From contig JAFVEY010000063.1 of assembly GCA_017475765.1 (NCBI GenBank), positions 1 to 46,315 on the forward strand: 46,315 bases of DNA, given 5' to 3'. Below are positions 1-46,315 of this stretch, one piece after another. Position numbers and translations under genes: made by a program. Numbering within the stretch: the first letter of the stretch is position 1; each line of letters begins with the position of its first letter. The DNA is from Clostridia bacterium (GTDB lineage: Bacteria > Bacillota > Clostridia > Oscillospirales > Acutalibacteraceae). The notes under the pieces are model-generated. The model worked only from the letters and a program-made list of their open reading frames with translations. It made no database searches and was not told the origin of the DNA.

Positions 1-2
1 CA

Positions 3-422
3 ATCAAGGATACTGAAACACGAAACAAAATCAGACAACTTGAACGTGAAAATCAAGCACTACAAGACTCCATAACAAGACTTCGTGCTGAAAACCAAAA
101 TATGCCGGAATCCTTGAGAAAAGCAAATGACAAACTTAGCGAAGCAGAAATTGTTGTTTCCGAGGAAGAAAAGAAATACAATAGAATTGTCGCATTTTGT
201 CAATTTTTCGAGGCATTAGGTTCTAATAGCTATGAAGATATCAAAGCGAGACAGCAGAACATAGTAGATAAAGCAAAAAAGAAAATGAATCAAATGGAAA
301 ATAATGTAGAAGGAATTAAAAAGAAGAAACAGGGCAACGAAGAAGAAGATAAAAGAATTAATAATATAATTCAAAGTAATAACGCAAGAATTAGTAGTTT
401 GAAAAGTAGCTTGAATCATTAG
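3..422 (+). CDS. Coiled-coil protein, 3' fragment (5' end outside window)
   Basis: The reading frame is open from the window edge to a TAG stop at 420-422, so only the last ~139 residues are seen; the Met at 102 is internal. The fragment is very rich in Lys, Glu, Gln and Asn with long heptad-like stretches and no Cys or hydrophobic segment, which indicates an extended coiled coil. I do not recognise the family. It runs convergently toward the BREX remnant. No clear terminator follows, and the next 180 bases are a hairpin-rich gap. Confidence 0.6.
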   Translation: MKDTETRNKIRQLERENQALQDSITRLRAENQNMPESLRKANDKLSEAEIVVSEEEKKYNRIVAFCQFFEALGSNSYEDIKARQQNIVDKAKKKMNQMENNVEGIKKKKQGNEEEDKRINNIIQSNNARISSLKSSLNH

Positions 423-430
423 ATGTGTAT

Positions 431-514
431 TTATTTTGCAACTATTAAACTATTTTTTCTATCAATGAACGAGACCCCTATATAATTACACGAACCTCCT
501 TTTAGTTCGTTCAT
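431..514 (-). other. Tiny possible ORF (27 codons) over nested hairpins
   Basis: Starts with ATG at 514-512 inside the stop of the preceding tiny frame (ATGA overlap) and begins MNELKGGSC. The DNA also forms inverted repeats: 464-472 with 507-515, and 491-495 with 505-509. The inner hairpin shows an AAAAGGAG Shine-Dalgarno-like loop on the minus strand. Coding status is unproven; it may be a structured RNA or a repeat element. Confidence 0.2.
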
Positions 515-579
515 TTATGCACCCAAACCTTAAGCTGCTTTTCAGCAGCCACCCGGACAGCACCAAATACAAAATACAC
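511..579 (-). other. Tiny possible ORF (22 codons, GTG start)
   Basis: Reads VYFVFGAVRVAAEKQLKVWVHK from a GTG at 579-577 and overlaps the next tiny ORF by ATGA. It has no Shine-Dalgarno site and lies just downstream of the truncated pglX. The amphipathic basic composition looks protein-like, but the length makes this a weak call. Confidence 0.2.
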
Positions 580-634
580 AAAAGAAAAAAGGCTTGAAAA
601 CAAGCGGTTTACGCTGATTTCAAGTCTTTCTTTT
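580..634 (-). terminator. Rho-independent terminator at the end of truncated pglX
   Basis: Arms 580-599 and 618-634 pair around CTTGAAA / TTTCAAG with A-rich and T-rich extensions; an inner AGCG/CGCT pair sits in the loop. On the minus strand the 3' arm is CTTTTTTCTTTT. The stem straddles the pglX stop codon, so the truncated gene ends in a functional-looking terminator. Confidence 0.6.
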
Positions 635-1637
635 GTATCAATCTCGGTACTGTTTTATCGAGAAACCTTATATTTTCCGGTTTGATGGTGGAATATTGGC
701 GGCGAAGGGAATCAAGCTCCGCCCTGACTTTCTCCTCCTGCTCCGCTTCTTCCAGATAATATTTCCAACCGTATTTTATCCTGCTGTCCCGATGCCCCTC
801 AAGCCAAAGTCTGCCGAGAGAATTTTCAACCAGGTACTGCACGATCCAGTCAGGTGTAAAAAGCTGCGTTGCAGCAGGAATATTTTCTTTGCTGATTTTT
901 TGGTTTTTCTTCAGTCCCTCAAAAACCAGATTCTTCGGCACACTATTATAATACTGATACAGCCAGCCGATGATCTGCACCTGATCTGTCCAGTCCTCTT
1001 CGGGAATATCGCTGACAAGATGATGAATCACTCCGTCTTTGTCCGTAAACGAAGCATTAAAAAAAAGCTCTGTATCATCGCCAGGCTTTTCAAAAAGCTG
1101 CGGAAAAACCTGATGAAGTCTGCCGCATTCTCTGATTAAAATCCAGCGAAACAGCTCGTCAAGCCTGTTATCATTTTTCATTGCAATAATAAGCTCAGTT
1201 TCTTCAGGACTGAAATCTTCATCCGCATCAAAAGGAGCGGCAACCATATCCGGCTCGGATTTCCCCTTGACTGAGGACGATAAAATCCGTATACCTCCCA
1301 GAAGATATCCGTTGATCTCCATAAAACGGATGGCAGTAAGTCTGTTGAACCATGTGTAGGCGGTTTCCTCCACCACGGCAAGGAATGCGTCCTTGTGCGG
1401 CATTTGTTTTCGTCTGATCTTGTCTATTATGTCATTTCTTTGCTGTATTTCATGGCCATGAATGGCATACGGCTGTGACATACCAATATCAAAGTATTGT
1501 ATCTGATCTGTTGACTGCGGCAGCGGGTCAAGAATCTTCTCCTTGCTGATGCCGAGAAGATTCGCTCTGCCGGTGATATCGTTTATCAGCTTTTCTCTTG
1601 CCCATACTGCAAAATTCCTGATGGCACTCTTATTCAT
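609..1637 (-). pseudogene. pglX: BREX PglX methyltransferase, N-terminal fragment only
   Basis: PglX is the BREX-1 adenine-specific DNA methyltransferase that marks self DNA; full proteins have about 1200 residues. Here 342 residues match the N-terminal part: MNKSAIRNFAVWAR start, PLPQSTDQIQYFDIG, AYTWFNRLTAIRFME, SFTDKDGVIHHLV and TQLFTPDWIVQYLVENSLGRLW. The frame then reads ENIRFLD and diverges exactly where the SAM-binding motif (DPxxGSGH) should begin. It ends after 15 unrelated residues in a stop and terminator. No catalytic NPPY motif remains, so methylation activity is not expected. I chose the Met at 1637 by family alignment; a start at 1667 is possible. It lies 63 bases downstream of brxC. 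Confidence 0.85.
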
Positions 1638-1700
1638 TTTCTCTCCGTTTTCTCTTCTGTTTGTCATTGTCCAATCAAAGCCACAAACCTGATTTATCCG

Positions 1701-4700
1701 TTAAAATTCAATATGAATGGTTTTTCCGTTTTCAAGCAGCTTTTCCAGTTCGCCTTTTAATTCAAAAAGATAAGCATCCATATCATTTCTGCTCTCTATT
1801 CTCCATGATGCTGAATGCAGCAGCTTTTGTACAGGGATATAAAAATCCTTTCCGGCAGTTTGCTGCAGTATCCGCCACTTCAATGCCTTTGCTTTATCCG
1901 CATAGCTGTGAAGAAGTGCAATATTGCTGCATTTTTCAGCCTTGTCTGCCAATTCTTCAAGCTGCTTCAGACATTTTTCTTTTGTTTTATCTTCAAAGGA
2001 CTTACCGTCAGGCATAGCAAACACTCTTTTTTTCATTTCCTCTATCAAGAAAATAACGGAACTCTTTTCAGCACTAAGTACCTCTGAATATATAGCTCTG
2101 TAATTTTCTAAAAGCTCCGGCAGCAATTTGATATTGGCATACGGATGACTCCGCTGAATGATCGTCCGGATATTTTCTGCCGTTTTTTCAAGATCTTCAT
2201 TGCTGATATAGATCCGGCTGTCATCGTATACGGCAAGGCTGTCAAGGGCACTTGCAAAGATATTTTTTTGCTTGCTGGTAAAAAAATTCTCTATATCATA
2301 GAAATCCTCCGCAAAATCAAGAAATACCTCCTGATTTTTTGTAATTTCTGAAAAAAATGCGGAAACAGACTGATATTGTCTGAGGTCGATCAACAGCTGT
2401 CTGCCTCTTTCCAGTATCTGCTTTCCGGGGAAGCTGTGGGATTGGTATTCCGGCAAATAAACGCTGTCTATCCTGCTGACCAAATTTTCGGAACAGCCGA
2501 TAAAATCCCTCATCAGAGTGTCCTCATCATCGGACGCTGCGGATGTTCCGAACAGCTCCTTCATAATTTGTCTGACTGCTCTTTTTTCTCTGTCCGGAAC
2601 ACGTACCCGTTCCACGAGCATCAGCCGTCCGGCAGCATCCTTATCGGTAATATAACCGATGATCTCCTGCGCTGACATATGATTCAAACTGATATTTTCC
2701 CCGTTCAGACTGAAAAGAATACTGCCTTTGTGAAACAATACAGCAACAATCCAGTCAATATCATCCTCAACAAATCCATAGGGGGCTTGCATAAATCTGT
2801 CCTTCAATGCTTTCAGGGATGTTGTGGTTCGCAGCTTTGTATTCTGAGCAATATAAGCACAGACATCATTGACCGCATGAGGATTAACTGCTTTATCTTC
2901 TGAGAGGGTAAAATCCTTGCAGTCTGTTTTCGCAAGCATTTGCACGATATCTTTCCGGCACATAGGCGTATCAATATAATGCAGCTTATGATAAACCGTC
3001 TGTACAAGCTTTCCCAATGCTTCGTTCATTCTGCCGGTGATATCTTTGGCTTTTAACTTCACCATATCCCCGTTAACATATATGGCGGCTTCTCTCAAAG
3101 CCTCCTTTAAATATACCACCGCATTGCCGTATCTCTCCTGTGCTTCTTTGTTGCTGCCATCCCTTGTCTGAGTGTTTACAGACTCATTGCCGATATTCCT
3201 TTTCAGGAAATGGTTGATTTGCAGATATCTTCTGATCTCATGCAGAAATTCTGTATCACCGGGCAAGACAACCAATACCTCTTTCTCCTGCCCCGATCGG
3301 AGTCTGAGAATTCCGGGATCCTTCCCTCCCTCATACAAAGGAGTGAGAATACGCACACCGATATCACCATTTCTGACAGATTGATACGGTATATCATCAA
3401 CAGATTGATTGAACGCAAATGTATATCTTCCTTTAAAAGAAGGATAACGATATTTTTTATCGGGCAGTATACCCTCAAAAATCATTTCTCCGATTTTCCG
3501 TATTACCTCATGTTCTTCTATGGGTTCCTTTTCAATTTCCCTGTTGATGCTCTGCTCCTCGTCTGTCAGAAATAGATAGGTGTTTCCGTTTTTCCGGACA
3601 AACTGACTGTCGCAAAGTATCCTCAATGCCTGCTCGGTTCTTCCTTTAAGACTGATTCTGTCTTCAGCAATGCTGCCTGCCATCAGGCTTGTGATGTTAT
3701 CGGCATCGGCTTCAAACTCCCGTTCATACTTTACCATCAGCAGCGTTTTCAGCACATCAACTGTAAAAATATCCGATTTCCTATGCTCCGGATTGACAAA
3801 TTCATTTTCATACGCACGGTAAATCACTTTCCGATAGCTCTCATCCAGAAAACCTTCCAGCGCATCATAAAACCCATAAAACGGTACAATTACCCCTATC
3901 TCCTCATTTTTCACTTTGGAAGCCGATTCCTTAAACAAAGCAAGCATAGAACGCTCACCCTCGGACAAATGCTTTCCCGAAGCTCCATGATTCCTCATAT
4001 GATGAAGAATGCTTCTTAAAAGATCAAACTGATACGGCACAAACGGATAAACCTCCGAAAAACTTTTTTTGCTCTCATAAAGTTTCCTGTCTGCCGCTGC
4101 ATTAAAAACAATCAGATTCTTTAATATCGTAGATTTACTGTCATACAGCTGTTCAAGCATTTGTTTTGCAGTATCTGTTTTTGTCAGGATTCTCTTTTTA
4201 ATCACCTCATCAACATTGGACGATGAAAGCGAAAGTCTTGTATCAAACCTGCCCTGTATCTTGGAAAAATCGTTTTCTCGGCTATTGACTGTGCAATCAA
4301 TATCCTGCTGACTTGTTACAACAACCCATGCCCTGCCTGCACATTCCTTTCCCAGCTCCTCGGCAACAGTCTGAAGATTGAGCATCAGAGCTGTATCATT
4401 GCTGATATACTGCCCGATCTCATCGACAAGAAAAACAACATGATGATTTCCGCCCTTTTTATCAATATATGATTTGACCTTCTTTGCAAAATCCTCAATG
4501 CTGATCTTATACGGCTCAGCTGTCTTTTGACACCAATTTCGTGCAGCAGACTCACTCATCAATCCGATATGCGACAATACTTTAACAATGCTGTCCTGTA
4601 TGAAGTCAAAATCCTTTCTTACGCTGAACCATTCATCCCCGTATTCCTCCCGAAAGACACGCTGGAACTCTTCAAATTTTCCGACATCGGAGAGTTTTTT

Positions 4701-5210
4701 CTCCAGATCAGCCAGATACGGCAGAGAACCGCAGAAGCCCTGCATTTCGTTGAACACCTTTAAAAACACATCGGCGATTGCGCTCTTATGATTTCCGGAT
4801 GAATCACTTTTTGAATCAATGTTGAATATAATTGCATCGGCAGGTGTCTGTGCAGCCAGCTTCATGTCAGCCAATACCATCGGATCTGTTATTTTATGAT
4901 TATGGACAAAATACTCGATTGCTTTCTTTTTTCCGATAGTCTTATTTTCAAGAATACAGGACAGTATTTTTAAAAAATGAGATTTACCGCTTCCAAAAAA
5001 ACCCGATATCCATACGCCCGTTTCCGAAGTGAATCCTTCTATACTTTTTCTATATGCAGAGAAAAAATTTCCGAAATGTCTTTGCAGTTCTTCTGTAACA
5101 ACATATTCCTCCAGCTCCTGAGAAATATTGGTTTCCCTTTCCTGACCTACAACGATAACTCCCTGTAATTCACGGTCTATCCTCTTTGCAAACACATCTT
5201 TGATCAGCAT
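1701..5210 (-). CDS. brxC: BREX system P-loop ATPase BrxC
   Basis: BrxC (related to PglY of the Pgl system) is the large P-loop protein of BREX phage defence, needed for both host methylation and phage exclusion. The 1169 residues fit the family. Walker A is GFFGSGKS at residues 70-77, inside the characteristic VWISGFFGSGKSHFLKIL segment; a Walker B-like FLVDEIGQYIS follows near residue 265. The reading frame is uninterrupted. The ATG follows CGGAGGAAGAATC. In normal BREX-1 loci brxA and brxB precede this gene and pglX, pglZ and brxL follow. Here brxA and brxB are absent, a WGR protein gene lies upstream, and pglX is truncated downstream. It has its own consensus promoter, so it is probably still transcribed. 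Confidence 0.93.
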   Translation of the reverse strand: MLIKDVFAKRIDRELQGVIVVGQERETNISQELEEYVVTEELQRHFGNFFSAYRKSIEGFTSETGVWISGFFGSGKSHFLKILSCILENKTIGKKKAIEYFVHNHKITDPMVLADMKLAAQTPADAIIFNIDSKSDSSGNHKSAIADVFLKVFNEMQGFCGSLPYLADLEKKLSDVGKFEEFQRVFREEYGDEWFSVRKDFDFIQDSIVKVLSHIGLMSESAARNWCQKTAEPYKISIEDFAKKVKSYIDKKGGNHHVVFLVDEIGQYISNDTALMLNLQTVAEELGKECAGRAWVVVTSQQDIDCTVNSRENDFSKIQGRFDTRLSLSSSNVDEVIKKRILTKTDTAKQMLEQLYDSKSTILKNLIVFNAAADRKLYESKKSFSEVYPFVPYQFDLLRSILHHMRNHGASGKHLSEGERSMLALFKESASKVKNEEIGVIVPFYGFYDALEGFLDESYRKVIYRAYENEFVNPEHRKSDIFTVDVLKTLLMVKYEREFEADADNITSLMAGSIAEDRISLKGRTEQALRILCDSQFVRKNGNTYLFLTDEEQSINREIEKEPIEEHEVIRKIGEMIFEGILPDKKYRYPSFKGRYTFAFNQSVDDIPYQSVRNGDIGVRILTPLYEGGKDPGILRLRSGQEKEVLVVLPGDTEFLHEIRRYLQINHFLKRNIGNESVNTQTRDGSNKEAQERYGNAVVYLKEALREAAIYVNGDMVKLKAKDITGRMNEALGKLVQTVYHKLHYIDTPMCRKDIVQMLAKTDCKDFTLSEDKAVNPHAVNDVCAYIAQNTKLRTTTSLKALKDRFMQAPYGFVEDDIDWIVAVLFHKGSILFSLNGENISLNHMSAQEIIGYITDKDAAGRLMLVERVRVPDREKRAVRQIMKELFGTSAASDDEDTLMRDFIGCSENLVSRIDSVYLPEYQSHSFPGKQILERGRQLLIDLRQYQSVSAFFSEITKNQEVFLDFAEDFYDIENFFTSKQKNIFASALDSLAVYDDSRIYISNEDLEKTAENIRTIIQRSHPYANIKLLPELLENYRAIYSEVLSAEKSSVIFLIEEMKKRVFAMPDGKSFEDKTKEKCLKQLEELADKAEKCSNIALLHSYADKAKALKWRILQQTAGKDFYIPVQKLLHSASWRIESRNDMDAYLFELKGELEKLLENGKTIHIEF

Positions 5211-5236
5211 GATTCTTCCTCCGGAGTGTTTTTTTT

Positions 5237-5266
5237 ATTATACAACCAATGATATTATTTTGTCAA
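5237..5266 (-). promoter_or_regulatory. Sigma-A promoter of brxC
   Basis: On the minus strand, TTGACA (5266-5261) and TATAAT (5242-5237) are separated by 18 bases. Both hexamers are perfect consensus. The predicted start is near 5230, about 20 bases before the brxC ATG. Confidence 0.8.
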
Positions 5267-5273
5267 TTTTGAA

Positions 5274-6206
5274 TTACTGATCGTCTACGGTCTTATCTCC
5301 TGCCGGATATGCCTGATATGGATTTTTGGGTAAAATCGTATTCGGACCGTCAAATATAATGATTTCTCCGCAAAGCCTTCCCTCTTCATCCGTATATATT
5401 TTCGGTTGAGGACAGTACGCATTTTCCCACACAGGCGTCTTGCCTGTGATGTTATCCTTGATATATTGTTTCAGATCCTTACGCATAATTCCGGTATATT
5501 TTGTCAGTTGGCAGTTCCTGTCGCTCCACAGAAGCCTCTCCATCTGCTCCATTCTGTCCAATGACAAAAGCGCCAGATAGGCATATCCGTCCGGAACTCT
5601 TCCGATATTCTTGATGATACCGAACACCGTTGCCACTATCACCTGATCGCACATAAACATGAGGTCTTGTCCGGACATCCCGTTAAAGTCCTCCGCCGCT
5701 GCTGCCATTATTTCTTCATCCGAACAGCCGGGCAGCGGGGGCAAATAGGTCATGCCCCATTCTCTTTCTATCAATGCTTCAATAAAGGAATTGACAGAAT
5801 AACGGGCATATTTTCTGACACGGTCACTCAGCATCCACATCACATCATTTCCGCTGTCATTGCCAAACGGTGCAAATTCATCTGCACAGTCATAATATAT
5901 GGCATCGGAAAAGTAACGGCGGAAAATCGGGTGACTTGTCAGAATGTGCGGACTGTAATCTTCAACATCGACATACTTATACGACATTTCATCGAAATCC
6001 TCCGTGTCCTCATAGCCTTTTTTCCTTTTTGCACTTATCAGCTTTCCGGCTTCTTTTTCACACTTTTCCTTGTTATCAAAGCTCTTCAAATTTGTTTTGC
6101 CTATCGTACCCCATTTGCCGTAACTGACTGCCAATTCATTGTCAAGCGTTTCTATTCTCCAGAATTTATCCGACTTTTCATCCTTATATCTGAGAACTGC
6201 CTTCAT
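5274..6206 (-). CDS. WGR-domain protein (YfeS-like)
   Basis: 310 residues. The first ~80 form a WGR domain (YGKWGTIG at 29-36), a nucleic-acid-associated fold found in PARPs and bacterial MolR/YfeS proteins. The remainder contains DEFAPFGNDSGNDVMWML, similar in style to the YfeS family, then a helical region without a catalytic motif I know. The start is set by AAAGGAG upstream of the ATG at 6206; the upstream open frame to 6350 lacks this and covers a hairpin. It precedes brxC by 63 bases on the same strand, but brxC has its own promoter. Function unknown; the YfeS comparison is tentative. Confidence 0.65.
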   Translation of the reverse strand: MKAVLRYKDEKSDKFWRIETLDNELAVSYGKWGTIGKTNLKSFDNKEKCEKEAGKLISAKRKKGYEDTEDFDEMSYKYVDVEDYSPHILTSHPIFRRYFSDAIYYDCADEFAPFGNDSGNDVMWMLSDRVRKYARYSVNSFIEALIEREWGMTYLPPLPGCSDEEIMAAAAEDFNGMSGQDLMFMCDQVIVATVFGIIKNIGRVPDGYAYLALLSLDRMEQMERLLWSDRNCQLTKYTGIMRKDLKQYIKDNITGKTPVWENAYCPQPKIYTDEEGRLCGEIIIFDGPNTILPKNPYQAYPAGDKTVDDQ

Positions 6207-6251
6207 ATTGATTCTCCTTTCAAAATCGTGGTCAAACTCTTGATGAAAACA

Positions 6252-6298
6252 CCCTGCCGCAGTACGTTTACCTCTCAGTAAACAAAACTTCGGCAGGG
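6252..6298 (-). terminator. Hairpin terminator after the acetyltransferase gene
   Basis: CCCTGCCG (6252-6259) pairs with CGGCAGGG (6291-6298); an inner GTTTAC/GTAAAC pair (6266-6271, 6278-6283) adds a second helix. On the minus strand it is followed by TGTTTTC. It lies between the GNAT stop and the WGR start. Confidence 0.5.
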
Positions 6299-6350
6299 CA
6301 GCTGCTTTGTACTGTCTGAACCTGCTCCCTCCATTTCCGGAAATCAGCAA

Positions 6351-6857
6351 TCAAATCCTGACAAGAGCAAATATTTCATAGTCAAATGTCCTGTTATGTT
6401 TATAAATAGCGCTGTGAACTGTTCCCTCATGCACAAAACCTGCCTTTTTCAGAGCCGCCGCCGCCGGAGCATGGTTGGCATAGGGATGGGCATCTATTCT
6501 AATAATATTGTATTTTTCAAATACATCGCTGCACATTTTCTTGATTACCTCTGTTCCTAAGCCCTTTGCCTGGTACTCCTTTGCAAGCCATATTGATATT
6601 TCGGCGCTTTTGGAAAAAACACCTGTTCCGATCAGTATATCCACTCCGCCTATTGCATGACCATCCGCTATGATGGCTCTGCACACCTGTCTTTCCTCAC
6701 TATTCAGGATTCTTTCCCTGATATACTCGACTGCAAAAGCATTATCCATCGGGTATGGAAGATTTTCAAAAAGGTTATCCGAAAGATGCGGATCATCTGT
6801 TGCTTTCATAAAATCATCCAGATAGGATGCCTGCCATTTTTTAAGCTCAAATTCCAT
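6351..6857 (-). CDS. GNAT-family N-acetyltransferase (RimJ/RimL-like)
   Basis: 168 residues. It transfers an acetyl group from acetyl-CoA to an amine of an unidentified substrate, probably in the cytoplasm. The acetyl-CoA-binding motif A is visible as QAKGLGT (96-102), preceded by the beta-strand EISIWLAKEY and followed by the typical AAALKKAGFVHEG C-terminal segment of RimJ/RimL proteins. The ATG follows AAGGAG with 9 bases spacing. An extended -10 promoter (TGCTATAAT, 6930-6938 on the minus strand) lies about 75 bases upstream, and a hairpin terminator follows. Probably monocistronic. Confidence 0.85.
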   Translation of the reverse strand: MEFELKKWQASYLDDFMKATDDPHLSDNLFENLPYPMDNAFAVEYIRERILNSEERQVCRAIIADGHAIGGVDILIGTGVFSKSAEISIWLAKEYQAKGLGTEVIKKMCSDVFEKYNIIRIDAHPYANHAPAAAALKKAGFVHEGTVHSAIYKHNRTFDYEIFALVRI

Positions 6858-7050
6858 TTTATAATTCTCCTTGGTCTCATTTATTTGTCCGTTTCAAGTT
6901 TAAATCATTTTTATATTAATTTCATATTTATTATAGCATACTTTGCTAAAAAATAACAGGATTTTAAGGAAATTAATTGATTAAATTACCTTGAAATACT
7001 TCAGAATGAAATGAAACTTTAAGTTTTTTAAGAATGAATTAACATTCCAT

Positions 7051-7078
7051 TTACAGCATTAACATATTTCTGTATAAT
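7051..7078 (+). promoter_or_regulatory. Promoter of the carbohydrate-binding lipoprotein gene
   Basis: TTACAG (7051-7056) and TATAAT (7073-7078), spacing 16. The start site would be near 7085, giving a leader of about 55 bases. The rest of the gap 6858-7050 shows only AT-rich DNA and the divergent GNAT promoter. Confidence 0.55.
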
Positions 7079-7139
7079 ATTATGGATATAATAAAACCAT
7101 CAAATCAAACGAAACAAATTCAGACGGGAGATGTCAGAT

Positions 7140-9341
7140 ATGAAAAAAAGAAATTACACAAACACGTTCATTATAGCTCTTCTTACAGCAGCCATGGCAG
7201 GCAGCATGATACTCACAGGATGTTCGGCATCCGATACAGACACAAGCGCCGCTTCATCCGTCAGCTCTTCTGTTTCTGCTTCATCAGCAGGTGCGGAAAC
7301 TGTGTCCACGCCGAGCGACAGCACCGCATCAACCGTTACAGTTGACAGTAATGATACAGATTCTTCCTATAACGAGAGCGAATCTGTCAAAATCACCCTA
7401 AACGGTTCAAGCGCCGATATTAATGGAAACGGCGCAAAAGCCGACGGAGGCACTATCACTATCTCCGCAGCAGGAACGTATATTATCAGCGGCACGCTTG
7501 ATGACGGACAGATCGTGATCGAAGCCGGTAAAAATGATACCGTCAAGCTGATTCTTAACAATGCCACCATTAAAAGCTCCACCACCGCTGCCATTTATGC
7601 TTCAAAGTGTGAAAAAACAATTATCGTTCTGGAAGACGGAACAACCAATACCATATCCGACGGCAGCAATTATACCGATACAACAGAATCCTCTGATACA
7701 GAGGACGACAGCGACAGCAATTCCCCCAACGCTGCTATCTTTATTCAGGATGACCTTACCATCCTCGGAACTGGTACTCTGAATGTAACAGGCAATTCCA
7801 ATAACGGCATTACCTCAAAGGATACACTCAAAATAACAAGCGGTACTATCAATGTCACAGCCGTTCACCACGGTATCACAGGCAAGGATAATCTCTATAT
7901 CAGCGGCGGTACGGTAAACGTCACCTCCACCAACGGCGATGGTCTGCGCTCCACTTATTCCGATACAGACAAGGAAGAGAAAGGACACATTTATATTGAA
8001 AATGCCGACATTACTGTAACAGCAGGCAAGGATGGTATTCAGGCTGAGAAAAATCTTATCATCAACAACGGCACTATCAATATCGTCACCAACGACGGCG
8101 CTCCCGAAAGCACTTCCAATACCTCTCAGGGCGGTTTCGGTTTCAATCAGGGCAGCAATTCGACAAGCTCGGATTCGACAAGTGCAAAAGGTCTTAAGGC
8201 AGGCAGCAATATAACGATCAATGACGGAGCGATCACAATTGATTCCTATGATGATGCCATCCACAGCAACGGCGATGTTACCATCAGCGGCGGTACGATC
8301 AACATCAAAACAGGCGATGATGCTGTTCATGCAGATAATACACTCACCATCAAAAACGGCACCATTACCATCTCACAGTCTTATGAGGGTCTTGAAGGAA
8401 CAGCCATTGACATTTCCGGCGGCACCATAGATCTGACCGCTTCCGATGACGGTGTGAATGCGTCAGGCGGAAATGACGGCAGCGGATTCGGTAACTTTGA
8501 CGGCGGCAGAGGCTTCGGACCGTTTGCAGGTCAGCAGTTCAACACTCAGAATACTTCTGCCGAAAACGGCGATTCCGAGTTTACGGTTATCCAGACAGCA
8601 AACACAGCAGACAATGCTGACAGTTCATCCTCCCTCAGTACTGCTCTCAATATCAGCGGCGGAACACTTTATGTCAATGCTCAGGGTGATGGTCTTGACA
8701 GCAACGGAAATATGAATATCAGCGGTGGAACGATCATTATCAACGGTACAACCAACAACGGTGACGGTATTCTTGACCATGACGGAACCTGTATCGTAAC
8801 AGGCGGCACGATTATAGGAGCAGGCACATCAGGTATGCTTGAAATGCCTTCGGCTTCCTCCACACAAACAACAGTAGCAGTACTTTTTGATCAGACACAG
8901 TCAGCCGGCACACTTGTATATATCACCGATGAAAGCGGCAATGTTCTTGCGGCAATGGCTCCCGAAAAGAACTACTCCTGCCTGATATTCAGCTCATCCG
9001 AGCTCAGCAGCAGCACCTACAACGTATATATCGGCGGCACAGCCACAGGCGATGCAGTAAACGGCTATTACAGCAAAGCAGTTGTATCAGGCGGTACACT
9101 TTATACCAGCTTCACCCCCTCCGATATTGTCACTTATGTTGATTCCAACGGCGTGACCTCCTACTCCGGCGGCATGGGCGGCGGCAGAGGTCAGATGACC
9201 GGCGGCTTCGGCGGCGATAACGGTCAGACACCCCAGATGCCGGATCAGAACGGCGACACAAACCAGCAGGGCTTCGGCGGCAGAGGCGGCAGAAATATGC
9301 AGACAACCTCAAGCAATCAGATATCAACAGCTGACGTTTAA
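7140..9341 (+). CDS. Cthe_2159-type carbohydrate-binding beta-helix lipoprotein
   Basis: 733 residues. The N-terminus MKKRNYTNTFIIALL...LTGC28 is a lipoprotein signal, so the protein should be anchored outside the membrane. A Ser/Asp/Thr-rich linker follows. The body is many irregular repeats of the ISGGTI / ITSGTINVTA / DDAIHSNGD kind, the hallmark of the parallel beta-helix Cthe_2159 family, whose type member binds cellulose and pectin-like polysaccharide. The C-terminal ~80 residues are Gly/Gln/Asn-rich (GGMGGGRGQ). The start at 7140 is set by GGGAG nine bases upstream; the Met at 7131 touches that site. No catalytic motif is seen, so binding or surface attachment is more likely than hydrolysis. 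Confidence 0.8.
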   Translation: MKKRNYTNTFIIALLTAAMAGSMILTGCSASDTDTSAASSVSSSVSASSAGAETVSTPSDSTASTVTVDSNDTDSSYNESESVKITLNGSSADINGNGAKADGGTITISAAGTYIISGTLDDGQIVIEAGKNDTVKLILNNATIKSSTTAAIYASKCEKTIIVLEDGTTNTISDGSNYTDTTESSDTEDDSDSNSPNAAIFIQDDLTILGTGTLNVTGNSNNGITSKDTLKITSGTINVTAVHHGITGKDNLYISGGTVNVTSTNGDGLRSTYSDTDKEEKGHIYIENADITVTAGKDGIQAEKNLIINNGTINIVTNDGAPESTSNTSQGGFGFNQGSNSTSSDSTSAKGLKAGSNITINDGAITIDSYDDAIHSNGDVTISGGTINIKTGDDAVHADNTLTIKNGTITISQSYEGLEGTAIDISGGTIDLTASDDGVNASGGNDGSGFGNFDGGRGFGPFAGQQFNTQNTSAENGDSEFTVIQTANTADNADSSSSLSTALNISGGTLYVNAQGDGLDSNGNMNISGGTIIINGTTNNGDGILDHDGTCIVTGGTIIGAGTSGMLEMPSASSTQTTVAVLFDQTQSAGTLVYITDESGNVLAAMAPEKNYSCLIFSSSELSSSTYNVYIGGTATGDAVNGYYSKAVVSGGTLYTSFTPSDIVTYVDSNGVTSYSGGMGGGRGQMTGGFGGDNGQTPQMPDQNGDTNQQGFGGRGGRNMQTTSSNQISTADV

Positions 9342-9358
9342 TCCTCGATGAAAAATCT

Positions 9359-9433
9359 TCCTTTCCTTCGGTACCTCTTGAAAAAAGTCTTATCATATAT
9401 TATAATGGGTTCACTAAGGTACCGAAGAAAGGA
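9359..9433. repeat. Inverted repeat bracketing a promoter and including the RBS
   Basis: Left arm 9359-9376 (TCCTTTCCTTCGGTACCT) and right arm 9417-9433 (AGGTACCGAAGAAAGGA) are reverse complements over 17 bases with one bulged C. The inner 11 bases pair perfectly. The 40 bases between them hold a full sigma-A promoter, and the right arm contains the AAAGGA ribosome site of the next gene. Confidence 0.8.
9378..9406 (+). promoter_or_regulatory. Sigma-A promoter of the small basic protein gene
   Basis: TTGAAA (9378-9383), 17 bases, TATAAT (9401-9406). The predicted start is near 9413, just ahead of the right repeat arm. Confidence 0.75.
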
Positions 9434-9441
9434 TGTTAGCA

Positions 9442-9639
9442 ATGAAAAAGTTTATACCTTACGAAAAAATGTCCAAGCGGATGAAGAAAGAAGCTGACAA
9501 ACAAAAACGAAAGGATTGGGGAGTGCTCAGTCCGGTGACAAGAAAAAGCAAGAACGCAAAAATTTATGACAGAAAGAAAATCCGTTCCATGGATCGCAAA
9601 GATCACGGAACGGATTTTTATTTTTTCGCTGATGATTAA
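9442..9639 (+). CDS. Small basic protein, PVTR-motif family
   Basis: 65 residues, very rich in Lys and Arg. The core KFIPYEKMSKRMKKEADKQKRKDWGVLSPVTRKSKN resembles small uncharacterised proteins common in Clostridia that share a KFIPYEK...W...PVTR pattern; that resemblance is from memory. ATG at 9442 is chosen because AAAGGA ends eight bases upstream; the frame is open from 9433. The last ~20 codons overlap a rho-independent terminator, so the C-terminal tail (HGTDFYFFADD) is shaped by RNA structure rather than conserved sequence. No function is known to me; RNA binding would suit its charge. Confidence 0.6.
   Translation: MKKFIPYEKMSKRMKKEADKQKRKDWGVLSPVTRKSKNAKIYDRKKIRSMDRKDHGTDFYFFADD
9577..9626 (+). 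terminator. Rho-independent terminator inside the 3' coding end
   Basis: AAAATCCGTTCC (9577-9588) pairs with GGAACGGATTTT (9607-9618), with an inner GATC/GATC helix, followed by TTTTTATTTTTT. It overlaps the last codons of the small basic protein gene. Confidence 0.8.
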
Positions 9640-9696
9640 TCCAATTCTGTCAGCCGATACTTTAATCAACAATACTTACTGAGGAGAACATATCTT

Positions 9697-10284
9697 ATGA
9701 AACTTATTTTTAAATCTGTATGCTGTGCGGTTATTATCGGCTGTCTTTTGTCTATGACCGGATTCTGCGGTGCGTGTGAGGATATTGAGGATAAGGTTTT
9801 CCGTCTGCATATTATCGCTAATTCCGACAGCGATGAGGATCAGAATCTGAAGCTGCTTGTCCGTGATGAGATAACCTCCTACACAGAGGAGCTTTTCGCC
9901 GATTGTAAAAACAAGGAAGAATCTATGGAAAAAGCCAGAAACAATATTGAGAGCATCAAATCAAAGGCAGAGGATATTGTCAGAAAAAACGGATATGACT
10001 ATGCTGTTGACGCATATGTGACAAACATGAGCTTTGATACCAGAGTATATGATGATTTCACTCTTCCGGCAGGAAAATATGATGCTCTGAGGATTGTGCT
10101 GGGCGAAGGCAAGGGACATAACTGGTGGTGCGTCCTCTACCCTGCCGTCTGTGTTCCGTCAGCAGAAAAAGATATCGGCTCCGCCCTGAATGAAAGCGAA
10201 ACCGATATCGTAACCGACAGCGACAAATATATTGTCAAATTCAAGATTGTTGAGATATTTGAAACCATATTTTCATGGCTGTAA
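9697..10284 (+). CDS. spoIIR: Stage II sporulation protein R
   Basis: SpoIIR is the secreted forespore signal that triggers SpoIIGA to process pro-sigma-E in the mother cell. The 195 residues start with a signal peptide (KSVCCAVIIGCLLSMTGFC) and carry the two family signatures FRLHIIANSDSDEDQN (35-50) and LPAGKYDALRIVLGEGKGHNWWCVLYP (123-149). The ATG follows GAGGAG. In Bacillus it is under sigma-F; I could not identify a sigma-F promoter in the 57 bases upstream. It converges on ispE, with only a weak GGC/GCC hairpin between. The gene supports a sporulating ancestry but does not prove sporulation. Confidence 0.93.
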   Translation: MKLIFKSVCCAVIIGCLLSMTGFCGACEDIEDKVFRLHIIANSDSDEDQNLKLLVRDEITSYTEELFADCKNKEESMEKARNNIESIKSKAEDIVRKNGYDYAVDAYVTNMSFDTRVYDDFTLPAGKYDALRIVLGEGKGHNWWCVLYPAVCVPSAEKDIGSALNESETDIVTDSDKYIVKFKIVEIFETIFSWL

Positions 10285-10316
10285 TGCCTGATGCGGCGGA
10301 ATTTGCCGATCCTTCA

Positions 10317-11225
10317 TCATTCTTCACCGAACATACCGAATATGCCGCCCGATGAGATCTGCTTTGGACCGTGCGGAACAGGCTTCAGAAGATAAACCTT
10401 TTCATAATATTCTTCCAACTTCTGACGACAATCATCGGCATCGGATTTATCCTCAAATATGCCGAAAACAGCCGAACCGCTGCCTGTCATCACCTCACCC
10501 GCTGCTCCGTATTTTTTCATCAGCGCCTTGATATCGGATATCTCATCAATATCCACAACCTCTTCAAATTTGTTATATAAATTATCGGAAATAGCTTCAA
10601 CATTGCCATTGCATACAGCATTGGTCAGCGCCTCGGAGCTTTTACAGTTCTCATAGCCAACAGAATCCGATTTCTCATAAGCATCCTTTGTGGAAACTTT
10701 GAACTCAGGCTTGACAATAACTATATAACAATCAGGCATATCGGGCAGCGGACTCAGTATCGTGCCTATTCCTCCGGCAGACATCGTTCCTCCGTAAATA
10801 CAGAAAGGAACGTCTGCTCCGACATTTTCTCCGATCTCGGCCAGTTCTTCCATGCCGAGGTCTGTTTCAAGCATCTCATTGAGGGCAAATATCACCGCAG
10901 CAGCATCTGTACTGCCGCCTGCCATTCCTGCACCAGAAGGAATACGCTTCTTTATTTTTACAGATACGCCCACTCTCGGAATTTCCGTATATTCAAAAAA
11001 TTCCTCTGCGGCGGCATAAGCCGTATTGGTACTGTCGCATGGAATCTCATCGTCCGTGCAGGAAACAGAAATATCCTCTCTGCTTTTGTCGATCGTTACT
11101 GTCACATCATCAAAAAGCGAAACTGTCTGCATTACCGTATTGATCAGATGATAACCGTCGCTTCTTCTTCCGGTTATATCAAGAAAAAGATTAATCTTTG
11201 CTGGTGCTGCCACCGTCATGCGCAT
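10317..11225 (-). CDS. ispE: 4-diphosphocytidyl-2-C-methyl-D-erythritol kinase
   Basis: IspE phosphorylates CDP-methylerythritol with ATP in the MEP isoprenoid pathway; it is a GHMP kinase. The 302 residues fit the family. AAPAKINLFLDITGRRSDGYH at the N-terminus is the substrate-binding signature, and PSGAGMAGGSTDAAAV (96-111) is the ATP-binding GHMP loop. It starts 24 bases after the aminotransferase gene stop, making it the last gene of the lrp - aminotransferase - ispE unit. GAGAGG lies 11 bases before the ATG at 11225; an ATG two codons later is an alternative. Confidence 0.95.
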   Translation of the reverse strand: MRMTVAAPAKINLFLDITGRRSDGYHLINTVMQTVSLFDDVTVTIDKSREDISVSCTDDEIPCDSTNTAYAAAEEFFEYTEIPRVGVSVKIKKRIPSGAGMAGGSTDAAAVIFALNEMLETDLGMEELAEIGENVGADVPFCIYGGTMSAGGIGTILSPLPDMPDCYIVIVKPEFKVSTKDAYEKSDSVGYENCKSSEALTNAVCNGNVEAISDNLYNKFEEVVDIDEISDIKALMKKYGAAGEVMTGSGSAVFGIFEDKSDADDCRQKLEEYYEKVYLLKPVPHGPKQISSGGIFGMFGEE

Positions 11226-11249
11226 AGCTTTAACTACCTCTCAATAAAA

Positions 11250-12419
11250 TTATTTCTTTTCGTCAAGGAATTTTTCTATTCTTTCCAGAGCCTCTTTGAT
11301 ATGATTCAGCGAATAAGAATAGGAAACTCTTGCAAAGCCCTCTCCGCATTCGCCGAATGCTGTTCCGGGAACGATCGCAACACGCTGCGAATAAATCAGC
11401 TGCTCACAGAATTCCTCAGAACCCATGCCCGAAATCTCAATGCTCGGAAAGACATAGAACGCTCCCTCCGGTTCAAAGCATTTCAGACCCATCCGGCAGA
11501 AGCCGTCAACGATAAGCCTTCTTCTGATATCATATTCCTCACGCATTCTCTCTATGTCACTATCGCCGTGCTTCAGCGCTTCCACAGCAGCATACTGAGC
11601 TGTCGAGGGCGCACTCATAATGGCATACTGGTGCAGCTTCAGCATCTGCGTGATAATAGGTTCGGGGCCGACAGCATATCCCAGCCGCCAGCCTGTCATG
11701 GCATAGGATTTGGAAAAACCGTTGACAACAACTGTTCTTTCCTTCATATTCTTAATGCTTGCAAAAGACACGTGTCTTTCCCTGCCGTATGTAAGCTCTC
11801 CGTAGATCTCATCGGAAAGCACAAGGATATCATGCTTTTCAACGACTGCCGCAATCGCCTCCAGATGCTCTCTTCTCATAACAGCACCTGTGGGGTTATT
11901 CGGAAACGGAAGTATCAGCAGCTTTGTTTTCGGAGTAATGGCAGCTTCAAGCTCCTCTGCTGTCAGTCTGAACTCATTTTCGGACTTGGTTTTGATAATG
12001 ACAGGCACACCGCCTGCCATGCGTGTCATCGGCTCATAGCATACAAACGACGGCTGAGGGATCAACACCTCATCACCGTTATCCACTACCGATCTGATAC
12101 AAAGATCAATTGCTTCCGAACCGCCGACGGTAACGACAATCTCATCATCAGGGTTATATTCAACATCAAAACGACGGGCAAAATATTTGGAAATCTGTGT
12201 TCTGAGTTCCGCAAATCCCCTGTTCGGAGAATACCATGTGCGTCCTCTTCTCAGAGATTCTATACCCTCCTGACGGACGTGCCAGGGTGTTGTAAAATCC
12301 GGCTCGCCGATGCTGAGAGAGATAACATGATCCATCTCATTGGCAATATCGAAAAATCTTCTGATACCCGACGGCTTAAGCTGCTGGATCTTCTGATTTA
12401 AAATTTTTGTATAATCCAT
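11250..12419 (-). CDS. PLP-dependent aminotransferase, class I/II
   Basis: 389 residues, fold type I aminotransferase of the AspC / PatA / AlaT-like group. Visible motifs are SIGEPDFTTP near the N-terminus, PFPNNPTGAV, SDEIYGELTYG, and the lysine site NGFSKSYAMTGWRLGY, where the SK lysine forms the Schiff base with PLP. RVSYSYS near the C-terminus holds the Arg that binds the substrate carboxylate. The exact amino acid substrate cannot be read. It overlaps the stop of the upstream Lrp-family gene (TAATG), so the two are translationally coupled, and AAAGGAG lies within the end of that gene. The coupling suggests the regulator senses an amino acid handled by this enzyme. Confidence 0.92.
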   Translation of the reverse strand: MDYTKILNQKIQQLKPSGIRRFFDIANEMDHVISLSIGEPDFTTPWHVRQEGIESLRRGRTWYSPNRGFAELRTQISKYFARRFDVEYNPDDEIVVTVGGSEAIDLCIRSVVDNGDEVLIPQPSFVCYEPMTRMAGGVPVIIKTKSENEFRLTAEELEAAITPKTKLLILPFPNNPTGAVMRREHLEAIAAVVEKHDILVLSDEIYGELTYGRERHVSFASIKNMKERTVVVNGFSKSYAMTGWRLGYAVGPEPIITQMLKLHQYAIMSAPSTAQYAAVEALKHGDSDIERMREEYDIRRRLIVDGFCRMGLKCFEPEGAFYVFPSIEISGMGSEEFCEQLIYSQRVAIVPGTAFGECGEGFARVSYSYSLNHIKEALERIEKFLDEKK

Positions 12420-12904
12420 TACAGAATCAAACTCCTTTGTTCTTCTTCCTCGCTGTCATCATAGAATACAGCACCGCCCTGTTTGTAGGTGGTAAGTACA
12501 AAATTGGTCGCTGTTCCGATAACCGCATCCAATGTAGAAAGGCGCTTTGAAACAAATTCTGCAATTTCCTGAATAGTGCTTCCCTTTACCATCGCAATGA
12601 GATCATATCTTGAGGAAGCCGCAAGATACACATTTTCAACATTTTCATAAGACATCACAATTTTCGCAATATCATCAAAGCCTGTTTCGGGCTTTGGTGT
12701 TACCTTCAGCTCTATGATGGCTCTGACACCGGAATCCGGCACCTTTTCCCAGTCAATAATGGTTTTTGTACCTTTTATAATACCGCTTGCCTTCAATTCG
12801 TCAATTTTTCTGACTACCTCTTCCTCACTTTCGCCAACCATGGCGGCAAGCTCGGACGGAGTAAATTCTGCATTTTCACTCAAAAGCTCCAAAAGCCTGT
12901 TCAT
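12419..12904 (-). CDS. Lrp/AsnC-family transcriptional regulator
   Basis: 161 residues. The N-terminal winged helix-turn-helix (LLSENAEFTPSELAAMVGESEEEVVRKIDELKASGII) is followed by a C-terminal RAM/AsnC ligand-binding domain (VRAIIELKVTPKPETGFDDIAKI...VYLAASSRYDLIAMVKG). Such proteins form octamers and bind amino acids. It is the first gene of an operon with the aminotransferase and ispE, and has a perfect consensus promoter. The ATG follows AAGGGG. Its own operon is the likeliest target; the ligand is unknown. Confidence 0.92.
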   Translation of the reverse strand: MNRLLELLSENAEFTPSELAAMVGESEEEVVRKIDELKASGIIKGTKTIIDWEKVPDSGVRAIIELKVTPKPETGFDDIAKIVMSYENVENVYLAASSRYDLIAMVKGSTIQEIAEFVSKRLSTLDAVIGTATNFVLTTYKQGGAVFYDDSEEEEQRSLIL

Positions 12905-12949
12905 ATTTCATTTCCCCTTTTTAAAATTATTAAAACATAATTAAATTAT

Positions 12950-12978
12950 ATTATAGCCTATATCTGTCCTGTTGTCAA
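12950..12978 (-). promoter_or_regulatory. Sigma-A promoter of the lrp operon
   Basis: On the minus strand TTGACA (12978-12973), 17 bases, TATAAT (12955-12950). Perfect consensus; start near 12943, leader about 40 bases. Confidence 0.8.
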
Positions 12979-12995
12979 AATGAATTTTTAAAAAA

Positions 12996-13037
12996 ACAGA
13001 CCCAAAAATGAAGATACCGCATCATTTTTGGGTCTGT
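12996..13037 (-). terminator. Strong terminator after the patatin-like gene
   Basis: ACAGACCCAAAAATGA (12996-13011) pairs perfectly over 16 bases with 13022-13037, loop of ten. On the minus strand it runs into TTTTTT. Confidence 0.85.
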
Positions 13038-13048
13038 CTTTATTTATT

Positions 13049-13906
13049 TCAGGCATTAAGCGCCAGAAATCTTCTGATATCCGCCAATTTTTCCTTTGCA
13101 TCGCTGACACCGAGCCTGTAAACCTCATCAAGCTCCTGCTGTGAGCAAAAATATCTGCCGATATTCAGCGGTTTGGAGGGCTGTATAACGATCGCATCAC
13201 CGTTTTTCTGAAGTTCAAAACACCTTTCACGTTCTTTGTTGTAAACCGAGGGACGATCCAGCATTGCCTTTACAACCGCTGGATAATTCTTATATTTGCT
13301 TTTAAGAACAGGCAACGGAAAATCGGGTTTATTTTTCTTCACATAATGGGCGTCCCTTGTCAGTATGATAACATTCTTTGTCTGCCCATCCTTAAGAGCC
13401 TTATTGATCGGTATGGAAGACGATACGGCGCCGGCAAGCAATTTTTTGCCTTCATATTCCACTATATTGGTTACGACAGGCAGAGAGGATGAAGCGATCA
13501 CAGGGGTAAAATTTCTCTTCATCTTTTCTTTTCCGAAATAAACGGATTCGCCTGTTTCACAGTCAGTCGCTCCCACCACAAGCTGCATGGTACTTCTGAA
13601 AAATTCATCATAATCAAAAGGCAGCAGTTCGGCGGCAATTTCTCCGAATATGAAATCAAAACCGTAAATACTTCCGGTTTCTCTGAATAGCTTCAGGCTC
13701 AGAAAGCGTTTATCTTTGATATAGTCAATATATGTCCGGCAGCTTCTTCCCTTTTGTTTTGATATGTAGGAAAGTGCATTCAGCGCTCCTGAAGAAATAG
13801 CATAAGTCACAGGAAAAAATATATTATTGTCAATCAGAACATCAAGAACTCCCGCCGTATAGATGCTTCGGTGTACTCCGCCTTCAAGAACCAAGCCGAC
13901 ATTCAT
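13049..13906 (-). CDS. Patatin-like protein with degenerate active site
   Basis: 285 residues with the YjjU/RssA-type patatin fold (VGLVLEGG at the N-terminus, AGVLDVL, TPVIASSSLPV). Patatins are lipid acyl hydrolases with a Ser-Asp dyad. The serine motif here reads AISSG (36-40) in place of GxSxG, and the dyad region reads LLAGAVSSSIP (156-166), where the family has DGG/DGA: the catalytic Asp is Ala158. The oxyanion region GGGxRG is altered to GGVHRS. Hydrolysis is therefore doubtful. The start at 13906 is chosen because GGAG lies eight bases upstream. A TTTACG-17-TATTAT promoter lies at 13959-13931 on the minus strand. Confidence 0.8.
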   Translation of the reverse strand: MNVGLVLEGGVHRSIYTAGVLDVLIDNNIFFPVTYAISSGALNALSYISKQKGRSCRTYIDYIKDKRFLSLKLFRETGSIYGFDFIFGEIAAELLPFDYDEFFRSTMQLVVGATDCETGESVYFGKEKMKRNFTPVIASSSLPVVTNIVEYEGKKLLAGAVSSSIPINKALKDGQTKNVIILTRDAHYVKKNKPDFPLPVLKSKYKNYPAVVKAMLDRPSVYNKERERCFELQKNGDAIVIQPSKPLNIGRYFCSQQELDEVYRLGVSDAKEKLADIRRFLALNA

Positions 13907-14009
13907 AACATCATCTCCATGATGTATATTATAATACAATATACTGCCTTTTCCGTAAACAAACTATGAACAATCATTGAATATTATCATAATATTGCCC
14001 CACCAACAC

Positions 14010-14042
14010 AAAAGCTGCAAACCGTTATAATTTGCAGCTTTT
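14010..14042 (-). terminator. Terminator after the HD-GYP gene
   Basis: AAAAGCTGCAAA (14010-14021) pairs with TTTGCAGCTTTT (14031-14042), nine-base loop. The T-run lies within the arm on the minus strand, so efficiency is uncertain. Confidence 0.6.
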
Positions 14043-14055
14043 GTATTTTTATGTA

Positions 14056-15327
14056 TTAATCTGCGTTTGCCTTTGCGATCTCATCAATCTGATCCCTGAT
14101 TCTGAGGAAGGCGTCCGTCACAACCGGGTCAAATTTCTTCCCTCTCTGTTCCTCTATGTTATCAAAAACAACCGAGGTCGGAAGTGCTGCTTTATAGCTC
14201 CTTTTCGCAACAAGAGCATCGAAATAATCCGCAATCGTCATAATTCTTGCACAAAGCGGAATTTCATCACCCTTGATACCGTAAGGATAACCCGAACCGT
14301 CCCAGCACTCATGGTGATAAAGGGCAACGGATTTAGCAACCTTGAGGAAGTTTTCATTTTCGATATCGCTCATAGACTGTTCAATAATTTCTTTACCATT
14401 TATTGTATGCTTCTTGATAATTTCAAATTCATTCTGAGTCAGCCGTCCTGCTTTTGTAAGGATAGCATCGGGAATGGTTATTTTTCCGATATCGTGAAGA
14501 GGTGCGGAAAGCATCACATCGTGCATATATCTTTCATCAAGAATATCCTGAAAATCCCCGTTGCGGTGCAGCTCTTTGACAAGCGCCTCGACATACTCGC
14601 TTGTGCGTTTCACGTGCTTGCCTGTGCTGCCGTCACGGGCTTCAATGATGTTGGCAAAGCTGATAATGATCTGATTCTGCATATTTTCGATCTCATCGGT
14701 TTTCTGGTTGACGCTTGTATCAAGCTGACTTCTTTTTGCGTCAAGGGAATGAATGACACGGCTTGTAAATACAGCCGTTACCAAAAAGCTGATAATACAG
14801 TTCATAATCAGCAATATGGTATTATATTCGTATGGCAGAGAATACTGAGGTTTATAGTCATTATAATAAACTGCCAGGAATATAAATGTACAGGAAGCAA
14901 GAAGGATAATAATAATTCTCAGGTATCTGTAAATTGCACCCTTTTTCCTGATAAATACTGACATAAACATCAGCGGTATCAGAAGATATTGAAAACCTGC
15001 CGACAGTCCGAAAAGAGTCACCGCACAGATCTGATGTATAAAAAGCTCAAATGCGGTAACAAGTGTACAAGGAAGCCAGGAACCCTTGAAATGTCTCAGA
15101 AGAATAACAAATGTGGTATACAGTACAACACATATACCATCCATCATCAGCATCAGCGGAGCCTTAAAAAGCGAAAATATGACAAGATAGGCGCTGTGAA
15201 GAAGAAGGCACGCAAGAAAAAACATATTGAGCGGTGCGCTGTAAAAGGCATAATCCGCATAATCCTTATCGTTGTTATATGAAGGCGTTCCCGTAAAGAA
15301 GTTGATTATCTTATTAGTTTCAGACAT
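14056..15327 (-). CDS. Membrane HD-GYP domain phosphohydrolase
   Basis: 423 residues. About six membrane segments fill residues 35-195, with no recognisable sensor fold. A short coiled linker (QLDTSVNQKTDEIENMQNQ) leads to an HD-GYP domain from ~220: HDIGKI with the HD pair at 278-279, HHE at 338-340, and DGSGYP at 343-348 followed by GIKGDEIPLCARI. HD-GYP enzymes linearise cyclic-di-GMP or related dinucleotides, so this is a candidate membrane-tethered second-messenger phosphodiesterase. It stands alone with its own promoter and terminator, divergent from the deacetylase gene. Substrate not proven. Confidence 0.9.
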   Translation of the reverse strand: MSETNKIINFFTGTPSYNNDKDYADYAFYSAPLNMFFLACLLLHSAYLVIFSLFKAPLMLMMDGICVVLYTTFVILLRHFKGSWLPCTLVTAFELFIHQICAVTLFGLSAGFQYLLIPLMFMSVFIRKKGAIYRYLRIIIILLASCTFIFLAVYYNDYKPQYSLPYEYNTILLIMNCIISFLVTAVFTSRVIHSLDAKRSQLDTSVNQKTDEIENMQNQIIISFANIIEARDGSTGKHVKRTSEYVEALVKELHRNGDFQDILDERYMHDVMLSAPLHDIGKITIPDAILTKAGRLTQNEFEIIKKHTINGKEIIEQSMSDIENENFLKVAKSVALYHHECWDGSGYPYGIKGDEIPLCARIMTIADYFDALVAKRSYKAALPTSVVFDNIEEQRGKKFDPVVTDAFLRIRDQIDEIAKANAD

Positions 15328-15408
15328 AATAATTCACCCGTGCGAAAAACGCTGTCCTCTCTTTATGAATTTTAAATCATTTTCCTTAAAGCAAAAACAA
15401 TTTAGTTT

Positions 15409-15437
15409 ATTATACAATATTTTGGCAGATTATTCAA
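15409..15437 (-). promoter_or_regulatory. Sigma-A promoter of the HD-GYP gene
   Basis: Minus strand TTGAAT (15437-15432), 17 bases, TATAAT (15414-15409). It predicts a leader of about 75 bases. Confidence 0.7.
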
Positions 15438-15485
15438 TAGAAATTATCAAAAAATAACATTTTTTCCTTGAGAGCGTGATTAATT

Positions 15486-16355
15486 TTGTATTATATTTTC
15501 AACTTCAAAAGATCCGCCGCCGTATTTTCTATGGTTCTTATGTGTATATTGATTGTCGGAGCTTCTGCTGCTTCATTTACCGCCTCACCCGCTGCTGCCG
15601 ATGATTCAAAGCTGCGCATACCGATCATTATGTATCATGGTTTCAGCGAAAGCACGACAAGGCGGAATCAATACATGATATCGCCCGACTGCCTTGAGGA
15701 AGATCTGAAATACTTGAAAGAACACGGCTATACGACCATCTTTCTGTCAGAGCTGACCGAGCATTTCAAAAGCGGTTTGGAACTTCCCGAAAAGCCGATC
15801 ATACTGACATTTGATGACGGATATTATGATAATTATGTATATGCGTGGCCGCTGCTTGAAAAATATGAGTGCAAAGCCGTGATATCTCCGATAGGCAAAG
15901 CTGCCGATGAAGCAGAAAATGAAGAGTACAGAAGCGTTTTGTGGTCACAGTGTACATGGGAAGAACTTAAAGAAATGTCGGATTCGGGTTTTGTCGAGCT
16001 GCAGAATCATACCTATGATCTTCACAAGCTGAACAAGGGCTGGCAGGGCGCTGCAGCTAAAACCGGAGAATCTGACGATGATTACAAACAGCGGCTGAGC
16101 GAAGATCTTCTGAAGTCAAATGCACAAATACAAGAGGTAACGGGGAATGTTCCTGATGCCGTTGTATACCCCTTTGGAGCAAAAAGCGATACAACAGAAG
16201 ATATTGTCCGTTCCCTCGGATTTTCTGCCGCTCTTGACTGCGAAGAAAAAATAAATTATATTGACTCTCCCGATGATCTGTTCCAGCTGCATCGTTTTCT
16301 CAGACCTGACAATATCAGCTCAGCAGATTTTTTTGGCAAGTTCGAGAAGATATGA
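15486..16355 (+). CDS. Secreted polysaccharide deacetylase
   Basis: 289 residues. The N-terminus has a signal peptide (KRSAAVFSMVLMCILIVGASAAS). The NodB homology domain shows the metal and catalytic residues: TFDD with D110-D111, and HTYDLH with H175 and H180; PIIMYHGFS and YPFGA are further family blocks. Such CE4 enzymes remove acetyl groups from peptidoglycan or other amino sugars at the cell surface. The start is a TTG at 15486, the only start in frame after the upstream stop that keeps the signal peptide intact; the Met at 15531 would leave a shortened signal. A weak GAGAG lies upstream. The amidase gene follows 63 bases later, pointing to wall remodelling. Confidence 0.85.
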   Translation: MYYIFNFKRSAAVFSMVLMCILIVGASAASFTASPAAADDSKLRIPIIMYHGFSESTTRRNQYMISPDCLEEDLKYLKEHGYTTIFLSELTEHFKSGLELPEKPIILTFDDGYYDNYVYAWPLLEKYECKAVISPIGKAADEAENEEYRSVLWSQCTWEELKEMSDSGFVELQNHTYDLHKLNKGWQGAAAKTGESDDDYKQRLSEDLLKSNAQIQEVTGNVPDAVVYPFGAKSDTTEDIVRSLGFSAALDCEEKINYIDSPDDLFQLHRFLRPDNISSADFFGKFEKI

Positions 16356-16418
16356 ATTGTCATATTTTACAGAATCTTCGCATAACATTAACGAATCTGT
16401 ATTTTTAGGAGGATATTT

Positions 16419-17162
16419 ATGCCGAAAATATTTCTAAGCCCCTCAACACAGGAATATAACCCCTATATCGACGGCGGAAATGAAGAATATTATATGAATC
16501 TGATTGCCGATGCCATGATACCATACCTTACCGCATCGGGTATCGAGTATGAAAGAAATGATCCCAGCAAAAATGTGAACAGCTCCGTTGCTCAGTCCAA
16601 TGCCGGAGCTTTTGATTTTCACCTTGCGATACATTCCAATGCTTCTCCGGCGCCGAATGCTGGTAAAGTAAGAGGAACACAGATCTATTTTTACCCCAAT
16701 TCCTCCAGAAGCGAAAGAGCTGCCAATATCTTTCTGAAAAACTTCAAGGAGATCTATCCGGATCCGAATCTTGTCAAAACTGTTCCCACCACCACTCTCG
16801 CAGAGCTTGTCCGCACCAATGCACCTGCCATACTGATCGAGGTCGCATACCATGACAACAAGGAGGACGCTCAATGGATAAGAGATAATATCGGTCTGAT
16901 TGCAGAAAATCTGTCACGCTCAACAGCAGAATATTTGGGCGTACCTTTTAGACAGCCCACAGCGGAACGAACCGGCACAGTCACAACAGAAAGCACCGCT
17001 CTTAATCTCCGAGCACAGCCGAGTACCGAATCCACCATTCTTGCAAAAATACCGAAAGGCACACAGCTGCCGATCGTCGGTTCTGACGGACAGTGGTATC
17101 TGACACGTTATTCGGGTCTGGAGGGCTATGTCTACGGACAATATATCACCTTTGAAAATTAA
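16419..17162 (+). CDS. N-acetylmuramoyl-L-alanine amidase with SH3 domain
   Basis: 247 residues. Residues 1-175 are an Amidase_3 zinc domain that would cut the amide between MurNAc and the stem peptide; residues ~184-247 are a bacterial SH3 domain (TALNLRAQPSTESTILAKIPKG...GYVYGQYI). Zinc or catalytic residues are visible as E22/E23, H72 (AIHSNAS) and E141 (ILIEVAYHD). The usual first zinc His of the DPGHGG loop is absent: the loop reads LSPSTQEYN. There is no signal peptide, as in phage-type or sporulation lysins. The ATG follows AGGAGG. It may be co-transcribed with the deacetylase gene. Confidence 0.85.
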   Translation: MPKIFLSPSTQEYNPYIDGGNEEYYMNLIADAMIPYLTASGIEYERNDPSKNVNSSVAQSNAGAFDFHLAIHSNASPAPNAGKVRGTQIYFYPNSSRSERAANIFLKNFKEIYPDPNLVKTVPTTTLAELVRTNAPAILIEVAYHDNKEDAQWIRDNIGLIAENLSRSTAEYLGVPFRQPTAERTGTVTTESTALNLRAQPSTESTILAKIPKGTQLPIVGSDGQWYLTRYSGLEGYVYGQYITFEN

Positions 17163-17200
17163 AGAAGATGCCATTCCAAACAATAAATATAAAAAATGTC

Positions 17201-17229
17201 TTTACAAAATCGAATTACTGTGTTATATT
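17201..17229 (+). promoter_or_regulatory. Promoter of the PerR-like gene
   Basis: TTTACA (17201-17206), 17 bases, TATATT (17224-17229). The predicted start falls at ~17236, just before a TAATAATTATTA palindrome. Confidence 0.55.
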
Positions 17230-17242
17230 ATAATTTAAATAG

Positions 17243-17254
17243 TAATAATTATTA
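17243..17254. promoter_or_regulatory. Possible PerR/Fur-type operator
   Basis: TAATAATTATTA is a perfect 12-base palindrome, AT-only and similar in texture to the PerR box TTATAATnATTATAA. It lies at the predicted start of the perR-like transcript, a position suited to autorepression. Confidence 0.4.
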
Positions 17255-17299
17255 TTTTTATTGCTCGTATAAAACTGTTAATAGCAGAGGTGAAAGATA

Positions 17300-17707
17300 A
17301 TGGCATCGAAACGCAACTTCAGCGCCAAGCGTGAGGCAATTTATAATACTCTTGCATCCACAACGTCTCACCCGACAGCTGACTGGATCTATGATCAGCT
17401 GAAACAGCAAATGCCCGATCTCAGTCTTGGTACTGTTTACAGAAATCTGAATATTTTCAAGGAAATGGGCATCATAAAATCAATTGGTGTCATTAACGGA
17501 CAGGAACGGTTTGATGCAAATGTATCACAGCATTCGCATTTTATATGCAGCAAATGCTTTAAAATTATTGATATTCCCAGCAGAAAAAGATTTATTGACA
17601 GCAGTATCTATGAATATGTCGAATTTGAATGCAGAGCAAAAATCAGCAGCCACAGCATCACCTTTTATGGTATTTGTTCGGAATGTGGAAATTCCGAAAA
17701 TTATTAA
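17300..17707 (+). CDS. Fur-family regulator, PerR-like
   Basis: 135 residues. The winged helix is clear (HPTADWIYDQL, LSLGTVYRNLNIF). The second half has the regulatory-metal ligand region RFDANVSQHSHFIC and a structural zinc site formed by C83/C86 and C126/C129. The RFD and HxH pattern and lack of an extended His tail resemble PerR, the Fe-dependent peroxide sensor, more than Fur or Zur. The reverse rubrerythrin gene starts 71 bases downstream on the same strand, as expected for a peroxide regulon. Ribosome site GAGGTGAAAG. Subtype assignment is inference. Confidence 0.85.
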   Translation: MASKRNFSAKREAIYNTLASTTSHPTADWIYDQLKQQMPDLSLGTVYRNLNIFKEMGIIKSIGVINGQERFDANVSQHSHFICSKCFKIIDIPSRKRFIDSSIYEYVEFECRAKISSHSITFYGICSECGNSENY

Positions 17708-17778
17708 GGTATTGATATCCGAAGAATATTCGGTATATGAATATAATAAAAATACAATTAAAAACGGAGGAAACCAAA

Positions 17779-18324
17779 ATGAAAAAATTTGTCTGTCAGG
17801 TTTGCGGATATGTTTATGAAGGAGAAACTGCTCCCGAACAGTGCCCGATTTGCAAAGCTCCCAAAGAGAAATTCAATGAGCTTAAGGCTGAAACAGCTTA
17901 TGCAACTGTACACGAAGTAGGATCCGCAAAGGGTGTTGATCCTGAAATCTACAAGGAGCTTGTCGCTAACTTCAACGGCGAATGCAGCGAAGTTGGTATG
18001 TATCTTGCAATGGCAAGACAGGCTGACCGTGAGGGTTATCCCGAAATTGCAGCAGCATTCACAAAGTACGCTTTTGAAGAGGCTGAACACGCTGCTAAAT
18101 TTGCAGAGCTTCTCGGCGAGGTACTTACAGACAGCACAAAGAAGAATCTTCAGATGAGAGCTGATGCAGAAGCAGGCGCCTGTGCAGGCAAATTTGAGCT
18201 TGCAAAGAAGGCAAAGGCTCAGAATCTTGACGCTATCCACGATACCGTGCATGAAATGGCTAAGGACGAAGCACGTCACGGTGCAGGCTTTGCAGGACTT
18301 CTCAAGAGATATTTCGGTGAATAA
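17779..18324 (+). CDS. Reverse rubrerythrin (peroxide reductase)
   Basis: 181 residues. Domain order is rubredoxin first (C6/C9 and the CPIC pair near residue 27) followed by a ferritin-like di-iron domain with repeated E...ExxH motifs ([14 protein letters not shown]). This order is reversed from classical rubrerythrin and matches the reverse rubrerythrins of clostridia, which reduce H2O2 and O2 with electrons from NADH via reductases. The start is set by GGAGG at 17766-17770; the frame is open from 17737 but lacks a ribosome site there. A strong terminator follows. A CCGAA-GAATA-TTCGG hairpin at 17719-17733 lies between perR and this gene. Confidence 0.93.
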
Positions 18325-18357
18325 CTTTACCGTATCGACAGATATTATCAGGCAATC

Positions 18358-18389
18358 AAAGGAAGCGGAGCAATCCGTTTCCTTTTTTT
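18358..18389 (+). terminator. Terminator after reverse rubrerythrin
   Basis: AAAGGAAGCGGA (18358-18369), loop GCAA, TCCGTTTCCTTT (18374-18385) with one G-U pair, then T-run to 18389. Confidence 0.85.
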
Positions 18390-18407
18390 ACAGGAAGGAG
18401 AATACAG

Positions 18408-19271
18408 ATGGACAGGTCACGCTCCGGCGCTGTTGTCTGCTGCTCGGACGGCAGACGAAATGGCAGCATGGAACAGAAAAAATTCAAAAAGCTCATTCAT
18501 GATATAGAGCTTGCCTCAAAGATGAAGATCACACCCGGACAGTATATTTTTTCCCGTCAAAACAGCATTGCTTCGGCGGAGGCAAAAGAAAGAGCGGATG
18601 AGCTGATGAGCTTTTACAGAGATGACAGTATCACCGATATTTTTGATATATCCGGCGGAGATATTGCGAATGAGATCCTTCCCTATCTTGATTATAATAT
18701 TATCAGAAACTCTCCGGCTGTTTTTTGGGGATACAGCGATCTCACCACTATTATCAACGCCATCTATGCCAAAACAGGCAGAGCCTCCGTTTTGTATCAG
18801 GTCAGAAATATAGAGGGCAGTTTCAGCTGTGTGCAGAAAAAAAGATTTTCGGATTACTTTAACGGGAATGAACAATCCCTTTTCGGTGTAAAATATAAAA
18901 TGCTTGTCGGAAACTGTATGAGCGGTGTTGTTGTCGGTGGCAATATACGATGCTTTCTGAAACTTGCCGGAACGGAATATTTTCCGGAGCTTCAGGGAAA
19001 GCTGCTGCTGCTGGAATCTCTCGGCGGCGGTGAAGCACGGATGAGAACCTGTCTCAGTCAGCTTAAGCAGCTCGGCGCATTTGAAAAAATAAGCGGTATC
19101 ATTCTGGGAACATTTACTGATATGCAGCAAAAAGGAATTTCCCCGACCATCGAAGAGCTTGTGATGAATATGGCAGAAAACAGGCTGCCGATAGCCAAAA
19201 CCGAAGAAATAGGACACGGAGAGGACGCAAAAGCTGTGTTTATAGGTAAGGAATTAACGATACAGGCATGA
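18408..19271 (+). CDS. LD-carboxypeptidase (peptidase family S66)
   Basis: 287 residues. S66 enzymes remove the terminal D-Ala from muropeptide tetrapeptides (LdcA) or cleave microcin C (MccF). The catalytic triad can be placed: Ser110 in WGYSDLT, Glu203 in LLESLGG and His270 in EIGHGEDAK. FDISGGDIANEILPYLDY is the usual block before the nucleophile. There is no signal peptide, so it acts in the cytoplasm, fitting recycling of wall fragments. The ATG follows AAGGAG with seven bases spacing. LdcA is likelier than MccF because no resistance context is present. Confidence 0.88.
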   Translation: MDRSRSGAVVCCSDGRRNGSMEQKKFKKLIHDIELASKMKITPGQYIFSRQNSIASAEAKERADELMSFYRDDSITDIFDISGGDIANEILPYLDYNIIRNSPAVFWGYSDLTTIINAIYAKTGRASVLYQVRNIEGSFSCVQKKRFSDYFNGNEQSLFGVKYKMLVGNCMSGVVVGGNIRCFLKLAGTEYFPELQGKLLLLESLGGGEARMRTCLSQLKQLGAFEKISGIILGTFTDMQQKGISPTIEELVMNMAENRLPIAKTEEIGHGEDAKAVFIGKELTIQA

Positions 19272-19290
19272 TATTACAAAAATTTATAAG

Positions 19291-19319
19291 TTGAAATTAT
19301 CCGGGTATTGTGATATAAT
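19291..19319 (+). promoter_or_regulatory. Sigma-A promoter of metA
   Basis: TTGAAA (19291-19296), 17 bases, TATAAT (19314-19319). The leader of about 60 bases is too short for an S-box or T-box riboswitch. Confidence 0.75.
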
Positions 19320-19384
19320 TTATTTTCAAGCAATATAATGAATTATAGCTATCATGCAGAATTGAAAGAAGTGTTAAAAAATAT

Positions 19385-20308
19385 ATGCCTATTAAAATTC
19401 AAAGCGAATTGCCCGCATTTAAAATTCTTGAATCCGAAAATATTTTTGTTATGAGCAATGAACGTGCTGGCTCTCAGGATATAAGACCGCTTAAAATTAT
19501 TATACTGAATCTGATGCCCACAAAGATAGAAACCGAAACCCAGCTTCTCAGACTTCTGGGAAATACACCCTTGCAGGTGGATATCGAGCTGATGAAAACA
19601 GCCACTCATGTTTCCAAAAATGCCCCTGCCGATCATCTCACCACCTTTTACAAAACCTTTGACGAGGTGAAGAACAACCGCTATGACGGCATGATCATCA
19701 CAGGCGCTCCCGTTGAGCTTTTGGAATTTGAACAGGTGGATTACTGGCAGGAGCTTTGCGAAATAATGGAATGGACAAAGCATAATGTATGCAGTACCTT
19801 CCATATCTGCTGGGGCGCTCAGGCAGGTCTTTATTATCATTACGGCATACCGAAATATAATCTTGACGAAAAACTGTCCGGCATTTATGTCCACAGGGTG
19901 ATGAATACATTTCATCCGCTTATGCGTGGCTTTGACGATAAAATACTTCTTCCTCATTCACGCTATACAGGCACTCATCGTTCGGATATACGCAAGCATG
20001 AGGAGCTTGAAATACTCGCTTCGTCCAATCTTGCCGGAGTGGCAATCGTTGCCAATAAAAACGGCAGACAGTTCTTTGTCACCGGTCATGCCGAATATGA
20101 CCGCAATACGCTTGCCAATGAGTATTTTCGTGACAATAACAAAGGTATTCATCCCCCGCTCCCCTATAACTACTTCCCCGGCAATGACCCCCGTGCGCTT
20201 CCTGCTCTGACCTGGAGAAGCTACTCGACGATTCTTTATTCTAACTGGCTGAACTATTTTGTTTATCAGCAGACACCCTATAACCTTTCGGATATCGGAG
20301 AATTCTGA
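19385..20308 (+). CDS. metA: Homoserine O-acetyltransferase, MetA family
   Basis: 307 residues. It acylates homoserine in the first committed step of methionine synthesis. The acyl-enzyme Cys142 ([10 protein letters not shown]) and the His235-Glu237 pair (VTGHAEYD) are at the family positions. Residue 111, which decides the acyl donor, is Glu (TGAPVE111): Glu111 MetA enzymes use acetyl-CoA, whereas Gly111 enzymes such as that of E. coli use succinyl-CoA. So the product is predicted to be O-acetylhomoserine. The ribosome site is weak (AAAGAAGTG). No other methionine gene lies nearby. Confidence 0.93.
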
Positions 20309-20357
20309 TAATATTGTAAAATACGGGCATAATATGATCAAAGGAGTTGATAATATT

Positions 20358-20549
20358 ATGCCCGAAGCATATAACCGTAAAAATGATTTGCTCCACCCCG
20401 AAAACAGTCAATATGCCTTTGCTCCTGACAATATGGATGAGGCGGAGGACTATCTTGGCTTTGCATCAAACGGTATGACAGATAATGAAAAAATAGATGA
20501 GTTTAATTATTTTGACAATTATCTCGATGAGCGGAGCTTAGAGGATTAA
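20358..20549 (+). CDS. Small acidic hypothetical protein
   Basis: 63 residues, rich in Asp, Glu and Asn (DNMDEAEDYLGFASNG...DEFNYFDNYLDERSLED), with no Cys and no hydrophobic segment. ATG at 20358 follows AAGGAG by 11 bases; the frame is open from 20259 but that start overlaps the end of metA. It lies 49 bases after metA and is followed by a strong terminator, so it may be a small passenger of the metA transcript. I do not recognise it. Confidence 0.5.
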   Translation: MPEAYNRKNDLLHPENSQYAFAPDNMDEAEDYLGFASNGMTDNEKIDEFNYFDNYLDERSLED

Positions 20550-20558
20550 CACAATCAG

Positions 20559-20602
20559 ATCCGTACAGGCGGCTTTTTGCAGCAGACTGTACGGATTTTT
20601 TT
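20559..20602 (+). terminator. Rho-independent terminator
   Basis: ATCCGTACAG (20559-20568) pairs with CTGTACGGAT (20587-20596), followed by a T-run to 20602. Confidence 0.85.
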
Positions 20603-20665
20603 GTGCATTATGCAATCATCATTCTATCAAATTCATTCTTTTGTCCAAAAAGACATAGATATAAT

Positions 20666-20694
20666 TTGACACATCAAACAAATAACATTATAAT
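20666..20694 (+). promoter_or_regulatory. Sigma-A promoter of the YhgE operon
   Basis: TTGACA (20666-20671), 17 bases, TATAAT (20689-20694); a second overlapping TATAAT sits at 20694-20699. Confidence 0.8.
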
Positions 20695-20743
20695 ATAATT
20701 TATCATAGGTAAAAAAGTATATCACAGAAATGGAGGTTAATTT

Positions 20744-21337
20744 ATGTCACCGAAGGAAAAAAACGAAAAATACATACCGAAAAAACCTTCCGAGTATATT
20801 GACAACCGTTCAGAGGAAGAAAAGGAAACCGAAAGACATCTTCATAAGGAATACGACAACAAAAACAAAGATATCCCGCCGCTTTCGCAAAGCGAACGGG
20901 AACATCTTACCTATCTCAGGATTTTGGAACAGTATAATGAAGCTAAAATCAAGCGTACAAATTACAGGCGCTACGGTTCGGCTTTTATCATCATATCGGC
21001 ACTCGTATTTCTGACACTTATTTTCAGTCTTGAAACAAAAATAGAATTTCTCTGTCTTTGGATTGTGGTTATTCTTTATTGTGTGGCTGTTATGATAAGA
21101 GCTGATTACAAATACCATACATTTAAGGAATATCTGGGTATTGCGGATGAATTCGATTATTACGGAATGGATGAGGACGATGAAGAGGATAAGCCGCCGG
21201 AACCCGGTATCAAGCAAGCCAAAACAGAAACTGTAACAAAAGTCCAACAAAAAACATCTGCTGAAACTGAAATAAAGTCACAATATGAATTTGGAACGGC
21301 AGACAAACTGTCAAAGAACGAGGAGGGCAAGAAATGA
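20744..21337 (+). CDS. Two-TM membrane protein, YhgE operon partner
   Basis: 197 residues. A charged N-terminal third (KEKNEKYIPKKPSEYIDNRSEEEKETERHLHKEY) is followed by two membrane helices (~77-98 and ~103-118), then an acidic stretch YGMDEDDEEDKPPEP and a Thr/Lys-rich tail. I do not recognise the family. The stop overlaps the start of the YhgE/Pip gene by ATGA, so the two are translationally coupled and may form one membrane complex. The ATG follows GGAGG. Confidence 0.6.
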   Translation: MSPKEKNEKYIPKKPSEYIDNRSEEEKETERHLHKEYDNKNKDIPPLSQSEREHLTYLRILEQYNEAKIKRTNYRRYGSAFIIISALVFLTLIFSLETKIEFLCLWIVVILYCVAVMIRADYKYHTFKEYLGIADEFDYYGMDEDDEEDKPPEPGIKQAKTETVTKVQQKTSAETEIKSQYEFGTADKLSKNEEGKK

Positions 21338-23496
21338 AAAACATCTTCAGTATTTTTCGGCATGACCTGAAAAATATTGCCAAAAATATTATTGTATTTA
21401 TTGTTGTCATAGGAATTGCGGTTCTGCCTGCACTTTACGCATGGTTTAATATCGCTGCCAACTGGGATCCGTATTCGAGTACAGGCGGAATAGGCTTTGC
21501 AGTATGCACCAAGGACAAGGGATATTCCTATAAGATCATGACCATCAACGCAGGCCAACAGATTGTCAGCAATCTTGAAAAAAACGACAAGATGGGCTGG
21601 ACATTCGTAAGCGAACAGGAAGCTCTTGATGGTGTTAAAGACGGAACCTACTATGCCGCTGTCATTATTCCGGAGGATTTCAGCGAAAATCTCTTTTCCG
21701 TGACAACCGGAAAATTCAAGCAGGCAGAGCTTCACTACTACATCAACGAAAAGAAAAATGCCATTGCACCGAAAATAACTGACAAGGGTATTCAGACGAT
21801 TGAGGAAACCGTCAATTCCACCTATGTCAGCACGGTAACACAGGTAATCGCAAGTGCTCTCAACATAACAGCTGATACGGTCGGCGACTCAAAGGATACA
21901 ATCTCAGACCAGATCATCGAAAAGCTGGAAAATGCCAAAAACGACATTGACGGCTTTAAAACCACCATTGATGTCTTCACATCCACTCTCAATACCGTTG
22001 ACAGTCTTGTAAAAGCAAACAAGGATATGCTCCCTACTATACAGGATGCTCTTAACAAAGGCAGTCTCAGAGCCGATGAGATCAAAGACGCTGTTTCCTC
22101 CACACGCAACACATCAAAAAAAGTCAGCGGCTCCGTGGAGGGAATCATCAAATCTGCTCAGAGCGTATCAGACAATATCAGCACACAGCTTGATGATGCT
22201 TTTCAGAATATTGAAACCAATTCCGCTTCTTCTGCCGATAAGCTGCGCACCGTCACGCTGCTGAACGAAAAAATTATTTCTGTTAATAATTATGCCCTGT
22301 CCATTCTTCAGGATGTGCAGGATAATTTCGGTGTTGACTGTTCAAAAACCATCGGAAGGCTCACAAATGCTAATGATCGTCAGCAGCAGCTTGAAGATAT
22401 GATCAATTCCGCCGCTGATACAATCACCTCAACCGGCAAGCTGCCGAAAGAAACACAGGATAAAATAAAATCATTGGCATCCTCCGCCAATAATGAGCTT
22501 CAATCGGCTGAAACCGCATTTGACGGAATAAAAAATATGATCGATACGGCTGTTGACAAATCTATGGCTGTGCTTGATGATGTTTCGGAAATGCTCCAGA
22601 ATCTTGGTTCTGATGTTCCGAATTTTGAAACTTCCCTTGATAACGCTTCAAACACAATCCAATCAATCAAACAGTCTTTTGAAGATCTGAAAGACTATAT
22701 TGATCAGGCAAAGAATAAAATTGATAATCTTGTGACAAAGGTAAATGATTTCAAAAACAATAAAACCATTGAAAACTTTATCACACCTATCATTGAAAAT
22801 CCTGAAGCTTTGGGTGAATTTATATCCAGCCCTGTCAAGGTAGAAACAACCGAACTGTTCCCGATAGAAAACTACGGAACAGGCATGACACCTTTCTACA
22901 CCTCTCTCGGCTTCTGGGTAGGCGGAATTATCCTTGTTGCCATTGCCAGAACCGACCTGACAAAGCATGAGCTGCGCAGACTCAACAAACCAAATTCCAC
23001 TCAGATGTTCTTTGGAAGATATCTGATTTTCTTTGTACTGGGTCAGATACAGGCATGGATCATCGCACTCGGAGATCTTTTCTTCCTGAAAATACAATGC
23101 GAAAATCCGCTGATGTTCATTGCCGGATGTCTGATTTCCAGCTTCGTTTATACCATCATCATCTACTCTCTCACCATCACTTTCAGCGTTATAGGAAAAG
23201 CTCTTGCGGTCGTTATTCTGGTAATTCAGATAGCAGGTTCGGGCGGTACCTTCCCGATAGAAGTTCTTCCTGCACCGTTTCAGGCTATCTCGCCGTACCT
23301 GCCTTTCAAATACGGAATCAACGCTCTTCGTGAAGCGGTGGCAGGTCCCGATTTCGGAGCATTCACTTATGATATCTTGATGCTCCTTGCATTTGTACCG
23401 TTTGCCCTCATACTCGGCATTGTTCTACGCAAACCCTGTATTAAAATCATCAACTTCCTCAATGAAAGAATTGAACAGAGCGATGTCATCATTTGA
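21334..23496 (+). CDS. YhgE/Pip domain membrane protein
   Basis: 720 residues. It has one N-terminal membrane helix with the family signature VIGIAVLPALYAWFNIAANWDPY, a long extracellular region with coiled-coil character (~190-480), and five or so C-terminal membrane helices of the ABC-2 type. YhgE/Pip proteins include the Lactococcus phage infection protein Pip, a receptor-like factor for c2 phage, and homologues (EsaA-like) tied to type VII secretion. Which role applies here cannot be read, and no ESX or LXG gene is nearby. It starts within the stop of the upstream gene and ends at a bidirectional terminator. Confidence 0.88.
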   Translation: MKNIFSIFRHDLKNIAKNIIVFIVVIGIAVLPALYAWFNIAANWDPYSSTGGIGFAVCTKDKGYSYKIMTINAGQQIVSNLEKNDKMGWTFVSEQEALDGVKDGTYYAAVIIPEDFSENLFSVTTGKFKQAELHYYINEKKNAIAPKITDKGIQTIEETVNSTYVSTVTQVIASALNITADTVGDSKDTISDQIIEKLENAKNDIDGFKTTIDVFTSTLNTVDSLVKANKDMLPTIQDALNKGSLRADEIKDAVSSTRNTSKKVSGSVEGIIKSAQSVSDNISTQLDDAFQNIETNSASSADKLRTVTLLNEKIISVNNYALSILQDVQDNFGVDCSKTIGRLTNANDRQQQLEDMINSAADTITSTGKLPKETQDKIKSLASSANNELQSAETAFDGIKNMIDTAVDKSMAVLDDVSEMLQNLGSDVPNFETSLDNASNTIQSIKQSFEDLKDYIDQAKNKIDNLVTKVNDFKNNKTIENFITPIIENPEALGEFISSPVKVETTELFPIENYGTGMTPFYTSLGFWVGGIILVAIARTDLTKHELRRLNKPNSTQMFFGRYLIFFVLGQIQAWIIALGDLFFLKIQCENPLMFIAGCLISSFVYTIIIYSLTITFSVIGKALAVVILVIQIAGSGGTFPIEVLPAPFQAISPYLPFKYGINALREAVAGPDFGAFTYDILMLLAFVPFALILGIVLRKPCIKIINFLNERIEQSDVII

Positions 23497-23520
23497 TCCG
23501 TCAGCTCAATCATAACAAAA

Positions 23521-23564
23521 ACTAACCGTCCGATGCAGATCAGCAAGTGCATCGGACGGTTAGT
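23521..23564. terminator. Bidirectional terminator between yhgE and rpoD
   Basis: A 17-base perfect stem (23521-23537 with 23548-23564, core AACCGTCCGATGCA) separates two convergent genes; T-rich on both exits (GTTTATTAT on plus, AGTTTTTG on minus). Confidence 0.85.
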
Positions 23565-23582
23565 TTATTATGTATAAGATGA

Positions 23583-24686
23583 TCAATCCAAAAAATCTCT
23601 CAGCTTTTTGCTTCTGCTGGGATGACGCAGTTTGCGGAGAGCTTTGGCCTCTATCTGCCTGATTCTCTCTCTTGTGACATTGAATTCCTCTCCCACCTCT
23701 TCCAGCGTTCTTGATCTGCCGTCATCAAGTCCGAAACGAAGGCGCAGAACCTTTGCCTCTCTCGGTGTAAGCGTTGACAGAACAGCCGAAAGCTGCTCTT
23801 TCAGAAGTGTATTGGAGGCAGCTTCCTGTGGCGCCGGTGCATCATCATCAGGAATAAAATCTCCGAGATGACTGTCTTCCTCCTCGCCTATCGGCGTTTC
23901 AAGAGAAACAGGCTCCTGTGAAAGTCTTGTAATTTCCTTGACCTTATCGACAGGCATATCCAGAAGATCGGCTATTTCCTCAGCAGAAGGCTCATGTCCG
24001 GTTATATGGAGAAGCTGGCTTGAAGCCTTTTTGACCTTATTGATCGTTTCTACCATATGGACGGGAATTCTGATTGTTCTTGCCTGATCTGCGATCGCTC
24101 TTGTGATTGCCTGCCGGATCCACCATGTCGCATAGGTAGAAAATTTGAAGCCCTTTGTGTGGTCAAATTTTTCGACAGCCTTGATCAATCCGAGATTACC
24201 CTCCTGAATCAGATCCAAAAACTGCATCCCTCTTCCGAGATAGCGCTTTGCAATACTTACCACCAGCCGGAGATTAGCTTCCGACAGTCTTTGTTTTGCT
24301 TCCTTATCGCCATTGGATATCCTGATGGCAATGTCCGTTTCCTCCTCAGATGTCAAAAGCGGCACCTTGCCTATATCCTTAAGATAGATCTTGACAGGAT
24401 CGTCTATTGCAACGCTGTCCGAATAATCCTGCAAATCATCAGTATTATCCTCTAATCCTATCGTGGTAAGCTCATCGTCATCCAGCATGATATCGTCAAG
24501 CGTTTCAACAATCTCGATACCGTTGGTTTCAAGAGAATCATAAAACCTTTCCATCTGCTCGGCATCAATATCCATCTCTCCGATAGCATCCAGTATCTCC
24601 TTATTGCTGAGCTGCCCCTTTGATTTTCCAAGCTCGGTAAGCTCCTTGAGAACCGATTTTTTTTCAGGCTGAGCATTATTAGCCAT
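23583..24686 (-). CDS. rpoD: Housekeeping sigma factor RpoD, second copy
   Basis: 367 residues. A short region 1.1 ([40 protein letters not shown]) is followed by regions 1.2 to 4. All core features are intact: [20 protein letters not shown] (2.2), [17 protein letters not shown] (2.3-2.4), [10 protein letters not shown] (3.0) and [18 protein letters not shown] (4.2). It should recognise ordinary TTGACA/TATAAT promoters. The start at 24686 follows GGAGG. It is the last of three consecutive sigma-70 genes after dnaG and ends [11 protein letters not shown]. Which copy is the main housekeeping factor cannot be told; the other full copy directly follows dnaG as in most clostridia. Confidence 0.93.
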
Positions 24687-24727
24687 ATTACTTTCCTCCA
24701 TTCCCTTATTTCCTTATACCGGAAGAT

Positions 24728-25795
24728 TTATCTTCCCAGCCGCTTCATTGCTTCAAGTTCAGCATTTTCGACCTCTTCGATACTGATGTCAAGCGCTGCT
24801 GCAATCTCTTCAGCTGTCATTTCCTTCTTTCCGCCCAGACCATAGCGCAATGATATTACTTTTGCTTCCAATTCCGGAAGAGCGGCAAGCATATCGGCAA
24901 CCTGTCTTGAAAGCTGTTCCTCTGCTTTATCCTGCTCTGTTTTTGCATCTTCTCCGGGTGCTGTCTTTGATATGTCTGTATCCGACTTCACAGCAGCTGT
25001 ATTTTCCCTGCCCTTTGATGCTGCAATGATTTTTTCCACTCTTTCGGCAGATATATTCAGCTTCTCTGCAAGCTCCTTAATATTTGGCTCTCTGCCCTCA
25101 TCCGATCTGATACTGTCATAATATTTTTTCAGCTTTGCCATATCCTCGGCAAGTTCCTGCGGAACATTTACTGTATCATTTTCACTTTGCGTGAGTTCTC
25201 TCATCAGACTGTCAATCCGGTATGCCGCCATAGCCGTAAAGCTGATATTATCAAAATAATCAAATTCTCCGGCAAGCTCCATCACAGCGATGTTTCCCTC
25301 CTGAACAAGATCGAGATATAAAACGCCCTTTCCTGTATAATCCGATGCTATCACCGCCGAAAGATACAGACTTCCTTCGATCAGCTCCGATATTGCTTCA
25401 TCCGCTCCCTGACTCTTTCCGCAGGTCTGAAGCTGCTCGACAGCATAGATCAGTTCTCTGTCCTCTCCGGCATTTAACGGACGCATGGCGCTCAGCTCTG
25501 TCAGATAAAGCGCTATTGCATCCTCTGAGCCTGTCTGCGCTGCCTTTTCCTCCTCGCTGGAGTTTCTTATCCGCTTTGCCGCCTTTTTGGCGCTGTCCGG
25601 ATCGGCGATTTCCCACTGCGGAGGAATCACCTCTATATTCAGGCTCCAGAGCTGTCTGAGAAAACTTTTAAAGGTTTCTTCATCCATATCGCTGAAAGAA
25701 CCGAGTCGGAGTATTTCTCTGACAGCCAAATTTCCTTTGGTCATGCCCAATGTGATAAGCTCATCAGCCATATTTTCATACGAATCGTTCATCAT
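24728..25795 (-). CDS. Degenerate sigma-70-family protein
   Basis: About 355 residues, collinear with the flanking RpoD proteins. It has a region 1.1-like N-terminus (ADELITLGMTKGNLAVREILRLGSFSDMDEETF), a region 1.2 start (IALYLTELSAMRPLN), and a preserved core-binding motif LYLDLVQEGNIAVMELAGEFD. Region 2.3-2.4, [14 protein letters not shown] in RpoD, reads FTAMAAYRIDSLMR, losing the WW pair and the -10 contacts. Region 4.2 keeps LEAKVISLRYGLGG but its recognition helix is SIEEVENAELEAMKRL, losing the arginines that contact -35. It may bind core RNAP without normal promoter recognition. The start is uncertain: GGAGG lies 14 bases before the ATG at 25795, and an in-frame GTG at 25810 overlaps it. 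Not a simple pseudogene: the frame is open throughout. Confidence 0.8.
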   Translation of the reverse strand: MMNDSYENMADELITLGMTKGNLAVREILRLGSFSDMDEETFKSFLRQLWSLNIEVIPPQWEIADPDSAKKAAKRIRNSSEEEKAAQTGSEDAIALYLTELSAMRPLNAGEDRELIYAVEQLQTCGKSQGADEAISELIEGSLYLSAVIASDYTGKGVLYLDLVQEGNIAVMELAGEFDYFDNISFTAMAAYRIDSLMRELTQSENDTVNVPQELAEDMAKLKKYYDSIRSDEGREPNIKELAEKLNISAERVEKIIAASKGRENTAAVKSDTDISKTAPGEDAKTEQDKAEEQLSRQVADMLAALPELEAKVISLRYGLGGKKEMTAEEIAAALDISIEEVENAELEAMKRLGR

Positions 25796-25817
25796 ACCGT
25801 TTATATGCACCTCCGTA

Positions 25818-26900
25818 TTATTTCAGCTTCTTGCTTCTGCTTGGATGGCGGAGCTTTCTGAGTGCCTTTGCTTCAATCTGTCTGATTCTTTCACGAGTTA
25901 CATCAAATTCCTCGCCAACTTCTTCCAATGTTCTCGGTCTGCCGTCGTCCAATCCGAAACGCAGACGGATCACCTTTTCTTCTCTGGGTGTGAGGGTAGA
26001 CAGTACAGCCGCAAGCTGTTCCTTAAGCATTGACTGAGAAGCCGCATCCTGCGGTGTCAGAGCGCTGTCATCGGGAATAAAATCACCCAGATGGCTGTCC
26101 TCCTCCTCACCTATCGGCGTTTCAAGAGAAACAGGCTCTTGGGCAGCACGTATTGCTTCTCTGATCTTATCAACGGAGGTACCGAGAAATTCGGCAATTT
26201 CCTCTATGGTGGGCTCATGTCCGTTTTCGTGCAGAAGCTGACTGGAAGCTTTTTTTATTTTATTGATGGTTTCGCCCATGTGAACGGGGATTCTTATCGT
26301 CCTTGCCTGATCGGCAATCGCTCTTGTGATAGCCTGTCTGATCCACCACGTCGCATAAGTAGAAAATTTGAAGCCTTTGGTGTGGTCAAATTTCTCAACG
26401 GCTTTCATCAGTCCGAGATTACCCTCCTGTATAAGATCGAGGAACTGCATTCCCCTGCCGAGATAACGCTTGGCAATGCTTACAACAAGTCTGAGGTTCG
26501 CCTCGACAAGTCTTTGTGCTGCATCGTCATCGCCCTCCAGTATTTTTTGGGCAAGCTCTGTTTCCTCACTCGACGACAAAAGCGGAACTCTTCCGATCTC
26601 CTTAAGATAAATCCTTACAGGATCATCGGTGGAAACAACTCCATCAGAAATAACAGATTCCTTTTCTCCGTCCTCAGAAATAGATGTCAGCTCATCATCA
26701 TCCAGCATAATATCTTCCATCGTTTCAACAATTTCGATACCGCTTGATTCCAAAGCGTCATAAAATTTTTCCATCTGTTCGGGTTCAATATCACTTTCAC
26801 CCGTTGCGTCAAAGATTTCCTTATTGGTAAGCTGTCCCTTTGATTTTCCCAGTTCAATAAGGTCTGTCAATATTTTCTTTTCAGGCTGCTGTCCGCTCAT
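25818..26900 (-). CDS. rpoD: Housekeeping sigma factor RpoD, dnaG-linked copy
   Basis: 360 residues with complete regions 1.1-like ([40 protein letters not shown]), 1.2, 2, 3 and 4; [34 protein letters not shown] and [18 protein letters not shown] are identical or nearly so to the second copy. The C-terminus stops at SRSKKLK, four residues shorter than that copy. AGGAGGAG precedes the ATG. It starts 18 bases after the dnaG stop, the classic dnaG-rpoD arrangement of the macromolecular-synthesis operon, so this is the best candidate for the primary sigma-A. Confidence 0.95.
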
Positions 26901-26918
26901 AAAAATACTCCTCCTAAA

Positions 26919-28685
26919 TTATTGCTTCTTTTCCTTCATTTTCCTGAGCTGCTCCATAATAGTATCATTATCTGCCGCTGCTATCTGTTCGGGGGTGAGC
27001 TTCTCGCTCTCCTCTTCCAGAACACGGATATATTCATCTGCCGAACCCAAAGGGTCGTTTTCCTTCGGGCGTGCTGCCAGCATTCTTGCAATTCTGCTCA
27101 TTTCGTCAACGGAAAAATCTCCCGATATATCAGACATTGATATTTCTTGACCGTTTTCCGTCCGGGTGTGTAAGATCTCATATATTCTTCTGTTAAAGGC
27201 TGTTACAAAAACTTTCGGGTCAACTTCTTTACATATTTTTTCCGCTGCATCGGGATTCAGAATCATAATGGCAATCAATGCCTCTTCTGCATTTGCGGCA
27301 CGAAGATTATAAGATTTGTCTGTATTCATCCTGTCATTTCTGCCGCTGAGCTCCTTGATGACATCTCTCTGCATCGTTTTCATCTGCTGTGCGGCAGCCT
27401 TGCGGGCATTTTTCCTGACAAGTCGGTCAAAAGCGCTTTTTTCAACCTCAAGCTCCTTTGCCAGCCTTGTGATATACACATCCTGCTCCACCGGATTTTC
27501 GATTGTGGCAACCAGCTCTGCCGCACGGGTCAGAAATTCCACTCTCTGCTCTGTGATATCCGTGTTAAAGCCTGTTCTGAGCTTATCGAGACGATATTCT
27601 ATATCATTTCCCGATTTTTCAAGAAGCATACGGAATCTTGCGCTTCCCTGATCTCCGTAGGATTTGATAAATTCATCGGGATCCTTTCCGTTAGGAACTG
27701 TCAGAACCTTCACTTTCAGACCTGTCGGGCGCAGTATATTGATTGCTCTCTGTGTTGCCTTTTGTCCTGCTTCATCCGCATCGTAACATATCACAACCTC
27801 ATCGCAGTACCGCTTTATGATTAGTGCCTGCTCCTGCGTCAGCGCTGTTCCCAGCGTTGCGATCGCATTTTCAAAGCCTGCCTGATGAAGAGCAATAACA
27901 TCCATATAGCCCTCTACCAGTATCAGCTGTCCTTCTGCCTTATTTTTGGCAAACTGCAGGGCAAAAAGATTCCTGCTTTTATTGAATACCGGGGTTTCAG
28001 CCGTATTCAGATATTTGGGCTTTATATCCGACATGATTCTTCCGCCGAATGCAATGACATTACCTCGAAGATCAATGATTGGAAACATTACTCTGTCCGA
28101 AAATCTGTCAAACGGATAACCTTTTTTTGACTGATTGGCAAGATTCGCCTGAATCATCTCGGCAGCAGTAAAGCCCTTTGATTTAAGGTGATTGACAAGT
28201 TCATATCTTGACGGAGGCGAATATCCCAGTCCGAAATGGATGATGGTCTTTTCGGAAAGCCGTCTTTTTCTCAGATATTCCAGAGCCTGTTTTCCCTGGG
28301 GAGTGTATAGCTGTTTATGATAAAATCTTGCTGCTTCCCTATTTGCTTCATATATTCTTGTTTTCAGCTGTCCTGTTCCGTCATCTTTTCCTTGTTCGGG
28401 AACAGTCATTCCCGCACGCTGGGCAAGAAACTTTATCGCCTCGACATAATCCAGATTTTCCATTCGGCGGATGAATGTTATCACATCTCCGCCGACTCCG
28501 CAGCCAAAGCAATGAAAATATCCGTTTTCTCTTGAAACGCTGAATGACGCTGATTTTTCATTATGAAACGGACAAAGTCCCATAAGGCTTCTTCCTGATT
28601 TTTTTAATGGTACATATCCTGAAATAATATCGGCGATATCCGTTCTTGCCTTCAATTCCTGTATAAATTCGTCCGGTATCGGCAA
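26919..28685 (-). CDS. dnaG: DNA primase
   Basis: 588 residues. DnaG makes RNA primers for replication. The CHC2 zinc finger is C38-P-F-H41 and C59/C62 (HCFGC); the TOPRIM catalytic core has LILVEGYMDVIALHQAG and CYDADEAG; the C-terminal DnaB-binding region is the least conserved part. The start codon is TTG at 28685, preceded by GGGAGG at eight bases; no ATG lies close enough to keep the N-terminal PDEFIQELKARTDI block. It lies between dgt and rpoD on the same strand. Confidence 0.96.
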   Translation of the reverse strand: MPIPDEFIQELKARTDIADIISGYVPLKKSGRSLMGLCPFHNEKSASFSVSRENGYFHCFGCGVGGDVITFIRRMENLDYVEAIKFLAQRAGMTVPEQGKDDGTGQLKTRIYEANREAARFYHKQLYTPQGKQALEYLRKRRLSEKTIIHFGLGYSPPSRYELVNHLKSKGFTAAEMIQANLANQSKKGYPFDRFSDRVMFPIIDLRGNVIAFGGRIMSDIKPKYLNTAETPVFNKSRNLFALQFAKNKAEGQLILVEGYMDVIALHQAGFENAIATLGTALTQEQALIIKRYCDEVVICYDADEAGQKATQRAINILRPTGLKVKVLTVPNGKDPDEFIKSYGDQGSARFRMLLEKSGNDIEYRLDKLRTGFNTDITEQRVEFLTRAAELVATIENPVEQDVYITRLAKELEVEKSAFDRLVRKNARKAAAQQMKTMQRDVIKELSGRNDRMNTDKSYNLRAANAEEALIAIMILNPDAAEKICKEVDPKVFVTAFNRRIYEILHTRTENGQEISMSDISGDFSVDEMSRIARMLAARPKENDPLGSADEYIRVLEEESEKLTPEQIAAADNDTIMEQLRKMKEKKQ

Positions 28686-28734
28686 ATCTGTTTCCCTCCC
28701 AATTGATTGCTCTGTTTCAATTTCTCATTCCCTG

Positions 28735-29739
28735 TTATCTGTATCCCACCCATGAGTTGGGGACAAACAGCTTTTTAAACTGCTCTATGGCATAACGGTC
28801 GGTCATTCCTGCAAGATAATCGCAGACAGCTCTTTCAACGCCGTCCGTATTGGCGGTGCGTTTGTTTTCATCGGGCATAGCATCGGGGTGTTTTACAAAG
28901 TATTCATAAAGAAAGCTGATAAGATCCGGTACTTTCTTTTCCTCACGTTTGGCATAATCATTTGAATAAACCGCTGCAAACATAAATTTATGCAGTCTGT
29001 CAAATACCTCCTGAATTTTTTCATTCATTTTCAGATCTTCACCTTCGGTATTTTCTATCAGAGAAAGCACAAGCGTATTGATCCTTTCAGATGTGCTGTT
29101 GCCGAGAATATCCGTTACTTCCTTTGACAGAGCTCCTTCGGAGATCACTCCTGCCCTGATGGCATCGTCAATATCGTGATTTATGTATGCGATTCTATCT
29201 GCAATACGGACAATTCTGCCCTCAACGGTATCTGCCTGTTTTCCTGTTGTGTGGCAGACAATCCCGTTTCTCGTTTCGTAAGTCAGGTTCAGTCCTTTGC
29301 CGTTCTTTTCCAGACGGTCAACAACTCTCAGACTTTGCTCATAATGACGAAAACCTCCCGGAACAATGCTGTTCAAAGCACGTTCTCCCGCATGACCGAA
29401 CGGCGTATGTCCGAGATCATGCGCAAGGGAAACTGCTTCCGTCAGATCCTCATTCAGCCGCAGCGCCCTTGCAACGGTTCTGGCGATCTGTGCCACCTCA
29501 AGGGTATGCGTCAGTCTGGTTCTGTAATGATCCCCCTCAGGAGAAAGGAAAACCTGTGTTTTATGCTTTAGTCTTCTGAACGATTTGCAGTGGATGATTC
29601 TATCCCTGTCACGCTGAAATTCGGTGCGGACAGAGCATTTTTCTTCTTTTCTTTCACGTCCCTTTGTTTCCGATGACAAGCAGGCAATGGGGGAAAAAAT
29701 ATACTTTTCGATACTCTCGCTTTTCTCTCTTATATTCAA
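28735..29739 (-). CDS. dgt: dGTPase-family triphosphohydrolase
   Basis: 334 residues. It is an HD-domain enzyme that hydrolyses deoxynucleoside triphosphates, typically dGTP, to the nucleoside and triphosphate. Conserved pieces are FRRLKHKTQVFLSPEGDHYRTRLTHTLEVAQIART (first His and allosteric part), AVSLAHDLGHTPFGHAGE (HD dyad and HGH-like segment), and RIADRIAYINHDIDDAIRAG. The start is TTG, eight bases after GGAGG. It is the first gene of the dgt - dnaG - rpoD run and lies 49 bases before dnaG, linking dNTP pool control to replication. A TTGAGC-18-TAATAT promoter is possible just upstream. Confidence 0.93.
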   Translation of the reverse strand: MNIREKSESIEKYIFSPIACLSSETKGRERKEEKCSVRTEFQRDRDRIIHCKSFRRLKHKTQVFLSPEGDHYRTRLTHTLEVAQIARTVARALRLNEDLTEAVSLAHDLGHTPFGHAGERALNSIVPGGFRHYEQSLRVVDRLEKNGKGLNLTYETRNGIVCHTTGKQADTVEGRIVRIADRIAYINHDIDDAIRAGVISEGALSKEVTDILGNSTSERINTLVLSLIENTEGEDLKMNEKIQEVFDRLHKFMFAAVYSNDYAKREEKKVPDLISFLYEYFVKHPDAMPDENKRTANTDGVERAVCDYLAGMTDRYAIEQFKKLFVPNSWVGYR

Positions 29740-29859
29740 AATTTACACCTCCGTTTCTTTCAAAAATCCTGTCTATATTATTTATACGCAAAAAAGTTGC
29801 TCAAACCATTATAATTTGAAAATTTTTTCAAAATACGTATTGTTGCACCATCAGATGTA

Positions 29860-30492
29860 CTACGTTATCATCTTAAAGAATTTTTCATCAATGATTTCCG
29901 CCTTCACATTTCCGCAGGTCACATCTGCCAGCTGCTTTTCAAATGAAGCAAAATTTTCGGGCGCAATATGAAATTCTATCGTGACAGTCTCGCCGAAATC
30001 CGTATGATCCGTCACTCCGCCGCAGGACGGTATCAGACCAGAAACTTTACCGTACTGATTATAATCACATTTCAGGCTGCATATACTGCAGCTTTTCATT
30101 TGAATGATTCCGCCAGCTTCAAGAGCAATTTTCGCTCCTTTTGTATAGGCTCTGACAAGTCCGCCTGCTCCGAGAAGAATCCCTCCGAAATATCGTGTCA
30201 CAACAACCACCGCATCCGTTACACCGGATTTTATCATCACATCCAGCGTTGGCACTCCGGCTGTACCGTGAGGTTCTCCATCGTCGCTGAAACGCTGTAT
30301 GCCGCCTTCCCGCAAAACATAGGCATAGACATTATGGGTTGCGTCCCAATGCAGTTTTTTCTTTTCCTCTATAAAGGCGAGAGCCTCTTCCTCTGTCTTT
30401 ACCGGCCGCACATAACCTATAAATTTTGACCTCTGCTCCACGAACTCGTCCTGAGCTTCTTTTTCAATTGTTTTATAAGACATATCCATATC
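29860..30492 (-). CDS. YigZ/IMPACT family protein
   Basis: 210 residues with the N-terminal UPF0029 (IMPACT) domain: EFVEQRSKFIGYVRPVKTEEEA, HWDATHNVYAYVL, RFSDDGEPHGTAGVPTLDVM, VVTRYFGGILLGAGGLVRAYTKGA, then a small C-terminal domain. Bacterial YigZ folds like parts of EF-G; the eukaryotic relative IMPACT regulates GCN1/GCN2, but the bacterial role is not settled. The start at 30492 follows AAAGGA; the frame is open further up across the rpmE terminator. Stands downstream of rpmE. Confidence 0.9.
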   Translation of the reverse strand, partial: DMDMSYKTIEKEAQDEFVEQRSKFIGYVRPVKTEEEALAFIEEKKKLHWDATHNVYAYVLREGGIQRFSDDGEPHGTAGVPTLDVMIKSGVTDAVVVVTRYFGGILLGAGGLVRAYTKGAKIALEAGGIIQMKSCSICSLKCDYNQYGKVSGLIPSCGGVTDHTDFGETVTIEFHIAPENFASFEKQLADVTCGNVKAEIIDEKFFKMIT

Positions 30493-30515
30493 AAATATCC
30501 TTTCGGGTAGAAAAA

Positions 30516-30543
30516 GGCGGCACACCCGTATGAATGTGCCGCC
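30516..30543 (-). terminator. Terminator of rpmE
   Basis: GGCGGCACA (30516-30524) pairs with TGTGCCGCC (30535-30543); on the minus strand it is followed by TTTTTC. Confidence 0.85.
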
Positions 30544-30561
30544 ATAACCGCATAGTTAAAA

Positions 30562-30768
30562 TTATTTCTGTGTAATGCCGTAACGTCTGTTAAATCTGTC
30601 AGCACGTCCGCCTGTATCAACGAGCTTCTGTCTGCCTGTAAAGAACGGATGACATTTGGAGCAAATTTCAACACGGATATCGCTCTTTGTTGAACCTGTT
30701 TCAATCACATTGCCGCAGGCACAGGTAATTGTTGTCTGCTGGTAGTTAGGATGAATGTTGTCCCTCAT
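30562..30768 (-). CDS. rpmE: Ribosomal protein L31 (zinc-binding type)
   Basis: 68 residues. L31 links the large and small ribosomal subunits. This is the zinc-containing form: C16, C18, C36 and C39 (TCACGN and [11 protein letters not shown]) form the metal site, which zinc-independent paralogues lack. HPNYQ and [14 protein letters not shown] are conserved. Own promoter and terminator; GAGGTG ribosome site. The Cys-containing form means it can act as a zinc store. Confidence 0.97.
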
Positions 30769-30808
30769 TTGAGTTCACCTCTTTCGTATCTGCCTGAGTA
30801 ACAATCGA

Positions 30809-30837
30809 ATTATAACACATCTTAAAAGAAATTGCAA
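30809..30837 (-). promoter_or_regulatory. Sigma-A promoter of rpmE
   Basis: Minus strand TTGCAA (30837-30832), 17 bases, TATAAT (30814-30809). A CTTAAAAG/CTTTTAAG inverted repeat (30821-30828, 30841-30848) flanks the -35 and may be a weak terminator or operator. Confidence 0.7.
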
Positions 30838-30865
30838 GAACTTTTAAGATTTTTTTAAAAATTTA

Positions 30866-32125
30866 TCATTTTACGGCTGCTGCCTTCTTTTTCTTTTTTT
30901 CCGGAAGCTCCGATGTGCCGTTTTTGCCGTCTTTCTTGTCGCTTAATGCCAGCTTCAGGAGTATCGGTGTTATGATAGTTGTCACGATAACGACAACCAC
31001 TATCGGCGGAAACAGCGCAGCATCAATAATGCCTGCTTCATTGCCCTTCTGAGCCACGATAAGTGCCACCTCTCCTCTTGAAACCATGCCTATACCGATT
31101 GCAAGCGATTCCTTATTGTTGAATTTACAGAGCTTTGCACCGATACCGCAGCCTACGATTTTTGAAAGTATCGCTACCGCAAGAAGTGCGATCGTAAACC
31201 AAAGAATCGTACTGTCCATTGCCTTGACCTCAGTTTTGATTCCGATACTTGCAAAAAATACAGGAGAAAAGAATGCAAACGAAACTACGCTTACTTTTTC
31301 ATCAATATACTCATGTGAACCGTAGTTACAGAGAATCAGTCCTGCAAAATAGGCTCCCGTTATATCCGCCACTCCGAAGAAATGCTCTGCACAGAAGGAC
31401 ATTATCAGCGCAAAGGACACTCCGAAAATGACGATCCTGTGCTTTTTGGCATAGAATTTTTTCGGTATCTTGGACAAAAGTTTTACCAACACGGCACAGC
31501 CGATAACAAACACAAAAAACAGCACGATCTTTACGATAGATTCAACCGGCTTTACATCCGGATCCTGCAGACCCGTCACAAGTGTCAGCACAATGATCCC
31601 GATAATATCATCAATAATTGCCGCTCCGAGTATCGCCGTACCCATTTTTGTTTTCAGCTTGCCCAATTCTCTGAGTGTTTCAACAGTAATGCTTACCGAT
31701 GTTGCCATCAGCACGACTCCGACAAATATGATCTTACAAAGATGTACGGAATCCGAAAAATCGAAGCCGTAAAATGCTCCGTAAACGGCTCCGCCGCCTG
31801 CCATCGGCACAATAACGCCGATAAGAGCAATAATAAACGAAGCAAGTCCCGTTTTTTTCAGCTCGGAAAAATCCGTTCCGATGCCGGCAAGAAACATCAG
31901 CAGGATCACGCCGATTTCAGCAGTCTGATTGATAAAGGCAAGACTGCCGTCTCCGCTGAGAAGCGAATTATCCGCTCCGACAAGATTCAGCACCGACGGA
32001 CCGATAATCACACCGGCGAGAAGCGCACCCACAACCTGCGGCATATTTACCTTTTGCGACAAAAGTCCGAAGATCTTTGTCGAGGCAAGTATGATCGCAA
32101 GCACCAACAAGAACATATAGTCCAT
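30866..32125 (-). CDS. Cation:proton antiporter, CPA2/KefB-type
   Basis: 419 residues with about twelve membrane helices and no TrkA-N regulatory domain. Family signatures are QVVGALLAGVIIGPSVLNLVG near the N-terminus, GVVLMATSVSITVETLRELGKL and AAIIDDIIGIIVLTLV, where the paired Asp of the central helix is expected to bind Na+, K+ or H+. The C-terminal tail is highly Lys-rich (PEKKKKKAAAVK). It exchanges a monovalent cation for protons for pH and ion balance; which cation is unknown. The start at 32125 follows GGAAGGG. It has its own promoter (TTGAAA-17-TATTTT). Confidence 0.9.
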   Translation of the reverse strand: MDYMFLLVLAIILASTKIFGLLSQKVNMPQVVGALLAGVIIGPSVLNLVGADNSLLSGDGSLAFINQTAEIGVILLMFLAGIGTDFSELKKTGLASFIIALIGVIVPMAGGGAVYGAFYGFDFSDSVHLCKIIFVGVVLMATSVSITVETLRELGKLKTKMGTAILGAAIIDDIIGIIVLTLVTGLQDPDVKPVESIVKIVLFFVFVIGCAVLVKLLSKIPKKFYAKKHRIVIFGVSFALIMSFCAEHFFGVADITGAYFAGLILCNYGSHEYIDEKVSVVSFAFFSPVFFASIGIKTEVKAMDSTILWFTIALLAVAILSKIVGCGIGAKLCKFNNKESLAIGIGMVSRGEVALIVAQKGNEAGIIDAALFPPIVVVVIVTTIITPILLKLALSDKKDGKNGTSELPEKKKKKAAAVK

Positions 32126-32160
32126 ACAAACCCTTCCTTTTTCCAAAAAATCTATTCATT

Positions 32161-32189
32161 AAAATAACATATTTCGGCATTTTTTTCAA
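32161..32189 (-). promoter_or_regulatory. Promoter of the antiporter gene
   Basis: Minus strand TTGAAA (32189-32184), 17 bases, TATTTT (32166-32161). Confidence 0.5.
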
Positions 32190-32230
32190 TAGACAATTAC
32201 ATTCGATTAATAAATTTTATCAAATAAATT

Positions 32231-32262
32231 CTGCCGCAGAATGAAAATATGCTCTGCGGCAG
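32231..32262 (-). terminator. Terminator after rlmI
   Basis: CTGCCGCAGA (32231-32240) pairs with TCTGCGGCAG (32253-32262); the minus-strand exit is AATTTATTT, so a weak U-run. Confidence 0.65.
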
Positions 32263-32278
32263 AAATTTATACAACAAA

Positions 32279-33505
32279 TTATACAACCTGAAAAAGATAG
32301 AATTTAAGATACTCTGTTTCAGGAACATTATAAAGAACGGGATGATCGGGAGACTGCTGTCTGTATTCTATTCTCCTGAGAGATACATGAGCGTCCAGCG
32401 CCGCACTTCTGAGCATTTCCTCAAAAAGCTGCTCTGTCATAAAATGAGAGCATGAGCAGGTGGCAAGATATCCTCCGTGAGGAAGCAGCTTCATTGCTCT
32501 GAGATTGATCTCCTTATATCCTCTGACAGCGCTTTCAACCGTTGACCTTGATTTTGTGAAAGCAGGCGGGTCAAGAATAATAAAATCATAGCCTTCTCTT
32601 CCGTTCATGGAAGAAAGCAGATCGAAAACATTGGCACACTCAAAGCTCATTTTGTTCTCAATACCGTTCAATCCGGCATTTCTTTTTGCCATTGCTATTG
32701 CATCCTGAGAGATATCAACCGCACAGACATGATCGGCTCCCCCCATCACCGCATTCATAGCAAACGAACCTGTATGCGTAAAGCAGTCCAGTACCCGTCT
32801 TCCCTTTGCAATTCTTGAAACAGCAAGACGATTATATTTCTGATCAAGAAAGAATCCTGTTTTCTGACCATTTTCAAAGTCAACATGATATTTTATGCCG
32901 TTCTCGGTGATGATGACATTGGTGCTGTCGGGTATTTCTGTTCCTTCAAGAGCATAGAACCCCTTTCCCTGCTCCATTCCCTCAAGCTCACGGACCTTGA
33001 CATCATTTCTTTCAAATATGCCTCTGATTTTCTGTCCGTCCTCGGTAAGAACCTTATAAAGCAGAGGAAAAATCATATCCTTTCTTTTTTCAAGTCCGAG
33101 AGAAAGCGTCTGTGTTACCAGTATATCATGGAATTTATCAACCGTCAAACCGGGAAATGTATCCGCTTCGCCGAAAATAATCCGGCAACAGTCAAGATCG
33201 TCTCCCATCACCGTCTTTCTGTATTCCCAGGCATAGCGAATTCTTCTTTCAAAAAAGGCTGCATCAAATTTATCATTGGCATTTCTTGAAAGAAGTCTTA
33301 TGCGTATTTTGGAATGGCTGTTGTACATACCCGAACCGAGAAATCTTCCTCTGCCGCTGACAACATCAACAATATCTCCGTTTTCAGGTTTTCCATCAAG
33401 ATTTTTTACTTCTGCATCATAAATCCAAGGATGACCGTGCTGCAGGCTCGCCTCCGCCTTTTTGGAAACCTCTGCAACAACATATCCTCTTTTTTTAAAT
33501 GACAT
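32279..33505 (-). CDS. rlmI: 23S rRNA (cytosine-C5) methyltransferase, RlmI-like
   Basis: 408 residues. An N-terminal PUA domain (HPWIYDAEVKNLDGKPENGDIVDVVSGRGRFLG) precedes a Rossmann methyltransferase: GQKTGFFLDQKYNR, motif I VLDCFTHTGSFAM, motif IV IILDPPAF, and the catalytic Cys region CSCSHF. RlmI methylates C1962 of E. coli 23S rRNA; the position here is inferred from the family. The ATG follows GGGGAGAGG. A TTGTTT-17-TATAAT promoter precedes it. Single gene unit. Confidence 0.9.
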   Translation of the reverse strand: MSFKKRGYVVAEVSKKAEASLQHGHPWIYDAEVKNLDGKPENGDIVDVVSGRGRFLGSGMYNSHSKIRIRLLSRNANDKFDAAFFERRIRYAWEYRKTVMGDDLDCCRIIFGEADTFPGLTVDKFHDILVTQTLSLGLEKRKDMIFPLLYKVLTEDGQKIRGIFERNDVKVRELEGMEQGKGFYALEGTEIPDSTNVIITENGIKYHVDFENGQKTGFFLDQKYNRLAVSRIAKGRRVLDCFTHTGSFAMNAVMGGADHVCAVDISQDAIAMAKRNAGLNGIENKMSFECANVFDLLSSMNGREGYDFIILDPPAFTKSRSTVESAVRGYKEINLRAMKLLPHGGYLATCSCSHFMTEQLFEEMLRSAALDAHVSLRRIEYRQQSPDHPVLYNVPETEYLKFYLFQVV

Positions 33506-33546
33506 TATTTTCCTCTCCCCTTTATCTTCATTAAAATACCGTATAC

Positions 33547-33575
33547 ATTATATCAGCTTTTTTAAGAATAAACAA
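33547..33575 (-). promoter_or_regulatory. Promoter of rlmI
   Basis: Minus strand TTGTTT (33575-33570), 17 bases, TATAAT (33552-33547). Just upstream a CCGGAC/GTCCGG hairpin (33604-33626) probably ends glgA transcription. Confidence 0.6.
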
Positions 33576-33665
33576 TAGGAATTGTCAATCAGAAATAATG
33601 CCCCCGGACGGAGGAAAAACGTCCGGAGGCGGTAATATTCGCTTATGGAAATCTCTTATAATACC

Positions 33666-35114
33666 TCAGCTTGTCAGACGGTAGTAAAGCTCTTCATATT
33701 TCTTTGCGGAACGAGCCCATGAATAATCCATCTGCATACCACGCTGTGCAATTTCATTCCAGCGGTCATGCTGTGTGAAGTATACCGTTTTTGCATAGTT
33801 GATGGAGTCAAGCATTTCATCTGCATTATAATTTGAAAATGAGAAGCCTGTGCCGGTATTGTCATACCAGTTATACGGCTGAACAGTATCTCTCAGACCG
33901 CCTGTTTCACGAACGATCGGAACAGTACCGTAACGGAGAGAAATCAGCTGCGTCAGACCGCACGGCTCAAAGCGTGAGGGCATGAGCATAGCGTCTGCTG
34001 CCGCATAGAGCTTATGCGCCCTGTTATCCGAATAATAAATATTGGCAGAAACTCTTTCAGGATATTTATACTGATAATATTTGAAAGTATTTTCATACTG
34101 CGGCTCACCCGTTCCGATAACGACAAACTGTGTATGCTCATCCGTAATGCGCTCGATCGTATAATTCACCAGATCAAGACCCTTCTGATCGGTAAGACGG
34201 GAAATGATAGCGATCATAAATTTATTGTCATCAACAGGCAGACCAAGCTCCTGCTGAAGTCCTCTCTTGTTGAGAACCTTCTTTTCGGGCATAGTCTCGG
34301 CATTATAATGCTCATAAATCTGAATATCATGCTCAGGATTATAGACATTATAATCAATACCGTTAACAATACCGCAGAGAGCATAATTTTTATGACGCAT
34401 AAGACCGTCCAGACCCTCGCCGTAGTAAGGCATCTGAATTTCACCTGCATAGGTGTCACTTACCGTTGTCACATAGTCAGAGAAAACGATACCGACCTTC
34501 AGCATATTTCCGTCCTTGTAATATTCCATATTCTGTGGGGAAAATACATATTCGGGGAATGCGGTCAGATAGCGGAAGAGTTTCAGATCCCAGATTCCCT
34601 GGAATTTAAGATTATGGATTGTCATGATCGTTTTGATATTCCAGAAGAAGCCATTATCCTTGAACAGCGTTCTGAGAAATACGGGAACGAGAGATGCCTG
34701 CCAGTCATGGCAATGGATAATATCGGGATGAAAATCAATTACCGGCAGAATAGCAAGTGCAGCCTTACTGAAATAGGTAAATTTTTCGATATCCCATTTC
34801 ATATTGCCGTAGGGACTGTCACCGCCGAAATACTGTTCATTATCAATAAAGTAATATTTAATACCCTCATGCTCATACATCATTATGCCGACATACTTAT
34901 GCTCCTGAATATGACCGAGATCCATATAGAAGCTGGTCACATACTGGAAATGCTGCCTGTATTCCCACGGAATACACATATATTTCGGAACAACCACTCT
35001 TACATCGAACTCATCCTTGTTAATCATCTTAGGAAGCGCACCCACAACATCAGCCAGACCGCCGGTCTTGACGAAGGGGTAACATTCTGATGCTACAAAA
35101 AGTATATTTCTCAT
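33666..35114 (-). CDS. glgA: Glycogen synthase, ADP-glucose type
   Basis: 482 residues, GT5 family, which extends alpha-1,4-glucan from ADP-glucose. The N-terminal substrate loop KTGGLADVVGALP is intact; PFVKTGGL begins at residue 13. HNLKFQGIWDLKLFRYL, GIDYNVYNPEHD, ISRLTDQKGLDLV and PSRFEPCGLTQLISLRYGTVPIVRETGGLRDTV are family blocks; the last holds the nucleotide-sugar binding Glu. It stands alone, not with glgC, glgB or glgP. The ATG follows a GGAGG. Supports storage-polysaccharide synthesis. Confidence 0.96.
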   Translation of the reverse strand: MRNILFVASECYPFVKTGGLADVVGALPKMINKDEFDVRVVVPKYMCIPWEYRQHFQYVTSFYMDLGHIQEHKYVGIMMYEHEGIKYYFIDNEQYFGGDSPYGNMKWDIEKFTYFSKAALAILPVIDFHPDIIHCHDWQASLVPVFLRTLFKDNGFFWNIKTIMTIHNLKFQGIWDLKLFRYLTAFPEYVFSPQNMEYYKDGNMLKVGIVFSDYVTTVSDTYAGEIQMPYYGEGLDGLMRHKNYALCGIVNGIDYNVYNPEHDIQIYEHYNAETMPEKKVLNKRGLQQELGLPVDDNKFMIAIISRLTDQKGLDLVNYTIERITDEHTQFVVIGTGEPQYENTFKYYQYKYPERVSANIYYSDNRAHKLYAAADAMLMPSRFEPCGLTQLISLRYGTVPIVRETGGLRDTVQPYNWYDNTGTGFSFSNYNADEMLDSINYAKTVYFTQHDRWNEIAQRGMQMDYSWARSAKKYEELYYRLTS

Positions 35115-35298
35115 ATTTTTCCTCCTGCTTTCAAATTTATTTTATATAACCAATTAAAATACTGCTATAATATAATTATAATGCAAGTTGTTAAAATTTT
35201 CAATACATATTTTTCTTTCTTTTCGATTTTTTTGTGTATTTTAATGCAATAATTAAAACATCAGGCAATACATCCTTTTTTATCGTAATACTAATAAA

Positions 35299-35325
35299 GA
35301 GCCGCACATCCGAAATGTACGGCTC
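35299..35325 (-). terminator. Terminator after the DUF4854-like lipoprotein gene
   Basis: GAGCCG-ACAT pairs with ATGT-CGGCTC (35299-35309, 35315-35325) with one C-A mismatch; minus-strand exit TTTATTAG. The remaining gap 35115-35298 is AT-rich and holds only promoter-like sequences for glgA. Confidence 0.7.
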
Positions 35326-35347
35326 AGTCTGTTATATTTTGCTTTTA

Positions 35348-36331
35348 TCACTCATCATCCGGGAAGAATTCCTTTTCACCGATAAGATTTCCATCCTTAT
35401 CACGGTATCTTGTAATGACTGAAATACCGGTAAGACCTGTTTCATCCTCAATAGACTTAGCTACATATGCCATTGTTGTGGATAGCGAGTCCATACTTTT
35501 TACAACAGCGGACTTCTGCGCTTCTGTGATATCAATTGTATACCGATAATCATAAACAAACTTTGTGCCGTCCTCGGAATAATAGGTCATATCAAGACCA
35601 TTGGATTTTACTGTTTCCATTGCGGACTCCATCTGAGCCTGCACTCTCGGATCGTTGATATAGTCGTCAAGGTTTGCAAACTCGCCCACAGGAGTCAGAC
35701 CGCTTGTCTGAACCGGATTGCTGCTTTCTTCAGGCTCGCTGCTTTCTTCGGCAGGAACAAAATATTTATCATAAGTCTTTTCAAAAACATCAGAACCGTC
35801 AGCGTTAAGATATACCACCTTTACAGTAATATTCTCTGTTGTCGTAAGTTCTTCCGCACCTTCAATAAACGAAACAAATTGTGTACCTGCAACATCGGTT
35901 GCCTTCTCCAGAGTGGTAAGGTCAGAAGAAATGATTGTTTGCTGTTCATTGAACCTCATGGTGATCAGCAGAGTCGAATCTCCTTCAATTGTGATTTCAC
36001 ACTTTAAAGCAGGATTGCTTGCTGTCAGCTGTTCCTGAAGCTCATTCAGTTTATCTCTGAATTGTGGTTCGCTGAAAAGCTCTGCAAATGTCATCTTTTC
36101 CTCATCTGAAGATTCTTCCTCTGACGACTCCGCCTCTGAGCTTTCTTCCATGCTTTCCTCATCCTGACTGCTCTGTTCATCCTTTGATTCATCCGCCTGA
36201 GACTGCTGTGCAGACACGGAAGAGCCGGCAGACGACTGAGAACCTTCGCTGCTATTGCTGCAAGCTGCAGCTGAGAAAGCCATCACAGCCATTGCTGCAA
36301 AAATCGCCAGAAATTTAAATGCCTTCTTCAT
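35348..36331 (-). CDS. Lipoprotein with two DUF4854-like repeats
   Basis: 327 residues. The N-terminus (KKAFKFLAIFAAMAVMAFSAAAC24) is a lipoprotein signal, followed by a Ser/Glu/Gln low-complexity linker (~25-79). Two related domains follow: residues ~80-190 and ~215-325. Each starts with a helical region, then a strand pair (LLITMRF / FVYDYRY), a second helix, and a closing strand with NADGSDVFEKTY / KDGNLIGEKEF. The alignment of the two is visible by eye, so an internal duplication is likely. The DUF4854 name is from memory. Function unknown; surface location is clear. AGGAGG ribosome site, own promoter and terminator. Confidence 0.7.
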   Translation of the reverse strand: MKKAFKFLAIFAAMAVMAFSAAACSNSSEGSQSSAGSSVSAQQSQADESKDEQSSQDEESMEESSEAESSEEESSDEEKMTFAELFSEPQFRDKLNELQEQLTASNPALKCEITIEGDSTLLITMRFNEQQTIISSDLTTLEKATDVAGTQFVSFIEGAEELTTTENITVKVVYLNADGSDVFEKTYDKYFVPAEESSEPEESSNPVQTSGLTPVGEFANLDDYINDPRVQAQMESAMETVKSNGLDMTYYSEDGTKFVYDYRYTIDITEAQKSAVVKSMDSLSTTMAYVAKSIEDETGLTGISVITRYRDKDGNLIGEKEFFPDDE

Positions 36332-36387
36332 AGTTTTTACCTCCTGAAATGCAACAAAAATTGATAAAGATTAATATTGCTGACACT

Positions 36388-36416
36388 ATTATATAATTTA
36401 CCGGCATAAATATCAA
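36388..36416 (-). promoter_or_regulatory. Sigma-A promoter of the lipoprotein gene
   Basis: Minus strand TTGATA (36416-36411), 17 bases, TATAAT (36393-36388). Confidence 0.7.
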
Positions 36417-36520
36417 GAACGCATTGATTTCAAAAAATTAGAAAATAAATCCATAAATCAGCCAAAAATATACAATTTAGCTACATCCGTCCATTTCATT
36501 CTCAGCCGGACTTCATTTAA

Positions 36521-36712
36521 TCATTTCAGCTTGCCTTTTTTGTCAAAATATTCATAATCGGCAGGATCTATATGTTCGTCCTTTGTCAGATTATTTTCGC
36601 TGTTTTTAAAAAGTCCGCTTCCCAGCGTATAGCTTTGATCCGCATTCCTGAGCGCATATCCGATGATTGCGGCTATCACCGCAACGGCAGCCGCCAATCC
36701 CAGCCATTCCAT
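36521..36712 (-). CDS. Small single-TM membrane protein
   Basis: 63 residues. One N-terminal membrane helix (WLGLAAAVAVIAAIIGYAL) is followed by a polar tail (FKNSENNLTKDEHIDPADYEYFDKKGKLK). The start at 36712 follows GGAGG by seven bases; the frame is open from 36745 without a ribosome site. It lies 54 bases after adenine deaminase on the same strand and may share its transcript. I do not recognise the family. Confidence 0.6.
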   Translation of the reverse strand: MEWLGLAAAVAVIAAIIGYALRNADQSYTLGSGLFKNSENNLTKDEHIDPADYEYFDKKGKLK

Positions 36713-36766
36713 AAAACTACCTCCATTATTGATTTTTAATACCATACTCTTTCTGTATTTTAACCA

Positions 36767-38452
36767 TCATTCTATCAATTCAAACCTTTCTGCATCAAAA
36801 AGTCCGCAGTCAGTAATTCTTATTTCCGGTATCACGGGCAATGACATAAAGGAAAGTGTGATAAACGGGTCGATATTCTGATTGACACCCATTGTATAAG
36901 CCTTCTCAATCACAGCTTCAAGCTCCGGGATAAATTCCTCAGCACTTTTCAGGCTCATAAGGCCACCAAGCGGCAGTGGAAGCTCTCCGACAGTTGTACC
37001 GTCCTCAATAATCACATAGCCTCCGCCTATCCGCTTCAGCTCATCAGCTGCTTTCAGCATATCGGCATCATTATCCCCTATGATGACAATATTATGACTG
37101 TCATGCGCAACGGTTGAAGCAACTGCACCATGCTTCAAACCGTAACCCGTTATATAAGCTGCTGCATGGAATCCTGCTGCATGATGCCGTTCAACAACGG
37201 CAATTTTTCGTACAGAACCGTCAGACAAGCCGCTTTTTATCTCTTCAACGGACATTTCTACTTTTTGGGTAACGATCTGATTTTCAACAATTCCGATAAC
37301 GCTGTATGTATCTTTTTCGGGGATAACAAAAGCATCTTGAGAAAGCGGAGCAAAATGAATCGGGCTGATAAGCCTTTCATCATAGTTTATTTCTCTGACC
37401 TCTCCCAGTTCGGATAAAGATTTTCCGTCTTTATATACCTCTGACACCTTCATTTCTTTAATATCGTCAAGAATGACCATATCGGCTTTATATCCGCAGG
37501 CTATGGCGCCTGTCTTTTTCAGTCCGTAGATTCTTGCAGCGTTGATCGTACCAATCTGTATTGCCTTTATCGGATCCAGTCCCAGTTCGATACTCTTTTT
37601 GATATTGTAACGGATGGTTCCCTCCCGACGTATATCTGCCAGATGTTTATCGTCCGTGCAAAAAGCAAGATGTGATGTGTCGATGCCGCTTTCAACAACG
37701 CCCCTTATGATATCCTCCAGATTTTTGCTGGCAGAGCCTTCACGAACAAGCACAGCCATTCCTGCCCTGAGCTTTTCGGCAGCTTCTTTATATGAAATGC
37801 TTTCATGATCCGTATCGATTCCGGCGCTGACATAAGCATTCAGCTCATATCCCGACCCCAGCGGAAAATGACCGTCAATCACCTGATCGGAAAAAGCATA
37901 CAGCTTGTCAAGTACTGTCTTATCATGATTCAAAACGCCGACGCTGTTCATCATTTCTCCGAGTCCCAGAACATAAGGGTGATCCTTAAGGCTTGTAAGC
38001 TCCTCTGCATTCAGAACAGCACCCGAATGCTCAAACGGCGTGGACGGAACGCATGACGGCAGCATGACATAATAATTGATTTTTGACCTTTCCGCCGCCT
38101 TAAGAATTTCCGAAAGCGCCGTCAGACCTCCCACATTGGCAATTTCATGAGGATCGGTTACGATGGTTGTCGTTCCCCATTTCAGTTCCTCTTCCGCATA
38201 AACCTCCGGCGTCACCATAGAGGATTCCACATGAACATGAGCATTGATAAATCCCGGAACCACCAATTTCTGCTTCAGATCTTTTTCTGTTTTGCCGCTG
38301 TACTCCCCGATACCGACAATAATACCGTCCGTAACAGCAATATCTCCCTCCAGTATCTCGCCCGTGAATACATTTAAAATATTGGCATTTTTCAGCACCA
38401 GATCAGGTTTTTCCTTCATCATAGCCGCATTGATCAGTCTTTCCTTGTTCAT
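36767..38452 (-). CDS. ade: Adenine deaminase
   Basis: 561 residues, amidohydrolase superfamily. It converts adenine to hypoxanthine and ammonia in purine salvage. Metal-binding and active-site blocks are visible: GFINAHVHVESSMV, TTTIVTDPHEIANV, GLGEMMN, DGHFPLGSG, CTDDKH, and the C-terminal ADE-specific GLKHGAVASTVAHDSHN. Length matches the Ade (type 2) family. The ATG follows GAGGG. It is transcribed from a perfect consensus promoter divergent from ilvB. The leader is about 47 bases, too short for a purine riboswitch. Confidence 0.95.
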   Translation of the reverse strand: MNKERLINAAMMKEKPDLVLKNANILNVFTGEILEGDIAVTDGIIVGIGEYSGKTEKDLKQKLVVPGFINAHVHVESSMVTPEVYAEEELKWGTTTIVTDPHEIANVGGLTALSEILKAAERSKINYYVMLPSCVPSTPFEHSGAVLNAEELTSLKDHPYVLGLGEMMNSVGVLNHDKTVLDKLYAFSDQVIDGHFPLGSGYELNAYVSAGIDTDHESISYKEAAEKLRAGMAVLVREGSASKNLEDIIRGVVESGIDTSHLAFCTDDKHLADIRREGTIRYNIKKSIELGLDPIKAIQIGTINAARIYGLKKTGAIACGYKADMVILDDIKEMKVSEVYKDGKSLSELGEVREINYDERLISPIHFAPLSQDAFVIPEKDTYSVIGIVENQIVTQKVEMSVEEIKSGLSDGSVRKIAVVERHHAAGFHAAAYITGYGLKHGAVASTVAHDSHNIVIIGDNDADMLKAADELKRIGGGYVIIEDGTTVGELPLPLGGLMSLKSAEEFIPELEAVIEKAYTMGVNQNIDPFITLSFMSLPVIPEIRITDCGLFDAERFELIE

Positions 38453-38505
38453 TGTGCCATACCCTCGCTTTCTTGCAGCCTACACCGATAAATCTCAATA
38501 ATACC

Positions 38506-38534
38506 ATTATAAAGATAATGCTCAGGTATGTCAA
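38506..38534 (-). promoter_or_regulatory. Sigma-A promoter of ade
   Basis: Minus strand TTGACA (38534-38529), 17 bases, TATAAT (38511-38506). Perfect consensus. Confidence 0.8.
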
Positions 38535-38574
38535 GAAACTTAATCGAGAATCAATTTATTTAAAACATTACTCC

Positions 38575-38603
38575 TTGACACATTTTTGCGATAATGGTAT
38601 AAT
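38575..38603 (+). promoter_or_regulatory. Sigma-A promoter of ilvBNC
   Basis: TTGACA (38575-38580), 17 bases, TATAAT (38598-38603), with TGG before the -10 (extended -10). The leader is only about 23 bases. Confidence 0.85.
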
Positions 38604-38632
38604 AGTTGTTAATTGAATTTGGGAGGAATAAT

Positions 38633-40252
38633 ATGATCAGCGGTGCTGAAATCATGGTGAAATGTCTTCAGGAGGAGGGCGTTTCCATTGTGTTCGGATA
38701 TCCCGGAGCAGTAATTTGTCCGTTTTTTGACTATCTTTACCGCACCGATATCAAGGCTGTTCTTGTACGTCAGGAACAGAATGCCGCTCACAGCGCAAGC
38801 GGCTATGCCAGAGCCCTTTCCAAGGTGGGTGTCTGCGTTGCAACCTCAGGTCCCGGTGCGCTTAATCTTATCACAGGTATTGCAACAGCTTATATGGATT
38901 CTATTCCGCTGATCTGTATCACAGGACAGGTCAGAAGCGATGTACTCGGAAGAGATGTGTTTCAGGAAGCGGATATTACCGGTGCCTGTGAATCCTTTGT
39001 CAAGCACAGCTACCTTGTCAAAAATACGGCCGATCTTCCGAGAATATTCAAAGAGGCTTTCCATATAGCTTCAACCGGCAGACCCGGACCCGTGCTTATC
39101 GATGTTCCCGTGGACATTCAACAAGGGGAAATCGAGGAATTCGTTTATCCTGAAAAGATTAATATCATCGGCTACAAACCAAGTGTTCACGGTCATCCCA
39201 TGCAGATCAGAAGGGCGCTTGAAATGATATCGGAATCAAAACGTCCGGTAATATGTGCAGGCGGCGGTGTGCTGACATCGGGAGCAAAGCCCAAGCTGCG
39301 TGAATTCTCACAGAAAACCGGGATACCTGTTGTTACGACAATGATGGGAATCGGTGCCATGCCGACCGATGATCCCCTGTATGTCGGAATGCTCGGATCC
39401 CACGGCAAAAAAGAAGCAAATCTTGCCGTCCATCATTCCGATCTCGTCATTCTCTGCGGCGCAAGAGTGGGCGACAGAGCCGTTACCTCGCCCGATCAGG
39501 TGGTTGAACACGCAAATGTTATACATATTGACATAGACCCGGCGGAGATCGGCAAAAATATGAAAACCTCAATCCCGATTGTCGGCGATATGAAAAATGT
39601 ACTCGGTCAGATTCTTAAGGACATCAACTATACTGCGCCTGCCGAATGGAGAGAGCAGATCACCACATGGAAAGCGGAATTTTCAAAAGAGCCTGAACGG
39701 TTTGAAGGGTTTGTGGAACCTAAGAGTTTTGTAGCAAAGCTCTCCTCTATGCTCAAACCCAAGGCTATCATGTGTGCCGATGTCGGTCAGAATCAGATAT
39801 GGTGTGCCAATAATTACAGAATCAGGGACGGACGCTTTTTCACTTCAGGCGGAATGGGTACAATGGGATATTCCGTTCCTGCCGCTGTCGGTGCAAAGCT
39901 CGCAAGACCTAACCGGGATGTTGTCGCAGTATGCGGCGACGGCTCATTCCAGATGTCGCTGAATGAGCTTGCAACCATTGCTCAGCAAAATCTCAATATC
40001 AAGATTATTGTTATGAGAAATACTGTTCTCGGAATGGTACATGAGCTTCAGGACGTTCATTACGGAAGCAGATATTCGATAACGGAGCTTGATGATGTTC
40101 CGGATTTTGTCAGACTTGCTCAGGCTTACGGCATTGAAGCGGCTTATGCTTCCAGCAATGAAGAAGCTGAACAGTATGCAAAAGCCATGCTGAAAAGCGA
40201 CAAGCCGTTTGTCCTTGTATGCAATGTACATCCCAAAACCTCATCAAGATAA
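38633..40252 (+). CDS. ilvB: Acetolactate synthase large subunit
   Basis: 539 residues. It joins two pyruvates, or pyruvate and 2-oxobutyrate, using ThDP in valine, isoleucine and leucine synthesis. FGYPGAVICPFFDYL, the catalytic Glu in RQEQNAAHSASGYA, and the ThDP motif GDGSFQMSLNELATIAQQNLNIKIIVMRN are intact. The start at 38633 follows GGGAGG; the open frame from 38606 would overlap the promoter start site. First gene of ilvB-ilvN-ilvC. The biosynthetic, FAD-type enzyme is implied by the ilvN partner. Confidence 0.96.
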   Translation: MISGAEIMVKCLQEEGVSIVFGYPGAVICPFFDYLYRTDIKAVLVRQEQNAAHSASGYARALSKVGVCVATSGPGALNLITGIATAYMDSIPLICITGQVRSDVLGRDVFQEADITGACESFVKHSYLVKNTADLPRIFKEAFHIASTGRPGPVLIDVPVDIQQGEIEEFVYPEKINIIGYKPSVHGHPMQIRRALEMISESKRPVICAGGGVLTSGAKPKLREFSQKTGIPVVTTMMGIGAMPTDDPLYVGMLGSHGKKEANLAVHHSDLVILCGARVGDRAVTSPDQVVEHANVIHIDIDPAEIGKNMKTSIPIVGDMKNVLGQILKDINYTAPAEWREQITTWKAEFSKEPERFEGFVEPKSFVAKLSSMLKPKAIMCADVGQNQIWCANNYRIRDGRFFTSGGMGTMGYSVPAAVGAKLARPNRDVVAVCGDGSFQMSLNELATIAQQNLNIKIIVMRNTVLGMVHELQDVHYGSRYSITELDDVPDFVRLAQAYGIEAAYASSNEEAEQYAKAMLKSDKPFVLVCNVHPKTSSR

Positions 40253-40266
40253 GGAGGCGCCGAACA

Positions 40267-40758
40267 ATGAAATATACACTTTCGGTTTTGGTAGAAAATC
40301 ATCCCGGCGTTCTTTCAAAGGTTTCGGGACTGTTCTCACGCAGAGGCTTCAATATCGACAGTCTGGCGGTGGGCATTACCGAGGACAGCAGCATATCAAG
40401 AATGACGATCGTTGCCGATGGTGACGAATATATCGTTGAACAGCTTGAAAAGCAGCTCAATAAGGTTATTCCGGTCATAAAAGTAAGAACTTATGCCGAA
40501 GGAGAATATATCAGCAGAGAGCTTTCTCTCATTAAGGTCAACTGCCCGGCAAAGCAGCGGCTTGACATTATGAAAATTGCCGAGCTTATGGGCGCAAAAA
40601 TCGTTGATGTTTCTGTCAATACGATGACTCTGCAGTTTGCAGATACTCTCGAAAGGTTTGAAACACTTACGGATCTTCTTAAGCCGTATGGCATCCGTGA
40701 GATCGTCAGAACAGGTACTGTTGCAATCGAAAAGGATTCAAGTATCTCACGCAAATGA
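40267..40758 (+). CDS. ilvN: Acetolactate synthase regulatory subunit
   Basis: 163 residues. The N-terminal ACT domain (YTLSVLVENHPGVLSKVSGLFSRRGFNIDSLAVG) binds valine for feedback inhibition; the C-terminal half (RELSLIKVNCPAKQRLDIMKIAELMGAKIVDVS) contacts the catalytic subunit. The start at 40267 follows AAGGAGG, which overlaps the ilvB stop. Placed between ilvB and ilvC. Confidence 0.96.
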   Translation: MKYTLSVLVENHPGVLSKVSGLFSRRGFNIDSLAVGITEDSSISRMTIVADGDEYIVEQLEKQLNKVIPVIKVRTYAEGEYISRELSLIKVNCPAKQRLDIMKIAELMGAKIVDVSVNTMTLQFADTLERFETLTDLLKPYGIREIVRTGTVAIEKDSSISRK

Positions 40759-40810
40759 CGACCTAACAGATTTCATATATATTTATTTATTTTTATTGGA
40801 GGTTTTTTAA

Positions 40811-41821
<1,011 letters not shown>

Positions 41822-41846
41822 TTAACAGATACCAATACATAAAAGA

Positions 41847-41890
41847 AAAGACTGTCACACTACTGAAATAATCGTAGCGTGACAGTCTTT
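41847..41890. terminator. Bidirectional terminator between ilvC and the ABC module
   Basis: AAAGACTGTCACACTAC (41847-41863) pairs with 41874-41890 with one mismatch; exits are TTTTTATTTT on plus and CTTTTCTTTT on minus. Confidence 0.8.
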
Positions 41891-41927
41891 TTATTTTGAT
41901 TGCAGGATAAAAGCTGTTTGGGGCGAT

Positions 41928-42593
41928 TTATGAAAGCAATTTTCCGTCAGAGATTGTGATTTGTCTTTTGCATTGACCGGCAATACCCATGTCGTGAGTG
42001 ATGATGATAATTGTTTTGCCGTCTTCGTTCAGCTTTTTGAAAAGCTCCATAATTTCGGCGGAGGTTTTTGTATCGAGTGCGCCTGTCGGCTCATCAGCAA
42101 GAATAAATGACGGATTGTTGACAATCGCACGGGCAATTGCCACACGCTGTTTCTGACCACCTGATAGCTTGTTGACAGGCTTTTTCGCAAGCTCCTTGAT
42201 ACCCACTTTTTCTAGTGCGGAAAGAGCAAGAGCATTTGCGCTGCCTTTCTTTTTCTGTGCAAAGTAAAGAGGTATCTTTACATTTTCAAGTACGGTATAT
42301 TCTTCCACAAGAGCAAAATCCTGCATAACAATACCGACTTTTTCGTTTCGTATTGCAGCAAGTTTTTTGTCGCTGAGATTATGAACATCTATATCATCAA
42401 TCTTGTAGATACCCTTTTCAAAAGTATCAATACATCCGATAATATGCAGCAGCGTTGACTTGCCTGCACCGGATTTTCCGATAATGGCTACAAGCTCACC
42501 GTCATTGATTTGAAGAGAAATATCCTTTAATGCCGTAAAAGCGTTGGTTTTTTTATAATTGTATGTCTTGGTAAGATTTTCAATATTTATCAT
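41928..42593 (-). CDS. ABC transporter ATPase, MacB/LolD type
   Basis: 221 residues. Walker A GKSGAGKST (39-47), Q-loop VMQDFALVEEYTVLENV, signature LSGGQKQRV (143-151), Walker B FILADEPTGALD and switch His in IIITHD are all intact. The family works with FtsX-type permeases in mechanotransmission, lipoprotein release or peptide export and resistance. The start at 42593 follows AAAGGAG and overlaps the upstream permease stop region. Last gene of the module. Confidence 0.95.
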   Translation of the reverse strand: MINIENLTKTYNYKKTNAFTALKDISLQINDGELVAIIGKSGAGKSTLLHIIGCIDTFEKGIYKIDDIDVHNLSDKKLAAIRNEKVGIVMQDFALVEEYTVLENVKIPLYFAQKKKGSANALALSALEKVGIKELAKKPVNKLSGGQKQRVAIARAIVNNPSFILADEPTGALDTKTSAEIMELFKKLNEDGKTIIIITHDMGIAGQCKRQITISDGKLLS

Positions 42594-42595
42594 AT

Positions 42596-43879
42596 TCAAT
42601 TCTCCTTTATTGTTTCAACAGGCGACGAATTTTTTATAATGCTATGTGGAAGAATAATCGCAAGCAAATACATAACAACAATCTCAAAAATACTTACCAG
42701 CAAATTATTGAACGAATATACAGAACCGATCAAATAGTCCATATTAAGTATTTTCATTACAATAATACCAAGTATGGTGAGCGCTGCAGCCATAGCGAAA
42801 AGGATTGTAAGGTAAGCGAGGATGATCTTTGTACAGTCCTTCCAACGACAACCGCAAAGAAAGAAAATACCGAAATGTTTCTTCTGTCTTACGGTCGAAA
42901 TAGCAATCGAACCGATCAGTCCCGCCAGCACAACAACAGCCGCTGAAAGTACAATTGGCAGCATGTGTATATAAATATCATTCAGATATTTTTCACTTTG
43001 ATCTGCAATCGTCTGAAAGTTTTCTTCTCCGTATTGATCCCGGATATAACCGAACTTTTGCAAATATTCATTGTTTGTCTGAATTTCTTCTTTACTGAGA
43101 CCTTTTCCGTAAGAAACAAATATTGTACTTCCGGCAAAAATAAGCTGATTTTCCCCAAATAATTGCTGATCTATCAAAGCAAACGGTGCTCTCATACTAA
43201 TGTTACTATCAAAAGAATCATAAAAATCAAATATGCTCATTTTATCTTTCACAGTATTTTGAAAATCCACCGGCGGAATATAGGTATTGTTGGTGAGTAT
43301 TCCCACAACCTTGAGCTTTCCCAACCGAGTATCATATACTTTATTCAGAAGTGCATTTGTTCCTGCGGAAATGACAATTTCAATTTCACCATTTCCGTTT
43401 TTCTCGGAGGAAGCCCATCTTCCTGCGGCGAGAGGCATACGAAGCTTTTCAAATATCGAATGGTCAAGATAGTAGCAGGAAACAGTATGGTTAATATCTC
43501 CTTCCATTCCCGATACAAGTCCCCCTTCCCCATTGATAAGTGCAGTAGTGCCTGCATAGACTATCTTTGTATTTCCCTTCAAATTCTCTTTGAAAAGGTC
43601 AAACAACTCAGAATATTCAACAACTCCGTTATGTCTTTCTAAGATATTCTGAACAACCTCATCATCATTCATCTCCAATTCTTCTTGATTATCCAACATC
43701 AGCACAACACCATCATCTGACAGAAGTTCCCGATATGGTTCATAAAGCATTTCTTTACTGTTATAAGTAGCAACTACTGTATTGGTGAGCAAAAGCATGG
43801 CTGCAATTTCAACAATAATAAGAAGGTTGAACAGAAATTTGTTGACAATAATATCATAGGCTAATTTAAAATACCTCAT
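42596..43879 (-). CDS. FtsX-type ABC permease, second copy
   Basis: 427 residues. One N-terminal membrane helix (FLFNLLIIVEIAAMLLLTNTVVATY), a ~270-residue extracellular domain without Cys pairs, then three C-terminal helices (~310-425) with VRQKKHFGIFFLCGCRWKDC between the first two, the coupling region of MacB/FtsX permeases. The start overlaps the stop of the first permease (TAATG), so the genes are translationally coupled. It probably dimerises with that permease on the ATPase. Confidence 0.85.
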   Translation of the reverse strand: MRYFKLAYDIIVNKFLFNLLIIVEIAAMLLLTNTVVATYNSKEMLYEPYRELLSDDGVVLMLDNQEELEMNDDEVVQNILERHNGVVEYSELFDLFKENLKGNTKIVYAGTTALINGEGGLVSGMEGDINHTVSCYYLDHSIFEKLRMPLAAGRWASSEKNGNGEIEIVISAGTNALLNKVYDTRLGKLKVVGILTNNTYIPPVDFQNTVKDKMSIFDFYDSFDSNISMRAPFALIDQQLFGENQLIFAGSTIFVSYGKGLSKEEIQTNNEYLQKFGYIRDQYGEENFQTIADQSEKYLNDIYIHMLPIVLSAAVVVLAGLIGSIAISTVRQKKHFGIFFLCGCRWKDCTKIILAYLTILFAMAAALTILGIIVMKILNMDYLIGSVYSFNNLLVSIFEIVVMYLLAIILPHSIIKNSSPVETIKEN

Positions 43880-45114
43880 TATTCTCCTCCTTTAGTCAGA
43901 ACGGTTATTGATTTATTGACAGTAGGCACAATATTTGCCGTCATAATCATCACGCCGGCACCCATATACATACCGAAAACCGTTAAATAGATATAGGGGG
44001 TGAAAAATTCAGCAAAGGAGGGATAAACAATAGAAATAATACCTATCAGTCCGAACTGGAATAAAACACAGCCGATCACAAAGGATAGGATCAGAGTCAT
44101 AAAAATCTCTGCAATATAGATTGTAAAGATTTTGAGTCTGCTTGCTCCACATACAGAAAATATCGCAAGAGATCTTTTCCTTGTGGACATAATATAGGTA
44201 TACAGCCTTGAAATATTCAGAATAATAACTGCTATCATAATAAAGGACAATACATATATCATATTGTTAAATTGCTTTTCAAGAAGCGGCTGAGGTTCGG
44301 GAACTTCCAGTTCGGAACCGAGGTCACCGAAAGCGTCGGTAATTGCTTTGGTTATTTTGGCTATTCCTGCCTGATCGGTATCATCCTTTATGGTTAAGGA
44401 CATCCATTCTATTTTAAAATTATCGTCTATGGCAGAATACATAATCTCAAATTTAGTTCCTGTTGTAAGAGGTATACTTGTTCTGTCTGTAATTTCAGAA
44501 ATAGTATACTCTGTTTTTCCGAGGGTTATTTTATCCCCCGCCTTCAAATTTTTGTAAGGTGAATCTTCATACGGATTTCGACTGACAGCCGCCTTGTTGT
44601 TGCTTTTGTTCACAGATGCCCACGTATCATCACCATTGGCTATAATATTAATATTGTCTATATGACCACCAATAGAAAAAAAGCTTATTTCCCCATTAGC
44701 GGTCTTCAGAATATCCTGTATCTTTGATTTAATCTCCTGATAGGATGATTCATTACTGGCTTTTTTGGAATAAGAAACTATCTCTATTTCATTTGGAGAT
44801 TCGTCGGCGATTTTTCTGGCTTCCTCGTTGGCCTCGCCTGTATATAAATACCTCTTTTCTTTGTAATCAAATATCTCAATATATTCCACATCGGAATCCT
44901 GATCAGCTTCTGATTGCCTGCTTAATGGTATATAGAATGTTTTTTGACTGAATCCACGCTCGTCTTTCGGCACGGGTGTGATGGCATCCATCATCCCTGA
45001 AACAGCAAAGGTAGCAATAACACAGACAACCTGTGAAATGATGATAAAGAAAAACAAAACAGGCTTAGTTCGTATAAAGTTTTTAATGTTTTGTAATATC
45101 AATACTAACCACAT
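43879..45114 (-). CDS. FtsX-type ABC permease, first copy
   Basis: 411 residues. Topology is one N-terminal helix, a large extracellular domain (~45-280) and three C-terminal helices; STRKRSLAIFSVCGASRLKIFTIYI is the FtsX-like coupling segment. The start at 45114 is chosen because GGAGG lies eight bases upstream; the frame is open to 45171 into the upstream gene. It follows the secreted Cys-rich protein gene by 46 bases, suggesting one transcript. Confidence 0.85.
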   Translation of the reverse strand: MWLVLILQNIKNFIRTKPVLFFFIIISQVVCVIATFAVSGMMDAITPVPKDERGFSQKTFYIPLSRQSEADQDSDVEYIEIFDYKEKRYLYTGEANEEARKIADESPNEIEIVSYSKKASNESSYQEIKSKIQDILKTANGEISFFSIGGHIDNINIIANGDDTWASVNKSNNKAAVSRNPYEDSPYKNLKAGDKITLGKTEYTISEITDRTSIPLTTGTKFEIMYSAIDDNFKIEWMSLTIKDDTDQAGIAKITKAITDAFGDLGSELEVPEPQPLLEKQFNNMIYVLSFIMIAVIILNISRLYTYIMSTRKRSLAIFSVCGASRLKIFTIYIAEIFMTLILSFVIGCVLFQFGLIGIISIVYPSFAEFFTPYIYLTVFGMYMGAGVMIMTANIVPTVNKSITVLTKGGE

Positions 45115-45160
45115 AAAATTGTCCTCCTTTTTTCGTAAAATTGTGTACCGTAATACAAAA

Positions 45161-45653
45161 TCAGTCGTCAAACTTTGTTATACCGTCATATAAAGCTATT
45201 GATGGGTTTCTGTACTTTGTTACCCAAATTCTTTCGAGCTTTCTACTTTGATTGGTTCCGCCACAAAAAATTTCTCCATAAAAAATTGTTTTGTCAACAT
45301 AAGGGTTATTAATAACATTTAAACAATGCGCAGTAGTACTTGCGATTCCGTTAACATAACCGGAATTTGTACTCTCCCTCTTAACAAATGAACCCGTTGA
45401 TTTTCCGGTTGGTATAACATACCCGTATGAAGAGCATGATGCATACTTACAATTATTTGTATAGCCAGACACACCACAAGTAAGTACACATGAATCTGAA
45501 TATGCCACAAATGTACAGTAATCTCTGTTAAAGACTTTTATATTATTAAGACTTTTATAATGTTTCGAGAATGCTAAAACACAGGGTGACAAAACCGTCA
45601 TCACCAATATTATAATAAAACCTATCGAAATAAGCGTTTTTTAATTTTTTCAC
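45161..45653 (-). pseudogene. Secreted Cys-rich protein, frameshifted in signal peptide
   Basis: The open frame from 45607 encodes 148 residues whose start lies inside a signal peptide. The real ribosome site AAAGGAG (45667-45661) precedes a GTG at 45653 that reads KKLKN and then goes out of frame. Removing one A from the A6 run at 45642-45637 gives MKKLKTLISIGFIIILVMTVLSPCVLA, a textbook signal peptide joined to the 148-residue frame. The mature part has seven Cys (YCTF, SCVLTCG, NCKY, SCSS, HCLN, FCGG), implying disulphides. I do not recognise the family. It heads the ABC transporter module. Slippage, mutation and sequencing error are all possible. Confidence 0.65.
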
Positions 45654-45670
45654 AATTTTTCTCCTTTACT

Positions 45671-45683
45671 ATCACTATGTGAT
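45671..45683. repeat. Small palindrome in the leader of the ABC module
   Basis: ATCAC-TAT-GTGAT lies directly upstream of the ribosome site and downstream of the predicted start; a possible operator or leader hairpin. Confidence 0.35.
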
Positions 45684-45723
45684 ATTATTCTGTTATTACG
45701 ACACACAATTTTTGCGTATATTC

Positions 45724-45752
45724 ATTTTATCACATCAGAAGAAAAAAATCAA
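45724..45752 (-). promoter_or_regulatory. Promoter of the secreted-protein/ABC module
   Basis: Minus strand TTGATT (45752-45747), 17 bases, TAAAAT (45729-45724); the leader would be about 65 bases. Confidence 0.5.
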
Positions 45753-45785
45753 TAATAAAATTACAAAAATAATGAAGATATACTA

Positions 45786-45818
45786 TTTTTAGATACTGTA
45801 TTTTATAATATCTAAAAA
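45786..45818. repeat. AT-rich hairpin downstream of the rRNA operon
   Basis: TTTTTAGATA (45786-45795) pairs perfectly with TATCTAAAAA (45809-45818). Third hairpin in a row after 5S. Confidence 0.5.
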
Positions 45819-45819
45819 A

Positions 45820-45883
45820 GCAAATACTCATTCATACAACTTTTTCATCGTTTGATAAAAGAGTGGTGTGAATGAGTATTTGC
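45820..45883 (-). terminator. Second terminator after the 5S gene
   Basis: A 15-base perfect stem, GCAAATACTCATTCA (45820-45834) with 45869-45883, loop 34 bases. On the minus strand it exits into TTTTTTAGA. It backs up the first rRNA terminator. Confidence 0.6.
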
Positions 45884-45892
45884 CCGAAATAT

Positions 45893-45916
45893 AAAAAAAA
45901 CCGCCCTATTGGACGG
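45893..45916 (-). terminator. First terminator after the 5S gene
   Basis: On the minus strand CCGTCC-AATA-GGGCGG followed by eight T. It begins about nine bases after the 5S 3' end. Confidence 0.85.
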
Positions 45917-45924
45917 CTTTTTTG

Positions 45925-46042
<118 letters not shown>

Positions 46043-46105
46043 GTCAACGGCTTTTAACCGCAGAACTCAATTTTAAACATCATCGAAACAATCTTTCGTT
46101 GTTTC

Positions 46106-46180
46106 TGGTGACTCGTGGGGGAATCGAACCCCCGTTACCGGCGTGAGAGGCCGGTGTCTTAACCGCTTGACCAACGAGCC
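46106..46180 (-). tRNA. tRNA-Glu (anticodon CTC)
   Basis: 75 nucleotides including an encoded CCA. The acceptor arm GGCTCGT pairs with ACGAGTC (one G-U pair); the anticodon stem CCGGC/GCCGG encloses CTCTCAC, anticodon CTC; the T arm is GGGGGTTCGATTCCCCC. Lies between tRNA-Lys and 5S. Confidence 0.96.
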
Positions 46181-46222
46181 TTACAGGGCTGCCCGAAGGT
46201 CTTTCTCAGCCTTCGAGCACTT

Positions 46223-46298
46223 TGGTGCACCATCAGGGACTCGAACCCGGGACACCCTGATTAAGAGTCAGGTGCTCTACCAACTGAGCTAATGGTGC
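46223..46298 (-). tRNA. tRNA-Lys (anticodon CTT)
   Basis: 76 nucleotides including an encoded CCA. Acceptor GCACCAT pairs with ATGGTGC; anticodon stem CCTGA with loop CTCTTAA, anticodon CTT; T arm CCGGGTTCGAGTCCC. First gene visible of the minus-strand operon; only 17 bases remain upstream in the window. Confidence 0.96.
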
Positions 46299-46315
46299 AT
46301 ATCGCACCCTGAAAA

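Follow-up and report, generated by a model that had tools for sequence, protein, structure and literature searches.

Between two intact rpoD genes, the window (the whole stretch of DNA analysed, 46,315 nucleotides) carries a gene for a sigma-70 paralogue, here called SigX, and the strong statements that can be made about it are that it keeps the residues contacting the β′ coiled-coil of core RNA polymerase and that its conservation profile is the reverse of that of a normal sigma factor. SigX is probably a polymerase-binding regulator and not a dead gene. With its core-contact residues and usually region 4.1 retained, it would bind the core without reading promoters and compete with the two RpoDs, a reading to which we give a probability of about one half.

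Gene layout of the rpoD locus

The genes dgt, dnaG, RpoD_B, SigX and RpoD_A follow one another in that order on the minus strand, all in the same direction and separated by short gaps, and SigX, RpoD_B and RpoD_A are probably co-transcribed on one mRNA:

24728..25795, minus strand: SigX, putatively DNA-blind sigma-70 paralogue (355 codons, 355 aa)
25810..25814, minus strand: candidate ribosome-binding site GGAGG, lying 14 nt upstream of the ATG at 25795
23583..24701, minus strand: RpoD_A, intact primary sigma, downstream neighbour of SigX
25818..26900, minus strand: RpoD_B, intact second primary sigma, upstream neighbour of SigX
26919..28685, minus strand: dnaG, upstream of RpoD_B in the same direction

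The SigX frame is open from 24728 to 25810 on the minus strand; a GTG opens the frame at 25810, and the likely start is the ATG at 25795, for which the 14 nt spacing from GGAGG is somewhat long. The sequence-only reading of this DNA had described an open frame flanked by two intact rpoD copies and collinear with RpoD from region 1.1 to region 4.2, and this description is confirmed: RpoD_B and RpoD_A are both complete (RpoD_B is without the final residues present in RpoD_A), and SigX matches the SigA of solved holoenzymes over nearly the whole length (phmmer E 6e-31). The strings that it quoted, LYLDLVQEGN, MAAYRIDSLMR and SIEEVENAELEAM, are all found in SigX. The copy in the window also has, as aligned, an eight-residue insert (EQLQTCGK, 25415-25438) between regions 1.2 and 2.1, which is absent from the other 24 SigX and falls at the site of the non-conserved region of other primary sigmas.

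Orthologues and distribution

A search of 61 genomes of the genus with the SigX of the window alone (cut-off 1e-40) matched 17; sixteen of the matches, with the window's own among them, were SigX and the other was RpoD_B itself. A profile of these 16 orthologues was then run on 64 genus genomes and the loci were read, which gave RpoD_B in 28 genomes, a single RpoD in 32 (one of them a partial gene) and no match at all in four, all of them incomplete. As the sequence-only reading had proposed should be looked for, orthologues do occur at the same dnaG-rpoD locus: of the 28 genomes carrying RpoD_B, 25 have SigX next to an RpoD, full length in 20, cut by the contig end in G039 and without region 4 in four (G001, G021, G024 and G043). 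For G014 and G037 the assembly places one of the two RpoDs on a separate contig. Profile search and reading of the loci did not find SigX in G030 and G047, and in G033 an RpoD_A-derived copy stands in its place; SigX is therefore dispensable. Identity of the orthologues to the copy in the window is no higher than 27-40%. Strict cut-offs turned up no SigX beyond the genus: two of 398 genomes of the family matched at E 1e-72, both of the genus itself, and of 394 of the order only SigX's own genome did at E 1e-76, though these cut-offs would miss the most divergent SigX, such as that of G012 (1e-57 in the profile search).

Family membership and predicted fold

By fold and descent SigX belongs to the sigma-70 family, while by the reading features tested it would not count as a sigma factor. 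It is 27-31% identical to its two RpoD neighbours, which are about 77% identical to each other. On the NCBIfam RpoD equivalog (cut-off 572 bits) it scores 121.5, against 581.4 for RpoD_A and 555.2 for RpoD_B, and by this score it is not a group 1 primary sigma; among the models listed, it lies at least 247 bits under the cut-off of each RpoD-named model. In Pfam, Sigma70 r3 and r4 are above their cut-offs in the SigX of the window and r2 is just under (21.3 against 24), r2 being matched by 22 of the 25 orthologues (E 0.001); at the same threshold the window's SigX matches sigma-70 families only and shows no receiver domain. The AlphaFold2 model is sigma-like and confident (mean pLDDT 89.8, pTM 0.63), with predicted disorder at residues 265-285, in the linker that takes the place of region 3.2. 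Its modelled sigma2 domain superposes on solved sigma2 (7xya, 7pp4) at 2.8-2.9 Å over 117-118 residues; only this domain overlays well, the whole-chain superposition being poor (rmsd near 21 Å) because the domains differ in placement. The structure search adds little to what is gained from sequence.

Selection on SigX

SigX evolves fast but is clearly under purifying selection. Of the 300 possible pairs among the 25 SigX, all were aligned for comparison, and scoring was confined to the 12 that share at least 55% identity; ω was 0.113-0.306 in the ten with computable dS, values that are approximate because dS exceeds 1 in several pairs, and the two pairs with saturated dS (ω 0.000) are left out of the ranges quoted. 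The dN/dS check put forward with the sequence-only reading, under which a ratio near one would have told against function, thus returned ratios far below one. In the same pairs ω for RpoD_A and RpoD_B was 0.020-0.058, and the dN of SigX was 3.5 to 15 times the dN of RpoD (median 5.4, 22 comparisons). The clade of shortened SigX is constrained as well, with ω of 0.11-0.23 in four of its six pairs and saturation in the other two. Regional values were pooled over six of the 12 pairs, chosen to be non-overlapping, for which SigX overall gave a dN of 0.213 and an ω of 0.200; dN was lowest in regions 2.1-2.2 (0.116, ω 0.109) and highest in the linker (0.436), and in these close pairs the reading regions were no freer to change (dN 0.221 and ω 0.130 in 2.3-2.4, dN 0.185 in 4.2).

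Core-contact residues

Residue numbers are those of E. coli (RpoD_A number plus 240). In PMC8321222, D403, Q406, E407 and N409 are β′ coiled-coil contacts, and Q437 and T440 are also named; the roles given for other residues are general background. The regions concerned in SigX are:

25262..25336, minus strand: region 2.2 (GKGVLYLDLVQEGN...), β′ coiled-coil contact helix, best conserved region of SigX
24815..24913, minus strand: region 4.1, facing the β flap, relatively well conserved in those SigX that have region 4

The first three of these contacts are kept in all 25 SigX (D403, Q406 and E407, 25/25 each) and N409 in 21/25. The four average a retention of 0.96, compared with 0.34 over the 160 RpoD-invariant sites, and in 20,000 random draws from those sites so high a value had P 0.0001. 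Judged from its sequence, SigX has the β′ coiled-coil contact set of a sigma that binds core polymerase. Neither E407 nor N409 occurs in any of 47 SigG-like and SigF-like proteins; SigX therefore keeps an RpoD-type contact, and since these alternative sigmas bind core without the two residues, neither is essential to binding as such. Region 2.1 of SigX is without conserved basic residues that may be of further help to core binding, and K418 is replaced by E in 17/25. The selective keeping of the core-binding half that the sequence-only reading had proposed is thus supported by the contact residues, and one clade has gone as far as dropping region 4.

Promoter-reading residues and conservation profile

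Three stretches of SigX correspond to the elements with which a sigma factor melts and reads promoter DNA or to the sigma finger:

25166..25243, minus strand: region 2.3-2.4 (melting, -10 reading), reading residues and net basic charge lost
24746..24784, minus strand: region 4.2 reading helix SIEEVENAELEAM, acidic and without its basic reading residues
24914..25012, minus strand: linker replacing region 3.2 (sigma finger), finger sequence lost

Profiles were built from 84 RpoD, 22 SigG-like, 25 SigF-like and 25 SigX rows (20 SigX rows for the 4.2 reading helix), the SigG-like and SigF-like controls being the orthologues found in the same 25 genomes (58-78% identical to the window's own copy for SigF-like, 74-88% for SigG-like). 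The middle gene of G033 and the G037_B sequence were left out of the alignments used for conservation, charge, residue counts and the draw test. In region 2.4 pairwise identity is 99% for RpoD, 80% for SigG-like, 85% for SigF-like and 24% for SigX (25 rows), with net charges of +3.0, +2.0, +2.0 and -0.9; in the 4.2 reading helix it is 99%, 89%, 84% and 38% (20 rows), with net charges of +2.0, +1.0, +2.9 and -2.5. Among the SigX regions measured, conservation is highest in 2.2 (61%) and 4.1 (52%). The per-region check suggested with the sequence-only reading therefore yields a profile opposite to that of the ordinary alternative sigmas of the same genomes, and the conserved basic reading elements of 2.4 and 4.2 that mark a functional sigma-70 factor are missing from SigX.

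Retention at RpoD-invariant columns runs from 52% in region 2.2, 46% in 1.2, 43% in 4.1 and 40% in 2.1, through 32% in 3.0-3.1, 29% in 2.3, 27% in 4.2 and 25% in 1.1, to 13% in both 2.4 and the finger. The region 3.2 finger motif, a feature of functional sigma-70 factors, was not seen in any of the 25 aligned SigX. Group 3 and 4 sigmas also differ in this finger. On the -10 side Q437, W434 and R436 are each kept in 0/25 SigX and T440 in 3/25, while R441, kept in 46/47 of the SigG-like and SigF-like proteins, is kept in 0/25 and is E in 15. In region 4.2 R584 is kept in 0/20, R586 in 1/20, R588 in 3/20 and Q589 in 1/20, and the C-terminal basic tail is absent. To say that region 2.3 has no aromatics left was too strong: W434 is indeed lost throughout and the window's own copy has M at Y430, but F427 is kept in 25/25 and an aromatic stands at Y430 in 23/25 and at W433 in 21/25 (Y in the window's copy). 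Other DNA-facing features also persist, namely E458 in 21/25, R451 as K or R in 19/25 and E585 in 15/20, and a basic residue (R or K) is found at W434 in 23/25 and at Q437 in 20/25. In the draw test the -10 set had a retention of 0.20 (P 0.09) and the -35 set likewise 0.20 (P 0.19); the DNA-reading sets are thus lost beyond the average of RpoD-invariant sites, though not significantly so.

Alternative readings and proposed mechanism

Two conventional readings of SigX are disfavoured by these results. An ordinary alternative sigma whose promoter code lies far from that of RpoD would accord with the presence of all sigma domains and the sigma fold, with the absence of W434 and Q437 from the SigG-like and SigF-like proteins too, and with the E458, the aromatics and the basic residues at W434 and Q437 that persist; however, the SigX orthologues have few reading residues in common (24% in 2.4, 38% in the reading helix), whereas the SigG-like and SigF-like proteins (80-85% and 84-89%) show a single invariant residue at most of the reading positions and retain R441, and a neutral to acidic charge, a lost finger and four species without region 4 make such a sigma improbable. 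Slow decay of a redundant rpoD copy, to which the fast divergence, the absence from G030 and G047, the shortening in four species with a profile match continuing past the stop codon in G043, and the young RpoD_A-derived copy with ω 0.48 in the SigX slot of G033 all lend something, is in our estimate very improbable. Long open frames stand in 25/25 orthologues (that of G039 cut by the contig end), ω is 0.11-0.31 where computable, the shortened clade included, the core-contact residues stay although roughly two in three cells at RpoD-invariant sites have changed, and folding is predicted both for the SigX of the window and for one shortened orthologue.

Many unrelated anti-sigmas act on sigma factors, and region 4 is a usual target of those of phages. 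SigX could be imagined as a decoy that sequesters some anti-sigma, or a phage protein, directed against RpoD; PhyR of the Alphaproteobacteria, a sigma mimic with a receiver domain, does this for the anti-sigma NepR (PMC4598750, where some anti-sigmas are also said to bind region 2.2). The likeness is that of a sigma-derived protein which, for SigX presumably, no longer acts as a sigma, and fast evolution fits an arms race beside the rpoD genes; yet a decoy has no need of the β′ coiled-coil contacts, one SigX clade has dropped region 4, and SigX has no receiver domain and keeps its core-contact residues, unlike PhyR, which leaves a decoy role quite unlikely. The β′ clamp helices bind elongation factors too, so a clamp-binding factor acting after initiation may be entertained together with a split or assisted sigma subunit resembling RsoA, and we consider this pair of possibilities unlikely while taking it seriously. 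In B. subtilis, according to PMC10028694, RsoA supplies sigma2 and needs SigO to supply sigma4; the shortened SigX are sigma2-sigma3-like and resemble RsoA, a sigma2-like polypeptide, in not being whole sigmas, but most SigX bring their own region 4, and both flanking RpoDs appear to be complete sigmas that have no need of a partner.

The reading that we prefer remains a competitor for core polymerase, and from the features above we infer how it might have arisen, bound core, become unable to read DNA, competed and served the cell. Tandem multiplication of rpoD behind dnaG would have taken place in the ancestor from which one sub-clade of the genus descends, and a third copy would have been remade into a protein that kept the sigma2 residues meeting the β′ coiled-coil and, in most cases, the region 4.1 face towards the β flap, but lost the promoter-reading and melting residues and the sigma finger. 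Made from an mRNA common to RpoD_B and RpoD_A, SigX would fill the sigma-binding site on core RNA polymerase without starting transcription, remove core from the sigma-A cycle, and by competing with the two RpoDs tune the amount of core usable by both. The sigma-like competitor or regulator of the sequence-only reading thus stands in respect of core-contact keeping and constraint, and its role is one that the sequence suggests. SigX may, tentatively, be the first of a class of free-standing 'blank' sigma subunit, an rpoD duplicate that would be co-expressed with rpoD and selected to sit on the β′ coiled-coil without reading DNA. If so, it would determine how much core is open to sigma-A, or else work on the polymerase after initiation, and region 4 would be turning optional as the lineage evolves, the protein working with or without the flap contact.

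SigX resembles RpoD/SigA in its collinearity (1.1 to 4.2), its place behind dnaG, its sigma2 fold and its RpoD-type β′ contacts, and differs in having lost the 3.2 finger, the residues with which 2.4 and 4.2 read promoters, and a number of basic residues in 2.1-2.4. The model for MzaA, the sigma-70-like protein of the MZA anti-phage system, gives a weak match (58.8 bits) via the shared sigma fold; RpoD_A matches it far better (251 bits), and no MZA system is implied. Among the matches listed from open-licence literature there was no promoter-blind RpoD paralogue and no duplicated rpoD in this group. A promoter-blind, core-binding sigma paralogue would control the supply of polymerase in a new manner and offer a natural case in which core binding is separated from DNA reading. 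With 25 orthologues, full length or shortened, beside RpoDs, with relatives without SigX and with the fresh rpoD re-duplicate of G033, the idea is directly testable, and the single-RpoD sister species serve as controls.

Descent and variants of the locus

In the RpoD tree, from which the partial gene of G042 and a 45% RpoD-like protein of G006 were left out, the 31 single-RpoD proteins separate from the remainder (96/92), as does the RpoD_B group (100/100). The SigX tree, compared by eye, largely mirrors the RpoD_B groups, and inheritance therefore looks vertical, with the gene as old as the two-RpoD state. The 14 diagnostic columns favour neither RpoD_A nor RpoD_B as the source, being near even (56 RpoD_A-like and 60 RpoD_B-like of 319 SigX cells). 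A mobile origin was considered and rejected: protein matches in plasmids (250 records) and phages (44 records) are all below 60% identity, at 23-30% in the 12 rows listed from each, and a scan of viral contigs gave 33 loci at 22-31%. A scan of named genomes gave three loci at 22-25%.

The four SigX that have lost region 4 group in a single clade (100/97), beside the SigX of G038, which still has it. In these species 53-135 nt remain before the RpoD_A frame, too short for region 4, and sigma2 is well predicted in the one that was modelled. Two of them (L061:5192-6115 and L063:5198-6112) share a C-terminal tail, SV(G/D)DI(S/G)SLME, replacing region 4, which is possibly a new short motif. At the unbroken locus of G015 (L105:1505-3630) RpoD_B and SigX remain and are followed by a frame that by eye is acetate-kinase-like; RpoD_A was found neither there nor elsewhere in this genome, which is 76% complete, and if the gene is really missing, the role of primary sigma must fall to RpoD_B. 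In G039, the closest relative of G015, no RpoD_A was found and the contig ends inside SigX. The young copy of G033 (L057:1328-2314) is 63% identical to the RpoD_A of the window, has deletions in the linker and finger and gives dS 0.32 and ω 0.48 against its own RpoD_A; the RpoD_B beside it has an in-frame TAG, and the copy looks like a second start on the path of SigX, or decay.

Tandem multiplication of rpoD recurs in the family, and among the copies read a putatively promoter-blind one was seen in the genus of the window only. In a survey of 150 family genomes at least 90% complete, at a loose cut-off, nine genomes besides that of the window had more than one match, and the seven of these that were read (G091 and G153 were left out) hold 16 RpoD-like copies, which adjoin one another in six of the genomes and form a row of three in two. 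Like the rpoD genes of the window, these stand in two or three adjacent copies behind dnaG; unlike SigX, all 16 keep the reading motifs WW(I/V)RQ(A/S)(I/V)(T/S)R and TRER(I/V)RQI, including the three adjacent full RpoDs in each of two genomes of another genus of the family (L199:3094-6490 and L200:2834-6253). Two further sigma-like genes were noted in the genus of the window. The single-RpoD genome G063 has, between dnaG and rpoD, a 94-residue frame (L093:3479-3760; 40.8 bits to RpoD_B) with a stretch resembling sigma region 4, and the RpoD-like protein of G006 (L103:1869-2954), 45% identical to RpoD_B, is encoded on another contig.
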